Shown piece by piece: positions 1-61,299 of a stretch of 61,299 nucleotides of DNA. The stretch is from Clostridiales bacterium (lineage in GTDB: Bacteria > Bacillota > Clostridia > Christensenellales > Aristaeellaceae), in NCBI GenBank assembly GCA_015056415.1, contig SVGJ01000012.1:1-61299 (forward strand), read 5' to 3'. The first letter of the stretch is position 1; each line of letters begins with the position of its first letter. Position numbers and translations under genes: made by a program. Under the pieces are notes generated by a model. It made no database searches and was not told the DNA's origin. It saw only the letters and a program-made list of their open reading frames with translations.

Positions 1-1083
1 GAATCCACCAATGTGGAGCGCCCCGGCCACACCATGAGCGAGATGAAGATCGGCTCCACCTTCGAGAAGATGTTCCGCGACGCCAAGGGCCGCGTCATCG
101 TGGCCATGTTCGCCAGCAACATCCACCGTATGCAGATGGTGATCGACAACGCCCTGCGCTATGGCCGTCGGGTGTGCTTCATCGGCCGCAGCATGGTGAA
201 CGTCAGCCGCGTGGCCATGCAGATCGGCGAACTGCACATCCCAGAGGAGTGCATCATCGACCAGGACGACCTGGATCAGTACCCCGATGAAGAGGTGCTG
301 GTGATGACCACCGGCTCCCAGGGCGAGCCCATGGCCGGCCTGACCCGTATGGCCTATTCCGAGCACCGCAAGCTTCAGATCCGCCAGAGCGACATGGTCG
401 TTATCTCCGCCACGCCCATTCCCGGCAACGAGAAGTTCATCTCCCGCGTCATCAACCAGCTGTACCGCTGCGGCGCGCAGGTGGTCTATGAAGCCATGGC
501 CGAGGTGCACGTTTCCGGTCACGCCCGCCAGGAGGAGCTGAAGCTGATCCATGCCCTGGTGAAGCCCAGGTACTTCATCCCCGTTCACGGCGAATATCGT
601 ATGCTGTGGCAGCACGCTGAACTGGCAGCCAGCATGGGCATGGATGACAAGAACATCGTCATTCCCGAGATCGGTCAGGTCATCGAGATGACCTACGATA
701 TCCTGGCCCTGGGTGAGCAGATCCCCACCGGCGGCGTGCTGGTGGACGGCCTGGGCATCGGCGATGTGGGCAATGTGGTGCTCCGTGACCGCAAGCACCT
801 GAGCCAGGACGGCCTGATCATCGTCTGCATGGCCATCGACCGGGACGAGGCAAAGCTCATTTCCGGCCCGGATATCATCAGCCGCGGCTTTATCTACGTC
901 CGCGAGAATGAGGACATCATCGAGAACACCCGCGATGTGGTGCGTCAGATCCTCATGAACAGCGACCTCTCCGGCGAGAACTGGCCCAATATCAAGAACC
1001 GCATCAAGGACGAACTGCATCGCTTCATCTACGAAAAGATCAAGCGCAATCCGATGATCCTGCCGATCATCCTGGATATCTGA
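1..1083 (+). CDS. rnj: Ribonuclease J, C-terminal part (5' end outside window)
   Basis: The reading frame is open from base 1, so the gene starts upstream and 360 residues are visible. They match the RNase J family: the beta-CASP region (FASNIHRMQMVIDNA, TGSQGEPMAGL), the metal-binding stretch HVSGHARQEEL, the PVHGEYRML motif and the downstream linker GLGIGDVGNVVLRDR leading into the C-terminal domain. RNase J is a zinc-dependent endo- and 5'-3' exoribonuclease central to mRNA decay and RNA maturation in Gram-positive bacteria. The N-terminal metallo-beta-lactamase motif HxHxDH lies outside the window. Codon choice is strongly biased to C/G-ending codons, as expected for a highly expressed gene. 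It may share transcripts with the following YlbF-like gene, although a hairpin separates them. Which paralogue (J1 or J2) cannot be told. Confidence 0.95.
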   Translation, partial: ESTNVERPGHTMSEMKIGSTFEKMFRDAKGRVIVAMFASNIHRMQMVIDNALRYGRRVCFIGRSMVNVSRVAMQIGELHIPEECIIDQDDLDQYPDEEVLVMTTGSQGEPMAGLTRMAYSEHRKLQIRQSDMVVISATPIPGNEKFISRVINQLYRCGAQVVYEAMAEVHVSGHARQEELKLIHALVKPRYFIPVHGEYRMLWQHAELAASMGMDDKNIVIPEIGQVIEMTYDILALGEQIPTGGVLVDGLGIGDVGNVVLRDRKHLSQDGLIIVCMAIDRDEAKLISGPDIISRGFIYVRENEDIIENTRDVVRQILMNSDLSGENWPNIKNRIKDELHRFIYEKIKRNPMILPIILDI

Positions 1084-1103
1084 TGCTGAAAACATAACAA
1101 GCA

Positions 1104-1128
1104 GGAGACACTCCTGAAGGGTGTCTCC
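1104..1128 (+). terminator. Hairpin after RNase J
   Basis: An 8-bp perfect stem, GGAGACAC (1104-1111) with GTGTCTCC (1121-1128), lies 20 bases after the RNase J stop. The following T tract is interrupted, so this is a weak terminator or an mRNA-stabilising hairpin. Confidence 0.5.
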
Positions 1129-1202
1129 TCTTGAATGTTTTGGACGCCTGCAAGAATGCGCCGTGCTTACTCGTTATACATCATGAAAGGCAGGTACGAT
1201 CT

Positions 1203-1544
1203 ATGGAATACTCCGCTGCCCACCGCCTGGCCAATGAGCTGCGCCAGAGCGAGGAATACATGACCTACCACCGGCTCAAGGATGACGTCATGGCCGATGA
1301 GACCCAGGCCGCCCTCATCCGCGAATACAAGAAGCTGCAGATCCAGCTGCAAATGGCCGCCATGTCCGGCCAGCAGCCCGACAGCGAGGATATGCAGCGC
1401 TTTTCCGGCATCTCCGCGCTGCTCTTTGGCAAGCCTGAGATCAGCCAGTATCTGCTGGCCGAAATGCGCCTCCAGCAGGCCATGGCCGATATTTTCAAGA
1501 TCATTACCGACGCCGCCGGCCTGGACATGGAGCTCCCCGTCTAA
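1203..1544 (+). CDS. YlbF/YmcA-family protein
   Basis: A 113-residue, almost entirely helical, charged protein. The early segment AHRLANELRQSEEYMTYH and the central KKLQIQLQMAAMSGQ are typical of the YlbF/YmcA (Com_YlbF) family. In Bacillus, YlbF, YmcA and YaaT form a complex that works with RNase Y in mRNA maturation and affects competence, sporulation and biofilm formation. Location directly after RNase J fits a role in RNA turnover, though that is inference. I chose the ATG at 1203 because it follows AGGCAGGT and begins the helical domain; an in-frame upstream start would add an unconserved-looking extension. The TAA stop is itself the first arm of a hairpin (1542-1558). Only one family member is visible here. 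Confidence 0.8.
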   Translation: MEYSAAHRLANELRQSEEYMTYHRLKDDVMADETQAALIREYKKLQIQLQMAAMSGQQPDSEDMQRFSGISALLFGKPEISQYLLAEMRLQQAMADIFKIITDAAGLDMELPV

Positions 1545-1752
1545 GGGCTTTGCCCTTAGAGATCCCACCAGAGGAGGCAGGGCCTCCTCTGGACTCCTCT
1601 GCCAAAGGAGGCACCGCCTCCTCTGGACTCCTCTGGTCAGGGCTCTGCCCTGACAACCTGCCAAAGGGCTTTCAGCCCTCTGGACTCCCTTGCGGGGGAG
1701 GTGCGTCTTGGCTGCTTTCCTGCGGGGGTCACGCCTCGCGGAGGGCGAGGCG
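1542..1752. repeat. Cluster of six short perfect hairpins
   Basis: This gene-free stretch holds six successive inverted repeats. They are TAAGGGC/GCCCTTA (1542-1558, starting on the stop codon of the preceding gene), CCAGAGGAGGC/GCCTCCTCTGG (1568-1592), AGGAGGC/GCCTCCT (1606-1622), TCAGGGC/GCCCTGA (1637-1653), AGGGCT/AGCCCT (1665-1679) and CGCCTCGC/GCGAGGCG (1732-1752). Three of them are followed by the repeated tail CTCTGGACTCC. The pattern resembles the hairpin-rich intergenic repeats of GC-rich Clostridia. The rest, up to the next gene at 1837, is GC-rich sequence in which I see only the ribosome binding site. Confidence 0.8.
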
Positions 1753-1836
1753 CGACGCGGGGAAGGAGCTGTTTGGGTGTGGGGAGGGGGAAGAGAGGCG
1801 TGGGTTGCTGTTATCACCTCAATAAGGAGGTACTCT

Positions 1837-3018
1837 ATGAGGAAAAAGCGTGATTATACTTACCGCACCATGCGTGATGAGAGGCAGTATGGGCCTTATT
1901 GGTATTCGGGGCTGTGGAATATTCTGCGGCCTGTGCTGGTGGGCCTGGGCGCGGTGATCGTGGTTATTGGGCTGGTGTCTGCCGGGTGGAACATGGTTTA
2001 TGATACCTATCTGGCGCCGGCGGACATCGAGGACCGCACCGACATCCCCTTCGAGGTGGAGAGCGGCCAGAGCCTGACCCGGGTGGCCAACAACCTGGAA
2101 GCTGCCGGGCTCATCCGCAACCGTACGGTGTTCAAGTATTACTGCGATTTCGCCGGTATGGGCCAGAAGATCCAGTCCGGCAATTACCTGCTGCAGCCCT
2201 CCATGACCATGCAGGAGATCGCCGATCAGCTCACCCGGGGCGATGGCAACCCGCTGGTGCGCAACATCACCATGATCCCCGGCTGGACGCTGGAGGACTT
2301 CGCCGCCAAGCTGGTGGAGAATGAGGTGCTGGAATCCGCCGATGAGTTCCTTGCCCTGTGCCGTACCGGCGAGAAGTTCAGCGATTTCTATTATGTGGCG
2401 GATGCCATGGCTACCACCAACGCCGGCCAGCGCAAGTATATGCTGGAGGGCTACCTGGCGCCCAACACCTACGAGGTATACACCAGCGCCGCGGCGGAGG
2501 ACATCATCCGCAAGCTGCTGAGCCAGACGGAGCGTGCCTTCCCGGCGGATTACCAGGAGTACGCCGCTCAGCAGGGCTTCACTATGGATCAGATCCTGAC
2601 GCTGGCCTCCATGATCGAGAAGGAAGCCAAAAACAGCGATTTCACCAGGGTGTCCGCTGTGTTTCACAACCGTTTGAAGCAGGGCATGAAGCTCCAGAGT
2701 GACGTGACCATCCATTACGTCACCGGCGTGCGCAAGATGTCCCTGGATAACAACGATCTGGATACGCACAGCCTTTATAATACCTACGAGAATGCCGGTC
2801 TGCCCCTGGGACCCATCTGCGCGCCCTCGGTGGAGGCCATCAATGCGGCGCTCTTCCCGGATGAGACCTATGTGGCGGAGAATTATCTCTACTTCTGCGC
2901 CAAGGATCCGGAAAGCGGTGAATTGTACTTCTCCCGTACGCTGAAGGAGCATGAGCAGGCGGTGGCCATCTACGCCCCCCTGTGGAAGGAATACGACCAA
3001 TCGAGAGGGATCGAATGA
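1837..3018 (+). CDS. mltG: Endolytic peptidoglycan transglycosylase MltG
   Basis: A 393-residue YceG/MltG-family protein. A short basic cytoplasmic tail is followed by one transmembrane segment (about residues 26-50, LVGLGAVIVVIGLVSAGW). Next comes a LysM-like region (FEVESGQSLTRVANNLEAAG) and then the catalytic domain with GYLAPNTYEVY and LTLASMIEKEAK, which carries the conserved catalytic Glu. MltG cleaves nascent glycan strands at the membrane and is thought to set glycan chain length. The start at 1837 follows AAGGAGG at a 6-base spacing; an open frame continues upstream through the hairpin repeats but is not convincing coding sequence. The stop overlaps the start of the next gene (ATGA), so the two are probably translationally coupled. 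Confidence 0.95.
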   Translation: MRKKRDYTYRTMRDERQYGPYWYSGLWNILRPVLVGLGAVIVVIGLVSAGWNMVYDTYLAPADIEDRTDIPFEVESGQSLTRVANNLEAAGLIRNRTVFKYYCDFAGMGQKIQSGNYLLQPSMTMQEIADQLTRGDGNPLVRNITMIPGWTLEDFAAKLVENEVLESADEFLALCRTGEKFSDFYYVADAMATTNAGQRKYMLEGYLAPNTYEVYTSAAAEDIIRKLLSQTERAFPADYQEYAAQQGFTMDQILTLASMIEKEAKNSDFTRVSAVFHNRLKQGMKLQSDVTIHYVTGVRKMSLDNNDLDTHSLYNTYENAGLPLGPICAPSVEAINAALFPDETYVAENYLYFCAKDPESGELYFSRTLKEHEQAVAIYAPLWKEYDQSRGIE

Positions 3019-4253
3019 TGATGAAAGTGCCTGAGCTGCTCTGCCCCGCCGGCAACATGGAAAGCCTGCGCGCTGCCCTGCATTTCGGTGCGGATGCGGT
3101 GTATGGTGGCATGAAGCGCTTTGGACTCAGGGCCTTTGCCGGGAATTTTGACGAGGAGCAGCTGCGGGAGGCCGTGCGCCTTGTGCATGGCGCAGGCAAG
3201 AAATTCTACCTGACCATGAACGTGTTCCCCTTCGATGATCAGATGGCAGATTTCGTTGAGACCGCGAGGATCGCCCGGGAGATTGGCGTGGACGCGGCCA
3301 TCGTCAGCGATATCGGCGCCATCGTCACGCTGCGGGAACAGGTGCCGGATCTGCCCCTGCATGTCAGTACCCAGGCCAGCACGGTGAACGCCGCCGCGGT
3401 GAAGCATTATCAGGCGCTGGGCTGCCAGCGGGTGATCCTGGCCCGTGAGGTCAGCCTGGAGCGGCTGCGCGCCATGCAGGCTCAGTTGGACGGCGCCATG
3501 GAGCTGGAGACCTTCGTGCACGGAGCCTCCTGTGTGGCCTATTCCGGGCGCTGCCTGCTCAGCGCCGTGCTGGCAGGCCGCAGCGGCAATCAGGGTGCCT
3601 GTGCCCAGCCCTGCCGCTGGCAGTATGCCGTGGTGGAGCAGAAGCGTCCCGGGGAGTACCTGCCCGTGTGCGAGGATACCAACGGTACCTACATCTTCTC
3701 TGCCAGGGATCTGAATCTGATGCCGCTGTTGCCGGAGCTGGTTTCGGCGGGGGTCAGCAGCCTGAAGATCGAAGGCCGGATGAAAACCGAATACTATGTG
3801 GCGGTGGTCACCGGTGCTTACCGACGGGCGCTGGATCTTCTGGCGCGGGGGGAGGATGCCTTCCGCGCCGCATTGCCGGAACTGATGGCGGAGCTCGCCT
3901 GCGCCAGCCACCGGGAAAGCGATACCGGCTTTGCTCTGGAAAAACCGCGGCAGCCCGGCGGGGCCGAGGGCTTCCATCAGGAGCGGGAGTACATTGCCCG
4001 TGTGATGGCGCCCTCCGCCGCCGGCGAGCCTGCCTGGCTGATGCTGAAAAACCGATTCCATGCCGGCGACACGCTGGAGGTCATGACAGCCGGGGGTGTC
4101 GCTGCGGTGGAGGCGAAGCCCTTCCTGCGGGAGAAGACCGGCGAGACGCTGGATACTTTGGGCATTGCCGGTGAAATGATCCGCATGGAGCTGCCCATCA
4201 GCGTTGCTGAGGGCGATCTGATCCGTGGGCAGGTGCGTAACCACCGCAAGTAA
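3015..4253 (+). CDS. Peptidase U32 family protein
   Basis: A 412-residue protein starting with the typical ELLCPAGNMESLRAALHFGA of U32 peptidases. It carries the full family signature, E-T-F-V-H-G-A-S-C-V-A-Y-S-G-R-C near residue 170, followed by NQGACAQPCR. The C-terminal part (after about residue 320) is the small beta-barrel-like extension seen in longer members. Family members include collagenase-like proteins and the RNA hydroxylation proteins RlhA and TrhP, so the real substrate is not predictable; the Cys-rich signature is also the one associated with a [4Fe-4S] cluster in RlhA. ATG codons occur at 3015, 3018 and 3021, with GAGAGGG just upstream, and I took the first. It overlaps the mltG stop by 4 bases. 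Confidence 0.9.
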   Translation: MMMKVPELLCPAGNMESLRAALHFGADAVYGGMKRFGLRAFAGNFDEEQLREAVRLVHGAGKKFYLTMNVFPFDDQMADFVETARIAREIGVDAAIVSDIGAIVTLREQVPDLPLHVSTQASTVNAAAVKHYQALGCQRVILAREVSLERLRAMQAQLDGAMELETFVHGASCVAYSGRCLLSAVLAGRSGNQGACAQPCRWQYAVVEQKRPGEYLPVCEDTNGTYIFSARDLNLMPLLPELVSAGVSSLKIEGRMKTEYYVAVVTGAYRRALDLLARGEDAFRAALPELMAELACASHRESDTGFALEKPRQPGGAEGFHQEREYIARVMAPSAAGEPAWLMLKNRFHAGDTLEVMTAGGVAAVEAKPFLREKTGETLDTLGIAGEMIRMELPISVAEGDLIRGQVRNHRK

Positions 4254-4256
4254 ATC

Positions 4257-4285
4257 TTGCCAGTAAGCCGGAATTGTGCTATAGT
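4257..4285 (+). promoter_or_regulatory. Promoter of rex
   Basis: -35 TTGCCA (4257-4262), 17-base spacer, -10 TATAGT (4280-4285). Spacing is ideal, and the -10 overlaps the predicted Rex operator. Confidence 0.8.
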
Positions 4286-4299
4286 TATTTAGTTAACAA
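4282..4299 (+). promoter_or_regulatory. Predicted Rex operator
   Basis: The 18-mer TAGTTATTTAGTTAACAA matches the clostridial Rex consensus TTGTTAANNNNTTAACAA at 12 of 14 defined positions; the right half-site is perfect. It covers the -10 element and the likely transcription start of rex, as expected for NADH-sensitive autorepression. Confidence 0.75.
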
Positions 4300-4337
4300 T
4301 TTACAAATGTGACTGCTTTTAGCAAGGAGGCATAGCT

Positions 4338-4970
4338 ATGGCAGGTTATGTTTCAGATGCGGTGATCCGGCGCTTGCCCGGGTATTACCGGCACCTGCGC
4401 GAGCTGGAGGCCGCCGGCGTGACGCAGATATCCTCCCAGGAGCTGGGCAAGCGGATGCAGCTCACGCCTTCGCAGATCCGCCAGGACATCAACTGCTTTG
4501 GCGGTTTCGGCCGGCAGGGATATGGGTATAACGTAGGGGAGCTCAAGGAGCATATCGGCGAGATCCTTGGGCTGAACCGTATGCATAAGGTGATCATCCT
4601 TGGCGCGGGCAGCATCGGTACTGCGGTGGCGCGCTATCCCACCTTCTCCCGCGAAGGGTTCGAGACCATGGCCATGTTTGACGTGGCGGTGGATAAGGTG
4701 GATACGCAGGTGGGGGAGATCCCCGTGCTGCCCATGGAACGGCTGGAGGCCTTCCTGGGCGCCAACCATGTGGATATCGCCGTGCTGGCCCTGCCTGCGG
4801 CTCACGCCCAGGAGACGCTGAACCGGCTCTACGCCGGCGGCGTGCGCGCCGTGTGGAACTTTGCCCCCACCGATTTGAACCATCCCGATGATATGATCGT
4901 GGTCAATGTACACCTGAGTGACAGCCTGCAGATCCTTTCCTACAGGATCGCTCACCGCGACGACGGGTAA
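4338..4970 (+). CDS. rex: Redox-sensing transcriptional repressor Rex
   Basis: A 210-residue protein of normal Rex length. The N-terminal winged helix (LPGYYRHLRELEAAG, QLTPSQIRQDINCFGGFG) is followed by a Rossmann NAD(H)-binding domain with VIILGAGSIGTAVARYP and the conserved C-terminal domain-swapped helix. Rex binds DNA when NAD+ is high and is released by NADH; it usually controls fermentation and respiration genes. The gene has its own promoter overlapped by a good Rex site, so autoregulation is likely. Start chosen at 4338 after AAGGAGG. The stop is followed after 14 bases by the VanW gene, so both may share this promoter. Confidence 0.97.
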   Translation: MAGYVSDAVIRRLPGYYRHLRELEAAGVTQISSQELGKRMQLTPSQIRQDINCFGGFGRQGYGYNVGELKEHIGEILGLNRMHKVIILGAGSIGTAVARYPTFSREGFETMAMFDVAVDKVDTQVGEIPVLPMERLEAFLGANHVDIAVLALPAAHAQETLNRLYAGGVRAVWNFAPTDLNHPDDMIVVNVHLSDSLQILSYRIAHRDDG

Positions 4971-4984
4971 ACAGGAGGAACGCT

Positions 4985-6805
4985 ATGGCTCAGATGCCCA
5001 GCACGGGCAGGCGAACGCGCCGCACACAGACGCATACCTACGAGGGCACTGGCGAGCGGATCGCTGCCAGCCATTCCTCTGCTGCGCCGCGCCGTCCGGC
5101 TGTGACCCGTGCCTCCACGGCCCGGCAGCCCATGGGCCGTTCGGAGGAGCTGCGGGAAAGGCAGCGGGCTTATCAGCAGACCTATCGCCAGCCTGAGCCC
5201 CAGGAGCGCCGCTTCAGGCAGCCGGTGGATACCAACGCTGTATATGACGATTTTGATGTTTATGACCGGGATGCCCGAAAGGTCTATTCCGGCGGCGGGA
5301 ACTACAAGCGCAGGGATCAGCACAACGGCCTGTGGGCTGTGGTGATCTTCATCTGCCTGCTGTTCACCGGCGCCATCGGCCTGTTTTTGGCGCCCCAGCT
5401 GCTGGGCTGGCAGTACGCCACCATGCCCAACTGCGCTTTCGTTAACGGCAGCGTGATCACCATGGATCAGGCCCGGTACGACAATTACAAGGAATACCGC
5501 CAATACATGGAGAACGACACGTTCTTCCCCGGTGTGTATGTGGACGGCGTGCACCTGGCCGGCATGAGCATGGATCAGGCCCGGCAGGCGGTGGGCCAGG
5601 TGGGAGCCCTGGGCGGCGGTGATTTCGCCATCACGGTGAACATCGGCAACAAGAGCTGGAGCATTGATTCCGGCAAGGTGCCCATGACCCGCAACGTGGA
5701 TCAGGTGCTTTCGCAGGCCTACGCGTTGGGCCGCAGTAACACCACGGCCATCCGCGGCACCAGGGTCACGCCCTTCCAGGAGCGCCTCAATACCGTGGCG
5801 AACCTGCAAACAGCGCCTGTCAGCCTGACCACCAGCCTGACCTACGACAAAGCGACCATCCGCCAGCTGACGGACAGCATTGCCGCCTTCGTCAACAGGG
5901 ATCCGGTGAACGCCTCGGTGGCGACGTTCGATTTCAACACCCGCGGCTTCACCTTCAACAGCGATTCTCCCGGCAGCTATATCGATGGCGACGCGCTGTA
6001 TGATCAGGTGATCGCCATGCTGGAGGGCGGCCAGAAGTATGCCACCGTGGTGGTGGAGCCGCAGATCGTACTGGCTTCGGTGACCAAGGCGGAGCTGATG
6101 AATTCCTTCAAGAAGATATCCAGCTACACCACCGAGACCACCTCCAACAGCAACCGCAACACCAACGTGATGCTTTCGGCCGCGGCGATCAACGGCACCA
6201 CCGTGCTGCCTGGGGAGACCTTCTCCTTCAACCGCGCCACGGGCCAGCGCACCGCTGAAAAGGGCTACCTGCCTGCGGCGGCCATTGCCGGCGGGCAGAG
6301 CATTGACGAGATCGGCGGCGGCGTGTGCCAGACCAGCTCGACGCTTTTCAACGCGGTAGCCCGCGCGAATATGGAGATCGTTGACCGCAGCCCCCATGCC
6401 TGGCCCTCCAACTATGTGGATAAGGGCCTGGACGCCACAGTCAACTGGCCCAACCTGGACTTCAAGTTCAAGAACACCTCCGATTGGCCGATCTTCATCG
6501 TCGCGTATTACGAGAAGCGCAAGGTCACGGTGGAGATCTATGGTATGTCGCTGGGGGACGGCGTGTCCATCGACCTGACCTCCAAGGTGACCTATACCTC
6601 AGACCCGCCCAGAGAGCCCAAGTATGTGCTCAATCCGGAGCTGGCCCCTGGCGAGCAGAAGACCACCATTCAGGCCCGCAAGGGCTATGAGGTGGACACC
6701 TACAAGATCTGGTACCAGAACGGGCAGGAGGTCAAGCGGGAGACATTGTTCAAATCCACCTACCGTATGTATCAGGAGACCATCGAGTACAACGATTATT
6801 ACTAA
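4985..6805 (+). CDS. VanW-family membrane-anchored protein
   Basis: A 606-residue protein. A long basic, Arg/Gln-rich cytoplasmic N-terminus (about 115 residues) precedes one transmembrane segment (VVIFICLLFTGAIGLFLAP). An extracellular region with a peptidoglycan-binding-4-like fold (about 170-300) is followed by the VanW domain (about 390-510). That domain has the diagnostic VLPGETFSFNRATGQRT and EIGGGVCQTSSTLFNAVARA. The tail, GYEVDTYKIWYQNGQEVKRE, resembles a G5 domain. Family members are usually cell-wall associated; despite the name, no evidence links this gene to vancomycin resistance and no other van genes are present. The start follows GGAGGAA. A bidirectional terminator ends the unit. 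Confidence 0.9.
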   Translation: MAQMPSTGRRTRRTQTHTYEGTGERIAASHSSAAPRRPAVTRASTARQPMGRSEELRERQRAYQQTYRQPEPQERRFRQPVDTNAVYDDFDVYDRDARKVYSGGGNYKRRDQHNGLWAVVIFICLLFTGAIGLFLAPQLLGWQYATMPNCAFVNGSVITMDQARYDNYKEYRQYMENDTFFPGVYVDGVHLAGMSMDQARQAVGQVGALGGGDFAITVNIGNKSWSIDSGKVPMTRNVDQVLSQAYALGRSNTTAIRGTRVTPFQERLNTVANLQTAPVSLTTSLTYDKATIRQLTDSIAAFVNRDPVNASVATFDFNTRGFTFNSDSPGSYIDGDALYDQVIAMLEGGQKYATVVVEPQIVLASVTKAELMNSFKKISSYTTETTSNSNRNTNVMLSAAAINGTTVLPGETFSFNRATGQRTAEKGYLPAAAIAGGQSIDEIGGGVCQTSSTLFNAVARANMEIVDRSPHAWPSNYVDKGLDATVNWPNLDFKFKNTSDWPIFIVAYYEKRKVTVEIYGMSLGDGVSIDLTSKVTYTSDPPREPKYVLNPELAPGEQKTTIQARKGYEVDTYKIWYQNGQEVKRETLFKSTYRMYQETIEYNDYY

Positions 6806-6808
6806 TTG

Positions 6809-6841
6809 AAAAAGCCGCTGCTTTGTAAGCAGCGGCTTTTT
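6809..6841. terminator. Bidirectional terminator between convergent genes
   Basis: AAAAAGCCGCTGCTT (6809-6823) and AAGCAGCGGCTTTTT (6827-6841) form a perfect 15-base inverted repeat with T tracts on both strands. It serves the VanW gene (+) and the stalk protein gene (-). Confidence 0.9.
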
Positions 6842-6849
6842 GCATGCGG

Positions 6850-7854
6850 TCAATCGTTATCACCGGCAAGGGATTTGGGCTGAACGCGCAGGATCAGCGT
6901 GGATTCCTCGCTGTCCCAGATAATTTCGGCGCCCAGGGCCTTTTGCAGAAAATCAGTGGTGACGCAGGGATCGTTATCGATGACGGCCACGTCGCCCTCG
7001 GCAAGGTCGATGCTCTGGCTGTCCACCATGCAGGAATACTGGCCGCCAATGCGCATCAGCGAGACCACATAGCCCGAGGCGTCCAGGGAGATCAGCTCGC
7101 CGCTGGTGGTCATGCCCCAATCGTCAATGGCGTCCACCAGGTCGGTCAGGGAGAGCTGGATGCGCCCGTCCGTCAGCTGATAGATGCGGGGCGCGCTGGC
7201 CACGGTGACGCCATCCTCCTGGCGAAGGGCGGCCAGGGGTGCGCTGCCGTCGTTATAAACGATGCTGGCGGTGTTCAACTGCTGGCGAACCACAGGCTCC
7301 TCGGTGGGGGCGGGCTCGGGGGTGATTTCGGCCGGGGCCGCAATGGTGGGCTCGGGAGTGGCGGTGAGCTCGGGCGTGGGAGTGGCCAGAGAGGGGCTCT
7401 TGATCACGTCGGGATTCTCATAAAGGTGGGTCTGGGTCGCATCGCCAGCCACGCCGTCGGCAGTCAGGCTGTTGGCCTTCTGGAAGGCGATCAGCGCGTT
7501 GCGGGTCTGGTTGCCGAAGACGCCGTCGGCAGAGCCTTCCTTCAGATAGCCAAGCTCAATAAGGCGCTTCTGCAGTTTCTTCACGTTATCGCCCCGCTGG
7601 CCCTGCTTCACATTGGTATACCGGGTGTTGGGGGTGATGGTGGGATCGGGCATGGCGGTGGGCTCGGCCGTGACCTGCTCGGTGGGCAGCACGGCAGTCA
7701 CTGCGGCCAGCGGGTCCTCCTGGATGGGGGCGGGAGTCTCGATGACGACGGGGGCCGCGGTGGGCTCCGGCGTGACCTCGGGCATGGGAACGCCCTGCAC
7801 AGAGGTGGCGAAGGTCAAAGACATATAAAGCATCAGGGTCTTCAAGAAGTCCAT
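6850..7854 (-). CDS. Exported peptidoglycan-binding / copper amine oxidase-like stalk protein
   Basis: A 334-residue exported protein. The N-terminus (MDFLKTLMLYMSLTFATSVQ) looks like a short signal sequence. It is followed by a Pro/Thr/Glu-rich linker, a peptidoglycan-binding-1 module (about 82-142; GQRGDNVKKLQKRLIELGYL) and a second PTPE-rich linker. The C-terminal domain resembles the copper amine oxidase N-terminal (stalk) domain common in clostridial surface proteins (LQKALGAEIIWDSEESTLIL). I infer that it docks on the wall. The start follows GGAAGGAG. The last codons of the gene contain one copy of a 19-base sequence repeated just upstream of the next gene (see findings). No enzymatic motif is visible. 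Confidence 0.75.
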   Translation of the reverse strand: MDFLKTLMLYMSLTFATSVQGVPMPEVTPEPTAAPVVIETPAPIQEDPLAAVTAVLPTEQVTAEPTAMPDPTITPNTRYTNVKQGQRGDNVKKLQKRLIELGYLKEGSADGVFGNQTRNALIAFQKANSLTADGVAGDATQTHLYENPDVIKSPSLATPTPELTATPEPTIAAPAEITPEPAPTEEPVVRQQLNTASIVYNDGSAPLAALRQEDGVTVASAPRIYQLTDGRIQLSLTDLVDAIDDWGMTTSGELISLDASGYVVSLMRIGGQYSCMVDSQSIDLAEGDVAVIDNDPCVTTDFLQKALGAEIIWDSEESTLILRVQPKSLAGDND

Positions 7855-7894
7855 GGTGGCGTCTCCTTCCGTGTATCAGGGGATACTACCCCTT

Positions 7895-7923
7895 ATTATA
7901 CTTCATCTCCGGCATAAACACAA
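7895..7923 (-). promoter_or_regulatory. Promoter of stalk protein gene
   Basis: On the minus strand: -35 TTGTGT (7923-7918), 17-base spacer, -10 TATAAT (7900-7895). Confidence 0.65.
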
Positions 7924-7959
7924 TGAAAAACCGATAGAATTTGCAACTATGACGCAGGG

Positions 7960-7988
7960 TTGCTTTTTCGGGATGATTGAGGTATCAT
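7960..7988 (+). promoter_or_regulatory. Promoter of kinase/nucleotidyltransferase operon
   Basis: -35 TTGCTT (7960-7965), 17-base spacer, -10 TATCAT (7983-7988). Expected transcription start near 7995, inside the repeated 19-mer at 7992-8010. Confidence 0.65.
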
Positions 7989-8029
7989 AAAATGCGATCA
8001 ATCGTTATCATTTCTGAAGGAGATACAGC

Positions 8030-9100
8030 ATGCAGCCCGAGAGCATCCTTGCCTTGTATGCGCTGGAGGGCGCAGTGACCTCGGTGCGGCCATACGGGGA
8101 TGGACATATCAATTATACCTTTCTGGTGGAGACAGGGGCCGGCGGGGCGTACATCCTGCAGCGTCTGAGCCCGGCGGCCTTCAACGCGCCGGAAAAGGTG
8201 ATGGAGAATGTCTCGCGGGTGACGGCGTATCTCCGCGGGGTCATCGCCCGGCGGGGCGGCGATCCTTCCCGGGAAACGCTGGAGATCATTCCCCTGGCGG
8301 ATGGCCGGGAGTACCTGCTGACCGATGAAGGCTGCTGGCGCATGTATCGGTTCATTGCCGGGGCGCGGAGCTATCAGCAGGCGGAGAACGAGGCTGTTTT
8401 CCGCGAAGCCGGCCGTGGGTTCGGCCGCTTCATGCGGGATCTGGCCCAGTATCCGGCGGTTACCCTGCATGAGACCATCCCGCGGTTCCATGATACGGAA
8501 AACCGGCTGACGGCCTTCCGGGCAGCGGCAGCGCGGGACACGTCAGGCCGCGCGGACGGCGTGCGGCAGGAGATCGCCTTTGTGCTGGAACGGGGCCATC
8601 GCGCCGGCACGCTGGTTTCGGCGGGGCTGCCCCTGCGGGTGACGCACAACGATACCAAGCTGAACAATGTGCTCATGGATGAACAAGGCCGCGCCCTGTG
8701 CGTGATCGACCTGGATACGGTGATGCCGGGCCTGTGCGCATACGACTTTGGCGATTCCATCCGCTCCGGCGCCAATACCGCCGCCGAGGACGAGGCTGAC
8801 CTGAGCAGGGTACACTTCAGCCTGCCCATGTTCCGCGCCTATGCGGAAGGCTACCTGGGCGAGACGGGCGATATGCTCACCGGTGCGGAAATCGACTCGC
8901 TGCCCCTGGGCGCGTGGATGATGACCTATGAGTGCGGCATGCGCTTTTTGATGGATTATCTCAATGGCGATACGTATTACCACACGACATACCCCACGCA
9001 TAATCTGACGCGGGCCCGCAACCAGTTTGCTCTGCTGGTTGAAATGGAGCGGCAGGAGGCGGCCATGCTGGAGATCGTGCGCAATGCAATCAAGGAGTGA
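8030..9100 (+). CDS. APH-fold sugar kinase, N-acetylhexosamine 1-kinase-like
   Basis: A 356-residue aminoglycoside-phosphotransferase-fold kinase. The N-terminus (LEGAVTSVRPYGDGHINYTF, YILQRLSP) closely resembles bifidobacterial NahK, which makes GlcNAc/GalNAc-1-phosphate. Catalytic motifs are present: VTHNDTKLNNVL (catalytic Asp and metal-binding Asn) and VIDLDTVMPG, followed by FGDSIR. The start at 8030 follows AAGGAG. The next gene is a sugar nucleotidyltransferase whose RBS lies within the end of this gene. The pair could convert free N-acetylhexosamine to a nucleotide sugar, one gene activating the sugar and the other adding the nucleotide. Substrate is inferred from resemblance and context; a homoserine or choline kinase-like role is less likely. 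Confidence 0.8.
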   Translation: MQPESILALYALEGAVTSVRPYGDGHINYTFLVETGAGGAYILQRLSPAAFNAPEKVMENVSRVTAYLRGVIARRGGDPSRETLEIIPLADGREYLLTDEGCWRMYRFIAGARSYQQAENEAVFREAGRGFGRFMRDLAQYPAVTLHETIPRFHDTENRLTAFRAAAARDTSGRADGVRQEIAFVLERGHRAGTLVSAGLPLRVTHNDTKLNNVLMDEQGRALCVIDLDTVMPGLCAYDFGDSIRSGANTAAEDEADLSRVHFSLPMFRAYAEGYLGETGDMLTGAEIDSLPLGAWMMTYECGMRFLMDYLNGDTYYHTTYPTHNLTRARNQFALLVEMERQEAAMLEIVRNAIKE

Positions 9101-9105
9101 CGGAT

Positions 9106-10029
9106 ATGCGGAACAAGGAACCGATTCTTCTGATCATGGCGGCAGGCATGGGCAGCCGTTACGGCGGCCTGAAGCAGATGGATCCCGTGGGCCCCAGCGG
9201 CGAGGTGATCCTGGATTACAGCATCTTTGACGCCCGGCGTGCCGGCTTCAAGCGGGTGATCTTTCTCATCAAGCATGAGATCGAGGAGGACTTCAAGCGG
9301 CTGGTGGGCAGCCATATCGAAAAGCATATGGAGGTAAGCTATGCCTTCCAGCAGGTGGATAAGATCCCCGCGCCCTTCACCGTGCCCGAGGGCCGTGTGA
9401 AGCCCTGGGGCACCGGCCATGCCGTGCTGTGCTGCAAGGAGTTTATCGACGCGCCCTTTGCCGTGATCAATGCCGACGACTATTACGGCGTCAGCGCCTT
9501 CCAGACGGCCTATGACGCCCTGATCAACCTGCAGGATGACGACAAGCAGCGCTTCATGATGGTGGGCTACGATCTGAAAAACACCCTCACCGACAACGGC
9601 CATGTGGCCCGCGGCGTGTGCGAGGTGGACTGCGAGGGCAAGCTGGTTTCCGTGACGGAACGCACACACATCGTCAAGAGCAGCGACGGCCCCCTCTATA
9701 CCGAGGACGGAGAGAACTACCGGCTGCTGCCGGAGGGCACGCTGGTCAGCATGAATATGTGGGGTTTCACCCCTGGGTTTGTACATTCCCTGGAGGAGGG
9801 CTTCCCCGCGTTCCTGGAAAAGGCCATTGCGGAAAATCCCCTTAAGGGCGAGTACTTCCTGCCCAGCGTGGTCAGCGGCCTGCTGGACAAGGACGCCGCC
9901 ACCGTGCAGGTGCTGCCCAGCCGCGACCGCTGGTACGGCGTGACCTATCAGGAGGATAAGCCCGTGGTGACCGCCGCCCTGCGCCGCATGGGCGAGGAGG
10001 GGCTGTATCCCACGCCCCTTTGGCCCTGA
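9106..10029 (+). CDS. Sugar nucleotidyltransferase (NTP_transferase family)
   Basis: A 307-residue nucleotidyltransferase. The N-terminal signature LLIMAAGMGSRYGGLKQMD is the NTP-binding GxGxR loop with the activating Lys; PFAVINADDYYG supplies the metal-binding aspartates. It is a paralogue of the protein at 46143-47042, sharing NGHVxRGVC and SMNxWGFTP. Family members transfer nucleoside monophosphate to sugar-1-phosphates. Coupling to the NahK-like kinase suggests an N-acetylhexosamine-1-phosphate uridylyltransferase role, which is inference. AAGGAG at 9092-9097 sets the ATG at 9106; an earlier GTG at 9097 overlaps that RBS and was rejected. The gene is separated by 30 bases from the WG-repeat lipoprotein gene and may be cotranscribed with it. 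Confidence 0.82.
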   Translation: MRNKEPILLIMAAGMGSRYGGLKQMDPVGPSGEVILDYSIFDARRAGFKRVIFLIKHEIEEDFKRLVGSHIEKHMEVSYAFQQVDKIPAPFTVPEGRVKPWGTGHAVLCCKEFIDAPFAVINADDYYGVSAFQTAYDALINLQDDDKQRFMMVGYDLKNTLTDNGHVARGVCEVDCEGKLVSVTERTHIVKSSDGPLYTEDGENYRLLPEGTLVSMNMWGFTPGFVHSLEEGFPAFLEKAIAENPLKGEYFLPSVVSGLLDKDAATVQVLPSRDRWYGVTYQEDKPVVTAALRRMGEEGLYPTPLWP

Positions 10030-10059
10030 GTGATGTGATAAAGCAAGGAGGTATACGCG

Positions 10060-11787
10060 ATGAAACGTATTCTGATGCTCCTGTCGCTGCTGATGGCGGT
10101 GCTACTGGTTTGCTCTTCCTGTCAGGTATCCCAGGAGGAATGGCTGACCAAGCTGGAGGATGCGGCCACCCAGGGGGATTTTGATACCGTGTGGTCCATC
10201 CTGGAGAAGAACGAGGATGCCATTGCGAATGATGACAAGCTGGAAGAGTATTACCAGGCCCGCCAAGCAGAATACAACGGCGAAGCGCCCGGTGCAGCCT
10301 GGGCGATCTATACAGTGAAGACGCCCGGTTTCATGGACAGCGACGAGCGTGCGAAGGCGCTGCAGGAGAAGATCGGCGCAAGGGGCTATCTGTTTGATAT
10401 CAGCGGTGTTGGAACTTATGGCTACTATTTGTATGGTGATACGCTTTTCACCATTAACGGCTCCTATATGAAGAACCAGGGCCGCACACCGGGCACCTCA
10501 ACCAAGATGAAGATCGTGGAAGAGCCGATAATTGTCAAACTTGAAGGCCGTTGTGCGCTGGCTGACCCGGATGGAACGCTGCTGACCAACTTTGAGTGGC
10601 GCGAGCTGGAGCGGCGGGGAGACTACTATGTCGGCGAATCGGCCCATAGCGACGCTACCTGCATACTGGACGCCAAGGCTCAGATCGTAGCAACTGTCCC
10701 GTGGGGCATACTTGAAGGCTTCAGCGGCGAAGACCGCGTGATGCGGCTGAAGTCCGGCGGCAAGTATGGCTTTGTTGACTTCGACGGCAATGTGATCAGC
10801 GAGGCAACATGGTTGGACGCCAGGGGCTTCAATGGCGGCTACGCGGCCGTGAAAGACGAGAAGTGGGGCTTCATCGACAAGAGCGGCAAGGTGGTCGTGG
10901 AAACGAAGTTTGATGAGGTGACCGACGCTCAGTACGGTTATTCCATTGCAACGCTGCGCAAGGGCAAGGAAACGTACACCAATGTGATCGATATGCGCGG
11001 TGAGGTGGTCAACCCCTACAATTGGGAGAATAAAGATCCCCGCTATGTGGATGGCGTGGCGGTCGTCCGCAGCGAAAATGACCGCTATTCGCTGATCGAC
11101 GTCATGGGCAATGTCCTGGGTGGCAACTGGATTAACATCGAGCGGTCCTATCATGGGGTATCGGTGGTCAAGTCCAAGGTCGATTTTCTGACGAAGTATG
11201 GCCTGATCAACAATGTCGGACAGGTCATTCTGGAGCCGTGCATGGAGGATATCGATTCCTTCTATGAAGGGTATGCTTATTTCCGCAAGGACGGCGATTA
11301 TGGCTACCTGGACGCCAAGGGCAACATCATCAGCGAGGCTCAGTGGGATTTTGCCTGGTGGTTCGAAAACGGGTATGCTAAGGTGGAAAAGAACGACGTC
11401 CGGGGTTTGATCAACACCGGGGGCGAGCTTGCGCTTCCCACGGCGTATGATGATGTGGAGTACGCCGCTGATGACGTGGCGCTGGTTTCCACCGGCAACA
11501 AGTGGGGCGCTGTTGACATGAACACCGGCGTCCAGGTCTCCTGCGTATATGATAAGATCTACTACCTGGGTGAAGGCTTGGTCAAGGGACTGAAGGTGGA
11601 CAGCTGGGGTGAAAAGACCTTTGAGATCGTCCGCATCGCTACCGGCGAGAATATTGGAGGATCTGGCTGGGAGAAGGTGTCTAACGCATTCGACGGCATG
11701 ATCCTGGCAGAAAAGGATAAGCAGAACTATCTGGTGGATTGCCAGACGGGATCGGTGGAGCCGATGCAGCCCATCAGTCTGAAATGA
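10060..11787 (+). CDS. WG-repeat lipoprotein
   Basis: A 575-residue exported protein. The signal peptide MKRILMLLSLLMAVLLVCSSC ends in a lipobox-like SSC, so lipid anchoring at Cys is likely. After a helical region (about 20-110) the rest is built from degenerate WG repeats, each a short beta unit of the type GKYGFVDFDGNVI, EKWGFIDKSGKVV, GDYGYLDAKGNII or NKWGAVDMNTG, with about seven recognisable copies between residues 230 and 520. WG-repeat proteins are thought to form beta-propeller or solenoid-like ligand-binding surfaces; partners are unknown. RBS AAGGAGG precedes the start. Codon usage is a little more AT-tolerant than in neighbours. No terminator is clear before the tRNA promoter. Confidence 0.85.
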   Translation: MKRILMLLSLLMAVLLVCSSCQVSQEEWLTKLEDAATQGDFDTVWSILEKNEDAIANDDKLEEYYQARQAEYNGEAPGAAWAIYTVKTPGFMDSDERAKALQEKIGARGYLFDISGVGTYGYYLYGDTLFTINGSYMKNQGRTPGTSTKMKIVEEPIIVKLEGRCALADPDGTLLTNFEWRELERRGDYYVGESAHSDATCILDAKAQIVATVPWGILEGFSGEDRVMRLKSGGKYGFVDFDGNVISEATWLDARGFNGGYAAVKDEKWGFIDKSGKVVVETKFDEVTDAQYGYSIATLRKGKETYTNVIDMRGEVVNPYNWENKDPRYVDGVAVVRSENDRYSLIDVMGNVLGGNWINIERSYHGVSVVKSKVDFLTKYGLINNVGQVILEPCMEDIDSFYEGYAYFRKDGDYGYLDAKGNIISEAQWDFAWWFENGYAKVEKNDVRGLINTGGELALPTAYDDVEYAADDVALVSTGNKWGAVDMNTGVQVSCVYDKIYYLGEGLVKGLKVDSWGEKTFEIVRIATGENIGGSGWEKVSNAFDGMILAEKDKQNYLVDCQTGSVEPMQPISLK

Positions 11788-11857
11788 GCTGCGACCATGT
11801 GTGGTTCAGTGCCTTGTTACGACAAACAAAGCCAATGAAAAGATACCCGTCACCCCC

Positions 11858-11886
11858 TTGATTTTCCTGCGGTTCTGTGCTATCAT
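11858..11886 (+). promoter_or_regulatory. Promoter of tRNA-Arg
   Basis: -35 TTGATT (11858-11863), 17-base spacer, -10 TATCAT (11881-11886); the tRNA begins 22 bases after the -10. Confidence 0.7.
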
Positions 11887-11907
11887 AATTGGGCTGCAAA
11901 GCGATAT

Positions 11908-11981
11908 GCGCCCGTAGCTCAGTTGGATAGAGTGTCAGACTCCGACTCTGAAGGTCACTGGTTCGAATCCAGCCGGGCGTA
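11908..11981 (+). tRNA. tRNA-Arg (anticodon CCG)
   Basis: A 74-nt cloverleaf. Acceptor stem GCGCCCG pairs with CGGGCGT (G-U at the first pair). TA occupies positions 8-9, the D arm is GCTCAGTTGGATAGAGT, and the anticodon stem TCAGA/TCTGA encloses the loop CTCCGAC with anticodon CCG, reading CGG arginine codons. The T arm contains GGTTCGAATCC, and the discriminator base is A. The 3' CCA is not encoded (ACAT follows). It has its own promoter and a terminator just downstream. Confidence 0.95.
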
Positions 11982-11987
11982 CATTTC

Positions 11988-12025
11988 AAACCCTTGGAAA
12001 TTCAGCGTTTCCGAGGGTTTTTATT
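11988..12025 (+). terminator. Terminator of tRNA-Arg
   Basis: AAACCCTTGGAAA (11988-12000) pairs with TTTCCGAGGGTTT (12008-12020), followed by TTATTTTT. Confidence 0.85.
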
Positions 12026-12105
12026 TTTCTCATTTTGTGCCAGAGGACGCAAATAGCCTCATTTTTCCACATGATAATTCGGCACATGGTATCTCCCGAT
12101 GCAGC

Positions 12106-12134
12106 TTGCCATCTCATGGTATGTGTGGTATTAT
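12106..12134 (+). promoter_or_regulatory. Promoter of small protein gene
   Basis: -35 TTGCCA (12106-12111), 17-base spacer, -10 TATTAT (12129-12134), 33 bases before the start codon of the small gene. Confidence 0.7.
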
Positions 12135-12166
12135 GGTACAAAGTGTGAAAGGCATAGGTGGCGCAT

Positions 12167-12340
12167 ATGGAACCGAAGGATTATACCGTTATCAGAATAG
12201 AGGGAGAGTATGCCTACCTCCGTGCGGATGACGTCGCAGCTGGAGATGATCTTTTCATTGCAATGGCGTTGCTTCCGGCTGATATTGATGTGGGAACCAG
12301 GCTGCACTATGAGATGTTTTGCTACACGGTCATGGAGTAA
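12167..12340 (+). CDS. Small SH3-like protein, possibly DUF3006-like
   Basis: A 57-residue acidic protein (MEPKDYTVIRIEGEYAYLRA...). The order 'RIEG-x-YAYL', then an acidic turn, then 'LPADIDVGTRLHYE' resembles the small beta-barrel DUF3006-type proteins, but the match is loose. It has its own near-consensus promoter, an AGGTGG ribosome binding site and a strong terminator, so it is a real stand-alone gene and not a fragment. The stop is followed closely by a 12-base copy of the tRNA-Arg 3' end (12345-12356). Function unknown; a role as a small cytosolic regulator cannot be judged from sequence. Confidence 0.65.
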   Translation: MEPKDYTVIRIEGEYAYLRADDVAAGDDLFIAMALLPADIDVGTRLHYEMFCYTVME

Positions 12341-12344
12341 GCAG

Positions 12345-12356
12345 GCCGGGCGTACA
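12345..12356 (+). repeat. 12-base copy of tRNA-Arg 3' end
   Basis: GCCGGGCGTACA is identical to 11972-11983, which spans the 3' acceptor strand, discriminator base and next two bases of tRNA-Arg. The two copies bracket the small gene and its promoter. Confidence 0.6.
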
Positions 12357-12357
12357 C

Positions 12358-12395
12358 ACCGCGATCCCTTGTGATATAAGGGGTTGCGGTTTTTT
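12358..12395 (+). terminator. Terminator of small protein gene
   Basis: ACCGCGATCCCTT (12358-12370) pairs imperfectly with AAGGGGTTGCGGT (12378-12390), followed by six T. Confidence 0.85.
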
Positions 12396-12423
12396 ATGCG
12401 TGCTTGGGGGGCGCGGCGCGTGG

Positions 12424-12462
12424 AAAAAGAGCCCTTGATCTGCAATGGATCAAGGGCTCTTG
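12424..12462 (-). terminator. Terminator of ABC exporter operon
   Basis: On the minus strand a long stem, AAGAGCCCTTGATC with GATCAAGGGCTCTT, is followed by a T tract (A tract at 12424-12428 on the plus strand). Confidence 0.9.
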
Positions 12463-12480
12463 ACATACGGCGGAGTGTTT

Positions 12481-14265
12481 TCAGGCGTTCAGGTGGCGGT
12501 ACAGGCGGTCGTACTGGGCGTGGTTGGCGCGCAGCTCGTCGTGGGTGCCGCTTTCAACGATATGCCCGCCCTCCAGCACGAGGATCTGATCCGCGTGGCG
12601 GATGGTGGAGAGCCTGTGCGCGATGACGATGCAGGTGCGGCCCTTCATCATATCGGTCAGCACCTCGTTGACCTCCAGCTCAGTGCGGGGATCGATGGAG
12701 CTCATGGCTTCATCGATGACCACGATGCTGGGATCCATGGCAAGGATGCGGGCGACGCTCAGCAGCTGACGCTCGCCGATGCTCCAGTGGCAATCGCTGT
12801 TGGACATGGGTGTGTGGTACTTCCAGGGAAGCGCCTCGATGCGCTCGTGCAGATGGGCCTTGCGGGCAGCCTCCACGCACTTTTCCATGCTGGGCTCGCT
12901 GCAGCCGTACATGATGTTGTCATACACGGTGCCGTCAACGATGTAGGTATCCTGCAGGGCGATGGCGCAGTTTTCGCGCAGCTGGCGAAGGGGGATCTGC
13001 TGCAGGTCGGTTTCGCCAAAGAGGATAGCGCCCTGGTCAGGACTGTAGAAGCGCAGAAGAAGATTAGCGATGGTGGTTTTGCCCGCGCCTGTAGCGCCTA
13101 CCAGAGCGGTGGTTTTGCCGGCGGGGATGCGGACGGTCAGCTGGTCCAGCACGGGCTTGCGCCGTGTGTAAGAGAAGCTCACGTCCGTGAACTGAATATC
13201 GCTGGCAAAGCAGGCGGGATCAGCCTGGGAGGCGCTTTCGGGCAGCCGGTATTCCTCCTGAGGCTGATCGGCCAGCTCGAAGATGCGGTCCGCGCTGGAA
13301 AGGGAGACCTGCAGCTTGCTGAACAGATCGCTCAGGTCATTGATGCTCTTGACAAACTGGCGGGAATAGAGGATGGCGCTCTGGAGCGCGCCCACGTGGA
13401 TGGTCTGCTCCGCGACCAGGACACAGCCTATGACGATCACAAAGAAGAAGCCCAGATTGCCAAAGGTCATCATCAGAGGCTCCAGCAGGCCGCGCAGATA
13501 TTGCAGGCGGAAGGAATCCTGGGCCAGCTGGTCGCTGATGGTTTTTGCATCGTGGAAGATATCCTTCTTTTTGCGCAGCATACGCAGGGCGGAGAAATTG
13601 GCGATGGCGTCGGTCACGTGGCTGTTGGTGCGGCCCAGGGTACGCTGCTGACGGATGGCGGCCTCGAACACCTTGCGGGAAAGCATGGTGGTGACCAGCA
13701 ACGAAACGGCTACTGTGACGATATTGACCCACATCAGCGCCGGGGCGACCTTGAAGATCAGCACCAGGCAGGCGCCGATGGACAGCCCCGCCGAAAGGAA
13801 GGAGCAGAGCACCTGGGGCAGCAGGCCGGAGAGATTCTCTACATCGTTGAGCAGGCGACTCATGATATCGCCGTGCTGGTGGGTATCCAGGTAGTACAAC
13901 GGCAGATGGAGCACCTTGTGGAACAGACGGGAGCGGATGTTCCGGGCCAGCTGCTGCGAGGCTTTGGCGCCGATGCGGCCCTGGCACAGCCCCAGCAGTG
14001 CCGAAAGAAGGAAGGCGCCCAGCAGCAGCGTCATGGTACGCATGAAGGGGTTGTTGCCGGGATGCTGGCCGAAGAGCCGCAGAACCTGATCCAGCGCTGT
14101 GCCGATCAAAAGCGGCGTGGCCAGGCTGAAGGCGGTGCCGAAGATGCAGCAGAGGATGAGCAGATTACGGGTCTTTTTGGGCACCATGGCAAGGCTGCGG
14201 CGCAGCAGAGCCCTGCGTTCGGCGCCTTTTTTCTTACCACCCATGGGCAGAGGATTGTTGTTCAT
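12481..14265 (-). CDS. ABC exporter half-transporter (catalytic-site subunit)
   Basis: A 594-residue half-transporter with an N-terminal six-helix type I exporter domain and a C-terminal nucleotide-binding domain. Walker A is VGATGAGKTT and Walker B is IVVIDEAMSS with the catalytic Glu intact. The signature is degenerate (WSIGERQLL instead of LSGGQ). Together with the partner at 14262-15977 this makes an asymmetric heterodimeric ABC exporter of the TM287/288 or LmrCD kind. The functional ATP site would use this subunit's Walker motifs and the partner's signature. Substrate is unknown (drug, lipid or peptide). The start at 14265 follows GGAGGGA and overlaps the partner's stop by 4 bases; an upstream extension of the frame runs inside the partner gene and was rejected. 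A strong terminator follows. Confidence 0.92.
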   Translation of the reverse strand: MNNNPLPMGGKKKGAERRALLRRSLAMVPKKTRNLLILCCIFGTAFSLATPLLIGTALDQVLRLFGQHPGNNPFMRTMTLLLGAFLLSALLGLCQGRIGAKASQQLARNIRSRLFHKVLHLPLYYLDTHQHGDIMSRLLNDVENLSGLLPQVLCSFLSAGLSIGACLVLIFKVAPALMWVNIVTVAVSLLVTTMLSRKVFEAAIRQQRTLGRTNSHVTDAIANFSALRMLRKKKDIFHDAKTISDQLAQDSFRLQYLRGLLEPLMMTFGNLGFFFVIVIGCVLVAEQTIHVGALQSAILYSRQFVKSINDLSDLFSKLQVSLSSADRIFELADQPQEEYRLPESASQADPACFASDIQFTDVSFSYTRRKPVLDQLTVRIPAGKTTALVGATGAGKTTIANLLLRFYSPDQGAILFGETDLQQIPLRQLRENCAIALQDTYIVDGTVYDNIMYGCSEPSMEKCVEAARKAHLHERIEALPWKYHTPMSNSDCHWSIGERQLLSVARILAMDPSIVVIDEAMSSIDPRTELEVNEVLTDMMKGRTCIVIAHRLSTIRHADQILVLEGGHIVESGTHDELRANHAQYDRLYRHLNA

Positions 14266-15977
14266 TGGCGTCCCTCCTCTGCCTTTTGTGCGTCGCAGAG
14301 CCTGCGGTAGGCTTCGCAGCCCTCCAGCATGGCTTCGTGGTCGCCCAGGCACACAAGCTGTGCGTCGTCCAGCATGGCGATCCGGGGGAAACGGGAGAGG
14401 GTGGAGACTCGCTGGCTGACCACGAGCAGCGTGCGCTCCTCCTGGCTGGAAAGCAGCGAGGTCATCAGCCGGTGCTCCGTATCCAGATCCATGGAGGAGG
14501 AGCTGTCGTCCAGCAGCAGGACGCGGGGCTTGCGCAAAAGCGCGCGGGCCACGGCAAGGCACTGGCGCTGGCCGCCGGAAAGGGAGGCGCTGCTTTCGGA
14601 AAGGTAGGTGTTGATCCCCTCGGGCAGCGAGGCGATCAGCGGCTCCAGCTGGGCCTCGCGGGCGGCCTGGAGCACCTCCTCATCGGTGGCGTCGAATCCG
14701 CAGCGGATGTTGTTGGCCAGGGTATCGGCAAACAGGCGGCAGTTTTGCTCCACCAGCTGCACCTGCTCGTAGAGGCTTTCCAGCTGGTAATCCTGCACAG
14801 GCTTGCCATTGATCAGGATCCGGCCCTGCGTGGCGTCGGTCATGCGGCAGAGCAGGCGCAGCAGCGTGGTCTTGCCCGAGCCCGTGCCGCCGGCCAGAGC
14901 CATGGCTGAGCGGGCGGGGATAGACAGGGAAATGTCGCGCAGGACGGGCGGAGCATCGGGGGAGAAGTGATGGGAAACATTCTCCAGCTCCAGAGCGATG
15001 GGGCCCTTGGGCAGCTCGTCATCGCCGTCCTTCACCGCAGGCTGAATTCCAAAGAAGTGGCGGATGCGCTTGCCGGAGATACGCACGCGGGAAATATTGG
15101 GGAAGAACTCGCCCAGCATCATCAGCGACATGAAGATCTGCTGGATATAGGCAAAGCCTGCCATCACGCCGCCGGCGTCGATCTCGTGGCGCTGCAGGAG
15201 CATGCTGCAGGAGAAAAGCAGGATCATGGTGCCCAGATTCATCAGCAGCATGATGACGGGGTTCAGCATGGCTGTCCAGAGCTGGATGCTGATGCTGGCC
15301 TCGTACAGCTGGCCGTTTTTCTTATCGAAGGCGGCGGAGCGATCCTCCTCGCCGGTATAGGCCTTGATCAGGCGGATGCAGTCCATGGATTCCTGCATAT
15401 GGGAATTCAGCTTTTCCACATTGGTCTGGATCCGGCTGAAGTAGGGCAGCATCCTGCGGATGGTGATCACCAGCAGAACAAGCTGGATGGGCACGATGAG
15501 ATAAACCACCGTCATCAGCTTCATCTGCACCCGCATCAGCATAACCACGCCCACGATGATCAGCAGCAGCGGCTTGATGAATACAAAGATGCTCTGCATG
15601 ATGAAATCAGCAACAATACCCGTATCACTCATGATACGGGTGAGCAGCTCGCCTAGGGAAAACTCCCTGACCTGCATGGGGGAGAGCTGAAGCATATGAT
15701 GGAAGGTTTTCTTGCGCAGGCTGTTCTGGCAGGATTGGGCAGTGCGCATGCTCAGCCGGCACAGCACAACACTGACGAGGCAGGAGAGAACGATCAATCC
15801 CAGCATCAGCGCCGCTGTGGGGCGGGCGGAGGCACCCTGCTGTGTGCTGAGGTTGATCAGCCTGCTCATGATCATGGGCAGGGCGGACTGGGCGATGGTG
15901 TCCGCGGCCATCAGCAACACGATGGCCAACAGCCGCCCCTTTTCAGAACGGAGCGCTTGCTTATAAAGTGCGATCAT
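14262..15977 (-). CDS. ABC exporter half-transporter (degenerate-site subunit)
   Basis: A 571-residue type I exporter half. Six membrane helices occupy about residues 15-290, with the coupling region MQVREFSLGELLTRI. The nucleotide-binding domain has Walker A AGGTGSGKTTLL, a canonical signature SASLSGGQRQC and a Walker B ending VLLLDDSSSSMD, where Asp replaces the catalytic Glu. This complements the partner subunit exactly, as in heterodimeric exporters with one consensus and one degenerate ATP site. RBS AGGAGG precedes ATG at 15977. It lies 12 bases after the SLC13 gene in the same minus-strand unit, and stop and start overlap with the partner (ATGA), implying translational coupling and fixed stoichiometry. 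Confidence 0.92.
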   Translation of the reverse strand: MIALYKQALRSEKGRLLAIVLLMAADTIAQSALPMIMSRLINLSTQQGASARPTAALMLGLIVLSCLVSVVLCRLSMRTAQSCQNSLRKKTFHHMLQLSPMQVREFSLGELLTRIMSDTGIVADFIMQSIFVFIKPLLLIIVGVVMLMRVQMKLMTVVYLIVPIQLVLLVITIRRMLPYFSRIQTNVEKLNSHMQESMDCIRLIKAYTGEEDRSAAFDKKNGQLYEASISIQLWTAMLNPVIMLLMNLGTMILLFSCSMLLQRHEIDAGGVMAGFAYIQQIFMSLMMLGEFFPNISRVRISGKRIRHFFGIQPAVKDGDDELPKGPIALELENVSHHFSPDAPPVLRDISLSIPARSAMALAGGTGSGKTTLLRLLCRMTDATQGRILINGKPVQDYQLESLYEQVQLVEQNCRLFADTLANNIRCGFDATDEEVLQAAREAQLEPLIASLPEGINTYLSESSASLSGGQRQCLAVARALLRKPRVLLLDDSSSSMDLDTEHRLMTSLLSSQEERTLLVVSQRVSTLSRFPRIAMLDDAQLVCLGDHEAMLEGCEAYRRLCDAQKAEEGRQ

Positions 15978-15989
15978 AGTGCCTCCTGT

Positions 15990-17384
15990 TTAGAGCGGAG
16001 CGATCGTATTCAGGAGGGGGAAGAGCAGGCAGACCACGATGATCATGGATAGCTGCAGCCAGATGGTGACTTTGGGCAGGTCGAACATTTTATAGCCGTT
16101 TTGCGAGAAAGTGACCACAGGCACCGTATCCAGCGGCAGCAGGTAGCAGTTTTCCACACACAGGCCGCAGACCATGGCCAGCATGACGGGGTTCATGCCG
16201 TTGGCATTGGCGAACATACACACGATGGGCAGCAGGATGTTGGCGGAGGCGGGTGCCACCGGCACAGCCACCATGAAGATGAAGGTGGCGCCGGCGATCA
16301 GCGCGAGGGCAACAGGCAGCGGAAGTCCCGTAACGCCGGGGAAAAGCACGCTGCTGATCTGCTCAGCCAGGCCGGAGGAAACCACCGCCGAGCCTACGGA
16401 GATCATCGTACCGGCGATGAAAAAGGCGGGCCAGCTGTTGGCGCGTGAAAACTCATCCCAGGTGAGCACTGCGTGTCCGGGAATAAACAGGAACGCCAGC
16501 GCCACCAGCGCCACCATTGAGGTGTGCAGCGCAGGGATCCAGGAACTGGCGATCCACGCGGCGATGGTCAGGCCCACCAGAATGATGATGTATCGGTCCT
16601 GGCGGCCGGCCTTCTGGTCGCCATGGCTCAGGGAAGTCAGGAAGGACTCGATGCCCTGGGAGGGCAGTGCGGGCAGCTTGAAGACAAGGGTCAGGAAGAA
16701 GATGGCCAGCGCCAGCATACACGCGGTGATCGGGATGCCGTACATCATCCACTTGACAAAGGGGATGCCCGCGCCGGTGCTGTTCTCCACGGCGTCGATG
16801 ACCAGCAGGTTGATGCTGGAGCCGGCCGGGGTGGACATACCGCCGATCATGGCTGCCAGCGTGATGCCGATCATAAATACGCGCTTGGCCTTGACCTTGG
16901 CTTCTCCCTCGTAATTCTCCAGGAACTGCAGCGCGAAGGGCATGAAGATCACCGTGGCGGCCACATTGGAGATGAAGGCGGAAAGAACTGCGGTGCTCAG
17001 CATGATGCTGACCAGGATCTGCCGGGCGCTTTTGCCCAGACGCTTGAACAGCCAGAACAGCAGCCGCTGACAGTATAGGGATTTGGTCAGCGCCGCGGAA
17101 AGGCCGAAGGAAGCCATGGTGAAATACAGGATGTGGTTGGCATAGCCGCACAGCGCATCGCTGAAGGAGTTCACGCATTTGAACGCGAACAGAAGCGCCA
17201 CGGAAAGCAGACACACGATGGGCAGGGGCATGATCTCGAAGATGAGCATGATCAGCGTGAACAGCAATACCGCCAGGGTGCGGGTCGCGGCGGTGTCAGC
17301 CAGCAGGCCGGGGATCAGCGCGGCCACCAGCACAAGGACGGCTACGATGCCGGCGATGATCTGATGGGGTTTGAGCTTGGTCAT
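15990..17384 (-). CDS. SLC13/DASS-family anion:sodium symporter-like permease
   Basis: A 464-residue integral membrane protein with about 12 hydrophobic segments. It has the divalent anion:Na+ symporter layout: an early SVALLFAFKCVNSFSDALCG, the loop GGMSTPAGSSINLL characteristic of the substrate and sodium hairpin, and a second VPVAPASANILLP near residue 385. Family members take up citrate, succinate, sulfate or related anions; this branch is not assignable. Start at 17384 overlaps the stop of the upstream membrane protein gene by 4 bases (ATGA), so the two are coupled. The downstream ABC exporter genes follow within 12 bases. Confidence 0.85.
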   Translation of the reverse strand: MTKLKPHQIIAGIVAVLVLVAALIPGLLADTAATRTLAVLLFTLIMLIFEIMPLPIVCLLSVALLFAFKCVNSFSDALCGYANHILYFTMASFGLSAALTKSLYCQRLLFWLFKRLGKSARQILVSIMLSTAVLSAFISNVAATVIFMPFALQFLENYEGEAKVKAKRVFMIGITLAAMIGGMSTPAGSSINLLVIDAVENSTGAGIPFVKWMMYGIPITACMLALAIFFLTLVFKLPALPSQGIESFLTSLSHGDQKAGRQDRYIIILVGLTIAAWIASSWIPALHTSMVALVALAFLFIPGHAVLTWDEFSRANSWPAFFIAGTMISVGSAVVSSGLAEQISSVLFPGVTGLPLPVALALIAGATFIFMVAVPVAPASANILLPIVCMFANANGMNPVMLAMVCGLCVENCYLLPLDTVPVVTFSQNGYKMFDLPKVTIWLQLSMIIVVCLLFPLLNTIAPL

Positions 17385-18928
17385 TTCTCGGAGGCCTCCT
17401 GTGTGGTGGAATCGTCGGTGGCTTCGCTGTCGAAGAGCTTGTGCTGCAGGGCGTCATCGGCGATGCCGGTCTCCTCCAGGCCAAAGTCCTTCTGGGCGGC
17501 TTTGACGGCGGTAACGGTGGTGGTGGAGTAGGTGCCGGTGGCCTTTTGCATATAGCCCAGACCGACCAGCTTATCCTGCAGGCGGGTCACGCGTTCGCCC
17601 TTGTCGCCGGAAGCAAGGTCGTCATAGGTCACGCGGGCGTCGCCGTCGGTCAGCGGGAAGTAGATGTCGTGATCTTCGCCGTCCAGGAAATAGCGGAGAC
17701 GGATGAACTGAACCTGATCGGAGTACTCATAGCGCTTGTACAGTGTGACGGTATTCTTGGCCTTGATGGAGGCGTTGTAGTCGCCCTTCATCAGCTTGGT
17801 GAGGAGCTGGTATTCCTCCACCTCGGAGCCATCGGCCGTAACCACGGAAATGCTGAAGGCATCCTGGGGGATGATGGTCGCGAGGGTGTTCTCGGCGTCG
17901 GCGTTGGTATAGGAGAACTTCAGGGCGACGCCTGCCTCGGAGCCGGTAAGGTTGAAGGTGGAACCGTAATCCTTCGCGAAGTCCTCGGGCGTGTAGACAT
18001 TCTCCAGGGTGACGGTGCAATCCAGCGTGTAGTAGGTGGTGGTCGTGGCGTTCAGGCGGGGCGTGCCGGTGGAAAGGAGCTGCGTCTGGAAGGTGACGGC
18101 CTGGTAGGGCGGCACGTATACAGCCTCATGCTCCTCGGTCTCGACACGCTCGATGGAGGAGGTGGTGACCTCGGTGGTCTCCTCGGTGGGCGTGGGCAGG
18201 AAGTAATCCAGGTAGGTGCGGAAGCTTCCCCAGTTGACATACAGCACGATAACCAGCGCGAGCGTGAGCAGGAAGGTGCTCAGGGTGAGCAGGAAGCTCC
18301 TGACACGGGTCTTGGCGCGCATTTCGGACCGGTCAAACTCGTACTCCATTTCCATTTCGGCGTATGCATTGCGCAGCGCCAGCTGGAATTGCTCGGCAGT
18401 ATAGGCGACCTCGCTCCGCACCACAAGCGTACCGGCGGAGGCTTCATCCTCGCCGGCAGCGGGGGATTCATCCAGGATCACCACGGGTTCCACGGCAATG
18501 GGCTCGTCGGACGCACCGGTTTCTGCGGCTACGGTCTCGTCTGTCTTGCTTACTGGCTCAAGAATGACAGGCGCAGCCTCGCTGGCAGTGGCCGGTTCCT
18601 CCACGGGCGCTTCGGCGGGAGCCTCCACGACAGCGGAAACCTCGGGGTCCGTCAGCGTCAGCATGATGTGCCCCTCATCGGCGTGCTCAATCTGAACCTC
18701 CAGGGTCTGGCCATCCGTCAGGGAAAATGAAAAAGAAGCCAGCGAGCTATGCTCCTGCGCCAGGCCTTCCGGGCTGATGCACTTGATAAAGCGCTGCTTT
18801 TCCGCCAGCGTGCTGATCCGGGGCAGATAAGCCGCACGCAGGTCATCCAGCGCTTCACGCCGGCCGTTTTCCATATTGACCAGCTCAAAGGTCTTGTTGT
18901 TCAGCAGGTAGCCTTTAACGGTGTTCAC
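17381..18928 (-). CDS. Single-pass membrane protein with C-terminal peptidoglycan-binding module
   Basis: A 515-residue protein. The N-terminal cytoplasmic region (about 1-85; VKGYLLNNKTFELVNMENGR) is of unknown fold and is followed by a Glu/Ala/Pro-rich linker. A basic segment leads into one transmembrane helix (about 218-238, LLTLSTFLLTLALVIVLYV), then a PTPTEET linker and an extracellular beta-rich domain. A peptidoglycan-binding-1 module sits near the end (GDKGERVTRLQDKLVGLGYM). The start is a GTG at 18928 preceded by GGAGG at good spacing; an ATG 24 codons upstream lacks an RBS and lies between the Big2 terminator and the RBS. It is coupled to the SLC13 gene. It could link cell-wall status to transport, but this is only inference from architecture. 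Confidence 0.7.
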   Translation of the reverse strand: MNTVKGYLLNNKTFELVNMENGRREALDDLRAAYLPRISTLAEKQRFIKCISPEGLAQEHSSLASFSFSLTDGQTLEVQIEHADEGHIMLTLTDPEVSAVVEAPAEAPVEEPATASEAAPVILEPVSKTDETVAAETGASDEPIAVEPVVILDESPAAGEDEASAGTLVVRSEVAYTAEQFQLALRNAYAEMEMEYEFDRSEMRAKTRVRSFLLTLSTFLLTLALVIVLYVNWGSFRTYLDYFLPTPTEETTEVTTSSIERVETEEHEAVYVPPYQAVTFQTQLLSTGTPRLNATTTTYYTLDCTVTLENVYTPEDFAKDYGSTFNLTGSEAGVALKFSYTNADAENTLATIIPQDAFSISVVTADGSEVEEYQLLTKLMKGDYNASIKAKNTVTLYKRYEYSDQVQFIRLRYFLDGEDHDIYFPLTDGDARVTYDDLASGDKGERVTRLQDKLVGLGYMQKATGTYSTTTVTAVKAAQKDFGLEETGIADDALQHKLFDSEATDDSTTQEASEK

Positions 18929-18971
18929 AGACGGTCCCTCCGTGATGTGATGTAGGGGAATAAACGCGCAA

Positions 18972-19018
18972 AAGCACCTTGCGGGATGCAGCATACGCAT
19001 GCATCCCGCGGTGCCTGG
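18972..19018 (-). terminator. Terminator after Big2 protein gene
   Basis: Minus strand: GCGGGATGCA pairs with TGCATCCCGC, within an outer GCACC/GGTGC stem, followed by TTTTG. Confidence 0.75.
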
Positions 19019-19039
19019 GGCTATGGATCAATTAACAGA

Positions 19040-20296
19040 TCAGTTGGACAGGTTCTTGGCGAAGTTCTTCAGGAGCTTGACCTGCTCCATGGCGGCCTTG
19101 ATGTAGTTCAGGGTGGTGTTGTCGTCAGGACGGTAATCATAATCCAGACGATACTCGATCTTGTCCACGTAGGCCTGGATGCGGCGGGCGTAGGTAAAGG
19201 CGGTGGTCTTCAGCGAGGGATGGGTCTTGCAAATGGCCACCAGGTTATCCGCGGCGGTGGTAATGCTGTCGAGCTTCGTCTTGATGTCCGAGGGGATCTT
19301 GTCATCCATGGCGTTGTAAATGGTGTTCAGGTGGGGCAGAAGGCCCTTGTTGTAGATCACGCTGAAGGGGGTGTTCTTCACGGTGACCTTCATTGTGCCA
19401 CGGATGGAGGACTTGGAGCGGGAGATGACGGTGATGGTGGCGGTGCCGGCCTTCTTGCCGGTGACGACGCCATTGGCGGAAACGGAAGCAACAGAGGTGT
19501 TGCTGGAGCGCCACAGCACGTCCTTCACGGTGGCGTTGGTGGGCGCCATGGAGGGCTTCAGGGTAATGGTGTTGCTGTAGCTGGTATTCTCAATGGGGGT
19601 GAGGTACAGGGTGGCGGCGGACTTGTTGGGGCGGACCCTGGTCACCTCGTAGAATTTGCGGACGACCACGCGGCAGTAATCGCGGACGGAGCCATTCGCC
19701 TTGGAAGTGCAGTAGATGAGGGTGGTGCCGGGGTTCAGCGCGGTGACCTTACCGGACTGGGTCACGGTGGCGACCTTGGGGTTGCTGGACTTCCAGGTCA
19801 CATTGGCGTAGGAGTTGTAGGGGGAGTAGCTGTAGGAGAGAGTGTCCTGACGGTAGTAGCCGTAGGAAGGCTTGTTTACCGTGTACAGGGTGATCTGGGA
19901 TTCAGGAATGCTGATGCTGGTGGGCTGCCTGTCGTAGACGTAGACATAGCAGTAGTCAGATACGGAGGGGTTGGCCTTGGAGGTGGCATAGATCTTGGTG
20001 TTGCCGGCCTTCTTGGCGGTAACCTTGCCGGTCTTGGAGACGGTGGCGACAGAAGGATTGGTGGAACTCCAGGTAACGCTCTTGTCGTCCGAGGTGGAGG
20101 TGGAGGACACGGTGGCGCTCAGCTGAATGGTCTTGGCATAGCTGGACTCAGCGTTCACGTACAGGTTGGCGTAGCTGGATGAGACGTTGACGTAGTAGAC
20201 ACTCGCCTTAGCCTCGGTGGTGGGGAAGGTGAGGGAAGTGACGAACAGCAGGGCGCACAGGGCGACCAGAAGGATGCGGGTGAGCTTCTTTGCCAT
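19040..20296 (-). CDS. Secreted Big2 (bacterial Ig-like) surface protein
   Basis: A 418-residue exported protein with a clear signal peptide (ILLVALCALLFVTSLTFP, cleavage near AKA-SV). Three bacterial Ig-like group 2 domains follow, each with the W-x-S-S-N-P/T-x-V-A-x-V core (VTWSSTNPSVATVSKTGKVT; SNPKVATVTQSGKVT; SNTSVASVSANGVVT). A helical C-terminal region (about 310-418) has no recognised anchor. Such domains mediate adhesion or extend surface proteins. The domains are Ser/Thr/Tyr-rich. It lies 15 bases after the ABC ATPase gene with RBS AAGGAGG and is followed by a terminator, so it is the last gene of the MarR-headed unit. Confidence 0.88.
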   Translation of the reverse strand: MAKKLTRILLVALCALLFVTSLTFPTTEAKASVYYVNVSSSYANLYVNAESSYAKTIQLSATVSSTSTSDDKSVTWSSTNPSVATVSKTGKVTAKKAGNTKIYATSKANPSVSDYCYVYVYDRQPTSISIPESQITLYTVNKPSYGYYRQDTLSYSYSPYNSYANVTWKSSNPKVATVTQSGKVTALNPGTTLIYCTSKANGSVRDYCRVVVRKFYEVTRVRPNKSAATLYLTPIENTSYSNTITLKPSMAPTNATVKDVLWRSSNTSVASVSANGVVTGKKAGTATITVISRSKSSIRGTMKVTVKNTPFSVIYNKGLLPHLNTIYNAMDDKIPSDIKTKLDSITTAADNLVAICKTHPSLKTTAFTYARRIQAYVDKIEYRLDYDYRPDDNTTLNYIKAAMEQVKLLKNFAKNLSN

Positions 20297-20311
20297 GGGG
20301 ATGCTACCTCC

Positions 20312-21004
20312 TTAAAAGGTCGTGTAGGGGGTGGTTATCGCGGAATCGCGGTTGCCCAGCAGGGGGAGCTGGTAGACTGAATCACACATTTCAGCCACCT
20401 CGGGGGAATGGGTAACGATGATCACGCACTTGTTGGAATTGTGCGCAAGATCCAGCATCAGGTCAATGATACCGCGGCCGGTCTCGTTATCGAGGTTGCC
20501 GGTAGGCTCGTCGGCCAGCAGCACATTGGCGTTGGAGGAAATGGCCCGGGCGATGGCGACACGCTGCTGCTGTCCGCCGGAGAGCTTGAGCACGCGGCGG
20601 TGGAGCTGCATGGTGTTCAGCCCCATGCGGCGCAGGAGCTGCTCGGCCGTTTCCTTCTTTTGCCTGGCACGTCCCTTGACCTTGGCGATGTCCATCGACA
20701 GGCGGACGTTTTCCAGGGCGGTCAGCTTGGGCAGCAGGTTGTAATTCTGGAAGACCAGACCCACATAGTTGCTGCGGTACTTGTACTGGCTGATCTCGCT
20801 GATGGGCTTGCCATCGTAGCGAATCACGCCTTTGGTGGGTTTGACAAGGCACGCCAGAAGTGAAAGCAGCGTGGTTTTGCCCGCACCGGATCTTCCAATA
20901 ATAGCATAGCACTTGCCGCACTCAAAATCAAGACTCAGGTTGCGCAGAACGGGGGTTTTCCGGTCATACGCAAAGGAGATTCCATCCAGTGAAAGTATGC
21001 TCAT
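20312..21004 (-). CDS. ABC transporter ATP-binding protein (MacB/LolD type)
   Basis: A 230-residue ATPase. It carries Walker A IIGRSGAGKTTLL, Q-loop VFQNYNLLPKLTALENV, signature LKLSGGQQQRVAIARA, Walker B VLLADEPTGNLD and H-loop VIIVTHS. The pattern 'YNLLPKLTALENV' and 'ADEPTGNLD' is that of the MacB/LolD/FtsE group that works with FtsX-fold permeases, here the upstream gene. Such pairs act as mechanotransmission machines, antimicrobial-peptide sensors or lipoprotein/peptide exporters. The ATG at 21004 has an AGGTGGAG ribosome binding site; a GTG at 21013 is possible. The start lies about 10 bases beyond the permease stop. Confidence 0.92.
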   Translation of the reverse strand: MSILSLDGISFAYDRKTPVLRNLSLDFECGKCYAIIGRSGAGKTTLLSLLACLVKPTKGVIRYDGKPISEISQYKYRSNYVGLVFQNYNLLPKLTALENVRLSMDIAKVKGRARQKKETAEQLLRRMGLNTMQLHRRVLKLSGGQQQRVAIARAISSNANVLLADEPTGNLDNETGRGIIDLMLDLAHNSNKCVIIVTHSPEVAEMCDSVYQLPLLGNRDSAITTPYTTF

Positions 21005-21014
21005 GCTCTCCACC

Positions 21015-22661
21015 TCACTCTCTCTCGGACAGGATCCGCAGGGGATCGTAGCGCATGATGAAGAGGGACGTTACCGAGCCGGAGAGAATGGCCAGCGCCA
21101 GGCCGATGGCAGCCATCTTCAGGATGATCATGTAGTCGATGGAGAACTGGACGGTGGTCACGTAATCGACCTCGCCCTCCACGTCGCCGCCGCGGGGCTT
21201 CACCTGGGTATCGGATACCTGGCGGCCGTAGTTGGCGTTTTTCTGCATCAGGTCGGATTCGCTCTGCGCCACCTGGCCGGCCAGCAGCTCGTTGGTGACG
21301 GGAACGGACACCAGTGAGCCCACTACCAGGCCGCACATGATGGCGATCATGGAGACGATCAGCAATTCGCAGGTGAACTGCATGGCCACCTTGCGCTTGG
21401 GCATGCCGATGGCCGAAAGCACGCCGATCTCATACTTGCGCTCGCGGATGTTCAAAACGTTCAGCGCTACCAGCACGATGCTGCCGATGGCCAGCACCAC
21501 ATAGAGGAAGGTCTCGGCGAACATCTTGAGGTTGTTCAGGGGGACAAGGCTTTCCTCGTAGCTGGCAACGTCGTTGGAGGTGACGGTGTATTTGGTCTCC
21601 AGGCCCATTTCGCGCACGGCGGTCTCGAACTGGTCGTAATCGTCCATGGTGGCGAAAAGGTAGGTGCCCTCGATGGTTTCGGTGATGGCAAGGCTCTCCT
21701 CTTCGGAATCATCCGCTTCTTCTCCGGAGGAGCCATCCTCCTTTGCGGGGGTGACCAGTTTGCCCTGGGTGGTCAGCAGCTGTTCCACCATTTTGTCGCC
21801 ATCCTTGATGAAGCTGGCGACCTCGGCGGGATCGTTATACTCCTCGGAGCGGGCGACGATGTCGCTGACCACCGCGTAGCTGGTGATGATCACGTTGCCG
21901 GGATCCTGATAGACCGTGGCGGTGGAGGTGGTACTGTCGGAGGTGTTGTTGTAGATGCCGACGATCGTGAACACGAAGGTCTCGTTTTCGTTGTTATAGT
22001 TGCACAGGGTGATCTGATGGCCGACCTCCAGGGAGTTGTAGGTGGCCAGGTCGTCGGAGATGATGCACACATAATCGGTGGTGTTCTCCTCGAACATGGT
22101 ACCCTCGGCGATCTCGCACACGCCGGTGTAGAAATCGCTCATGGAGCGGTCGGACACATAGCCCTCCAGGGGAAACTGGCCCTGCACCGCCAGCGAGGAG
22201 AGCAGCTCGTCCCCGGAGGGGCCGTTGGCGCCGGGGGGCGCCATGGTGGTGCTCATCTCGGAGATGGTGGTGCTGGTGCTGTCGCTCAGGGGAAGCAGGT
22301 CGTCGTTGCCGTTGAGGTAGATGGTGGAGACGTAATAGAAGTCCTGCACACAATCGGCCTCGGCATAGGTCTGCATGTCGCTCAGGGAGAGGCCGGCCAG
22401 CTCCTCCAGCTTTTCGGACATGGCGGCGCGGTCGGTCACGTCGCTGTTCTGCAGCTCCTCCATGATGTACTGTCTGTCCACGTTGATGTGGGCCTCGATA
22501 TCCATCAGCTGGAGCGAATCTTCACGGGCCACATCCGCGGACTGCTGGATGGACAGAGCGATGCAGCATGCCGTGGCCAGAACGAACATGATAAGACCGA
22601 TGATCACGTTGCGCGCCACGGCGCGTGACACGCTCAGCCAGGCATTGCGAAGGATGTACAT
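21015..22661 (-). CDS. FtsX/MacB-fold ABC transporter permease
   Basis: A 548-residue permease. An N-terminal transmembrane helix (VIIGLIMFVLATACCIALSI) is followed by a large extracellular domain (about residues 50-370), then three C-terminal helices with the FtsX-type motif LNIRERKYEIGVLSAIGMPK. This is the MacB topology, where the periplasmic or extracellular domain binds partner or cargo and ATP hydrolysis in the partner ATPase drives conformational change. The loop contains acidic low-complexity stretches (EEADDSEEES). ATG at 22661 lies 12 bases after GGAAGGAG; an in-frame TTG directly abutting that RBS was rejected. No separate membrane-fusion protein gene is seen; the neighbouring anchored pseudo-phosphatase-like protein is a possible partner. 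Confidence 0.88.
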   Translation of the reverse strand: MYILRNAWLSVSRAVARNVIIGLIMFVLATACCIALSIQQSADVAREDSLQLMDIEAHINVDRQYIMEELQNSDVTDRAAMSEKLEELAGLSLSDMQTYAEADCVQDFYYVSTIYLNGNDDLLPLSDSTSTTISEMSTTMAPPGANGPSGDELLSSLAVQGQFPLEGYVSDRSMSDFYTGVCEIAEGTMFEENTTDYVCIISDDLATYNSLEVGHQITLCNYNNENETFVFTIVGIYNNTSDSTTSTATVYQDPGNVIITSYAVVSDIVARSEEYNDPAEVASFIKDGDKMVEQLLTTQGKLVTPAKEDGSSGEEADDSEEESLAITETIEGTYLFATMDDYDQFETAVREMGLETKYTVTSNDVASYEESLVPLNNLKMFAETFLYVVLAIGSIVLVALNVLNIRERKYEIGVLSAIGMPKRKVAMQFTCELLIVSMIAIMCGLVVGSLVSVPVTNELLAGQVAQSESDLMQKNANYGRQVSDTQVKPRGGDVEGEVDYVTTVQFSIDYMIILKMAAIGLALAILSGSVTSLFIMRYDPLRILSERE

Positions 22662-22703
22662 GGGTGAAAACAACTCCTTCCGGACCTGTGTCCGGGATGA
22701 ACT

Positions 22704-23579
22704 TTACATCGGCATGGCGCTCTCCGGGGGAGCGGGAGGCGTGGGAGAGGCCGGCGCGCCGATGCCGGGCATGCCGCCGGGCATACCAGGCATACCAGGC
22801 ATACCGGGCATGCCCTCCTGACCGGGGCCGGGGCCCTGGGAGCGGCGCAGGGCGCCCATGCCCAGGAAAGCGGCCGCCAGCAGCGCCAGGATCACCACGA
22901 TGGCGATCACCGTCTTGCGCTTGGAGGGGCGCTCCTTCTTCTTGGGCATGAACAGGACGGACAGGGAATATTCCTCATCGGCGCCGGCCTTGCGCTCGAA
23001 CAGGTTGCGCAGGATCGTCATCCAGTGCTCGGCGGTGGTGGCCTCGGCCAGGGATTCCTCCAGCTCGTCGGGGGTGATGGCGCCGGCGAAGTTGGCCGAG
23101 CAGATCAGGAAGGAATTCTCGCCCTTGCCGAACTTGGCCGAGGGCTGGGTGATGGCGTCGATATGCTGGCGGGTACCCAGGCTTTCGGTGGGCTTTTCGG
23201 GATAGGCGTGCATGATCTGGCCGTTCACGAAGTGGAAGGCCCGCACCGTGCCGAAGCCCAGGAAGCGATAGCTGTCCTTATGGATGAACAGCGCGCCGGC
23301 GGAACAGTGGGTGCGGAACTGGGGGGACTGCATGGCGAAGATGCCATCGTTGGCGAAATTGGCCAGCTGCTTCATGGCCTCGTCGCCCAGGGAGGGGCGG
23401 CGCAGATAGTTTTCCAGCAGGATCCGGCTGGCTTTGGCGCTGGCGCTGGTCTGGCCCTTGCCTTCGTTTTCGCTCTCGGCCAGGACAAGGCAGCTGTTCT
23501 TGCCCTTCATTTCAATGGCGGTGGTGATGTTACCCTCGCCCTGGGGCTTGCTGTTGTAAGAGACGCCAGGAAATTTCAT
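22704..23579 (-). CDS. Membrane-anchored degenerate PP2C-like protein
   Basis: A 291-residue protein. Residues 1-210 follow the order of elements of a PPM/PP2C phosphatase: strand and glycine turn (VLAESENEGKG), helix SAKASRILLENYL, strand pair SAGALFIHKDSYRFLGFGTVRAF, then SFLICSANFAGAITPDEL. The metal-binding aspartates expected at DGMGG, GDSR and CSDG are replaced (ENEGKG, GFGTVR, CSAN), so catalysis is unlikely. A basic KKKERPSKRK stretch precedes one transmembrane helix (VIAIVVILALLAAAFLGMGA). The tail is a Met-Pro-Gly repeat plus a Pro/Ala-rich end. RBS GGAGGT precedes ATG 23579. The fold call is by eye and needs a profile search. Confidence 0.55.
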   Translation of the reverse strand: MKFPGVSYNSKPQGEGNITTAIEMKGKNSCLVLAESENEGKGQTSASAKASRILLENYLRRPSLGDEAMKQLANFANDGIFAMQSPQFRTHCSAGALFIHKDSYRFLGFGTVRAFHFVNGQIMHAYPEKPTESLGTRQHIDAITQPSAKFGKGENSFLICSANFAGAITPDELEESLAEATTAEHWMTILRNLFERKAGADEEYSLSVLFMPKKKERPSKRKTVIAIVVILALLAAAFLGMGALRRSQGPGPGQEGMPGMPGMPGMPGGMPGIGAPASPTPPAPPESAMPM

Positions 23580-23620
23580 GGCAGTTACCTCCTGCGGTTT
23601 GTTTGTTGTTGGGGGGGCGG

Positions 23621-24178
23621 TCAAAGCGGCCGCTCGTGGGGGTCGTCCATGGGGATGAAATCGTCCTCGCCCTCGGGGGGCATATGTGGCGGCTTGGCAT
23701 GCCGGCCGGGACGGCGGCCGGGCCGCATCAGGGGGCGGCGCTCCGGCAGCTGCTGATCCATATGCGCGATCACCGTGGAAAGCAGCTTCTGCAGCGCGAC
23801 CTTCTGGGAAGAGTCGAGGCACTCGAAGGGATCGATGAGCTGCTCCTCGGGCTCGGCAGGCTGATCGGAGGCGGCCTCGCCGGCAGGGGTCAGGGAGACC
23901 ATCATGGTGCGGCGGTCCTGCGGGGAAGCGTGCCGGGTGACGTAGCCTTTCTTTTCCAGCTTGCCCAGGATCTCGCACAGGGCCTGCTGGGAAACGCCCA
24001 TCAGGTCGGCCAGGTCGCGCTGGCGGGTGGTGGGCTGCAGCTTGAGCATCCGCAGCACCCGGCCCTGCCCACGCAGGGGCGTGAAGCGGGCTCCGGCGGC
24101 GTGGGCATTCCATTCGGCGCAGCGGTGCAGCTTGACGTCGGCATCAATAATCAGATCGGAAAGAAGACTGCGTTTCAT
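23621..24178 (-). CDS. MarR-family transcriptional regulator
   Basis: A 185-residue winged-helix protein. The MarR core is clear: RVLRMLKLQPTTRQRDLADLMGVSQQALCEILGKLEKKGYVTRHAS, then the wing DRRTMMVSLTPAG. A long C-terminal helix and an unusual Arg/Pro/His-rich tail ending in an acidic stretch follow. MarR regulators usually respond to phenolic, oxidative or metabolic ligands. It heads a minus-strand unit (PP2C-like protein, ABC permease and ATPase, Big2). It is divergent from the radical SAM operon, whose promoter is overlapped by a perfect inverted repeat that this protein probably binds. Start chosen at 24178 after AAGGAG. Confidence 0.88.
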   Translation of the reverse strand: MKRSLLSDLIIDADVKLHRCAEWNAHAAGARFTPLRGQGRVLRMLKLQPTTRQRDLADLMGVSQQALCEILGKLEKKGYVTRHASPQDRRTMMVSLTPAGEAASDQPAEPEEQLIDPFECLDSSQKVALQKLLSTVIAHMDQQLPERRPLMRPGRRPGRHAKPPHMPPEGEDDFIPMDDPHERPL

Positions 24179-24225
24179 TCTGATCATCTCCTTGACATAT
24201 TGCTGCATAGAATTGAAAACACCGC

Positions 24226-24254
24226 TTGAAAAGAGGATGATCATGTGGTAAAAT
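24226..24254 (+). promoter_or_regulatory. Promoter of radical SAM/methyltransferase operon
   Basis: -35 TTGAAA (24226-24231), 17-base spacer, -10 TAAAAT (24249-24254). The -10 lies in the middle of the inverted repeat at 24241-24268. Confidence 0.7.
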
Positions 24255-24268
24255 ATAGTACCACATGA
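24241..24268. promoter_or_regulatory. Perfect inverted repeat, probable MarR operator
   Basis: Arms TCATGTGGTA (24241-24250) and TACCACATGA (24259-24268) with an 8-base AT-rich spacer. It covers the spacer, -10 and start region of the rightward promoter and lies about 18-45 bases downstream of the leftward start point, so one repressor could control both units. Confidence 0.75.
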
Positions 24269-24292
24269 GAATCCATCTAACTATACTCCTAA

Positions 24293-24321
24293 ACTATACC
24301 AGATTGGAAATAAAATGTCAA
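24293..24321 (-). promoter_or_regulatory. Promoter of marR-headed operon
   Basis: Minus strand: -35 TTGACA (24321-24316), 17-base spacer, -10 TATAGT (24298-24293). The -35 overlaps a 12-base palindrome TCAAGTACTTGA (24318-24329). Confidence 0.8.
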
Positions 24322-24377
24322 GTACTTGATGAATTTTCGTGCGAAGATCCGCTACTTAAGAAGGGAAGGATTTTTTG

Positions 24378-25841
24378 ATGAAAAGCTCTTTTATGCAGGA
24401 TACCGCGGTCTGGAACAAGATTGAGGACATGGTTCAGAAGACCCTGCAGCTGCAGAAGAAAGGCCTGATCTGCCTGGATGGCGACTTTGTACCCTCGGTG
24501 CATTATCCGCCCATCACCCAGTATGACCTGATGGACGACGAACGCTTCTACGAAGGGTACACCCTGCCTGCCGACGGCCGTGTGGATCTGTATCTGCATT
24601 TCCCCTTCTGCCAGCAGCACTGCACGTTCTGCCATTATCCCGGCCTGGTGGGCCCCCAGCTGGAGGAGAAAAAGCGCTACCTGGGCTATATCGAGCGCGA
24701 GATGGATCTTTCCCTGCAGCGCCTGGGCGTGGAGAAGTTCCGCCCCCGTTCCATCCTGCTGGGCGGCGGCACCCCCACCTTCATGCCCCCGGAGATGCTG
24801 CGCAAGTATCTGGAGATGATCGCCAAGCGTATCGATCTTGATTCCGTGCGCCAGTACAACGTTGACCTGGATCCCAACTCCCTGCTGGGCCCCGATGGCA
24901 TCGAGCGCCTGAAGATCATGAAGGACCTGGGCGTGACCCGCCTGACCATCGGCGTGCAGTCCTTCAACGACAAGATCCTCAAGAAGATGAACCGCCCCCA
25001 CAATGCCGCCCAGGCACTGGAATCCATCGAGAACACGGTGCGCCACGGCATGAAGGTGAATATCGAGTTCATCTACGGCTATCCGGGCCAGACGCTGGAA
25101 AACTGGCTGGAGACCGTTGATATGGCCTGCAATACCCCCACCGACGAGATCCAGCTCTACCGCCTGAAGGTGAAGGCCTACGGCGACTTCCAGGGCCACA
25201 TCCTCCACGAGCGCGAGAAGGATCCCAACGCCATCCCCGATTTCGAGACCACCATGCGCATGAAGGCCGCCGCCATCGAGCTGATGCGCACCTACGGCTA
25301 CAAGGAGAACCTGCGCCGCGTGTATACCCGCGATAAGAAGAACATCTCCCAGTATGCCTACAACCAGTGCTGCAACCTCTACGATCAGCTGGGCTTCGGC
25401 CTGACCGGCTTCAGCAGCCTGCGCGACCGCTTCTGCATCAATCCCCAGACCTTCGAGGAGTATTATCGCCGCATCGACGAGGGCCATCTGCCCCTGAACC
25501 GCGGCCTTGTGCGCTCCCCCGAGCAGGAGATGCGCTGGTCCATCGTGCTGCCCATGAAGAACATGTGGATGATCAAGCAGAAGTTCCAGGATATCAACGG
25601 CGTCTCCTTCGACGAGTGCTTCCGTACCAAGGTGGATCGCCTGATCAAGTACGGTCTGATCGAGGATACCGGCCGCAAGGTGCGCCTGACCGAGCTGGGC
25701 GCCTTCGTGGCGGATGAGGTGGTGGAGCAGTTCAACGCCTGCGAATACCTGCCCTTCCCCCGCGAGGCCTACGCCGACGGCCCCCTGAACCCCTACCTGG
25801 ACAATACCTCTGCCGACGCCCACGCGTCCTTTGCCAAGTAA
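24378..25841 (+). CDS. Radical SAM protein, HemW/coproporphyrinogen oxidase-like
   Basis: A 487-residue radical SAM enzyme. Residues 78-85 (CQQHCTFC) give the CxxxCxxC cluster-binding motif inside YLHFPFCQQHCTFCHYPG. SILLGGGTPTFMP (the GGTPT SAM-binding element), TIGVQSFNDKIL and the C-terminal winged-helix-like HemN domain (LIKYGLIEDTGRKVRLTELG) follow. This matches the HemN/HemW superfamily, which includes heme chaperones, oxidases and radical SAM methylases. An N-terminal extension of about 65 residues before the barrel is not typical of HemW. The gene is followed after 12 bases by a duplicated methyltransferase, arguing for a modification or biosynthetic pathway and against heme trafficking. 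Codon bias is extreme (nearly all C/G-ending), suggesting high expression. Start follows GGGAAGGA. Confidence 0.85.
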   Translation: MKSSFMQDTAVWNKIEDMVQKTLQLQKKGLICLDGDFVPSVHYPPITQYDLMDDERFYEGYTLPADGRVDLYLHFPFCQQHCTFCHYPGLVGPQLEEKKRYLGYIEREMDLSLQRLGVEKFRPRSILLGGGTPTFMPPEMLRKYLEMIAKRIDLDSVRQYNVDLDPNSLLGPDGIERLKIMKDLGVTRLTIGVQSFNDKILKKMNRPHNAAQALESIENTVRHGMKVNIEFIYGYPGQTLENWLETVDMACNTPTDEIQLYRLKVKAYGDFQGHILHEREKDPNAIPDFETTMRMKAAAIELMRTYGYKENLRRVYTRDKKNISQYAYNQCCNLYDQLGFGLTGFSSLRDRFCINPQTFEEYYRRIDEGHLPLNRGLVRSPEQEMRWSIVLPMKNMWMIKQKFQDINGVSFDECFRTKVDRLIKYGLIEDTGRKVRLTELGAFVADEVVEQFNACEYLPFPREAYADGPLNPYLDNTSADAHASFAK

Positions 25842-25853
25842 GGAGAGCTGACC

Positions 25854-27989
25854 ATGAAGAACCTGACGATCTCCATCAATTCCAAGGACTCGCTGGTGCA
25901 TCTGGGCAGCCTGGACTCCTTTGACATCACCGCCGGAGGCAAAAGAGGCGGCCGGCTGATCCTGGATTATCTGAAAACGGGCAACAAAAAATCCCTGCGG
26001 CGGGCCATCGATGTGTATGAGCGCCTGATCCCCAACGAGAACTTCGGCGGCGAGTATACCGCCCTGGAGTGGCTGTGCCGGCTGTGGCTCTCCCCTGAGG
26101 AAGCCCAGAAGGACCTGCTGAGCGTGCCCAGCGTGAACAGCTTCTACAAGCTGCTCTCCGAGAACGACTTCGAGAACCTGAAGGAATACATCAACCTGAA
26201 GTATCACTTCCGCGAGAAGGAAAAGGGCAACATCAAGGAAAAGGACAACCTCCGCTTCCTGGAGGACTTCATCCTTTTCTGCAATCCTGACCGCGAGCGC
26301 TGGGAAAAGACCCGCGCCAACATGGAGAAGTTCAACATCAAGGAAGGCGACCGCGTGGCCGACGTGGGCTCCGGATCGGGCTACTACACCTTCAAGTTTG
26401 CCGACATCGTGGGCGAGAAGGGCAAGGTCTACGCCATCGAGACCAATCCCCTCCATCTGGATTACCTGGACAAGTACGTCGAGGATTACGACATCAAGAA
26501 CGTGGAAGTGGTCAAGAGCTCCTTCGACGGCATCGGCCTTCACCCGGATATCCGGGTGGACGTGGTGTATATGTGCTCGCTGTATCACAATGTGTACGCC
26601 GCCTTTACCGATTACGAGCGCGACCGCTTTGTGGGCAGCATCCGCAACGCCCTGGTGGACGGCGGCAAGCTGATCATCGTGGACAACGACCTGGTGGAGG
26701 GCAAGGATATCCCCTATCACGGTCCCTATATCAACCAGCAGCTGATCACCGGCCAGCTGGCGCATTACGGCTTCAAGCTGATCGACACCTATCAGTTCAC
26801 CCCCCAGCGCTACGTGCTGATCTTTACCAAGGAAGACCTTCCCGAGGGTAAGCCCGAGACCTGCGAGGATCAGCCCAATCAGCTGACCATCGCCTCCGCT
26901 GCCTCCCGCATCCGCTACCGCATCATTGGCACCCGTACCTCGGGCTACACCATCCGCGGCAAGCGCATCGGCAAGATCATGTATCAGGGCCTGATGGAGA
27001 ACAACAAGGATCTGATCCGCCAGGCCATGGAGGGGTTCGAGGAGCTGTGGCCCCAGGAGCGCATCGGCGATGAGTACACCGCGCAGATCTGGTTCTGCCG
27101 CTACATCCTCGCCGATGAGGAAGCGCGCAAGGCGATGCTGGCCGATCCGCTGGCGGACTACTATTTCCACTACTTCGGCGATGACGACTTCAAGGTGCTC
27201 AAGCAGTATCTGCTGGTGAAGTACGACCTGGAGCGTCCCGAGCCTGAAAACGCCAGCATGGAGCTGTGCTACGATTACGAGGGCGATTTCTCCATCGACC
27301 AGCTCAACGAGTGGAATGAGTTCCTCATCTTCAACAATCCCAACCGCGGCGCCTGGGAGAAGACCGAGGAGATGATGGAAAACCTGGGCCTGGAAAGCGG
27401 CATGGCAGTGGCCGATATCGGCTGCGGCGGCGGCTTCTTCAGCCACCAGTTCTCCAAGATCGTCGGCCCCACCGGTCAGGTCTATTCCACCGAGATCAAC
27501 AAGGACGCCCTGCAGTACCTGGAGGCGTTTATCAAGGCCAAGAACGTGACCAATATCAAGCCCATGGTCACCCGCATGAACGAGGCCGGCCTGCCCCGCA
27601 ACAGCGTGGACATGATCTTCATGTGCTCGATGTATCACGCGGTGTACATCACGGATATCGAGTTCGTGAAGGATCAGTTCATCAGCACGGTGAAGAAGGC
27701 CCTGCGTCCCGGCGGCAAGCTGGTCATCGTGGATAACGACGTCACCGAGCCCGGCGTGCCCTCCTATTACGGCCCGGGCATCGATCCCAAGCTGATCATC
27801 GCTCAGCTGCACTATTACGGCTTCGAGCTGGAAAAGCGCTGGCAGCTGATCCCGCAGCGCTTCATGCTGGTGTTCAAGCTGGTGGACCCCGCCATGGGCG
27901 AGCCCAGCACCAAGCAGAAGATCAAATCCCTGTTCCGCAAGGTCGGCACATATGTCAAGAAAAAGCCGCCCAAGAGGGACGAAGAATAA
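25854..27989 (+). CDS. Tandem-duplicated SAM-dependent methyltransferase
   Basis: A 711-residue protein made of two homologous halves of about 350 residues. Each half has an N-terminal helical region with GGxYTALEWLCRxW-like or GDEYTAQIWFCRY motifs, then a class I methyltransferase. Motif I appears at residue 170 (ADVGSGSGYYTF) and again at 521 (ADIGCGGGFFSH), an offset of 351. Both halves share MCSxYHxVY, GGKLxIVDND and a C-terminal 'P-Q-R' strand (TPQRYVLIF; IPQRFMLVF). Both SAM sites look intact. It is translated with the radical SAM gene and shares its codon bias. A basic KKPPKR tail ends the protein. Substrate unknown; a two-step or two-site methylation of one compound is a reasonable inference. 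Confidence 0.85.
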   Translation: MKNLTISINSKDSLVHLGSLDSFDITAGGKRGGRLILDYLKTGNKKSLRRAIDVYERLIPNENFGGEYTALEWLCRLWLSPEEAQKDLLSVPSVNSFYKLLSENDFENLKEYINLKYHFREKEKGNIKEKDNLRFLEDFILFCNPDRERWEKTRANMEKFNIKEGDRVADVGSGSGYYTFKFADIVGEKGKVYAIETNPLHLDYLDKYVEDYDIKNVEVVKSSFDGIGLHPDIRVDVVYMCSLYHNVYAAFTDYERDRFVGSIRNALVDGGKLIIVDNDLVEGKDIPYHGPYINQQLITGQLAHYGFKLIDTYQFTPQRYVLIFTKEDLPEGKPETCEDQPNQLTIASAASRIRYRIIGTRTSGYTIRGKRIGKIMYQGLMENNKDLIRQAMEGFEELWPQERIGDEYTAQIWFCRYILADEEARKAMLADPLADYYFHYFGDDDFKVLKQYLLVKYDLERPEPENASMELCYDYEGDFSIDQLNEWNEFLIFNNPNRGAWEKTEEMMENLGLESGMAVADIGCGGGFFSHQFSKIVGPTGQVYSTEINKDALQYLEAFIKAKNVTNIKPMVTRMNEAGLPRNSVDMIFMCSMYHAVYITDIEFVKDQFISTVKKALRPGGKLVIVDNDVTEPGVPSYYGPGIDPKLIIAQLHYYGFELEKRWQLIPQRFMLVFKLVDPAMGEPSTKQKIKSLFRKVGTYVKKKPPKRDEE

Positions 27990-28002
27990 TCCGGCGTTAC
28001 AG

Positions 28003-28030
28003 GCGGCATGATCACGGTCATGCCGCTTTT
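28003..28030 (+). terminator. Terminator of radical SAM/methyltransferase operon
   Basis: GCGGCATGA (28003-28011) pairs with TCATGCCGC (28018-28026), followed by TTTT. Confidence 0.8.
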
Positions 28031-28037
28031 GCGTACC

Positions 28038-28066
28038 TTGCGCCTGCCTGAAAACTGGTGTATAAT
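28038..28066 (+). promoter_or_regulatory. Promoter of five-repeat secreted protein gene
   Basis: -35 TTGCGC (28038-28043), 17-base spacer, consensus -10 TATAAT (28061-28066). Confidence 0.65.
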
Positions 28067-28122
28067 GTAAAAAAGTTGCCGCATACGCTCATGCGCGGCA
28101 GCAAAAGGTGGTGGCACATCTT

Positions 28123-30342
28123 ATGAAGAAATCTGCGGCCTTTTTGCTCATTCTGCTCCTTCTGTGCCTGGCCTGCACAGCCGGCGCGCTGGAAATCAAC
28201 CTCGATTCCATGCCCCTGAGCGCGCTGTATGAGCTGTATGCGCAGGTCGAATCCCAGCTGCAGCTCAACGGCCTGGAGGACGCGGCGGCATACGGCGAGG
28301 TGGGCTCCTATGCCGATTATGAACGGAACCCCGGCACGCACAAGGGAGAGAAGATCCGCTTCACCGGTACGGTGGCGCAGGTCAGCGAGGGGAAGAATGG
28401 CTCCGTCGCGTACCGCATCGCCAAGGATGACGATGCCTCACAGATGTTCTATGTGCAGTATGTCAGGCCCGAGGGCGTTTCACGCCTCCTGGAGAATGAC
28501 GAGGTCGAGGTCTACGCTGTTTTCAGCGAATTGAAAACATATACCAGCACGACGAAGAAATCCGTTACGGTGCCTTACTGCAAGGCGGAGCTGATCGTTC
28601 AGCCGGTGAGGAAAACCTCGGTCAGCCAGGCTGAAGACGGGGATCTTCAGGAGACGCTGGAGAAGATCACCGCCCGGGTGGATGAAATGAGTCAGCCCGA
28701 CGCGGAAGGGGACGTCAGGCTGTTCTCCGACAACTACGGGGATTATGCCAGGAATGCCTCTCGCCATCAGGATGAGCCGATCACCTGCACGGGAAGCGTC
28801 GTGCAGGTCACCCAGGGGGAGGATTACAGCATAATGCGCCTCGCCGTGGACGGCGACAGCGACCAGATCCTCTACACCGTTTATGATGCCGAGGCGCAGG
28901 AAATCCGTGTGCTGGAAAACGATAAGGTGACCATCCGGGGCGTTTCCTCCGGCCTGCATACCTACACCAGCGCCCTGGGCGGCGAGATCTCCGTTCCGTC
29001 CTGCATGGCTTCTTCCGTGAAGGTGAACGGATATAACGTTCCTACACTCTTTCCGCAGGATCAGGAAGGCTATTTCTATATAAACAGCAAGACCTTCGGC
29101 GACTATTCCCGCAGGCCCGGCGATCATACCGGTGAAAAGGTCTGCTTCACCGGCGAGGTGCTTCAGGTGGTGGAGGGCAACGCGGGCTCCCAGTACCGTG
29201 TGGCGTTGGCAGGCGAAAGCGATCAGGTGATCTATGTCACCCTGCCTGCAGCCGGCAAGGGCGTCCGCGTCCTGGAGGACGACGAAGTAACCGTATATGG
29301 TGCGTTCTCGGGTCTTATGACCTATGAAAGCACGATGAATGTCTCTGTCACCATCCCTGCCTGCACAGCGGAGCGGATCGAGGTGAAGGGCTACGAGAGC
29401 AACGGCGCGCAGAAGGACGCCGCAGGCCGGTACGAGGTCACGGCATACAACTATGAGGATTTCGCCCGTGATGAATCCGCCTATATGCTGGAGCTGATCA
29501 CCTTCGAGGCCACGGTGGTGCAGGTGGTCGACGGAGACGATTACACCCAGTACAGAATGGCCATCGATGGCGACGGCGACTGTATGTTCCTGACGCAGAT
29601 CGACAACGATGACCTGACCATCCGCCTCCTGGAGAACGACGAGATCACCGCTACCGGCCTGTATTGCGGCCTGTACTCCTACAAGAGCACAAGGGGCGGC
29701 AAGATCACCATCCCTTCCTGCCTGATTTCGGAATACACGCTGAAGGGATACACGGCGGCTGAGCAGCCCACGGCCGACGCGGAGGGCTATTACTGGATCA
29801 CCTCGGCCAATTATGAAGAGTATGCCCGAAACGCCAACGATCACCTCTATGAGAAGATCCGCTTTGCCGGCGAGGTGCTTCAGGTAGCGGAGCGCTCCAA
29901 CCGGGAGAACGTGTACCGCATCGCGGTGGACTCCGATTACGATTGCGCCTTCTATGTGGAATACACGCTGCCCCAGGATGCCCCGCGCATCCTGGAGGAT
30001 GACGTGGTTGTGCTGAGCGGCACGTATTACGGCCTGTTCTCCTATTCCACCACGATAGGCACCAAAGTGACCATCCCCGCGGCCATTGCCGAGGATATCG
30101 GTGAATCCTACAAGCCGCTGAAGCAGGGTAGCTCCGGCAGCGATGTGCTGCAAATGAAAAAGCGCCTGCAGGAGCTGGGTTACTTCGCGGAGGGCGCGGC
30201 CATGACCAATAAATATAACGCGACGACCGTTGAGCGCGTGAAGCTCTTCCAGAAGGTGAACGGCCTGAAGCAGACGGGCACGGCTGATTCCGCCACGCTG
30301 ACGCTGCTGTATTCCGGCGGCGCGAAGCCCAATCCTGATTGA
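28123..30342 (+). CDS. Secreted five-repeat protein with C-terminal peptidoglycan-binding module
   Basis: A 739-residue exported protein. The signal peptide (AAFLLILLLLCLACTAGA) is followed by five tandem repeats of about 115 residues. Each contains an opening 'Y-x-D/E-Y/F-A/S-R' element, a core like GEKIRFTGTVAQV (OB-fold-like 'x-F-x-G-x-V-x-Q-V'), a 'YRxAxDxD' strand, then 'RLLENDEVxxxGxxxGLxTYxS' and 'TIPxCxAxxI'. Repeats are diverged, so this is an old duplication. Residues from about 660 on form a peptidoglycan-binding-1 module (GSDVLQMKKRLQELGYF). No catalytic motif is seen; I infer a wall-bound ligand-binding protein. The ATG at 28123 follows AAAGGTGG; upstream GTG codons lie within the RBS region. 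Confidence 0.75.
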   Translation: MKKSAAFLLILLLLCLACTAGALEINLDSMPLSALYELYAQVESQLQLNGLEDAAAYGEVGSYADYERNPGTHKGEKIRFTGTVAQVSEGKNGSVAYRIAKDDDASQMFYVQYVRPEGVSRLLENDEVEVYAVFSELKTYTSTTKKSVTVPYCKAELIVQPVRKTSVSQAEDGDLQETLEKITARVDEMSQPDAEGDVRLFSDNYGDYARNASRHQDEPITCTGSVVQVTQGEDYSIMRLAVDGDSDQILYTVYDAEAQEIRVLENDKVTIRGVSSGLHTYTSALGGEISVPSCMASSVKVNGYNVPTLFPQDQEGYFYINSKTFGDYSRRPGDHTGEKVCFTGEVLQVVEGNAGSQYRVALAGESDQVIYVTLPAAGKGVRVLEDDEVTVYGAFSGLMTYESTMNVSVTIPACTAERIEVKGYESNGAQKDAAGRYEVTAYNYEDFARDESAYMLELITFEATVVQVVDGDDYTQYRMAIDGDGDCMFLTQIDNDDLTIRLLENDEITATGLYCGLYSYKSTRGGKITIPSCLISEYTLKGYTAAEQPTADAEGYYWITSANYEEYARNANDHLYEKIRFAGEVLQVAERSNRENVYRIAVDSDYDCAFYVEYTLPQDAPRILEDDVVVLSGTYYGLFSYSTTIGTKVTIPAAIAEDIGESYKPLKQGSSGSDVLQMKKRLQELGYFAEGAAMTNKYNATTVERVKLFQKVNGLKQTGTADSATLTLLYSGGAKPNPD

Positions 30343-30409
30343 CAAAGCGGCTGTGCCCGGCAGGGTGAAAGACGGGATCAATGACAGAAAAAAACAAGGC
30401 GGTGAGAAC

Positions 30410-30901
30410 ATGGCGACAGCGTATTTCGCCGGGGGATGCTTCTGGTGCATCACGCCGGCTTTTCGGGAAATGGAGGGCGTTGTGGACGTGATCAGCGGAT
30501 ATTCCGGAGGCGATGAGGCCGATCCGGCCTATGCCGAGGTGAAGGCCCAGCGTACCGGGCACCGGGAGACCATCCGCATTGATTTTGATCCTGCGAAGGT
30601 GGCCTTTCCCACGCTGATGGGGATCTTCATGGAGAATGTGGATCCCTTTGACGGCGAGGGGCAGTTCATCGACAGGGGATTTTCCTACACGCTGGCGGTG
30701 TACTGGGTGGATGAAGCCCAGCGCGCGGCGGCGCAGGAACGCGTCGAGCGGCTGGAGGAGGAAAGCGGCCGACACGTGTGGGTCAGTTTGGAGCCCTTCA
30801 AGAGCTTCTACCCGGCAGAGGAGGAGCACCAGGACTATTACCTGAAGCACCCCGAGGAGTTTGAGAAGGAATTGATCGATTCGGGAAGGAAAAAGGCATG
30901 A
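30410..30901 (+). CDS. msrA: Peptide methionine sulfoxide reductase MsrA
   Basis: A 163-residue protein with the MsrA active site GGCFWC (catalytic Cys near residue 10), followed by the family motifs GYSGGDEADPAYAEV, TGHRETIRIDFDP and the C-terminal EEEHQDYYLKHP. It reduces the S-epimer of methionine sulfoxide in proteins using thioredoxin. No Cys occurs near the C-terminus, so a resolving Cys of the usual kind is absent; recycling may be direct. The ATG at 30410 is preceded by AAGGCGGTGAG; upstream in-frame sequence is not conserved. No MsrB gene or domain is present in the window. A bidirectional terminator follows directly. Confidence 0.93.
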   Translation: MATAYFAGGCFWCITPAFREMEGVVDVISGYSGGDEADPAYAEVKAQRTGHRETIRIDFDPAKVAFPTLMGIFMENVDPFDGEGQFIDRGFSYTLAVYWVDEAQRAAAQERVERLEEESGRHVWVSLEPFKSFYPAEEEHQDYYLKHPEEFEKELIDSGRKKA

Positions 30902-30935
30902 AAAAAGCGCCCTGCAGTTCACAGGGCGCTTTTTT
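30901..30935. terminator. Bidirectional terminator
   Basis: AAAAAAGCGCCCTG (30901-30914) pairs with CAGGGCGCTTTTTT (30922-30935). It serves msrA (+) and the DUF3048 gene (-). Confidence 0.92.
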
Positions 30936-30940
30936 CATGC

Positions 30941-32005
30941 TTACCGGTAAGACACCTCGGTCACATCGTTGGTGACGACGATGAAGGTTTTGCCGCGCTG
31001 CATGGGCAGCTCGCTGCCATCGGGGCCGACGAAGACGATGCGGTCGTCCTGGCTTTCGCGGAACCATGCGCCGCGGACGTACTTGCCATTCTGGAAGATC
31101 TCGGCCACGCCGTCGCCCACCAGATGGTTGTCCAGATACACATAGCCATCCGCCCAGCGGAACTTCACACGCAGCACGATCACATTGGCAAAGGGAACGA
31201 CCTCGCCGGTGTCGCGGTCCACATAATCGCCGGAGGAATTGGTGCGGATGTAAGCGCCCAGATCCTCGCGGTAGGTGAAGGTGGCGGCGCTGGCGGCATT
31301 GGCACGGGCCTTCTTGTCATCGCCTTTGTGGCTGACCTTGACAAAAGACGCGGCCTCACCCTCGGCGCGGGGTTCGTCGGTAAAGAGGAAAGGCCTCTGC
31401 TCGAAGGCGACGCTGTTGTCCAGCAGATTCTCGTGGATCTCAAGGATGTGGCAGGAGGAATTGTGAGGACGCTTGACAAAATCCACGCGGTGGGCGTAGG
31501 CGCCCATCAGGTTGTAGGGGCGCTTGGTCTTCCACATGCCCAGCTTGCTCATCAGGCTGGAGGGATTGGAATGATTGCTGGAGGGCTCGGGATTGCCGGC
31601 ATAGGCGATGGCGGCGTCCCAGGCCTTGGCCAGGGGTACCATGGAGGCGCGCAGCGAGCGGGTGCCGCCGGCCTGTTCGGGGTAGTGATCGGCAAAGAGC
31701 GCCAGCAGCTTGGTAGCTCCGGCGCCGGCATTGGGCACCTGGAAGATGATATCAGCCTGGCCCACGCCCCAGTGGGGATAAGCGGCCTCTGCGTTGTCCA
31801 GCACCAGCATCACGGGGGTGAACTTCTCGCCGGAGGCAGGCAGGCCCGTGGTGGCGCTGATGCCCTCGACAACAGGGTTGTCGGCGTAGCTTTTTTGCAT
31901 TTGGATGGTGTTCTTGTCGGTGTTTTTGATCAGAGTCAGGTCCTCGGCGCAGGCAGCGGAAACCAGCAGCAGGAAGACCGTGACCAGGGCAAGCAGTCGC
32001 TTCAT
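30941..32005 (-). CDS. DUF3048 exported protein (YerB-like)
   Basis: A 354-residue exported protein with signal peptide MKRLLALVTVFLLLVSAACAE. The body matches DUF3048/YerB-type proteins: PVMLVLDNAEAAYPHWGVGQADIIFQ, LLALFADHYPEQAGGTRSLR, and the C-terminal half with KFRWADGYVYLDNHL, GKYVRGAWFRES and GKTFIVV. The 'P-x-x-x-x-x-N-x-x-x-A-x-P-x-x-G' opening is typical. Biochemical role is not established; some members are sporulation- or wall-associated lipoproteins, but here the Cys at the signal end gives no clear lipobox. It stands alone with its own promoter and terminator. Confidence 0.85.
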   Translation of the reverse strand: MKRLLALVTVFLLLVSAACAEDLTLIKNTDKNTIQMQKSYADNPVVEGISATTGLPASGEKFTPVMLVLDNAEAAYPHWGVGQADIIFQVPNAGAGATKLLALFADHYPEQAGGTRSLRASMVPLAKAWDAAIAYAGNPEPSSNHSNPSSLMSKLGMWKTKRPYNLMGAYAHRVDFVKRPHNSSCHILEIHENLLDNSVAFEQRPFLFTDEPRAEGEAASFVKVSHKGDDKKARANAASAATFTYREDLGAYIRTNSSGDYVDRDTGEVVPFANVIVLRVKFRWADGYVYLDNHLVGDGVAEIFQNGKYVRGAWFRESQDDRIVFVGPDGSELPMQRGKTFIVVTNDVTEVSYR

Positions 32006-32040
32006 CGTGCATTTTCCTTCCTGGGTGAAATGTTGTATCC

Positions 32041-32069
32041 ATTATATACGATAAATGGCGAAAACTCAA
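32041..32069 (-). promoter_or_regulatory. Promoter of DUF3048 gene
   Basis: Minus strand: -35 TTGAGT (32069-32064), 17-base spacer, -10 TATAAT (32046-32041). Confidence 0.7.
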
Positions 32070-32084
32070 GAACCGGCACGAAAT

Positions 32085-32117
32085 GTAAACGCCCTGCGGT
32101 ATGAGCGCAGGGCGGAA
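32085..32117 (-). terminator. Hairpin after DUF1846 gene
   Basis: CGCCCTGCG and CGCAGGGCG form a 9-bp stem just after the DUF1846 stop on the minus strand. The following T tract is interrupted (GTTTACATTT), so termination may be partial. Confidence 0.6.
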
Positions 32118-32119
32118 CG

Positions 32120-33601
32120 TTACTTGTGATAGAGCTTGTGGGTCTGATAGCGGGGATCGCAGGTGAGGTTCACGCCCAGCCGCTTGAAGACGTTATTGTC
32201 CACCTGGGCAAGGATCACGGTGGAGTGCGCCTCGCAGCCCTTGAGCAGGGGCAGCTGCTTCATGGCGATGGCGGCCTTCTCGTCGGTGGCGGCGCAGATG
32301 GACAGGGCCAGAAGCACCTCGTCGGTGTGGAGGCGGGGGTTGTGGTTGCCCAGATAATCGCACTTCAGTGTCTGGATGGGCTCGATCACGTGGGGGGAGA
32401 TCAGGTGGGCGCTCTTGTCGATGCCGCCCAGGGCCTTGAGCACATTCAGCAGCAGCGCGGCGGAGGGCCCCAGCAGGTTGGTGGTCTTGCCGGTGATGAT
32501 ACGGCCGTCAGGCAGCTGCATGGCAGAGGCGGGGGCGCCGGTCTCCTCGGCACGGGTGCGGGCGGCGGCCAGCACGGGGCGGTCGTCGTCGGTAAGGCCG
32601 GACTTCTGCAGGAGCAGCTCCAGTTTGTCCACTTCGCCCTGTTCGCACTGGCCCTTGCGCAGGGAGCAGCGGGCGGCGTAGTAGCGGCGGATGATCTCCT
32701 GATGGGCGGCCTCGCGGCAGACCTCATCGTCGATGATGCAGTTGCCCACCATGTTCACGCCCATGTCCGTGGGGGAGGCATAGGGCGAGGAGCCGTAGAT
32801 CTGCTCGAACACGGCGTCCAGCACGGGGAAGATCTCGATATCGCGGTTATAGTTGACGGTGGTCTCGCCGTAGGCCTCCAGGTGGAAGGGGTCGATCATG
32901 TTGTGATCGTCCAGGTCCACGGTGGCAGCCTCGTAGGCCACGTTCACAGGATGCTTAAGGGAAAGGTTCCAGATGGGGAAGGTCTCGAACTTGGCATAGC
33001 CGGCCTGCACACCGCGCTGATGCTCCTGATACAGCTGGCTCAGGCACACGGCCATCTTGCCGGAACCGGGGCCGGGAGCGGTGACCAGCACCAGGGGACG
33101 GCTGGTCTTGACATATTCGTTCTTGCCGAAGCCCGCGTCGGACACGATATGCTTGACGTTATAGGGGTAGCCATCGATGTCGAAATGGCGGAACACGGCG
33201 ATGCCCAGCGCTTCCAGCCGCTGCTTGAACATCACGGCGGCATGCTGGTCGCGCCAGCGGGTGAGCACCACGCTGCCCACATACATGCCAATGGAGCGGA
33301 AGGCGTCGATCAGGCGCAGGACCTCCACATCGTAGGTGATGCCCAGGTCGCCGCGGATCTTGTTCTTCTCGATATCGTCCGCGTTGATAACGACCACCAG
33401 CTCGGCCTGATCCTTCAGGTTCAGCAGCATGGAAACCTTGCTGTCGGGCCGGAAGCCGGGCAGCACACGGGAAGCGTGCGTGTCGTCAAACAGCTTGCCG
33501 CCCAGCTCCAGATAAAGCTTGCCGCCGAACTTCGCGATACGATTGAGAATATGCTCCGATTGCATAGCGGTGTACTTGTCATGATCGAATCCGATGCGCA
33601 T
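32120..33601 (-). CDS. DUF1846 family protein
   Basis: A 493-residue protein of normal family length. It has the conserved opening RIGFDHDKYTAMQSEHILNR, the nucleotide-binding-like LVLVTAPGPGSGKMAVCLSQLYQ near residue 180, then FETFPIWNLSLKHPVN and PTDMGVNMVGNCI. DUF1846 proteins are widespread in Firmicutes and Actinobacteria; the fold is Rossmann-like, but the reaction is not firmly known. Start 33601 was chosen because GGGAGGG lies just upstream; an ATG at 33619 lies upstream of that RBS. It is single-gene transcribed from a TTGTTT-17-TATAAT promoter. Confidence 0.9.
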   Translation of the reverse strand: MRIGFDHDKYTAMQSEHILNRIAKFGGKLYLELGGKLFDDTHASRVLPGFRPDSKVSMLLNLKDQAELVVVINADDIEKNKIRGDLGITYDVEVLRLIDAFRSIGMYVGSVVLTRWRDQHAAVMFKQRLEALGIAVFRHFDIDGYPYNVKHIVSDAGFGKNEYVKTSRPLVLVTAPGPGSGKMAVCLSQLYQEHQRGVQAGYAKFETFPIWNLSLKHPVNVAYEAATVDLDDHNMIDPFHLEAYGETTVNYNRDIEIFPVLDAVFEQIYGSSPYASPTDMGVNMVGNCIIDDEVCREAAHQEIIRRYYAARCSLRKGQCEQGEVDKLELLLQKSGLTDDDRPVLAAARTRAEETGAPASAMQLPDGRIITGKTTNLLGPSAALLLNVLKALGGIDKSAHLISPHVIEPIQTLKCDYLGNHNPRLHTDEVLLALSICAATDEKAAIAMKQLPLLKGCEAHSTVILAQVDNNVFKRLGVNLTCDPRYQTHKLYHK

Positions 33602-33637
33602 TCCAGATCCCTCCCGCATTTTTAACCCATAACCAAC

Positions 33638-33666
33638 ATTATACCATGATCCGGTTTTTGAAACAA
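33638..33666 (-). promoter_or_regulatory. Promoter of DUF1846 gene
   Basis: Minus strand: -35 TTGTTT (33666-33661), 17-base spacer, -10 TATAAT (33643-33638). Confidence 0.7.
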
Positions 33667-33720
33667 GTTTTCATTTTGCATAAAAAGAAATATGGGAAAG
33701 AGAAAAATATTTTGACATAG

Positions 33721-33779
33721 TTGAAAAATGGTGGAAATGTGTTATATAATGGAAATAGAGAAAGTACTTTAAGAAGTAC
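33721..33779 (+). promoter_or_regulatory. Promoter and leader inverted repeat of DUF6273 gene
   Basis: -35 TTGAAA (33721-33726), 18-base spacer, -10 TATAAT (33745-33750). An inverted repeat GTACTT-TAAG-AAGTAC (33764-33779) lies in the leader. The whole 33640-33800 stretch is much more AT-rich than its surroundings. Confidence 0.65.
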
Positions 33780-33808
33780 ATCGTTAAATAGAAATAGGAG
33801 GAATGAGT

Positions 33809-34477
33809 ATGTTGAAGTGTTTGGCTTGCGGACGTAAATTGGGAGCAGCAATTCTCGTGGTCTGTATGTTGATGTTACCGGTGTGTGCTTCTGCTGTGGG
33901 TATCGGCGACTATCTTTCCTTTGGTAGCTATGAACAGGATAACGATTTGTTCAATGGCAAGGAACCCATTGAGTGGCTCATCCTGAAGAGTAATGGCAGC
34001 GAAGTGCTGCTGATCAGTCGGTATGCATTGGATTGTCATCGGTTTGACGGATATGGCGAAAGCGTAAACTGGCAGTATAGTGAACTTCGCCAGTGGCTGA
34101 ATACGGATTTCTTTAATGCGGCGTTTTCTGCCGAGGAGCAGGCTGCAATCGTTCAGAGTACTGTGTTTAGCAATGCGGGCGAACCGACAACCGATGCTGT
34201 TTTCCTGATGAGTAAGGAAGACAGCTTGACCTGGTTTGACAGCAATGCTGCGCGTACTGCGGTCGCTACAGCGTTTGCAAGGGCACAGGGTGTTCCGGAC
34301 AAGGGCGCTGGCAAGTGTTGGTATTGGCTGCGCGACCGTGGCGCCAAAGCAGGCCGTGCGAGCTATATTAATTCCAGCGGTTTGGTTTGCGGCGGTGAGG
34401 GCGGTATTAGCGCCGATACCAAGACAGGTGCTATTCGTCCCCTTGTTTGGGTTAGTATCAGTGCACTGATCCAATAA
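33809..34477 (+). CDS. Secreted DUF6273-type protein
   Basis: A 222-residue exported protein. A hydrophobic signal (LGAAILVVCMLMLPVCASA) is followed by the DUF6273 pattern: IGDYLSFGSYEQDNDLFNGKEPIEWLIL, LISRYALDC, then SELRQWLNTDFFNAAFSAEEQAAI, a sequence type common in clostridial exported and repeat proteins. It ends with WYWLRDRG and a PLVWVSIS strand. Function is unknown. The ATG at 33809 is 7 bases after AGGAGG; the ATG at 33803 is too close. Codon use (GTT, GAT, AAT frequent) and AT-rich flanks differ from neighbours, hinting at horizontal acquisition. It is a single gene with promoter and terminator. Confidence 0.8.
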   Translation: MLKCLACGRKLGAAILVVCMLMLPVCASAVGIGDYLSFGSYEQDNDLFNGKEPIEWLILKSNGSEVLLISRYALDCHRFDGYGESVNWQYSELRQWLNTDFFNAAFSAEEQAAIVQSTVFSNAGEPTTDAVFLMSKEDSLTWFDSNAARTAVATAFARAQGVPDKGAGKCWYWLRDRGAKAGRASYINSSGLVCGGEGGISADTKTGAIRPLVWVSISALIQ

Positions 34478-34504
34478 GGAGCCCGTTTGTTCCGTTGTAA
34501 AGAG

Positions 34505-34538
34505 AAGCGACATATGCAAAAAGCATATGTCGCTTTTT
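34505..34538 (+). terminator. Terminator of DUF6273 gene
   Basis: GCGACATATGC (34507-34517) pairs with GCATATGTCGC (34523-34533), followed by TTTTT. Confidence 0.92.
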
Positions 34539-34566
34539 GATTGGTCTGCATTACGATAAAAACATC

Positions 34567-34595
34567 TTGTAATCTTTGCCGGGAAGCCGTATAAT
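34567..34595 (+). promoter_or_regulatory. Promoter of pgi
   Basis: -35 TTGTAA (34567-34572), 17-base spacer, consensus -10 TATAAT (34590-34595). Confidence 0.8.
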
Positions 34596-34647
34596 AAAAT
34601 ATATACTGCGCATCTGCGCGCATGATAAAGATGGGAGAAGATTCACC

Positions 34648-35982
34648 ATGGCAATGAAGATCAAAACAACTGGCGTCGCTGGTTTTGTGGAGCAGCGCGA
34701 GCTGGACAGCATGATCCCCCTGATGGACACCGTGAATAAGACCCTGCTGGAAAAGACCGGCGCGGGCAATGATTTCCTGGGCTGGCTGGATCTGCCCGTG
34801 GATTATGATAAGGAAGAGTTCGCCCGCATCCAGGCGGCGGCCAAGAAGATCCAGGGCGACAGCGAGGTGCTGGTGGTCATCGGCATCGGCGGCAGCTATC
34901 TGGGCGCCCGCGCGGCCATTGAGTTCGTGAAGGGCCAGATGTATAACGGCGTGCGCGAAGAGGGCATTCCCGAGGTGTACTTCGTGGGCAACAACATCTC
35001 CTCTTCCTACATCAACGATGTGGTCAAGATCATCGGCAAGCGTGATTTCTCTGTGAATATCATCTCCAAGTCCGGCACCACCACCGAGCCCGCCATCGCC
35101 TTCCGCGTGTTCAAGAAGATGCTGGAGGAAAAGTACGGCAAGGAAGGTGCCAAGGGCCGCATCTATGCCACCACCGACAAGGCCCGCGGCGCGCTGAAGG
35201 CTCTCTCCGACGCCGAGGGCTACGAGACCTTCGTTGTGCCGGATGATGTGGGCGGCCGCTTCTCTGTGCTGACGGCTGTGGGCCTGCTGCCCATCGCCGC
35301 TGCCGGCGTGGATATCGAGGCCATGATGAAGGGCGCTCAGGACGCCCGCGAGGCCTGCACCCCCAGCAAGCTGGAGAACCCCTCCTTCCTGTACGCCGCG
35401 CTGCGCAACATCCTCTACCGCAAGGGCAAGACCACCGAGATCCTCGTCAATTACGAGCCCGCCCTCACCATGATGGGCGAGTGGTTCAAGCAGCTCTTCG
35501 CCGAGAGCGAGGGCAAGGACCAGAAGGGCATCTTCCCCACGGCAGCCAACTTCTCCACTGACCTGCACTCCATCGGCCAGTTCATCCAGGATGGCAGCCG
35601 TAACCTCTTCGAAACGGTGATCTGGGTCAACCAGCCCCGCTCCGAGGTGGTCATCGAGGAGGCTGATGAGGATATCGACGGCCTGAATTACCTGGCCGGC
35701 CAGAGCGTGCAGTTCGTCAATTCCAAGGCCTACCAGGGCACCCTGATGGCCCACATGGATGGCGGCACCCCCAACATCATTGTGGAGATCGACGAGGCGG
35801 ACGCCTATCACTTCGGCTACCTGACCTTCTTCTTCGAGAAAGCCTGCGGCCTGAGCGGCTACCTGCTGGGCGTGAATCCCTTCGACCAGCCCGGCGTGGA
35901 AGCCTACAAGAAGAATATGTTCGCCCTGCTGGGCAAGCCCGGCTATGAGGCCCGTAAGGCCGAGCTGGAAGCCCGCCTGTAA
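34648..35982 (+). CDS. pgi: Glucose-6-phosphate isomerase
   Basis: A 444-residue isomerase of the shorter Firmicutes type. Key motifs are [18 protein letters not shown] (phosphate-binding), [38 protein letters not shown] and [15 protein letters not shown], together with the C-terminal active-site Lys region [16 protein letters not shown]. It interconverts glucose-6-phosphate and fructose-6-phosphate in the cytosol. Codon use is strongly biased to C/G endings, as expected for glycolysis. The chosen ATG (34648) follows GGGAGAAG; an in-frame start further upstream falls over the promoter. A single-gene unit with a strong promoter and terminator. Confidence 0.97.
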
Positions 35983-35988
35983 GGCGTT

Positions 35989-36016
35989 CAAAAAAGTGGC
36001 GAAAGCCACTTTTTTG
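35989..36016 (+). terminator. Terminator of pgi
   Basis: CAAAAAAGTGGC-GAAA-GCCACTTTTTTG: a perfect stem with a GAAA tetraloop and a T tract. Confidence 0.92.
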
Positions 36017-36048
36017 AGTCAGAGGGAAAAAGACGCTGGGAGGATATC

Positions 36049-37170
36049 ATGAGCAAATGGGTCAGTGTGTGGGGCAATGCCGTGAGCATCGCGGAGAATC
36101 GCCCGGAGCGCTATGCCAGGAATATCACCATCCGCTACCCCATCCGCATCCCCTTCGATGGCCAGGCCCTGCGCCTGACCTTCGATAACTACTGCGGCAC
36201 GGAGCCTGTTACCCTGAACAGGGTCACGCTGCTTTCCGGCGGTGTGTTCCATGGGGTGCGCTTCGAGGGCGAAGAGAGCGTGACCATAGGCGCGGGCGAA
36301 AACGTCACCTGCGATCCGGTGCGGCTGCCCCTTCATGCCGGTGAAACGGTGCAGGTCAGCTTCTATCTGAAGGATTTCACGCTCATGCGCTCGGTGGTGT
36401 TCACCTGCGGCCCGCTTTCCGAGGGCCTGTACGCCAACGGCGATGAGACGGAAAATCCGCACATCAGCATCATGACCTCCCGCAAAACGCACCTGTTCTA
36501 TTTCCTGAGCAACGTATCGGTGCTGACAGGGGAGGAGAACCGCACCATCGTCTGCTATGGCGATTCCATCACCGCCCAGAACTGGCCCGATGATGTGACC
36601 CTGCGCTGCGCCGCTGAGGGGTATGGCCGCACCGCCGTCATCCGCCGGGCCACCAGCGGCTCCCGCATCCTGCGGGAATACAGCTGCCTGACCTATGAAT
36701 CCTACGGGCTGATGGGCAGCCGGCGCTTCCACCATGAGGTCCCCACCGATGGCGCGGATACCGTCATCATTCAGCAGGGGATCAACGACATCATCCATCC
36801 CGTGGGGGAGGATGTGAACGTGTTCCGTCCCATGAGCGACCTGCCCACGGTGGAGCAGCTCATTGACGGGCTGAAGACCTACATTGCCCAGGCAAGGGAT
36901 ATGGGGCTGAAGGTGTATGTGGGCACGCTGCTGCCCATGGGCGGCTGGCGTACCGACGCGCCCTTCCGCCAGGAGATGCGTCACGCGTACAATGATTTCA
37001 TCCGAAAAACGGAGCTGATCGACGGCTGTATCGATTTTGACATGGCGCTGCGGGATCCGGAGCGGATCGATTGGTTCCTGCCGGTGTATGATTCCGGCGA
37101 TCATCTGCACCCCAGCAAGCTGGGCTATCAGCGGATGGCCGCGGAGGTGCCGGCAAGCATACTCAAATGA
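36049..37170 (+). CDS. SGNH/GDSL hydrolase
   Basis: A 373-residue esterase-type hydrolase. The N-terminal half (about 1-165) is a beta-rich domain of unknown role. The SGNH hydrolase domain follows, with block I VCYGDSITAQ, a later Gly block (TSGSRIL), block III VIIQQGINDII and the catalytic block V SGDHLHPSKLGY. No signal peptide is seen, so a cytosolic location is likely. This two-domain architecture is seen in Firmicutes deacylases acting on sugars or nucleosides, but the substrate is unknown. RBS GGGAGGA precedes ATG. It lies alone between the pgi terminator and its own hairpin. Confidence 0.88.
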   Translation: MSKWVSVWGNAVSIAENRPERYARNITIRYPIRIPFDGQALRLTFDNYCGTEPVTLNRVTLLSGGVFHGVRFEGEESVTIGAGENVTCDPVRLPLHAGETVQVSFYLKDFTLMRSVVFTCGPLSEGLYANGDETENPHISIMTSRKTHLFYFLSNVSVLTGEENRTIVCYGDSITAQNWPDDVTLRCAAEGYGRTAVIRRATSGSRILREYSCLTYESYGLMGSRRFHHEVPTDGADTVIIQQGINDIIHPVGEDVNVFRPMSDLPTVEQLIDGLKTYIAQARDMGLKVYVGTLLPMGGWRTDAPFRQEMRHAYNDFIRKTELIDGCIDFDMALRDPERIDWFLPVYDSGDHLHPSKLGYQRMAAEVPASILK

Positions 37171-37204
37171 AGTGGAACCACCGGCTAAGCCGGTGGTTTC
37201 GCTT
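37170..37204 (+). terminator. Hairpin after SGNH hydrolase gene
   Basis: CCACCGGC (37178-37185) pairs with GCCGGTGG (37189-37196), extended by GAA/TTC; a TTTCGCTT tail makes a moderate terminator. Confidence 0.7.
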
Positions 37205-37226
37205 CATTCGGGAAGGGGAAAATGTC

Positions 37227-37255
37227 TTGACAGGTGACCACATGGTCACTATAAT
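37227..37255 (+). promoter_or_regulatory. Perfect consensus promoter of TetR cassette
   Basis: -35 TTGACA (37227-37232), 17-base spacer, -10 TATAAT (37250-37255): an exact sigma-70/SigA consensus. The entire spacer is an operator palindrome. Confidence 0.92.
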
Positions 37256-37276
37256 GAATGGTGACCATGTGGTCAC
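37234..37276. promoter_or_regulatory. Two TetR operator palindromes
   Basis: GTGACCACATGGTCAC (37234-37249) lies between -35 and -10. GTGACCATGTGGTCAC (37261-37276), its reverse complement, lies just after the -10. Centres are 27 bp apart. Both are 7-bp arms around a 2-base centre. Confidence 0.88.
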
Positions 37277-37299
37277 CATCTGGTTTGATGGAGGATGCA

Positions 37300-37947
37300 A
37301 TGGACGGCACAACAAAAAACCGAATCCTGGATGAAGCGCTTATCATGTTTGCTGAAAACGGCTACAAGGGCACCAATCTCCGTGACCTTGCGGCACGGCT
37401 TGGCTTGAGCAAATCCGCGCTGTATAAACATTATGAAAGCAAGGATGCCATATGGAACGCCCTGCTTGATAAAATGGAAGCCTATTATGCCCGGCGGTTT
37501 GGATCCATGGACAATCTGCCAAAACTGCCAGAGTCCTGCGAGGAACTGATCACGATGACCATGCAGCAGATCAGCTTTACCGTTCATGATCCGCAGATCA
37601 TCCTGACCAGAAAGCTGCTGCTGACCGAACAGTTTCACGACGGGCGGGTGTGCAAGCTGGCCACCAAACACTTTCTGGAAGGCACGGCCAATATATACGC
37701 GAAGGTTTTTGCAGGGATGATGGAGGCCGGCCTTCTGAAAAAAGATGATCCCGCTATGCTTGCCTTAAGCTACACAGCGCCGGTCTCCGCGCTGGTCCAC
37801 CTTTGTGATCGCGAGCCGGACAGGCAGCCGGAGGCCATGGAAAGGATCAGCCGGTTTGTTCGATATTTTATCGCGGCTCACAGGCAGGAGCAGCCATTGA
37901 ATCCCAAAGAGGAACATATCCGTCAGGTGAACGGATCAGAACAATAA
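37300..37947 (+). CDS. TetR-family transcriptional repressor
   Basis: A 215-residue TetR regulator. The N-terminal helix-turn-helix is canonical (RILDEALIMFAENGYKGTN, LGLSKSALYKHYESKDAI). The helical C-terminal ligand domain (ITMTMQQISFTVHDPQI, KLLLTEQFHDGRV) probably binds a small molecule. ATG at 37300 follows GGAGG; an ATG at 37288 precedes that RBS and was rejected. Two palindromes in the promoter are the likely operators, so the gene and the four downstream genes (PfkB kinase, Ntn hydrolase, MATE transporter, MNT nucleotidyltransferase) would be repressed together and released by a ligand. Confidence 0.92.
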   Translation: MDGTTKNRILDEALIMFAENGYKGTNLRDLAARLGLSKSALYKHYESKDAIWNALLDKMEAYYARRFGSMDNLPKLPESCEELITMTMQQISFTVHDPQIILTRKLLLTEQFHDGRVCKLATKHFLEGTANIYAKVFAGMMEAGLLKKDDPAMLALSYTAPVSALVHLCDREPDRQPEAMERISRFVRYFIAAHRQEQPLNPKEEHIRQVNGSEQ

Positions 37948-37974
37948 ACACACTATTTCAAAGGAGGACGTCAC

Positions 37975-38877
37975 ATGAAAACGGAAGTCTATCTCCACGG
38001 TCAGATCCTTGGCACTCATTCTTTCCTGCTCAAGGGCGATTTCCCTCAGCCGGATTCCTACAGCGAAATTCTCGCGCGCTATTTTCTTCCCGGCGGCGAA
38101 ACCGGCACAGCAGCCACGGTGCTTTCTTCCCTGGGCGTTCAGGTGAAAATGGACGGCACCCACATTGGCCGGGAGCCTGCTGAACTGATCCGCTCCTTTT
38201 ACGCCAATAAAACAGCGGATCTTTCCTCCATCTATTTTGATCCTGACTGGGAGGGACTGGTGGATCATGTGCTGATTGCCGGACCCTATCGTACGCCCAT
38301 GGGTCGCTTCCAGCACCTGTACGAGGCAGGCATCAAGCGCTGGAATGCCCCCAAGGAGCAGGATATCATCGATTGCCAGGCAGTGGGCATCGACCCCTAC
38401 TTCCAGGAAGAGACCCAGATGGTGGCTGAGCTGTGCGTGAAGCATCACAAGCCCTATGTGACCATCGACTGCCGCCATGATACCTATCTCCACCAGCACG
38501 CCGCCATCAACGTGCTTTCCCACGAATGCACCGATGGCGATTACAAGGGCCACACGCTGGAAGAGGTGTATGAGCTGCTCACCGGCACCGCGGAGGGCCT
38601 GGTGATCATCACCGCCGGAGAGGATGGCATGTACTACGGGCGCAAAGGTCAGCCCATGCAGTATATGCCTGCCTTCAAGGTGGATGTGCGGAGCACCCTG
38701 GGCGCCGGCGATACCTACAAGGCCGGCTGCGTGTACGCCCTGCTCCACGGCATGAGCGACGAAGAAACCGTGCGCTTTGCCGCCGCCTGCTCCGGCGTGG
38801 CCATTTCCCGCTTCCCCCTGCCGCTGAATCCCCCCACGCTGGAGGAAGTGAACGCCCTGCTGGCCAAGGGCAACTGA
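37975..38877 (+). CDS. PfkB-family sugar/nucleoside kinase
   Basis: A 300-residue ribokinase-superfamily protein. The early substrate-binding loop FLPGGETGTAATVLSSLG replaces the usual GGxxxN, and the late PfkB signature RSTLGAGDTYKAGCVYALLHG supplies the anion hole and catalytic Asp. Mid-protein VLIAGPYRTPMG and IDCRHDTYLHQHA are unusual. It phosphorylates a sugar, nucleoside or related alcohol; which one is not predictable. RBS GGAGGAC precedes ATG. It follows tetR after 27 bases and precedes the Ntn-hydrolase gene by 11, so it belongs to the TetR unit. Confidence 0.85.
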   Translation: MKTEVYLHGQILGTHSFLLKGDFPQPDSYSEILARYFLPGGETGTAATVLSSLGVQVKMDGTHIGREPAELIRSFYANKTADLSSIYFDPDWEGLVDHVLIAGPYRTPMGRFQHLYEAGIKRWNAPKEQDIIDCQAVGIDPYFQEETQMVAELCVKHHKPYVTIDCRHDTYLHQHAAINVLSHECTDGDYKGHTLEEVYELLTGTAEGLVIITAGEDGMYYGRKGQPMQYMPAFKVDVRSTLGAGDTYKAGCVYALLHGMSDEETVRFAAACSGVAISRFPLPLNPPTLEEVNALLAKGN

Positions 38878-38888
38878 ACGAAGAGAGT

Positions 38889-39659
38889 ATGTGCACAGCA
38901 TTTATCCACAAAGGCAACGACGTGATATTCGGCTTCAACATGGATATCAATGTAGGCGCACTGGACTATGATATCTATGCCACGGACGAATGGTTCTGCA
39001 TTGGTTGCCGGGCCGACCTGAGCATGTTTCCCGGTGAGGTCCCTTCCTTCTACCGGGTGACGGACGGCATCAGGAAGATCCATGGTGTGAACAGACAGGG
39101 CGTGTTCGCGGCTTGCCTGAACAATATGAACTTCCATAAAGCGCCCTTCCGCCTGGCGGATGACGCTTGCTCCATCGACCAGATGATGGATGATCTGATC
39201 TCTGGCTGGCGGTCGCTGGAGGAGGTCCGCCGCTTTGCCGAGCAGACAGAGCTGGTCACCCTCCCCGGCGGCGCGGTGGATGTCCCCAACCCGGGCTTCC
39301 ATTCGCTCTCGGGGGATGCTTCCGGCCGTATCCTGCTGCTGGAGCCAGGAAACGGGTATACCGTCATTCGGGAAAAGTATACTGTGATGACCAATTTCCC
39401 CCTGCTGGAGCTCCCCACGGATCTGACGGATGAAACCGCAGGCTATTACGGCAAAGACCGTTATGATACGGCTTTGCGTATGCTCCGGGCCGGCGACGAT
39501 GATTTTTCCACGCAGGATGCCTTTGCTATTCTGAAGGCTACGCGACAGACCGGCCATTGGGCTACCCGGGTCTCCTTCGTGTATTCACGCAATGAGAATG
39601 CAGTTCACTACTGCCGTGAAGGGAATTTTGAGAACATCCGGATCCACCGTTTCCAATAA
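38889..39659 (+). CDS. Ntn hydrolase, choloylglycine hydrolase/linear amide C-N hydrolase type
   Basis: A 256-residue protein beginning Met-Cys-Thr, so the second residue can become the N-terminal nucleophile after Met removal, as in the C59 choloylglycine hydrolase/penicillin V acylase group. FGFNMDI (with the conserved Asp) and the later SFVYSRNENAVHY strand support the alpha-beta-beta-alpha fold. At 256 residues it is shorter than bile salt hydrolases (about 320-340), so bile salt activity should not be assumed; an acyl-homoserine lactone, N-acyl amide or peptide amide substrate is equally possible. It lacks a signal peptide. RBS AAGAGAG is modest. Confidence 0.72.
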   Translation: MCTAFIHKGNDVIFGFNMDINVGALDYDIYATDEWFCIGCRADLSMFPGEVPSFYRVTDGIRKIHGVNRQGVFAACLNNMNFHKAPFRLADDACSIDQMMDDLISGWRSLEEVRRFAEQTELVTLPGGAVDVPNPGFHSLSGDASGRILLLEPGNGYTVIREKYTVMTNFPLLELPTDLTDETAGYYGKDRYDTALRMLRAGDDDFSTQDAFAILKATRQTGHWATRVSFVYSRNENAVHYCREGNFENIRIHRFQ

Positions 39660-39696
39660 AGCAACGTATTTTCAAGTGATAAGGAGCATCTGCCCT

Positions 39697-41049
39697 ATGC
39701 CCTCCCGCACCAAGGATATGACCCAGGGTAATCCAACCAAACTGATCCTGCTTTTCAGCCTGCCAATTCTGGCAGGCACCATTTTCCAGCAGATGTACAA
39801 CCTGGTGGACACCTTTGTGGTGGGAAGAGCGGAGGGCGTTGCGGCGTTGGCGGCGGTTTCCTCCACCGGCTGGCTGGACTGGACGCTATTGGGGATCATC
39901 ATCGGTCTTGCCCAGGGCTTTGCCATCCAGATCGCCCACCGCTTCGGCGCGGGCGATCCCGCCGGGCTGCGCCGGTCCGCCGGGCACAGCCTGGTGCTGG
40001 CAGTCTTGGTGGTGGCGGCGCTGGAGATCCTCGCGCAGGCGTTTTTGCGCCCTGTGCTGACGCTGATGCGCACCCCTGCCGATACCTTTGACCTGACCCT
40101 CCTTTACCTGCGGATCATCTTCGGCGGCCTGCCGCTGGTGATGGGCTACAATCTGTTTTCGGGCTTCCTGCGTTCGGTGGGCAACAGCCGTACGCCCATG
40201 ATCGCCATCACCTGCTCCTCCGGATGCAACATCGTGCTGGATGTGCTCTTTGTGGCGTACTTCCGTTGGAGCGTGGCGGGCGTGGCGGTGGCAACGGTCA
40301 TTTCCCAGGCGCTGAGCTGCATGATCTGCCTGGTTGCCGTTGCACGGATGCCGGTCTTCAGGCTTTCCAAAGGCGACCTGCGCCTTACCCGTGAAGTCAC
40401 CGGCGGTCTGGTGAAGCTGGGCCTGCCCATAGCCTTCCAGAACCTGATCATCTCTGTGGGCGGGCTGGTACTGCAGAGCGTTGTGAATGCCCAGGGGTTC
40501 ATCTTCATGGCGGGCTACAACGCCGCCAGCCGTCTGCAGGGCTTGATGGAAATGGCCGGTACTGCCCTGCGGGGCGCTGTGAGCACCTTTGTCGGGCAGA
40601 ACTATGGCGCGCAAAAGCTGGATCGTGTGAAGACCGGCTTGCGCAGATCCGTGGGGATCGCCGTGTTCATGGCCATACTGATCGGCGGCGCTGTTATTCT
40701 CTGGGGCAAGCCCCTGCTGCGCCTGTTCATCCAGGATGATCCTGCGATCGTGGAGCAGGTGCTTGAATACGGCTACAGGTTCCTTGTCTTCATGGGAGTG
40801 AGCCTGTTTGCGCTGTATCTGCTGTTTGTGTTCCGCTCCGCCCTGCAAGGCCTGGGCGACACGGTGACCTCCATGATCAGCGGCGTCCTGGAACTGTTCA
40901 TGCGAAGCGGCTGCGCGCTGCTGCTGCCCCTGTTCATGGGTGAATGGGGCATCTACACCTCCGGAATCATCTCGTGGTTCGGCGCGGCAGCGCTGCTGGC
41001 CTTCAGCTGCAGAAGGCGTTTGCGCCGGCTTTCCGCACAGATGCAGTAA
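39697..41049 (+). CDS. MATE-family efflux transporter
   Basis: A 450-residue, 12-helix transporter. The N-terminus is characteristic (MTQGNPTKLILLFSLPILAGTIFQQMYNLVDTFVVGR), followed by the second-half repeat KLGLPIAFQNLIISVGGL. It belongs to the DinF/NorM-related branch common in Clostridia, exporting cationic or other compounds by ion antiport. The ATG at 39697 follows AAGGAG; a second ATG at 39718 is possible. In the TetR unit it may remove the inducing compound or a pathway product. Overlapping upstream frame extends into the Ntn hydrolase gene and is not coding. Confidence 0.92.
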   Translation: MPSRTKDMTQGNPTKLILLFSLPILAGTIFQQMYNLVDTFVVGRAEGVAALAAVSSTGWLDWTLLGIIIGLAQGFAIQIAHRFGAGDPAGLRRSAGHSLVLAVLVVAALEILAQAFLRPVLTLMRTPADTFDLTLLYLRIIFGGLPLVMGYNLFSGFLRSVGNSRTPMIAITCSSGCNIVLDVLFVAYFRWSVAGVAVATVISQALSCMICLVAVARMPVFRLSKGDLRLTREVTGGLVKLGLPIAFQNLIISVGGLVLQSVVNAQGFIFMAGYNAASRLQGLMEMAGTALRGAVSTFVGQNYGAQKLDRVKTGLRRSVGIAVFMAILIGGAVILWGKPLLRLFIQDDPAIVEQVLEYGYRFLVFMGVSLFALYLLFVFRSALQGLGDTVTSMISGVLELFMRSGCALLLPLFMGEWGIYTSGIISWFGAAALLAFSCRRRLRRLSAQMQ

Positions 41050-41069
41050 CGGCCTGCGGAGGAATTGAT

Positions 41070-41735
41070 ATGATCGATATCACTGCCTGGATGCGTACGT
41101 TCCTGCAAACGGTCAACGAACATTTCGGGAAACGAGTGTGGTTCGTGGGCCTGCAGGGGAGTTATGGCCGGGGAGAGGACACAGAGACAAGCGATATTGA
41201 TGTTGTTGTGATCCTGGATGAATTGTCTGCTCAGGATCTACGGGCCTATCATGCCATGCTGGATACCTTGCCCCACAGGGAAAGGCTTTGCGGCTTTCTT
41301 TCCGGAAAAAACGAGATCCTGAATTGGGAGCCTTCGGATCTGTTTCAGTTTTATTATGATACAAAGCCGATCCAGGGCAGCCTCGACGAATTGCTCCCGT
41401 TGCTGGACGATACAGCCGTCGGCAGGGCGATCAGGATCGGGGTGTGCAATATCTATCACGGCTGCGTGCACAATATGCTGTATGACAAAAGCGAGGATAT
41501 CCTGCGCGGACTGTACAAATCCGCTTCCTTTGTTGTGCAGGCGATCTGCTTTCAGCAGACCGGAAGCTATATCCGCAGCCAAAACGATCTGCTGAATACC
41601 GTTTCACCGCAGGAACGAATCATTATCGAAACCTGTATCGGGTTGAAAAACGGCGCTGTGATGGATTTTCAAAAAATGTCTGATGCCTTGTTCAACTGGG
41701 CGAAGGGGTGGATCGGCAAAACGAAATGCCTGTGA
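41070..41735 (+). CDS. MNT-type nucleotidyltransferase domain protein
   Basis: A 221-residue protein with the polymerase-beta-like nucleotidyltransferase signature LQGSYGRGEDTETSDIDVVVILD, that is, G-S followed by the metal-binding D-x-D. A helical C-terminal region (YKSASFVVQAICFQQTGSYIRSQNDLL) resembles substrate-binding helices of small antibiotic nucleotidyltransferases and HEPN-like partners. It may adenylylate a small molecule or protein. As the last gene of the TetR cassette, a drug-modifying role alongside the MATE pump is a plausible inference but not shown. RBS GGAGGAA precedes ATG 41070. Confidence 0.78.
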   Translation: MIDITAWMRTFLQTVNEHFGKRVWFVGLQGSYGRGEDTETSDIDVVVILDELSAQDLRAYHAMLDTLPHRERLCGFLSGKNEILNWEPSDLFQFYYDTKPIQGSLDELLPLLDDTAVGRAIRIGVCNIYHGCVHNMLYDKSEDILRGLYKSASFVVQAICFQQTGSYIRSQNDLLNTVSPQERIIIETCIGLKNGAVMDFQKMSDALFNWAKGWIGKTKCL

Positions 41736-41756
41736 TCTTGTGGCGAACACCTTGTG

Positions 41757-41790
41757 CTACTGCCTGCAAAAGAGCGGGCAGTGGTTTTTT
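41757..41790 (+). terminator. Terminator of TetR cassette
   Basis: CTACTGCCTGC (41757-41767) pairs with GCGGGCAGTGG (41774-41784; two G-U pairs), followed by TTTTTT. Confidence 0.85.
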
Positions 41791-41856
41791 GTTTCCATCG
41801 AAATACGGGGGGCATTCCGTGGGCAAGATCACAGCCAGGAGGCAAAAGCATCAACT

Positions 41857-41896
41857 GAAAAAAAGAAACGGCGTGACCTTTGTCCCGCCGTTTCGG
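41857..41896 (-). terminator. Terminator of esterase gene
   Basis: Minus strand: AAACGGCGGGAC pairs with GTCACGCCGTTT, followed by CTTTTTTT. Confidence 0.88.
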
Positions 41897-41925
41897 AAAG
41901 AGCGTTTGCTGTTTTGCTGAAAAGC

Positions 41926-42780
41926 TTACTGGAAGATCCGCTTGGCGAAGTTGTACAGGCCGTGCTTCCATACGGTGAAATCATGGCCGCCCTCGGTTTT
42001 GTAGAAGATGTTTTCCACGCCGTTTTGCGTAAGGGTGTTGGAATAGGTCATCGGCCAGGCACCTACAACGCCGTCGTTCAGGCCGGTGTTGATGAGGATC
42101 AGGCTTTCGCAGCCCTCGGGCAGGGTGAATTCCTCGGCGGTGAAAAGTCCGCCCTCCACATCGTAGGGCAGTACGCCCGGGGCAGGACAGAAGGCGCCCA
42201 CATAGCCAAAGGTCTCCGGCATGGTCAGACCGATGTACAGCGCCTCGCGGCCGCCCATGGACAGGCCGGCGATGGCGGTGTTTTCCCGGCCGGTGGCGAT
42301 GCTGTAATTGGCGGCGATAAAGGGCATCAGATCATCGCGGAGGTCGTTGATGAAATTATCGAAGGCTGCGATGTGCTCCATGGAGTACACATCGGAGGGG
42401 TTGGCGCTGTCGTTGGCACGGGCGCGGACGTTGGGGATGACCACGATCATGTCCTTGGCCTGCCCCTTGGCCACCAGGTTGCCGATGACCACATCCGGCT
42501 TGCCGCCCATCCACTCGCCATGATCGCCGCCAATACCGTGGAGCAGATAGAGCACAGGGTAGGTCTTCTCCTGGGTATAACCCACGGGAAGCAGCACATA
42601 GCACTTGCGCTGGCGGCCCGTGGTAGCGGAATCGTAGGTGGTGTAGGTCAGCTTGCCATAGGTGACCTCCTCCAGGCGCGTATCGAAGTTTTCGTCCGGG
42701 GTGAAGGGATCTTCCTCCGCCAGGCAGGGGAGGGACAGAAAGCAGGCGAGAAGCGCCAGAAGCAGCAGAATACGTTTCAT
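41926..42780 (-). CDS. Secreted alpha/beta-hydrolase esterase (feruloyl/acetylxylan esterase-like)
   Basis: A 284-residue exported hydrolase. Signal peptide MKRILLLLALLACFLSLPCLA is followed by a CE1/esterase-D fold: VLYLLHGIGGDHGEWM (oxyanion loop), the nucleophile elbow AGLSMGGREAL, an Asp in NTGLNDG and the catalytic His in KTEGGHDFTVWKHGL. Such enzymes deacylate plant polysaccharides (feruloyl or acetyl groups) or act as S-formylglutathione-like esterases; the signal peptide favours polysaccharide deacylation. It has a perfect consensus promoter and a strong terminator, so it is a single-gene unit. Confidence 0.87.
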   Translation of the reverse strand: MKRILLLLALLACFLSLPCLAEEDPFTPDENFDTRLEEVTYGKLTYTTYDSATTGRQRKCYVLLPVGYTQEKTYPVLYLLHGIGGDHGEWMGGKPDVVIGNLVAKGQAKDMIVVIPNVRARANDSANPSDVYSMEHIAAFDNFINDLRDDLMPFIAANYSIATGRENTAIAGLSMGGREALYIGLTMPETFGYVGAFCPAPGVLPYDVEGGLFTAEEFTLPEGCESLILINTGLNDGVVGAWPMTYSNTLTQNGVENIFYKTEGGHDFTVWKHGLYNFAKRIFQ

Positions 42781-42823
42781 GAAATAGCTCCTTTCTTATA
42801 ACGATTTTCCATCCGATGACCTG

Positions 42824-42852
42824 ATTATAAAGTGCTTCAGTCCCAGTGTCAA
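42824..42852 (-). promoter_or_regulatory. Consensus promoter of esterase gene
   Basis: Minus strand: -35 TTGACA (42852-42847), 17-base spacer, -10 TATAAT (42829-42824). Confidence 0.85.
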
Positions 42853-42902
42853 CGAAAAGGATACTTATGGCCGGAAAAACCTTGCCGGGGCTGTGCGGAG
42901 CG

Positions 42903-44375
42903 TCAAAGCTTCAGCTCAATGGCGGGGCGGGTGCACACGTTTTCCAGGAAAACCGCGTCGTGCTCCACTACAAGCAGCGTGGGCTGGCTGGCGGCGATGA
43001 GGGCCTCCACCTGCTTGCGGCTGTATACGTCGATGTAGTTCAGCGGCTCGTCCCACACGTAGAGATGGGCGGGGATGCACAGGCTGCGGGCAAGAAGGAG
43101 CTTCTTTTTTTGTCCCTGGCTCATGGCGTGGATGGGCTGATCGAACAGTTCGCGGCCGAAGTCCATGTTCCGCAGGATGGCCTTGAACAGTGTCTCGTCC
43201 ACGCCGCTGCGCTGGATGAACTCCCGCAGGTCGCCATGAAGGGAATCCGTCTCCTGCGGTACGTAGGAAATAACGAGATTGCCGGCGATGTTCACCTTCC
43301 CTGTCAGCGCCCCGCCCGTGCCGCACAGCGCCTTGAGGATGCTGCTCTTGCCCGAGCCGTTGGGCCCGGTCAGGGCAGCGCGATCACCCTGGCGGAGCTG
43401 AAAGCTGACGCCATCCGCCACGATGCGGTCACCGTAGCGCACCTGGCCCTCCTGCACGTCGATGAGCACGGATTTGGGATGGCGCAGGTTGGTGAGCTTC
43501 AGCTCGCCCACCTTTTCCACATTGTGCAGGAGCGTTCGCTTTTCCTCAATGGCGCGTTCACGGCGATGCAGCACGTTCAGTGATTTCTTCATCATAGCGG
43601 CGGCCTGAGCGCCGATGGCGCCGCGGTCGGCGGCATGAGTGCCGATCTTGGTAGCCTCGAGGCGATCGCTCCACGTGGCCATGCGCCGGGCGGATTCTTC
43701 CAGGCGGCGGATGTCGTGCTTGAGGTCTTCGTTCCGTGCCTGCTCGTACGCGTTCTGCTGGGTCAGGCGTTCCTCCCAGGTGTCGTAGTTGCCCTGCATG
43801 ACCCATATGTCGCTTTTGTTCAGGCTCAGCACATGGTCGATGCAGCGGTTGAGAAAGGCACGGTCGTGGCTCACCAGCAGAAAGCCGTCCTTGCGGCGCA
43901 GATAATCCGCCACCAGCTCGCGGCCGTGGGCGTCCAGGTGATTGGTGGGCTCGTCGATGAGGGGGTACACATCCTCCCGGGCAAAGAGGGCCGCCAGCAG
44001 CGCCTTTGTCTGCTCGCCGCGGCTCAGGGTGGAGAAGGGACGGTAGATCGCGTCGTCGGTGAGCTGCAGCAGGCTGCACTCGCGGATGAGCTGCCAGTCC
44101 TCGGCTTCGGGGGCGGCGGCTTGCATCACGAACAGGGTGAGCTGCTCCGGGTCAGCCACCTCAAAGGGGAAGTACACCGGCTGCAGCGACAGGTCTATGT
44201 GACCGGAGAAGGCGTGCAGGCCCTGCATCAGCCGCAGGAGCGTGGTCTTGCCCCTGCCGTTGCGTCCCAGCAGGCCAAGACGCCAGGATGTGTCCACATG
44301 AAAGGAAACATGGTTAAATACGGGGGTATAGCTGCCCTCGTAGGTAAAGGATAGATCTCTTACATTCAGCTGCAT
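42903..44375 (-). CDS. ABC-F protein, Lsa/Vga-like ribosomal protection type
   Basis: A 490-residue protein with two ATPase domains and no membrane helices. ABC1 has Walker A GLLGRNGRGKTTLL, signature STLSRGEQTK and Walker B YPLIDEPTNHLD. ABC2 has GPNGSGKSSIL, signature AMSQGQKKK and VWDEPLNYID. The charged linker between them (about 195-285) is the P-site tRNA-interacting segment of ABC-F factors. Length and the 'PLIDEPTNHLD...LVSHDRAFLNRCIDHVLSLNK' pattern resemble Lsa/Vga proteins that protect the ribosome from lincosamides, pleuromutilins and streptogramin A. ATG 44375 follows GGAGGTGC. The gene has a 200-base leader with a terminator hairpin and a tiny leader ORF, suggesting antibiotic-induced attenuation. 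Actual resistance is not shown. Confidence 0.82.
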   Translation of the reverse strand: MQLNVRDLSFTYEGSYTPVFNHVSFHVDTSWRLGLLGRNGRGKTTLLRLMQGLHAFSGHIDLSLQPVYFPFEVADPEQLTLFVMQAAAPEAEDWQLIRECSLLQLTDDAIYRPFSTLSRGEQTKALLAALFAREDVYPLIDEPTNHLDAHGRELVADYLRRKDGFLLVSHDRAFLNRCIDHVLSLNKSDIWVMQGNYDTWEERLTQQNAYEQARNEDLKHDIRRLEESARRMATWSDRLEATKIGTHAADRGAIGAQAAAMMKKSLNVLHRRERAIEEKRTLLHNVEKVGELKLTNLRHPKSVLIDVQEGQVRYGDRIVADGVSFQLRQGDRAALTGPNGSGKSSILKALCGTGGALTGKVNIAGNLVISYVPQETDSLHGDLREFIQRSGVDETLFKAILRNMDFGRELFDQPIHAMSQGQKKKLLLARSLCIPAHLYVWDEPLNYIDVYSRKQVEALIAASQPTLLVVEHDAVFLENVCTRPAIELKL

Positions 44376-44426
44376 GGGCGCAGCACCTCCAGATGGGGTC
44401 ACCGGCTGAAAAGGAAAGGCGCGCAC

Positions 44427-44459
44427 AAAAACAGAGCTGTCACCTGTGGATGCACAGCT
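44427..44459 (-). terminator. Leader terminator (attenuator) of ABC-F gene
   Basis: Minus strand: AGCTGT (44459-44454) and ACAGCT (44440-44435) enclose an alternative CTGTG/CACAG stem and are followed by CTGTTTTTG (T tract 44431-44427). It lies within the transcribed leader, about 50 bases before the start codon. Confidence 0.6.
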
Positions 44460-44541
44460 GGTTTCCTGCCATGGCAACGCCAGCCCGGATCGCCGGACGG
44501 ACGCACCTCACCCCTTCATGCTTTGGGATCGTGGCAGAAAA

Positions 44542-44553
44542 TTACTTGCGCAT
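44542..44553 (-). CDS. Possible leader peptide M-R-K
   Basis: ATG-CGC-AAG-TAA on the minus strand, 12 bases downstream of AAGGAG (44571-44566), which itself lies just after the expected transcription start. An RBS placed this early, far from the main gene, argues for a translated leader; CTG codons between the RBS and the ATG could alternatively start the frame. Too short to support by composition. Confidence 0.35.
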   Translation of the reverse strand: MRK

Positions 44554-44589
44554 CAGCAGGGTCAGCTCCTTCGTTATCAAAGTGACGCT

Positions 44590-44619
44590 ATTGTAGCACG
44601 TAGACGCGGCGCTTGTCAA
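44590..44619 (-). promoter_or_regulatory. Promoter of ABC-F gene
   Basis: Minus strand: -35 TTGACA (44619-44614), 18-base spacer, -10 TACAAT (44595-44590). It is about 215 bases upstream of the ABC-F start codon. Confidence 0.8.
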
Positions 44620-44647
44620 TGCTGGAAGGGATTGCCATGGCCCAAAC

Positions 44648-44676
44648 TTGACACTCTATGTCCCCCGTGGTATCAT
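44648..44676 (+). promoter_or_regulatory. Promoter of surface-polysaccharide operon
   Basis: -35 TTGACA (44648-44653), 17-base spacer, -10 TATCAT (44671-44676). It is back to back with the ABC-F promoter. Confidence 0.8.
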
Positions 44677-44720
44677 TATATATTGAAATACGCAGGGAAA
44701 GGACGGTGGCAGCAACGGTC

Positions 44721-46124
44721 ATGAACAAGCTGACGAAGGCGTGGAAGCGCCATAAGACAGCCGTTTTGATGGGTGTGCTCCGTCTGTTTATATACGGGAT
44801 GCTGGCAGGGCTGTTTTTCGGCCTGATGGCCATCAACAACTGGCAGATCCGCGGCATGAGCCGTACGCTGGCGACCATGCTGCTGACCTATATCGCCATG
44901 ACCATCGCCATGCACGCGGTATATGGCGGCTATGCCGTGGGTAAAAAGAAAAGCAAGCCCATCATATCCTCCATGTCGCTGGCCACGCTGACCACCGACG
45001 TGGTGACCTACCTGCAGCTGCAGATCATGAGCGTGACGGAGGAGAACTCCTCGCTGAGCCTTTTCGGCGCGGATCTTCCCTGGTTGCTTCTGTGCATGGT
45101 GGTGCAGGTGCTGCTGATCACCCTGTGGGTGCGTCTGGGCAATAATTTCTATTTCACCATCAATCCGCCCAAGCGCTGCCTGGTGATCCTGGGCGCCACG
45201 GACGAGACAGAGAGCATCTGCCGCAAGATCGGCGTTTACCGGCTGCAGTGGAAGGTCGAGCGGGTCATCCTGTGGGATGATCCCCGGGTGCGCAGCGCCA
45301 TCCAGGAGTCCGAGGTGGTCTTCCTGGGCTCGCTGCCCAGCCAGGCCAAGCTGGACATCCTGCAGATGTGCTACGATCAGCACCGGGACGTGCTCTGCAA
45401 GGCCCAGCTGCAGGATATCATGCTCTCCAACGCCACCCAGGTGGTGGTGGACGACGCCCCCTTCCTGGAGATGATCTACGGCAAAATGACGCTGGGCCAG
45501 CGAATTCTCAAGCGGTTGATGGACGTGTTCTTCTCCGCGCTGGTGCTGGTGATCCTCTCGCCGCTGATGCTGGTGATCGCCGTCTGCATCAAGCTGGAGG
45601 ACGGCGGCAGCATCCTCTTCCGCCAGAAGCGCATGACCGTGGCCGGCAATGAGTTTATGATCTGCAAGTTCCGCACCATGCGGGAGGATGATCCCGATAA
45701 GCCGCAGGTGTCCGTTTCCCGAGGGGACGACCGTATCACCCGGGTCGGGCAGATCCTTCGCCGTACCCGCATGGACGAGCTGCCCCAGTTCTGGAATATT
45801 CTCCGGGGCGACATGACCCTCGTAGGCCCCCGGCCCGAGATGCTGGAAAATGTGGAAAAGTATAAGCTGGCGCTGCCCACCTTCGTCTACCGCGAAAAGA
45901 TGAAGGCCGGCCTGACGGGCTATGCCCAGATCGAGGGCCGCTACAACACCACCCCGGCCGATAAGCTCATGCTGGATCTGATGTATATCGAGAGCTTCTC
46001 CATCTGGATGGATGTGAAGCTGCTCTTCCGCACGATGACTGTGTTCTTCAAAAAGGACAGCACCGAGGGCTTTGACATTACCGAGATACAGGACGATACC
46101 CGCAAGCCCCCCATGGGCGCGTGA
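44721..46124 (+). CDS. Undecaprenyl-phosphate sugar-1-phosphate transferase
   Basis: A 467-residue polyprenyl-phosphate hexose-1-phosphate transferase. The N-terminal half has about four membrane helices and a cytosolic CoA-binding-like region (KRCLVILGATDETESICRKI). The C-terminal bacterial sugar transferase domain (about 245-440) has the entry helix RLMDVFFSALVLVILSPLML, the catalytic-loop region GGSILFRQKRM and KFRTM, then TRMDELPQFWNILRGDMTLVGPRP and KAGLTGYAQIEGRYN. It starts lipid-linked oligosaccharide synthesis for exopolysaccharide or wall glycans. The ATG at 44721 has only a weak RBS; upstream candidates fall in the promoter. It heads the operon with the nucleotidyltransferase and 2H genes. 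Confidence 0.92.
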   Translation: MNKLTKAWKRHKTAVLMGVLRLFIYGMLAGLFFGLMAINNWQIRGMSRTLATMLLTYIAMTIAMHAVYGGYAVGKKKSKPIISSMSLATLTTDVVTYLQLQIMSVTEENSSLSLFGADLPWLLLCMVVQVLLITLWVRLGNNFYFTINPPKRCLVILGATDETESICRKIGVYRLQWKVERVILWDDPRVRSAIQESEVVFLGSLPSQAKLDILQMCYDQHRDVLCKAQLQDIMLSNATQVVVDDAPFLEMIYGKMTLGQRILKRLMDVFFSALVLVILSPLMLVIAVCIKLEDGGSILFRQKRMTVAGNEFMICKFRTMREDDPDKPQVSVSRGDDRITRVGQILRRTRMDELPQFWNILRGDMTLVGPRPEMLENVEKYKLALPTFVYREKMKAGLTGYAQIEGRYNTTPADKLMLDLMYIESFSIWMDVKLLFRTMTVFFKKDSTEGFDITEIQDDTRKPPMGA

Positions 46125-46142
46125 AGTTGAGGAGGATACGGT

Positions 46143-47042
46143 ATGAAGACCACACTTCTGATCATGGCAGCGGGCCTTGGCTCCCGCTATGGCGGAAACA
46201 AGCAGATCGACCGCATTGGTCCGAATGGCGAGATATTGATGGAGTATTCCATCCACGACGCCCTGGAGGCCGGCTTTGACAAGGTGGTCTTCGTCATCAA
46301 GCGCAGCATGGCCGAGACCTTCCGCCAGATGATCGGCGACAAGATCGCCCGGAAGGTGGAGGTGCATTACGCCTATCAGGAGTATGACTCCCTGCCCGGC
46401 GGCTTTGTGCCCCCGGTGGAGCGCACCAAGCCCTATGGCACGGTGCACGCCGTGCTGGCTGCCAAAGATGTGATCAACGAGCCCTTTGCTGTGATCAACG
46501 CCGATGATTACTACGGCAAGGACGCCTTCCGTGCCATGGCCGGATGCCTGCGCCGCATGCAGGGCAAGGCTGCCTCCATGGTGGCGTATTATCTGCGCAA
46601 CACCGTTTCCGAAAACGGCCATGTGACCCGCGGCGTCTGCCAGACGGACGGGCAGGGCAACCTGGTGAAGGTCACCGAGACCTACAAGATCCTGCCCTTT
46701 GCCGATGGTACCATCCGCGACCTGGAAACGGATCCCCAGGGGCGCGTCCTTGATCCTGACGCGCTGGTGAGCATGAACTTCTGGGGCTTCACCCCGTGGT
46801 ACTTCCAGGCGGCGGAGGCTGACCTGGAGGCCTTCCTCAGGGCGGACAACGGCGATCCCATGAAGAAGGAATACGCCCTGCCTACGCTGGTGGACAAGCT
46901 GATGAACCAGCAGGGCTTGAAGGTGGAGGTGCTCTCCACCAGGGCGGTGTGGTTCGGCGTGACCTATCGCGAGGATAAGGACTATGTGGCCGGCGAGTTG
47001 AAGAAGCTCCACGATCGCGGCGCTTATCCCGAAAAGCTGTGA
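46143..47042 (+). CDS. Sugar nucleotidyltransferase (paralogue of 9106-10029)
   Basis: A 299-residue NTP-transferase with TLLIMAAGLGSRYGGNKQID (NTP loop) and PFAVINADDYYGKDAF (metal-binding Asp pair). ENGHVTRGVC and SMNFWGFTPWYF are shared with the protein encoded at 9106-10029. Between the sugar transferase and a 2H phosphoesterase it probably supplies an activated sugar for surface glycan, whereas the paralogue is paired with a hexosamine kinase. Base and sugar specificity cannot be read from the sequence. RBS GAGGA precedes the ATG by a short gap after the sugar transferase stop. Confidence 0.82.
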   Translation: MKTTLLIMAAGLGSRYGGNKQIDRIGPNGEILMEYSIHDALEAGFDKVVFVIKRSMAETFRQMIGDKIARKVEVHYAYQEYDSLPGGFVPPVERTKPYGTVHAVLAAKDVINEPFAVINADDYYGKDAFRAMAGCLRRMQGKAASMVAYYLRNTVSENGHVTRGVCQTDGQGNLVKVTETYKILPFADGTIRDLETDPQGRVLDPDALVSMNFWGFTPWYFQAAEADLEAFLRADNGDPMKKEYALPTLVDKLMNQQGLKVEVLSTRAVWFGVTYREDKDYVAGELKKLHDRGAYPEKL

Positions 47043-47070
47043 ATTCAATGACATACGGTAGGTGCGGGAG

Positions 47071-47580
47071 ATGGCTGAATCCTTTCTGACCCTGATGGCT
47101 GATTATTGCGAAGAGGATCAGCAGAGGATCGGTCGGTGGTATGACGCGCTGCAGCGGGCCGGTTTCCAGGGCCAGCAGACGCCGGGACTGCCGATGCATA
47201 TCAGCCTTGCCAGCTTCCCCCTGGACAGGGAGGATGAAGCCATCCGGCTGATGAAGAGGGTGGCGGCGGAGTTCGGCCCCGTGCAGGCGGCGATCCGTCA
47301 TGTGGGCGTGTTCCCCGGCGGCAAGGTGCTCTTTGCCGCGCCGGACCTTACCCCGGAGCTTGCCGTGCTGCAGCAGGCCTGCGGTGATAACATCGTACAC
47401 GGCTTCCCCTGGACGCCTCACACCACCATGCTGATCGACGAGCCGGAGTCCATTGGCGCCGCGCTGCCCGTGCTGATGCGGCACTTCGAGCCCATCCAGG
47501 CCCGCATCGACAGGCTGCATCTGTGCGCCTTCTGGCCCACCAGAGAGATCCTGCGGGTGGAGTTGAACGGGAAAGCATAA
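47071..47580 (+). CDS. 2H phosphoesterase / 2'-5' RNA ligase-like protein
   Basis: A 169-residue protein with the paired H-x-S/T motifs of the 2H superfamily: PMHISLASF and WTPHTTMLI, separated by about 75 residues. The fold is completed by 'VGVFPGGKVLFAAPDL' strands. Members hydrolyse cyclic nucleotide or RNA 2',3'-cyclic phosphates, or ligate 2'-5' ends. Its location in a polysaccharide operon is unexplained. The ATG at 47071 was preferred over a GTG three codons upstream. It is followed by a terminator hairpin at 47590. Confidence 0.8.
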   Translation: MAESFLTLMADYCEEDQQRIGRWYDALQRAGFQGQQTPGLPMHISLASFPLDREDEAIRLMKRVAAEFGPVQAAIRHVGVFPGGKVLFAAPDLTPELAVLQQACGDNIVHGFPWTPHTTMLIDEPESIGAALPVLMRHFEPIQARIDRLHLCAFWPTREILRVELNGKA

Positions 47581-47589
47581 CAGAAAATG

Positions 47590-47620
47590 AAGAGACACGC
47601 CGCTCGCGTGACTCTTTTTT
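47590..47620 (+). terminator. Terminator of polysaccharide operon
   Basis: AGAGACACGC pairs with GCGTGACTCT (one A-A mismatch), followed by TTTTTTT. Confidence 0.8.
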
Positions 47621-47634
47621 TGTGCCGTGAAGTA

Positions 47635-47663
47635 TTGTCTTTTCATTGCTTTTCCCGTACAAT
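47635..47663 (+). promoter_or_regulatory. Promoter of galE
   Basis: -35 TTGTCT (47635-47640), 17-base spacer, -10 TACAAT (47658-47663). Confidence 0.75.
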
Positions 47664-47715
47664 ATATAAGGGTGCGTATGTGCATCGACGGATACGGATA
47701 GGGGAGGTTTTTCCT

Positions 47716-48732
47716 GTGAATATACTCTTGACCGGCGGCGCGGGCTACATTGCCAGCCATACCTGCGTGGAGCTGCTCCAGGCGGGGCACGATGTGGTGA
47801 TCGTGGATAACTATGTCAACAGCCATCACGAGGCCCTCAAGCGCGTGGAGGAGATCGTGGGCAAGCCCGTCAAGGCCTATGAAGCCGATGTGTGCGACAG
47901 GGAAGCCATGGATCGCATCTTTGAGGAAAACAGGTTCGACGCGGTGATCCACTTCGCCGGGCTGAAGGCCGTGGGCGAGAGCGTGTCCATCCCGCTGCGG
48001 TATTACCGCAACAACCTGGATTCCACCCTGACCCTTTGCGAGACCATGGCGGCCCATGGCTGCAAGCGGCTGGTGTTCTCCTCCTCGGCCACGGTATACG
48101 GCGTGCCGGATGAGGTTCCCCTGCGGGAGGATATGTTCTGCAAGGGCTGCACCAATCCCTATGGCTGGACCAAGTACATGATCGAAAAGATCCTGGAGGG
48201 CGTGGTGAACGCCGATCCCGAGTGGAGCGTGGTGCTGCTGCGCTATTTCAATCCCATCGGCGCGCACGAGTCCGGCCGCATCGGCGAGGATCCCAACGGC
48301 ATCCCCAACAACCTGATGCCCTTTATCACCAAGGTAGCAGCGGGTCAGCTGGAGAAGCTGAGCGTCTTTGGCGATGATTACAATACCCCCGACGGCACCG
48401 GCGTGCGCGATTATATCCACGTGGTGGATCTGGCCAGGGGTCATGTGGCGGCCTGTGATTACGCCGCCCGCACCACCGGCTGCGAGATCATCAACCTGGG
48501 CACCGGTGTGGGCTACTCCGTGCTGGACATCGTCAACGCCTTTGTGCGGGTGAACGGTGTGCCCGTGCCCTATGTGATCGCGCCCCGCCGCCCCGGCGAT
48601 ATCGACGCCTGCTTTGCCGACCCGGCCAAGGCGGAGAAGCTCCTGGGCTGGAAGGCGGAAAAATCCCTGGAGGATATGTGCCGGGATTCCTGGCGCTGGC
48701 AGAGTGCCAATCCCAAGGGTTACGTGGGCTGA
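47716..48732 (+). CDS. galE: UDP-glucose 4-epimerase
   Basis: A 338-residue short-chain-dehydrogenase-fold epimerase. NAD-binding LLTGGAGYIASHTCVELL is at the N-terminus, then HFAGLKAVGES, SSSATVYG and the catalytic YGWTKYM (Tyr-x-x-x-Lys). LRYFNPIGAHESGRIGEDP and RPGDIDACFADPAKA are typical of GalE. It interconverts UDP-glucose and UDP-galactose (and possibly the N-acetyl forms), feeding glycan synthesis with the neighbouring genes and the glycosyltransferases at 55.5-57.2 kb. The start is a GTG at 47716 after GGGGAGG. It has its own promoter and a strong terminator. Confidence 0.96.
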   Translation: MNILLTGGAGYIASHTCVELLQAGHDVVIVDNYVNSHHEALKRVEEIVGKPVKAYEADVCDREAMDRIFEENRFDAVIHFAGLKAVGESVSIPLRYYRNNLDSTLTLCETMAAHGCKRLVFSSSATVYGVPDEVPLREDMFCKGCTNPYGWTKYMIEKILEGVVNADPEWSVVLLRYFNPIGAHESGRIGEDPNGIPNNLMPFITKVAAGQLEKLSVFGDDYNTPDGTGVRDYIHVVDLARGHVAACDYAARTTGCEIINLGTGVGYSVLDIVNAFVRVNGVPVPYVIAPRRPGDIDACFADPAKAEKLLGWKAEKSLEDMCRDSWRWQSANPKGYVG

Positions 48733-48746
48733 TAAATAATGCTTTT

Positions 48747-48774
48747 GCGCGGAAGAACCCCTTCCGCGCTTTTT
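48747..48774 (+). terminator. Terminator of galE
   Basis: GCGCGGAAG (48747-48755) pairs with CTTCCGCGC (48761-48769), followed by TTTTT. It ends only 17 bases before the next start codon. Confidence 0.9.
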
Positions 48775-48790
48775 ACACTGGAGGTGCGCG

Positions 48791-50668
48791 ATGATGAAAC
48801 GCGTGATGGTGCTCTTTGGCAGCGCGGGCTGCGCGGTGGCGCAGAGCGTGCTTTATGCTGCCTGCGCAGGCGCCTGGTCCGGAGAGACCGACCTGCTGCT
48901 GGTGGTCAACGGTGCATCGGACGCGGCGGCGGAGCGCGCCTCCCTGCTGTTTGCACAGTATGAGAAGCTCCGTACCAGGATGGACACTGTGCCCGGAGAG
49001 CGTATGGGCTTCACCGCTCCGCTGCAGCTGCGTGTCTGGCCCGGTGAATTGCCGCAGAAGTCCATCGAAGGCTGGGCCTCCGGGGCTGATGACGCCCTGC
49101 TGTGCCGGGCGCTGTTTTCCCGGGCCACAGCCACTCAGGACCTGAACGAAGACCTTTCCGGCCACGATGACGCGGCGCGGGCGCTGTATGCCGCGCTGAT
49201 GAAAGAAGACGTGCCGCTGGCGGAGATCTCCGGGGATACGCGGCTTGTGCTGGTGGGCAGCCTGGCTGATGGCTGGGGCGCCGCGGGCGTGGATGCGTTT
49301 ACCCGTTGGCTCGAGCTGCGGAAGCCTCAAATGGCGACTGTGCTGCTCATGCCCTACGCCGGGCAGGACGATCATGCCCACCGGCGAGCTGAGGCGGCGC
49401 TGGGCTGGCTCGCCCATGGCGAAACAGTGTATCTGCTGGGTACCGGCGAGAGCGACTGCGCCTCTGCGGAGGCGGGCGCTGCCAATCTGGTGGAGTGGCT
49501 GGCAGCCAGCTGCACGGACAGCTTTTTCCGCGCGGAAAAGCCCGCTGTGGGGCTGATGACCTACCGGGTCGCCTCAGGCAAGCTGGGGTGGGAGAGCTTC
49601 CCGGCGGCGTACCGGGTGTGCTTCGGCAGCCTGCTGAAGACCGCCGCGGCCTTCCGCCTTACCTTTGAACCGGCGATCCGCCGGGGACTGACCTCGCCTA
49701 AATGGCTCAGGGACAAGATGATCGGCTGGTATGCCGGATATTTCCATCAGGCGCAGAAAATGACCGATGAACAGCGCGGCGCCATGCTGGCCGAGCTGGA
49801 CGCCGCCGCGGCATTGCTGGACGGCTTTGCCCGGTGGATGTGTCAGGTGCTGCGCAACCTGCCGCCGCTCCTGCGCTCCTCCAGCGCTATGGAGCAGGCG
49901 CGGCAGGAGGCAGCGGATAATTATCGCCAGTATATCGAAACAGCTGGCCAGCTGGCTGTGATGATCCGTGAGGCCGAGCAGAGCGGCCTGCTGGAGGAAA
50001 AGGTCGTCCACCGCCATGATATGGAGGACAACGAGGCCGAAAAAATGCAGAAGATCTTCCAGCAGATGGAGGCGCGCAAGCAGGCGCTGGCGGCACGCCA
50101 GGAGGAGTTGAACCTCCGCATGGGCGGCGCGGCGCAGCTGCTGATGATGAAGCAGACCATTCAGGAGATCCGCCAGCGCGATGAGGAGGTCCATGCCCAG
50201 GCGGCCGAGGCTGCCCGCCGCATCGACGAGGCGGAGCTGATCGCCACGGCAGAGGATCAGCACAGGATCACCACGGCCCGTACCAAGCTGCAGCGCATGG
50301 AGCGCTATGTGGCGCAGCTGGACGCTTGTATGCTCATCGCCCGCCTGGAGCGGGAAAAGGCCAAGGCAGCCGGCGTCAGGCACAATCCGCCACGGATTGC
50401 CATGGATACTACCATGCCGGAAAACGGTATGTTCGACCCCAGGGCGCTGGAGAAGCTGGAGAGCCTGCCTGCGCAGACGGATAAGAATGCCAAGCGCCTC
50501 TGGGCTGAGGCGGAGGCCGCCTGGACGGGGCTGGTACTGCCCGTGAAGGGCAGCGAAGCCAACCTGGCGGAGCTGGCCGGCAGCCTGAAGACGAAAGAAG
50601 AATTTGCTTCCCCTGTGGCCGCGCTGCTGCGGGATATGACGCTGGCTGTGGCAAAGGAGGTGCGCTGA
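48791..50668 (+). CDS. Tubulin/FtsZ-like protein with C-terminal coiled coil
   Basis: A 625-residue protein not recognised as a named family. Residues 5-20 (VMVLFGSAGCAVAQSV) look like the first strand and Gly turn of an FtsZ/tubulin Rossmann domain. Residues 155-166 (VGSLADGWGAAG) sit where the tubulin T4 loop (GGGTGTG) belongs, LLMPYAG (185-191) matches the 'VTxPF' strand about 30 residues later, and TVYLLG (212-217) matches the following 'LIVIPN' strand. These spacings equal those of FtsZ, but the loops are degenerate and no T7 catalytic Asp is evident. The C-terminal half contains a long Glu/Arg/Lys/Gln-rich coiled coil (about 360-530). RBS GGAGGT precedes ATG 48791 (48794 also possible). 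It is coupled to the actin-like gene. Confidence 0.5.
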   Translation: MMKRVMVLFGSAGCAVAQSVLYAACAGAWSGETDLLLVVNGASDAAAERASLLFAQYEKLRTRMDTVPGERMGFTAPLQLRVWPGELPQKSIEGWASGADDALLCRALFSRATATQDLNEDLSGHDDAARALYAALMKEDVPLAEISGDTRLVLVGSLADGWGAAGVDAFTRWLELRKPQMATVLLMPYAGQDDHAHRRAEAALGWLAHGETVYLLGTGESDCASAEAGAANLVEWLAASCTDSFFRAEKPAVGLMTYRVASGKLGWESFPAAYRVCFGSLLKTAAAFRLTFEPAIRRGLTSPKWLRDKMIGWYAGYFHQAQKMTDEQRGAMLAELDAAAALLDGFARWMCQVLRNLPPLLRSSSAMEQARQEAADNYRQYIETAGQLAVMIREAEQSGLLEEKVVHRHDMEDNEAEKMQKIFQQMEARKQALAARQEELNLRMGGAAQLLMMKQTIQEIRQRDEEVHAQAAEAARRIDEAELIATAEDQHRITTARTKLQRMERYVAQLDACMLIARLEREKAKAAGVRHNPPRIAMDTTMPENGMFDPRALEKLESLPAQTDKNAKRLWAEAEAAWTGLVLPVKGSEANLAELAGSLKTKEEFASPVAALLRDMTLAVAKEVR

Positions 50669-53600
50669 TGCCTGAGGGAATGACCTTCCTGCCCGATGAG
50701 AAGGATATCGAGCTTTCCTCCGGCGTGGGTATTGTCGCCGCGCCGCTGAACGGTCTGCAAAGCCTTGCCGCGCCCCGTGCCGGCCTGAAAATGGAGGAGG
50801 ACGCCTGGCGTGGCCTGCTGGCCTTCTGCCTGCTGGCTGACGCCTGGGGCGTGGACGGCGTGACGGTGAAGACTATCCGCCCGGAGCAATCCGCCTTCGC
50901 CTCGGCCGTCCTGCGGGAGAAGATTAGCCTCGTGCTGTGGCAGCGCGAGGTGCTGGGCGTGTTGAACCGGCAAGCCGGGATCGTTCCCGCGGCGCAGCTG
51001 CGGACGGTGGAACTCCCCGAGCGGGTCTTCTGGTACGACGGGACCTTCCACGACCCCACGGACGAATTGAACGAGCGTGACCGTACGCTGCTGATCTGCC
51101 GGCTCAGCGCGATGAACCAGCAGGGGGAAGCCGCCGTGCAGCGTTTTATTTCCGCGCTGACGCAGGCGGGGCTGCGGTCTGCGCAGCTGGTAGCTCACCA
51201 GGATGAGAAGACCATGGCAAACCTGGCGCTGCGCATGAAGGCCATCCTGGGCCAGACGCCCGGTGTGGAAGAGCAGCGGGATCCCTATGCCGCCGCGCCG
51301 GTGAATCCGCTGCTGGCCGCCCTTGGCCTGGCGGAACGTGATGAACCTCCGGCGCTTTCCCTGACGTGGCGCTACAACGGCACGATCATCGCCCGCAGCA
51401 GCAGCGCCATTTATTGCGAGGGGATCGATACGTCCGAAGCGGAGGCGGCACTGGAGAATATCGCGCAGGATATCCGGATGCTGGAGCAGTATTCGCCCAC
51501 CTGGCGGCAGAACCTTGCACGGCGCACGCAGGATTGGCTGAACCGGCACCAGGACGATCGGGCGCTGCTGCCCATCGTGCGCACGCTGGCCGAGGAGATC
51601 CGCTATCAGGCCGGTGTACCCTTGCCTGCAGAGCAACTGCGCTTGCAATGGCCCTGGAAGGCCGGTGGCGTGGTCAGCACACTTTGGCATGAAGCGCTGG
51701 GTGAAGAGCTGGATGCCGGCATGGTCAACCCCTTCGCGGATGAACTGTGCCTGCTGCCCGGCGGCGCGTGGAACGCCCTGGGCGATGCGGTGCTCAGCCG
51801 CCTGTGCGTGCTGCCCGGTGACGCCATGGAGCCCGCCGCGGCGGTGGTGCCGCCCCTTTCACGGGAACTGGCTGCCTGCGTGGGCGACCGGCTGATGATG
51901 GAAAGCTTCTCCTTCCGCCGTACGGAGGATGGCGGCGTGTGCGCGTCCTTTGCCCTGCGCGGTAAGGATCAGGCTATGCTGGAGCGGGTCTACGCCCCCG
52001 GGGAGATCCGCCGCCTTTCCATGGAGGAGGCGCCTACAGTGGCGGTGTGGCCCTGCCTGCCCCTGCCCGAAAGAAGCTGGCGGGCGTATTATGTGTATAT
52101 TCATGGCGGAACCATCCGTGCCTCCGCGCTGCATCAGGGCAGGTGGCTGATCACGGAGGATCGCCTCTTTTCGGTGCTGAAGACTGAATCCTTCCCGGAA
52201 ATGATCGCCCTGCATGCCGACGGGCGATGCCTTGGCGTGCTGCCCAACAGCCTGCCGCCCTGCCAGCCCGCCCGCACGGAAACCGCGCTGGGCCTGCTGG
52301 ATGTGGGCGCTTCCGGCATTGCGCTGGGCCTGATGCAGGGGGAAGCGGCGGAACCGGTGCAGGTGCCCGGCCTGGTGCGCACGCTGCTGCGGGGCGGCAA
52401 AGCTGCCCCCTTGAGCGAGGAATTCCTCCCCGCGGCGCCCCTGGGGCCGGTGCTTCCGGCGGCGGTGGAGCTGTTCAATCAAAAAGAGGAGCCCATCCCG
52501 CTGGTGGACGGACATATCCTGACGCCCGAGACCTGCACTGCTCTGGCCGGCCGGGAAGCCAAGGCCATGCATTCCGCGTGGAAGTGGAGCGTGGACGCTC
52601 CCGCCCGCAGAGCACGGCGGATGATGCTCCACCAGGCGATGCTGACGGCCTCGCTGGCGGCGGTGCTGAAGGGCGCCCCCTCCATCTCATGGCGGATCGC
52701 CCTGCCCGAGGGCATGGCTGCCGAGGGCAGGCGTGAGCTGTGGCAGGAGATCAGCGACCTGGCACCGGTGGTGGCTGCCTCCTGTGGATTGCCGCTGAAG
52801 GACAAGTCTGTCTCCCACGGTGATGAGAGCCTGGCGCTGGGTACATATCTGCGCAGCGAGGGCACGGTGCGCGGTGGATTTATGGCGCTGGACGTGGGCA
52901 GCGGCGACGCTTCCATGGCGCTGTGGCTGCGGGGAATGAATCGCCCCGCAGTGCGGTGCAATCTGCCCCTGGGTGTGCAGTCCATGCTGCTGGACGGCCT
53001 GATGCAGCACCCCGGCGCCCTGGAGAGCGATTTTGCCGATATGCCCGACGAGAACGCTCGCCAGAGCGTGCTGCTCCTGGCCGGCCAGCTGCGGGCAGCC
53101 AGCGGACGCAAGGAGCTGGAAAAAGGCCGGTTCCTGCTGGATCAGTGCCTGAATGAGTATGGCACGGCGCTTTCCGCCCACATGAACAACCGCTTTGCTC
53201 AGGGCAGGACGACCGTGACGCAATCGCTGGTGCTGCAAGCCTTCGCCGCGCTGCTGGCCCTGAGCGGCCTGGTGATGGAGCAGGTGCGGCGGGATCCCCT
53301 GCTGAACGATTACCTGCCCGCGGAGATGACCTTCATCATGGCGGGCAAGGGCAATCAGCTGATGAACGCCATGCCGGAGTATCTCAAATCGGCGCTGGCG
53401 CAGTTTGTGCGGCTGGAGATGAGCGGCGATCACCCCGTGCGCGGCATGCGCTTCCTTTTCAGCGCGGCGCCCAAGTGCGATACCATCATGGGCCTGGCAC
53501 GGATGACGGAGGTGCGTACCGACCCGCCTGCCGCGCCCAAAAACCTGCGGGCCAGCGCTCAGCTGCCCATGCCGCCGGATCTGCTGATGATGCGGTTTCT

Positions 53601-53799
53601 CTCGGCATTCCGGAGCGTTTTCCCCCAGGCGAGCCATATGCTCTACGGTCATGTGTTTGACCAGGCCGGGATGATCACCCGCGAGGGCGAAAACCTGATC
53701 CGCGCCACGGCGGCAAGATATTTCGCCGCCGCGGGAGAGCCGGAGGCGGCGCTGGCAACCTGCCTGACGGAGCTGCGGCAGATCATCGCCGATGAGTGA
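50668..53799 (+). CDS. Large protein with C-terminal actin/Hsp70-fold ATPase, SrfB-like
   Basis: A 1043-residue protein. The first 530 residues have no recognised domain. From there the three ASKHA nucleotide-binding motifs appear in order: phosphate-1 LLDVGASGIALG (Asp545), phosphate-2 ALDVGSGDASMAL (Asp742) and adenosine FIMAGKGNQ (Gly893). The spacings, 197 and 151 residues, are close to those in Hsp70 (about 184 and 141). Size and C-terminal actin-like domain recall the SrfB virulence-factor family, but I cannot confirm homology. No signal peptide or membrane helix is visible. The start ATG overlaps the upstream stop (TGATG) and AAAGGAGGTG precedes it, so both proteins are made together, possibly as a complex. 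Confidence 0.55.
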   Translation: MPEGMTFLPDEKDIELSSGVGIVAAPLNGLQSLAAPRAGLKMEEDAWRGLLAFCLLADAWGVDGVTVKTIRPEQSAFASAVLREKISLVLWQREVLGVLNRQAGIVPAAQLRTVELPERVFWYDGTFHDPTDELNERDRTLLICRLSAMNQQGEAAVQRFISALTQAGLRSAQLVAHQDEKTMANLALRMKAILGQTPGVEEQRDPYAAAPVNPLLAALGLAERDEPPALSLTWRYNGTIIARSSSAIYCEGIDTSEAEAALENIAQDIRMLEQYSPTWRQNLARRTQDWLNRHQDDRALLPIVRTLAEEIRYQAGVPLPAEQLRLQWPWKAGGVVSTLWHEALGEELDAGMVNPFADELCLLPGGAWNALGDAVLSRLCVLPGDAMEPAAAVVPPLSRELAACVGDRLMMESFSFRRTEDGGVCASFALRGKDQAMLERVYAPGEIRRLSMEEAPTVAVWPCLPLPERSWRAYYVYIHGGTIRASALHQGRWLITEDRLFSVLKTESFPEMIALHADGRCLGVLPNSLPPCQPARTETALGLLDVGASGIALGLMQGEAAEPVQVPGLVRTLLRGGKAAPLSEEFLPAAPLGPVLPAAVELFNQKEEPIPLVDGHILTPETCTALAGREAKAMHSAWKWSVDAPARRARRMMLHQAMLTASLAAVLKGAPSISWRIALPEGMAAEGRRELWQEISDLAPVVAASCGLPLKDKSVSHGDESLALGTYLRSEGTVRGGFMALDVGSGDASMALWLRGMNRPAVRCNLPLGVQSMLLDGLMQHPGALESDFADMPDENARQSVLLLAGQLRAASGRKELEKGRFLLDQCLNEYGTALSAHMNNRFAQGRTTVTQSLVLQAFAALLALSGLVMEQVRRDPLLNDYLPAEMTFIMAGKGNQLMNAMPEYLKSALAQFVRLEMSGDHPVRGMRFLFSAAPKCDTIMGLARMTEVRTDPPAAPKNLRASAQLPMPPDLLMMRFLSAFRSVFPQASHMLYGHVFDQAGMITREGENLIRATAARYFAAAGEPEAALATCLTELRQIIADE

Positions 53800-53817
53800 G
53801 AAAGGTCGAATCGATCA

Positions 53818-54678
53818 ATGAAGCAGGATGTTCGCAAGCAGGCCAGGGAATGGCTGTTGATGACGCTGGGTACGCTGCTGCTGGCGGCAGGCGTGTATTT
53901 CTTCAAGTTTCCCAACAATTTCTCCACCGGCGGCGTCAGCGGCATTTCGGTGATCCTGGGCCACTATTTCCCGGGGATCACCCCCGGCGATTTCGTGCTG
54001 GTGATCAACGTGGCGCTGCTGATCGTGGGATTCGCGGTGTTCGGCCGGAGCTTCGGCGTGCGCACCTGCTACTGCAGTTTGCTGATGAGCGCTTTCATCT
54101 GGGTGATGGAGCGGGTCATCCCCCTGTCGCAGCCCATGACTACCCAGCCCCTGGTGGAGCTGATCTTTGCCGTGGGGCTGCCGGCGGTGGGCTCGGCGAT
54201 CCTGTTCAATGTGGATGCCTCCTCCGGCGGCACGGATATCGTAGCCATGGTGCTGCGCAAGTTCACCAGCCTGGACATCGGCAAGGCGCTGATGCTCTCT
54301 GATTGTGTCATCACGCTGATGGCCTGCGTGGCCTTCGGCATGGAAACCGGCCTGTTTTCCATCCTGGGTCTGCTGATCAAGAGTCTGCTGGTGGACATGG
54401 TGCTGGAAAACATCAACGTACATAAGTATTTTCACATCATCACCACCAACCCCGGGCCCATCGAGGAATATATTACCCGGGAGCTGAATCGCAGCGCCAC
54501 CGAGCTCAGGGGCGAGGGCGTGTATACCCATGAGGGACGCACCGTGCTGCTCACCGTGATGAACCGCCGTGAGGCCGTTATGCTTCGTAAGTTTGTGAAG
54601 CAGGCGGATCCCAGCGCGTTCCTGCTGATCATGAATACCGGCGAGATCATCGGCAAGGGCTTCCGGGGCACCAACTGA
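53818..54678 (+). CDS. YitT-family membrane protein (DUF161-DUF2179)
   Basis: A 286-residue protein. Five or six membrane helices in the first 200 residues show the YitT pattern FKFPNNFSTGGVSGISVIL and LFNVDASSGGTDIVAMVLRK. A C-terminal cytosolic DUF2179 domain follows (HIITTNPGPIEEYITRELNRSAT, TVLLTVMNRREAVMLRKFV). YitT proteins are widespread in Firmicutes with unknown transport function. ATG at 53818 is 18 bases after the actin-like gene stop with RBS GAAAGG-like, so it could be cotranscribed with the tubulin-like/actin-like genes. Confidence 0.92.
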   Translation: MKQDVRKQAREWLLMTLGTLLLAAGVYFFKFPNNFSTGGVSGISVILGHYFPGITPGDFVLVINVALLIVGFAVFGRSFGVRTCYCSLLMSAFIWVMERVIPLSQPMTTQPLVELIFAVGLPAVGSAILFNVDASSGGTDIVAMVLRKFTSLDIGKALMLSDCVITLMACVAFGMETGLFSILGLLIKSLLVDMVLENINVHKYFHIITTNPGPIEEYITRELNRSATELRGEGVYTHEGRTVLLTVMNRREAVMLRKFVKQADPSAFLLIMNTGEIIGKGFRGTN

Positions 54679-54694
54679 GGCAAGGAGGATGCAC

Positions 54695-55450
54695 ATGGAG
54701 CATATTACCAGCCTGAAGAATCCCAGGGTACAGGTGTGGAGATCCCTGAAGGACCGCAAGGGCCGCCGGGAGACCGGCTGCTTTCTGGCGGAAGGCCGCA
54801 AAATGGTGGAGGAGGCGCTGGCCTCCGGCTTTCCGGTGGAGGCGCTGCTGGTGAATGAAGCCCGGGCGGGGGAATTCAACCTGACCGGGGATATCCCTGT
54901 TTATGCCCTGCCGGAGAATGTGCTTGCCGCCGTGTGCGACACCAAGACCCCCCAGGGTGTTGCCGCTGTGGTGAAGGCGCAGCCGAATATCCGCCTGGGC
55001 CGGCGGGTGGTAGCCCTTGACGGCGTGCAGGATCCGGGCAACGTGGGTACCATCATCCGCACCGCTGACGCTGCCGGACTGGGGGGAGTCATCCTCTCCG
55101 GGCAGTGCGCCGATGTGTTCAGCCCCAAGGTGCTCCGGGCGACCATGGGCAGCGTCTTCCGTATGCCTATGGTGGTAACGGATGACCTGCCGGGGTATCT
55201 CCTCGGCCTGCGGGAGCGTGGCTACAGCGTGATCTCCTCCCAGCTGGACGGCGAGCCCTTCTACCGGCGTGGGAACGTGGGTGAGAGCTTCTGCCTGATC
55301 ATCGGCAACGAGGGCAACGGCGTTTCCGACGAGGTGAAGGCTACAGCCACCCACAGGGTCAAGCTGCCCATGCGGGGCGGCGCGGAATCCCTGAACGCGG
55401 CCATCGCGGCGGGGATCATGATGTATGATCTGATGAAGGATGAAATGTAA
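54695..55450 (+). CDS. SpoU/TrmH-family RNA 2'-O-methyltransferase
   Basis: A 251-residue rRNA/tRNA methyltransferase. A substrate-binding N-terminal domain (ITSLKNPRVQVWRSLKDRKGR, FLAEGRKMVEEAL) precedes a SPOUT domain with the three SpoU motifs: ALDGVQDPGNVGTIIRTADA, LIIGNEGNGVSDEV and VKLPMRGGAESLNAAIAAGI. It is probably a 23S rRNA Gm methyltransferase of the RlmB/TsnR group. ATG 54695 was chosen since AAGGAGG abuts the ATG at 54689. It follows the YitT gene after 16 bases and ends with a bidirectional terminator. Confidence 0.92.
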   Translation: MEHITSLKNPRVQVWRSLKDRKGRRETGCFLAEGRKMVEEALASGFPVEALLVNEARAGEFNLTGDIPVYALPENVLAAVCDTKTPQGVAAVVKAQPNIRLGRRVVALDGVQDPGNVGTIIRTADAAGLGGVILSGQCADVFSPKVLRATMGSVFRMPMVVTDDLPGYLLGLRERGYSVISSQLDGEPFYRRGNVGESFCLIIGNEGNGVSDEVKATATHRVKLPMRGGAESLNAAIAAGIMMYDLMKDEM

Positions 55451-55451
55451 T

Positions 55452-55490
55452 GCAAAAGCGCTTGTGACGGTTCAGTCACAAGCGCTTTGC
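55452..55490. terminator. Bidirectional terminator
   Basis: GCAAAAGCGCTTGTGAC (55452-55468) pairs with GTCACAAGCGCTTTGC (55475-55490). It serves the SpoU gene (+) and the glycosyltransferase gene (-). Confidence 0.88.
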
Positions 55491-55491
55491 T

Positions 55492-56427
55492 TTATCCGAA
55501 AATGATCTGCCCCAGGCGGGTGATCCGGCTCTGCATGGTACAGCCCAGCCGGCGTACGGCCAGCACGCGGCGAGGCTTGACCATTTTTCGCGTGGCGAGA
55601 TATTCATCAATGAGGTGGCGGGTCTCCGGGGGCAGGACGTTGCCATAGGCGTCCCGGAAGGATTGGGTGTTGGCGTAGGTCAGGGCGATGCGGGCTTTGC
55701 CCTTCTCCCATTGGGAAACGGCCTTCGCCGCGCGCTGGACCAGGGTCAGGCGGCTGGCGCCCATCACGTTCACGCTGTGCTGGCGGTAGTTTACCAGCGG
55801 CGCGTCCACAAACACGATATGCCCGAAGGCTGCTGCCGTCAGGGCGATGAACCAATCGTGCATGTGCATCCTGGCGGGATTGCCGTGCCGCACCACCAGA
55901 TCGCGCAGTGCGGCGTTCATCATCAGCGTGCAGCCGGTGACGTTGTTCTGCACCAGCAGCCGGGGCAGCGTCACAGCCGTTTTGTCCCAGCCCTGGTGGG
56001 CGAAGAAGCTCTCGTGGAGCGGGGCACCCTCCGCGTCCACCAGCCGGGCGTCGGAGTGCACCAGCAGGGGCGTGTCAGCGCCGTAGCGGGCTTCGGCCTG
56101 CTCCATGGCGGCGCGGCAGCGGGAGAGACGGTCAGGCGTCCAGTCGTCGTCCTGGTCGCACAGGGCGGCGTAAGGGGCTTCGCACTGGCGCATCAGGCTG
56201 AGAAAATTGCCGATGGCGCCATAGTGTCTGCCCTGGTCGGCGGCGCAAACGAAGCGGCTGTCCGCACAAGCGGCTTCCAGCAGGGTGGGGGTAGCGTCGC
56301 CGGAGCCGTCGTCCTGCATGAGCACGGTGAAGCAGGGATCGTCCTGCTCCCGCAGGGAGGCAAGCTGCCGGGGAAGGTATTTTTCCCCGTTGTAGCAGGC
56401 CATGAGTACTTGGATGGTCTTCACCAT
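55492..56427 (-). CDS. Family 2 glycosyltransferase
   Basis: A 311-residue GT-A glycosyltransferase. The N-terminus is [21 protein letters not shown], followed by [25 protein letters not shown] and the acceptor-side [10 protein letters not shown] with a C-terminal RLGC region. It resembles rhamnosyl- or glycosyl-transferases of clostridial surface polysaccharide clusters (WcaA/GT2 group). No membrane helix is present. The start at 56427 overlaps the end of the upstream glycosyltransferase gene by 7 bases, implying coupling. Donor and acceptor unknown. Confidence 0.88.
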
Positions 56428-57191
56428 TGCCAGCCCCATTTCATAAAGAACTTGAAAATGGATACTACCTGCCGCATATTGCCCTTGAAGGTGCGGGTGT
56501 TCTCGCGGGCCCAGGCGTGGGTGATGCACATCTCCGGATGGTACACGATGGGGCCGATCTCCATGGCGCGGCGGGAGAGGTCGGAATCCTCCTGGTAGAG
56601 GAAGAAGCGGGGATCAAAGCCCTTGAGCTGCCGGAACACGCTGGTGCGGATCAGCAGGAAGCAGCCGGTGGCAAAGCCCACCGCGGTGGGGGAGGCGATG
56701 TTGGCCTCGGCCAGGGTGTAATCGGCCCGCCAGCGGCGGAAGGGGTTGCCCAGCTTTTCCAGCCGGCCGCCCAGCAGATAACGGATGGTGGGCTGCTTCT
56801 TGGGCAGGAATTGCTCGCTGCCGTCGGGGCTGAACACCCGGGGCGTGAGGATGGCGATCTCCGGGTGGTCGTCCATGTAGGCAGTCATGCGGGAGATCAG
56901 GTCCGGCGGGAAGGTCACGTCCGGGTTCACCAGCAGATGGTATCGGCTCTTCAGCAGGGGCAGCGCCACATTGTTGGCCCGGCCAAAGCCCAGGTTACTT
57001 GCCTGGGGCAGGATCTGCGCGCCGGGGCACATCCAGCGGATGCGCTCGGCCATGGTATCCTCGGGCGAGTTGTCCACAATGAAAAGATCAATGGGCTGGT
57101 CGGAATCCTGCAGGCACTGGACGGTGTTGAGCACATCGTCGGGCGCATGGTAGAGCACGATGCACGCGGATACCTTCGGGTCGGTGAGCAT
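56421..57191 (-). CDS. Family 2 glycosyltransferase, rhamnosyltransferase-like
   Basis: A 256-residue GT2 protein with [56 protein letters not shown] (the DxD-like NPD site) and [13 protein letters not shown]. This set is typical of WbbL/RfbF-type rhamnosyltransferases. RBS CAGGAGG precedes ATG 57191. Together with the next gene it probably builds a surface oligosaccharide from donors made by the galE/nucleotidyltransferase genes. No flippase or polymerase gene is present nearby. Confidence 0.9.
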
Positions 57192-57280
57192 AGGAGCCTC
57201 CTGCTTTGGTGTTTCTTGGCTCTATTGTACCCCGCATCGGCGCATTTGTCCAGAAAAGTGTGGCAATTTGCAGGAATCAA

Positions 57281-57289
57281 TGGTATACT
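57281..57289 (+). promoter_or_regulatory. Extended -10 promoter of NYN gene
   Basis: TGG-TATACT at 57281-57289 is an extended -10 element; no good -35 is seen. Expected start of transcription is near 57296, just before GGAGGAGG. Confidence 0.5.
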
Positions 57290-57311
57290 AACGTCATATA
57301 CTGGAGGAGGA

Positions 57312-58367
57312 ATGCCATATACGCATTTGCTTTGCCTCCCGTATCGAATCCATATATATAGAAAGAGGTTCCCTTTGAGTAAATTCGCGATTTTTGTTGA
57401 TCTGGAAAACTGCGGCGCCAAGGTGGCCACGCTCAACAGCATCCTGGAGAAGGTCAAGATCCGCGGCGATATCCTGCTGGGCAAGGTCTATGGCTATACC
57501 GACAGGTTTTCCGATTTGAAGGAGGTGCTGCTGAGCAACACCTTCACCGTGGTGCCCTCGCTGCGCTACGGCATCTCGCAGAAGAACAACGCCGATATCC
57601 AGCTGGTGATCGACGCGCTTTCCGTGGCATATACCAACGACCTGATCGATTCCTTCTGCATCGTTTCCGGCGACAGCGACTATACGCCCCTGGTGGGTAA
57701 GCTGAAGTCCATGGGCAAGTTCGTGCTGGGCATCAGCCGAAGCGAGGCGGCCAGCAATGTGTTTATCAACGCCTGCAATGAGTTCCAGTTCCTGGAGAGT
57801 GTGGGCGGCCGCAGCGTGACCCCTTCCAAGAAGCGCAAGGGCAATTCCAGCGCCGAGGAAATGCTGGACGAGGTCGAATTGAACAAGCTCCTGTGCTCCG
57901 TTTTCCAGGAGCAGAGCGACACGGAAGAGATGTACGCCAGCGAGCTCAAGGGTGTTCTTTTGCGCCTGAGGCCCGATTTCAACGAGAAGGCCTACGGCTG
58001 CGCCACCTTCTACAAGCTTTTGCAGAAGCTGGCCGGCAAGTATGGCGATCTCCATGTGAAGAACGATAATTTCAACGTGATGGTGCGCCTGAATACCCGT
58101 GCCGAATCCGGCGAGGGCATTCCCCAATTGACCCGCGAGAACTGGCGCGAGGCCTTCGCTGCACAGATCAAGGCCTACAAGGAGGGCGGCTTCGACCGGG
58201 TGAACCCCTCCATCCTCAAGGCGGATATCATCACTGCCTATCCCGATTTCAACGAGCGCGCCATCGGCTTCAAGCGCTTCTCCGACGTGATGAAGGAGCT
58301 GGAGAAGGAAAAGCTGGTGGTCGTTGAAATGGACGAACAGAAGACGATGCTCATCAAGCTGCTGTAA
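57312..58367 (+). CDS. NYN-domain putative RNase with two LOTUS/OST-HTH domains
   Basis: A 351-residue protein (330 if the TTG at 57375 is used). The NYN/PIN-like nuclease domain has FAIFVDLENCGAKV, KNNADIQLVIDAL and CIVSGDSDYTPLVGKLKSMGK, placing the acidic active-site residues normally. Two LOTUS/OST-HTH domains follow (ELKGVLLRLRPDFNEKAYG; LKADIITAYPDFNERAIGFKRF). NYN-LOTUS proteins are RNA- or G-quadruplex-binding nucleases, as in MARF1. ATG 57312 has GGAGGAGG immediately upstream and close to the predicted transcription start. TTG 57375 has GAGG and matches the expected domain beginning. I keep the longer form with low certainty about the start. Confidence 0.8.
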   Translation: MPYTHLLCLPYRIHIYRKRFPLSKFAIFVDLENCGAKVATLNSILEKVKIRGDILLGKVYGYTDRFSDLKEVLLSNTFTVVPSLRYGISQKNNADIQLVIDALSVAYTNDLIDSFCIVSGDSDYTPLVGKLKSMGKFVLGISRSEAASNVFINACNEFQFLESVGGRSVTPSKKRKGNSSAEEMLDEVELNKLLCSVFQEQSDTEEMYASELKGVLLRLRPDFNEKAYGCATFYKLLQKLAGKYGDLHVKNDNFNVMVRLNTRAESGEGIPQLTRENWREAFAAQIKAYKEGGFDRVNPSILKADIITAYPDFNERAIGFKRFSDVMKELEKEKLVVVEMDEQKTMLIKLL

Positions 58368-58384
58368 AAGAAAGGAAGATCCCC

Positions 58385-58972
58385 ATGAACGCGGGTATGA
58401 ACCGTGCCGAGGCGCTCAGCGCCCTGATGAAATACAACAAGGAGCCCTTCCATCTGCTCCACGGCCTGACGGTGGAAAACGTGATGCGCTGGTATGCCCA
58501 GGATCAGGGCTTCGGCGAGGACGAGGAATTCTGGGGCCTGGTGGGCCTGATGCACGATATCGATTTTGAATGCTGGCCCGAGGAGCACTGCGTGAAGTGC
58601 GTGGAGCTGCTGAAGGAAGTCGGCGCTACCGACGAGTTCATCCACGCGGTGTGCAGCCATGCCTGGGGCCCATGTAGCGACGTGGAGCCCATCCACCAGA
58701 TGGAGAAGGTGCTCTTCGCCGCTGACGAGCTCACCGGTCTTATCGGCGCTGCGGCGAAGATGCGGCCCTCCAAATCCTGCACGGATATGGAGGTTTCCAG
58801 CCTGAAGAAGAAATTCAAGGATAAGAAGTTCGCCGCCGGCTGCTCCCGCGATGTGATCCGCCAGGGCGCGGAAATGCTGGGCTGGGAGCTGGACGTCCTG
58901 CTGGAAAAGACCCTGCGGGCCATGGCCGCCACCGAAGCGCGGGTCAATGAGGAGCTGGCGCGGCTGGTGTGA
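58385..58972 (+). CDS. HD-domain hydrolase
   Basis: A 195-residue protein with the HDIG-type order of metal ligands: an early H (FHLLHGLTVENVMRW), LMHDIDFECWPEEHCVKC, VCSHAWGPCSD and a later Asp (FAADELTGLIGAAA). It resembles small HD hydrolases of Clostridia that act on nucleotides or other phosphomonoesters. The KKKFKDKKFAAG segment after the core is common in this subgroup. RBS AAAGGAAG precedes ATG 58385, only 17 bases after the NYN gene, so the two are probably cotranscribed. Substrate unknown. Confidence 0.85.
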   Translation: MNAGMNRAEALSALMKYNKEPFHLLHGLTVENVMRWYAQDQGFGEDEEFWGLVGLMHDIDFECWPEEHCVKCVELLKEVGATDEFIHAVCSHAWGPCSDVEPIHQMEKVLFAADELTGLIGAAAKMRPSKSCTDMEVSSLKKKFKDKKFAAGCSRDVIRQGAEMLGWELDVLLEKTLRAMAATEARVNEELARLV

Positions 58973-59048
58973 CGATCTGCCCCCGCGATGCAGGGAAATG
59001 CCTGCGGGAAACGTTGTATAGGCATCACAAAGGAAGGAGCATGAGGCC

Positions 59049-59588
59049 GTGAAACATCTGCGCCGGATTGTTTGGTATATCGCGACCCGCCTGCTGGTGG
59101 CGTGCCTTGTGCTGGGCCTGATGGTGGTTGCTTTCTATTATGCCATGAACGCGACCAACATCTACATCGTTCTCAAGGACGGTATGGCCCGGCGTGCGCA
59201 GGTGGTGATGCAGCAGGAGGAAGAGACGGAGCTGACCAAGTACTTCCAGAACAGCTTCCTGGAATGGGACAGCGCCCTGACGATCACCCGGCAGGGGCAA
59301 TCCCCCTACAGGGATTACGATATCCGCGGCATTGACCACCGCCTGAGCATGGATTTCGCCTGGATCTGGCCCTGGGACGCGACTGTCCGTGTGGACATCA
59401 CCGAGTCCATTCCCAGCATCGACGGGCGCATCAAGGGCTCCAGGGCCGAGGAGGCCGTGGCCGCAGGCGGCGCCGACGCGGTGTATCCCCCGTCGTGGCA
59501 AAGCGCGAAGTACCGCGCTGTGCTGACCAAGGAAAACGGTCAATGGCGCATCAAGAGCTTGACGCTGATCGAGAATCTTGCGGAATGA
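59049..59588 (+). CDS. Small membrane-anchored protein of unknown function
   Basis: A 179-residue protein, not recognised. A basic N-terminus and one transmembrane helix (LLVACLVLGLMVVAFYYAM) are followed by an extracytoplasmic domain of about 140 residues. That domain has an NTF2-like feel: a helix (TELTKYFQNSFL), a central RVDITESIPSIDG strand, and the ending YRAVLTKENGQWRIKSLTLI. It could be a sporulation- or division-related anchored protein, but there is no direct evidence. The GTG at 59049 lies 9 bases after GGAAGGAG; the ATG at 59041 is in another frame. A strong terminator follows. Confidence 0.65.
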   Translation: MKHLRRIVWYIATRLLVACLVLGLMVVAFYYAMNATNIYIVLKDGMARRAQVVMQQEEETELTKYFQNSFLEWDSALTITRQGQSPYRDYDIRGIDHRLSMDFAWIWPWDATVRVDITESIPSIDGRIKGSRAEEAVAAGGADAVYPPSWQSAKYRAVLTKENGQWRIKSLTLIENLAE

Positions 59589-59590
59589 TG

Positions 59591-59622
59591 AAGAGCTGCC
59601 CCATACAGGGCAGCTCTTTTTG
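59591..59622 (+). terminator. Terminator
   Basis: AGAGCTGCCC pairs with GGGCAGCTCT around a short loop, followed by TTTTT. Confidence 0.88.
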
Positions 59623-59626
59623 CGTA

Positions 59627-60340
59627 TCACTGTTCACCGGCGGGCGAATCCGGCTCCGGGGTGGCGGTGGTGAAGACCTCCAGGTGGGTGCCGCCGTCAT
59701 AATCAGTCAGGTCGTATTCCTGCTCGGTATCGGCGGGCGGCGGTGTGGGAGTGACGGTCATGGCCGCGTCAGCGGCGCCGGGCATGGCAAAGACCAGCGT
59801 CATCTGCAGCCAATCCGTCCCATCCCGGTACTGATTGGGATAATAGGCGTAATACACCCGTGGCGTAAGGCCGTTGAGCGTATCCAGGGGATCCTCAAAG
59901 GAATCGTTAGGATTCTTCAGTGCTTTGTCAGCATAGGCGGCGGGATCCGCCAGGGCTTCCTCCAGGGTGATGGCGGTGGGGCTGGCGGCCTGGATGCAGC
60001 TGGCGGCCAGCGTGGGGAAGCGGGAAGGATCGTTCACCCGCAGCTGAAGCGTGTCCAGATAGCCGTTCTCCATGGTGAAGGAGAGCTCCACACCCTCGGG
60101 GATCTCGGCCATGTCCTGGGTCGTCATGCCCAGGGCGGCGAAGGTGGGGTAGCATTCGAAGAGACTGTTGACCCAGCCCCGGTTCTGCTGGCTCTGATTC
60201 TGGTTCACCAGCTCGATGTAGCTTTTCAGGGCGGCCTGTCCCTCTGTCAGCGGCTCAGGCCAGATGATCTCCGCCAGCGAAGAGGCCGGCAGGAGCAGCG
60301 CGCATACCAGCGCGCAGATACGTTTGACCATGGGTGTCAT
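59627..60340 (-). CDS. Exported protein of unknown function
   Basis: A 237-residue exported protein with signal peptide VKRICALVCALLLPASSLA. The mature part is acidic, with 'RVYYAYYPNQYRDGTDWLQMTLVFAMPG' as the clearest beta segment. It ends in a Thr/Pro-rich linker (VTPTPPPADTE) and an acidic tail without an anchor. No family recognised. Its ATG (60340) overlaps the stop of the cytidylate-kinase-like gene (TGATG) with AAAGGA upstream, so translation is coupled to that gene. The cytosolic/exported pairing is odd and may only reflect operon packing. Confidence 0.65.
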   Translation of the reverse strand: MTPMVKRICALVCALLLPASSLAEIIWPEPLTEGQAALKSYIELVNQNQSQQNRGWVNSLFECYPTFAALGMTTQDMAEIPEGVELSFTMENGYLDTLQLRVNDPSRFPTLAASCIQAASPTAITLEEALADPAAYADKALKNPNDSFEDPLDTLNGLTPRVYYAYYPNQYRDGTDWLQMTLVFAMPGAADAAMTVTPTPPPADTEQEYDLTDYDGGTHLEVFTTATPEPDSPAGEQ

Positions 60341-60978
60341 CAGGTTCCTTTCATAGCGGTTTTACGAAGGGCGATGTATTGCAGGATCAGCTCCGCCGAG
60401 CCCTCGATGCCCAGCTTGCCGGTATCCAGACACAGGTCGTAGTTATTCACGTCGCCCCAGGTGGTTGTGGCAAAATAATTATAGTAGCTGGCGCGCTGCT
60501 TATCCATCTTGCGGACGTACTCTTCGGCCTTGTCGGGCTCCACGCCGTGAACGGCCACCGCGCGCTCCATGCGCTTTTCCATGCCGGCCTTGACGAAAAG
60601 CTTCACCGCGTTGGGATAATCCCGCAGCACATAATCGGCGCAGCGACCCACGATGATGCAGGAGCCCTGGGAGGCAATGCGGCGGATGGCGTCGAACTGG
60701 GCCAGGAAGACCTTGTGGTTCAGGGGCATATCCATGTAGGCGCCGGCTAAACCGCCATGCATCTGCGCACCCGTTACCAGCGAGAAGAGCAGCGAGCGGG
60801 TGGGCTTCTCGTCGTGGTGTTCCAGGATCTCCTCGCAGATGCCGCTGTCCCTGGCGGCCTCGGTCAGGATCTCCTTGTCGTAATAGGGAATGGAGAGCTT
60901 TTCGGACAAAAGCCTGCCGATCTGCCGTCCGCCCGAGCCAAACTGCCTGCCGATGGTGATCACGAGATTGCCAGTCAT
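60340..60978 (-). CDS. Cytidylate kinase-like family protein
   Basis: A 212-residue P-loop protein of the cytidylate-kinase-like family (not classical Cmk). Its glycine-rich start, LVITIGRQFGSGGRQIGRLL, is followed by IPYYDKEILTEAARDSGI, SCIIVGRCADYVLRD and a C-terminal WGDVNNYDLCLDTGKLGIEGSAELI. Clostridial genomes carry many such paralogues, some fused or adjacent to transport or signalling genes; the natural substrate is often unknown. RBS GAGGGA precedes ATG 60978. A good promoter lies at 61041-61069. Confidence 0.88.
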   Translation of the reverse strand: MTGNLVITIGRQFGSGGRQIGRLLSEKLSIPYYDKEILTEAARDSGICEEILEHHDEKPTRSLLFSLVTGAQMHGGLAGAYMDMPLNHKVFLAQFDAIRRIASQGSCIIVGRCADYVLRDYPNAVKLFVKAGMEKRMERAVAVHGVEPDKAEEYVRKMDKQRASYYNYFATTTWGDVNNYDLCLDTGKLGIEGSAELILQYIALRKTAMKGT

Positions 60979-61040
60979 GAAGATCCCTCACTTTCATAAA
61001 TAAATGGTAGAAATGGAACGGGTCTCGCTTATCTAACGTT

Positions 61041-61069
61041 ATTATAGCACATTTTCCTGCGTTTGTGAA
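61041..61069 (-). promoter_or_regulatory. Promoter of cytidylate-kinase-like gene
   Basis: Minus strand: -35 TTCACA (61069-61064), 17-base spacer, -10 TATAAT (61046-61041). Confidence 0.8.
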
Positions 61070-61119
61070 TGTATACAATTACCATTGCTCATCTGGGGCG
61101 AAAATCGTCGGAAAAGCCA

Positions 61120-61149
61120 TTGACAAACCCGGCCTTATTTTGCTACAAT
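61120..61149 (+). promoter_or_regulatory. Promoter of guaB
   Basis: -35 TTGACA (61120-61125), 18-base spacer, -10 TACAAT (61144-61149) with an upstream TG (extended -10). No purine riboswitch can be recognised in the short leader. Confidence 0.85.
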
Positions 61150-61174
61150 CATCGTTAATCTTATATAGTTTTAG

Positions 61175-61299
<125 letters not shown>

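What the first reader, a model, noticed from the sequence alone, without database searches (positions are those of the whole stretch)
48791..53799. Translationally coupled tubulin-like and actin-like gene pair
Two large unnamed genes overlap by one base (TGATG). The first has an FtsZ/tubulin-like spacing of elements (Gly turn at 10-13, degenerate T4 loop at 156-166, Pro-containing strand at 187-191, next strand at 212-217) plus a long coiled coil. The second has the three actin/Hsp70 nucleotide motifs at Asp545, Asp742 and Gly893, with spacing close to Hsp70, after a 530-residue unknown region. A tubulin-like protein made in fixed ratio with an actin-fold ATPase would be an unusual cytoskeletal, chaperone or secretion-like machine. 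The actin-like partner recalls SrfB-type proteins, but no other Srf-like partner is seen.
Basis: partly seen in the sequence, partly recalled or inferred. Interest (0 to 1): 0.85.

Follow-up and report, generated by a model that had tools for sequence, protein, structure and literature searches.

The report
Paired tubulin-like and actin-like bacterial proteins
Gut Clostridia carry two neighbouring genes, one for a protein with the tubulin fold and one for a protein related to actin and Hsp70, and in one related genus the two are joined into a single protein, which suggests they work as one machine of unknown function.

Summary

New here: (1) A and B form one 1722-1756 aa reading frame in 7 of 7 fetched loci of a sister genus. 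(2) Distant relatives carry the pair beside a lipoprotein-like gene and small membrane-protein genes; no homologue of that lipoprotein was found in the window's genome. (3) The tubulin GTP loop (GGTG) is present in 19 of 43 A proteins and degenerate in the window, while B's ATP motifs persist.

Best reading: a dedicated ATPase-scaffold pair, a divergent relative of the FtsZl1/Tubulin_2 group with its own actin-superfamily ATPase. Function is inferred, not shown. No SrfB match was found. Ordinary ftsA-ftsZ lie on another contig.

The parts
48791..50668 (+). Gene A: tubulin/FtsZ-superfamily protein with helical/coiled-coil C-terminal part (625 aa)
   Evidence: ORF; AF2 and VIA-align; homologues
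48794..49597 (+). FtsZ/tubulin-like domain of A (model residues 1-268)
48818..48829 (+). T1-like Gly turn GSAG (first Gly in 43 of 43, last Gly in 35 of 43 homologues)
49256..49288 (+). Degenerate T4 loop GSLADGWGAAG (GGTG present in 19 of 43 homologues)
49604..50368 (+). Long helical region of A
   Evidence: DSSP on the AF2 model
50654..50661 (+). Ribosome-binding site of B (AAGGAGGT) inside the end of A
   Evidence: similar sites in relatives
50668..53799 (+). Gene B: large protein with an actin/Hsp70-superfamily (ASKHA) C-terminal half (1043 aa)
50668..52257 (+). N-terminal half of B (residues 1-530), no recognised fold
   Evidence: HHalign against the mostly-MreB set 0.0%, galE 0.1%; fold not predicted
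52258..53787 (+). ASKHA half of B (residues 531-1040)
   Evidence: HHalign against the mostly-MreB set 96.5%, E 8.2e-10
52300..52314 (+). Phosphate-1 motif DVGAS (D545, G547)
   Evidence: D 44 of 45, G 45 of 45
52891..52908 (+). Phosphate-2 motif DVGSGD (D742, G744)
   Evidence: D 45 of 45, G 44 of 45
53344..53352 (+). Adenosine motif GKG (G893, G895)
   Evidence: G 45 of 45, G 44 of 45
48747..48769 (+). Terminator-like hairpin with T run between galE and A, just before A's ribosome-binding site (48780-48785)
47587..48732 (+). galE-like epimerase, conserved upstream neighbour in the derived clade (not part of the module)

Best explanation
A and B are the two dedicated partners of one protein machine. 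SHOWN by computation: A has an FtsZ/tubulin-superfamily N-terminal domain plus a long helical region; B has an actin/Hsp70-superfamily C-terminal half with conserved ATP motifs (profile and motif evidence, no model) and an unclassified 530-residue N-terminal half; the genes are neighbours in nearly all homologous loci examined and are fused in one genus; in distant relatives the pair lies beside genes for a lipoprotein-like protein and small membrane proteins. INFERRED: A and B form a 1:1 complex (translational coupling or fusion sets the ratio), A is a polymer or scaffold subunit, and B's ATP cycle changes A's conformation or assembly state. In the ancestral form A probably also bound GTP (intact T1 and T4 loops) and the pair was tied to the cell envelope through the membrane partners. 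In the window's lineage the lipoprotein partner and the GTP loop are gone, leaving an ATP-driven, GTP-independent tubulin-fold scaffold, possibly still acting at the envelope. This works like FtsA-FtsZ (an actin-fold partner controlling a tubulin-fold one) but is not that pair.
Against: B's fold was not predicted. Neither window protein passes any Pfam or NCBIfam cut-off. The wider B profile A2 found only GrpE at E 0.4 in PDB. The MreB-type proteins used were taken from weak hits of B's own profile, so that comparison is not fully independent; a second set of two MreB-like sequences gave only 45%. A's profiles find no FtsZ in PDB at E up to 1, and HHalign of A's N-terminal part against four FtsZ sequences is insignificant (0.2-1.6%; that FtsZ profile is very shallow). 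One genome (G106) has A and B on different contigs. No evidence on polymerisation, ATPase activity, complex formation or localisation. The envelope link in the window's lineage rests on gene order that may be plain shared ancestry.
Confidence: 0.6

Rival explanations
1. Chaperone pair: B is an Hsp70-like foldase or remodeller, and A is its dedicated adaptor or client rather than a scaffold.
For: Motif spacing D545-D742-G893 resembles Hsp70 (spacing recalled); the ASKHA half is far more conserved in its nucleotide site than A.
Against: Only about 150 residues follow the adenosine motif, too few for a usual Hsp70 substrate-binding domain (size recalled), and no Hsp70 family matched in Pfam; the extra domain is N-terminal. 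The profile matches are to MreB, FtsA, actin and exopolyphosphatase (no Hsp70 set was compared by HHalign).
Confidence: 0.15
2. A reduced member of the predicted GTPase-centred conflict (defence) systems of Kaur et al. 2020, some of which carry tubulin-coiled-coil proteins, vWA proteins and HSP70.
For: Tubulin plus long helices, a vWA-like motif in the partner lipoprotein (motif only) and membrane components match that theme. The paper's overview speaks of GTPases combined with tubulin homologues and an HSP70-family protein (PMC7159879, passages and sections 28-29).
Against: No GTPase family among the 18 neighbour proteins of relatives given to Pfam or the 10 beside the window pair; the paper's section 29 lists tubulin and HSP70 as non-overlapping themes; presence in 18 of 18 same-genus genomes and conserved gene order look like a core function rather than a patchy defence island; no B match in the phage and plasmid collections.
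Confidence: 0.12
3. SrfB-type system.
Against: No SrfB family row in Pfam scans of the A2 and A6 members; no Srf-like neighbour among the 10 genes given to Pfam in the window.
Confidence: 0.03
4. A is an unrelated Rossmann-like protein that only looks like tubulin, and the pairing is neighbourhood inheritance.
For: Weak sequence-level similarity to FtsZ.
Against: All 50 listed VIA-align entries are FtsZ/tubulin superfamily; GGTG in the T4 place in 19 of 43 homologues; Tubulin and Tubulin_2 Pfam hits; fusion in one genus.
Confidence: 0.04

Closest known systems
FtsZl1 family (Pfam PF13809 Tubulin_2), Makarova & Koonin 2010 (PMC2875224; parts 1 and 2 of 5 read, plus passages)
   Same: N-terminal FtsZ-like domain followed by coiled coil / helical C-terminus; membrane-associated partners; an OmpA-like partner (just under the Pfam cut-off) in one genome.
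   Different: The parts read name vWA, GTPase, kinase and OmpA partners, not an actin-superfamily partner. 12 fetched class loci with Tubulin_2 hits (10 over the cut-off; some contigs only about 6 kb) show no ASKHA gene by profile or motif, and the A1 profile barely touches them (best E 0.04).
GTPase-centred conflict systems (GAP1-N2 type), Kaur et al. 2020 (PMC7159879; sections 28, 29 and passages read)
   Same: Tubulin-coiled-coil proteins in Firmicutes with vWA and TM proteins; HSP70 genes; the overview speaks of GTPases with tubulin homologues and an HSP70-family protein.
   Different: Section 29 calls the tubulin and HSP70 themes non-overlapping; here no GTPase was found nearby, and the tubulin-like and ASKHA proteins are direct partners or fused. 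No sequence comparison with their HSP70 proteins was made.
FtsA-FtsZ
   Same: An actin-superfamily and a tubulin-superfamily protein encoded side by side and acting together (role recalled).
   Different: Sequence-divergent and separate: G000 has its own ftsZ with an adjacent FtsA-family gene on contig 44. A has a large helical C-terminus and B an extra 530-residue N-terminal half.
SrfB
   Same: Large protein with presumed actin-like motifs (recalled).
   Different: No Pfam SrfB match among the A2 and A6 members; no Srf partners seen.

Membership tests
FtsZ/tubulin superfamily (gene A) | FtsZ/tubulin nucleotide-binding-domain fold | tested here: met
FtsZ/tubulin superfamily (gene A) | T4 signature GGTG-type loop | tested here: not met
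   Window has GSLADGWGAAG; 19 of 43 homologues have GGTG. Part of the family has it, the window copy does not.
FtsZ/tubulin superfamily (gene A) | T1 Gly-rich turn | tested here: met
   GSAG; first Gly 43 of 43, last Gly 35 of 43
FtsZ/tubulin superfamily (gene A) | T7 catalytic loop, polymerisation and GTPase activity | not tested
   T7 not aligned; polymerisation and activity need experiments
Pfam PF13809 Tubulin_2 / FtsZl1 | Passes the curated cut-off | tested here: not met
   Window A has no PF13809 hit. 13 of 22 sequences hit at E up to 1, best 4.4e-6, and 7 of 9 distant ones, best 4.5e-7; their bit scores were not printed, except L143 with 24.7 against cut-off 27
Pfam PF13809 Tubulin_2 / FtsZl1 | FtsZ-like domain + coiled coil + helical C-terminus | tested here: met
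   AF2 secondary structure; no coiled-coil predictor was run
ASKHA (actin/Hsp70) superfamily (gene B) | Phosphate-1, phosphate-2 and adenosine motifs in order | tested here: met
   Six of seven positions counted are kept in 44-45 of 45; position 549 varies
ASKHA (actin/Hsp70) superfamily (gene B) | Profile relation to a known ASKHA family | tested here: met
   HHalign 96.5% to 26 mostly MreB proteins, 12 controls at 0.6% or less (set drawn from hits of B's profile); 6 of 6 PDB hits of profile A6 are ASKHA. Profile A2 found only GrpE at E 0.4
ASKHA (actin/Hsp70) superfamily (gene B) | Predicted or solved ASKHA fold | not tested
   Structure job interrupted
FtsA-FtsZ divisome pair | Orthology: the ftsZ/ftsA of the cell | tested here: not met
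   Separate ftsZ with an adjacent FtsA-family gene in 4 of 4 genomes searched: G000, G013, G217, G197
SrfB | Match to the Pfam SrfB model | tested here: not met
   No SrfB row at E up to 1 among 22 and 7 members
GAP1-N2 GTPase-centred conflict systems | DO-type GTPase and GAP1 genes in the neighbourhood | tested here: not met
   No GTPase family among the 10 genes given or the 18 neighbour proteins of L107, L108, L110, L111, L143, L145; GAP1 was not searched with its own profile

The most novel reading that the evidence does not exclude
Besides FtsA-FtsZ, bacteria have a second, separately evolved tubulin-plus-actin machine. In it a tubulin-fold scaffold is worked by a dedicated actin/Hsp70-superfamily ATPase, the tubulin half has lost its own GTP site in several lineages and become a pseudo-GTPase, and in one genus both folds are joined in a single 1.7-kilo-residue protein: a natural tubulin-actin fusion.
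Probability: 0.45. Interest if true: 0.9.

Novelty: new variant of a known kind. Interest (0 to 1): 0.75.

Why it matters
Tubulin and actin folds are the two great cytoskeletal folds, and direct partnerships between them are rare; the one familiar to me is FtsA-FtsZ (recalled). A second, separate pairing that ends in one fused polypeptide would be a clean system in which to ask how an ATPase can drive a tubulin-fold scaffold without GTP, and how a cytomotive protein turns into a pseudo-enzyme. The pair was found in every genome examined of this genus of Clostridia (18 of 18), and two fused homologues are in single-contig genomes, so a cultured host may exist in which to make a knockout.

Tried and rejected
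Window-only searches found nothing (Pfam, NCBIfam for A and B, PDB for B). Profiles of A against PDB found only helical or coiled-coil chance matches and the like (Cdc37 E 0.08, PEX14, HA2). HHalign of A's N-terminal 300 residues against four FtsZ sequences was insignificant (best 1.6%), so the tubulin claim rests on the AF2 model, Pfam hits and loop motifs. In one search the galE control held only 2 sequences; the set meant as FtsA turned out to be two near-identical MreB-like proteins (45% against B 531-1040); and the 26-protein set came from weak hits of B's own profile, most of them MreB-like and two FtsA-like by my reading.

The lipoprotein partner was suspected to be a vWA protein (DxTxSM followed by an LS(V/I)I(T)D-type strand in L186, L143, L188), but neither the PDB profile search nor Pfam gave a vWA hit, so this stays a motif-level guess. 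Lipoprotein and membrane calls are by eye; no signal-peptide or TM predictor was run.

ASKHA genes beside ordinary Tubulin_2 genes were sought in 12 fetched class loci and not found by profile or motif (two contigs are only about 6 kb). Plasmid and phage collections gave no match to B. Wider B searches were mostly negative: 2 of 391 in the class with A2 (own genome included); 30 of 391 with A6, of which own, G310 and G498 are strong and the other 27 are short weak hits in frames of 337-434 aa; 2 of 299 in the phylum, own included; 11 of 248 in the order, own and family members included. The number of independent T4 losses was not fixed, because tree labels included rows with no A. Alignment A1 carried spurious N-terminal extensions in L042 and L046. 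L045 (B in pieces) and L110 (A in pieces) were described, not mended. Paper searches whose listings I saw and which did not show this pair by title or abstract: no paper; open-access library only; one paper listed (PMC7159879) does speak of tubulin and HSP70 together, see the report.
Full report
WHAT WAS CHECKED. A's stop overlaps B's start by one base and B's Shine-Dalgarno lies in A's last codons; genus relatives use the same or a closely spaced arrangement. Neither protein has a meaningful Pfam or NCBIfam hit on its own and B has no PDB hit.

HOMOLOGUES. In 60 relatives, B was found in 23: all 18 of 18 genomes of the genus (own included), and 5 of 42 others. A sample of 200 genomes of the family gave 66 (13 of 50 genera). 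Outside the family it is rare. The 14 named records found are metagenome-assembled Clostridia or Clostridiales genomes, one of them Christensenellaceae; 11 of 14 titles name ruminant gut samples. A and B are adjacent in 21 of 21 loci where both sides are visible (22 loci; in L034 the contig starts at B).

FUSION. In genus g50, 7 of 7 fetched loci (L093-L099; G197, G217, G105, G066, G168, G129, G184) carry one uninterrupted ORF of 1722-1756 aa. The A profile matches within residues 2-629 (E 4.1e-20 to 6.9e-44) and the B profile within residues 662-1736 (E 2.8e-191 to 1.5e-195). Two of the seven are single-contig genomes (G197, G217). Three further g50 genomes showed B inside frames of 1732, 1772 and 1589 aa but were not fetched (in G208, the 1589 aa one, B is split over two contigs). 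The fused rows form one clade (support 100) and evolve under strong purifying selection (dN/dS 0.06 and 0.11). The fused N-terminal part is homologous to intact A at 99%, E 5e-18 by HHalign. Of the 20 loci fetched, 19 have A and B adjacent or fused: 7 fused; L100-L108, L111 and L112 adjacent; L110 adjacent with A in two pieces. The exception is L109 (G106), where A lies at the end of another contig, while two other g52 genomes have A and B close together on one contig. L143, L186 and L188 are adjacent too.

NATURE OF B. Distant homologues show near-canonical motifs, such as GFDFGTT ... DIGGGSTD ... GNG. A profile of 7 of these against PDB gave 6 sequences at E up to 1, all actin/Hsp70-superfamily. 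Weak Pfam hits include Ppx-GppA, MreB, FtsA and EutA, all of that superfamily (among other weak, unrelated rows). HHalign of B 531-1040 (45 homologues) against 26 mostly MreB proteins: 96.5%, E 8.2e-10, 179 columns, phosphate motifs in register; 12 control comparisons (B 1-530, galE, A) at 0.6% or less. Caveat: those 26 came from weak hits of B's own profile. Six of seven ATP-motif positions counted are among the 16 of 1043 columns identical in at least 44 of 45; the seventh, 549, varies. B's N-terminal half has no assignment. Its AF2 job was interrupted and the tool then switched off.

LOSS OF THE GTP LOOP. GGTG in T4 is present in 19 of 43 A proteins: 10 of 10 from g14, g15, g41, g70, g13, f67 and f135, and 9 of the genus. 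It is absent in 24: the window and 7 genus relatives, L042, L045, all 7 of g68 and g72, and all 7 fused. B's motifs persist in 44-45 of 45. The tubulin half thus seems to drift to a non-GTP-binding state while the ATP site of the partner is kept (inference from sequence).

SETTING. In distant relatives a lipoprotein-like protein (434-723 aa) precedes A, in most with a small (149-218 aa) membrane-type protein between them. Membrane- or secretion-type proteins follow B in L107, L108, L109, L110, L143, L145 and L186, but not clearly in L043, L044, L111 or L112 (by eye). G498 adds a MotA/ExbB-like (8e-5, 22.8 bits against cut-off 22.9) and an OmpA-like protein (1e-5, 26.2 against 27.2). The lipoprotein profile finds nothing in G000, G013 or G217 but finds the A-B loci of G030 and G857. 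In the derived clade the pair sits after galE: the window and 16 of 16 genus loci with that side visible, 4 of 4 g68, 3 of 3 g72 and 5 of 7 g50 loci (in four of those five g50 loci the gap is about 490-870 nt), usually behind a sugar transferase and a nucleotidyltransferase gene where the contig shows them. This may be a functional link to surface sugars or merely inherited order. An ordinary ftsZ with an adjacent FtsA-family gene is on another contig, so A-B is not the divisome pair.

LITERATURE. Makarova & Koonin 2010 (PMC2875224; parts 1-2 of 5 and passages) define FtsZl1 with an architecture like A's and propose membrane remodelling; the word hsp70 does not occur in the main text. A 2023 paper (PMC9871819; passages) equates their group with Tubulin_2. 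Kaur et al. 2020 (PMC7159879; sections 28-29 and passages) predict GTPase-centred conflict systems; the overview says GTPases were combined with tubulin homologues and an HSP70-family protein, while section 29 puts tubulin and HSP70 in non-overlapping themes. This is the nearest prior association of the two folds that I found besides FtsA-FtsZ, and it lowers the novelty of the pairing though not of the fusion. Search listings that did not show this pair or a tubulin-actin fusion.

VERDICT. Real, conserved and unusual. Identity of the two halves about 0.9; a physically coupled machine about 0.8; the specific ATPase-drives-scaffold mechanism about 0.5; envelope function in the window's lineage about 0.35 (all judgement).

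Noticed in passing
48747-48769 (window) and the galE-A gaps of relatives: A strong GC-rich hairpin with a T run lies between galE and A, so close to A's ribosome-binding site that little room is left for a promoter. By eye a GCGCGGA-type stem recurs in 14 of 17 genus gaps (L028 has a variant; L025 and L031 differ). It could terminate galE or meter read-through into A-B.
   Followed up: partly
47062-47580: A 2'-5' RNA ligase-like gene (Pfam 2.4e-13) sits between the nucleotidyltransferase and galE in the window; it was not detected at that place in L025 or L027.
   Followed up: no
57294-58367: NYN-domain (2.1e-27) plus OST-HTH/LOTUS (6e-8, two stretches) protein, conserved nearby in close relatives L025-L027.
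   Followed up: no
L045 8443-11628; L110 11246-12696: B in G019 is broken into several ORFs and A in G310 into two pieces: recent decay or assembly errors.
   Followed up: partly
L143 12014-14474: MotA/ExbB-like coiled-coil protein followed by an OmpA-like protein downstream of an A-B pair (both just under the Pfam cut-offs), resembling a stator-type ion-channel pair.
   Followed up: partly
L145 8402-12511: A 1369-aa protein that looks by eye like Sel1/TPR repeats lies downstream of B in G057; L188 shows the start of a similar one.
   Followed up: no
L044 11579-12037 and 14816-17713: Several spurious-looking ORFs with near-identical stretches suggest interspersed DNA repeats around the A-B locus of G031.
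   Followed up: no
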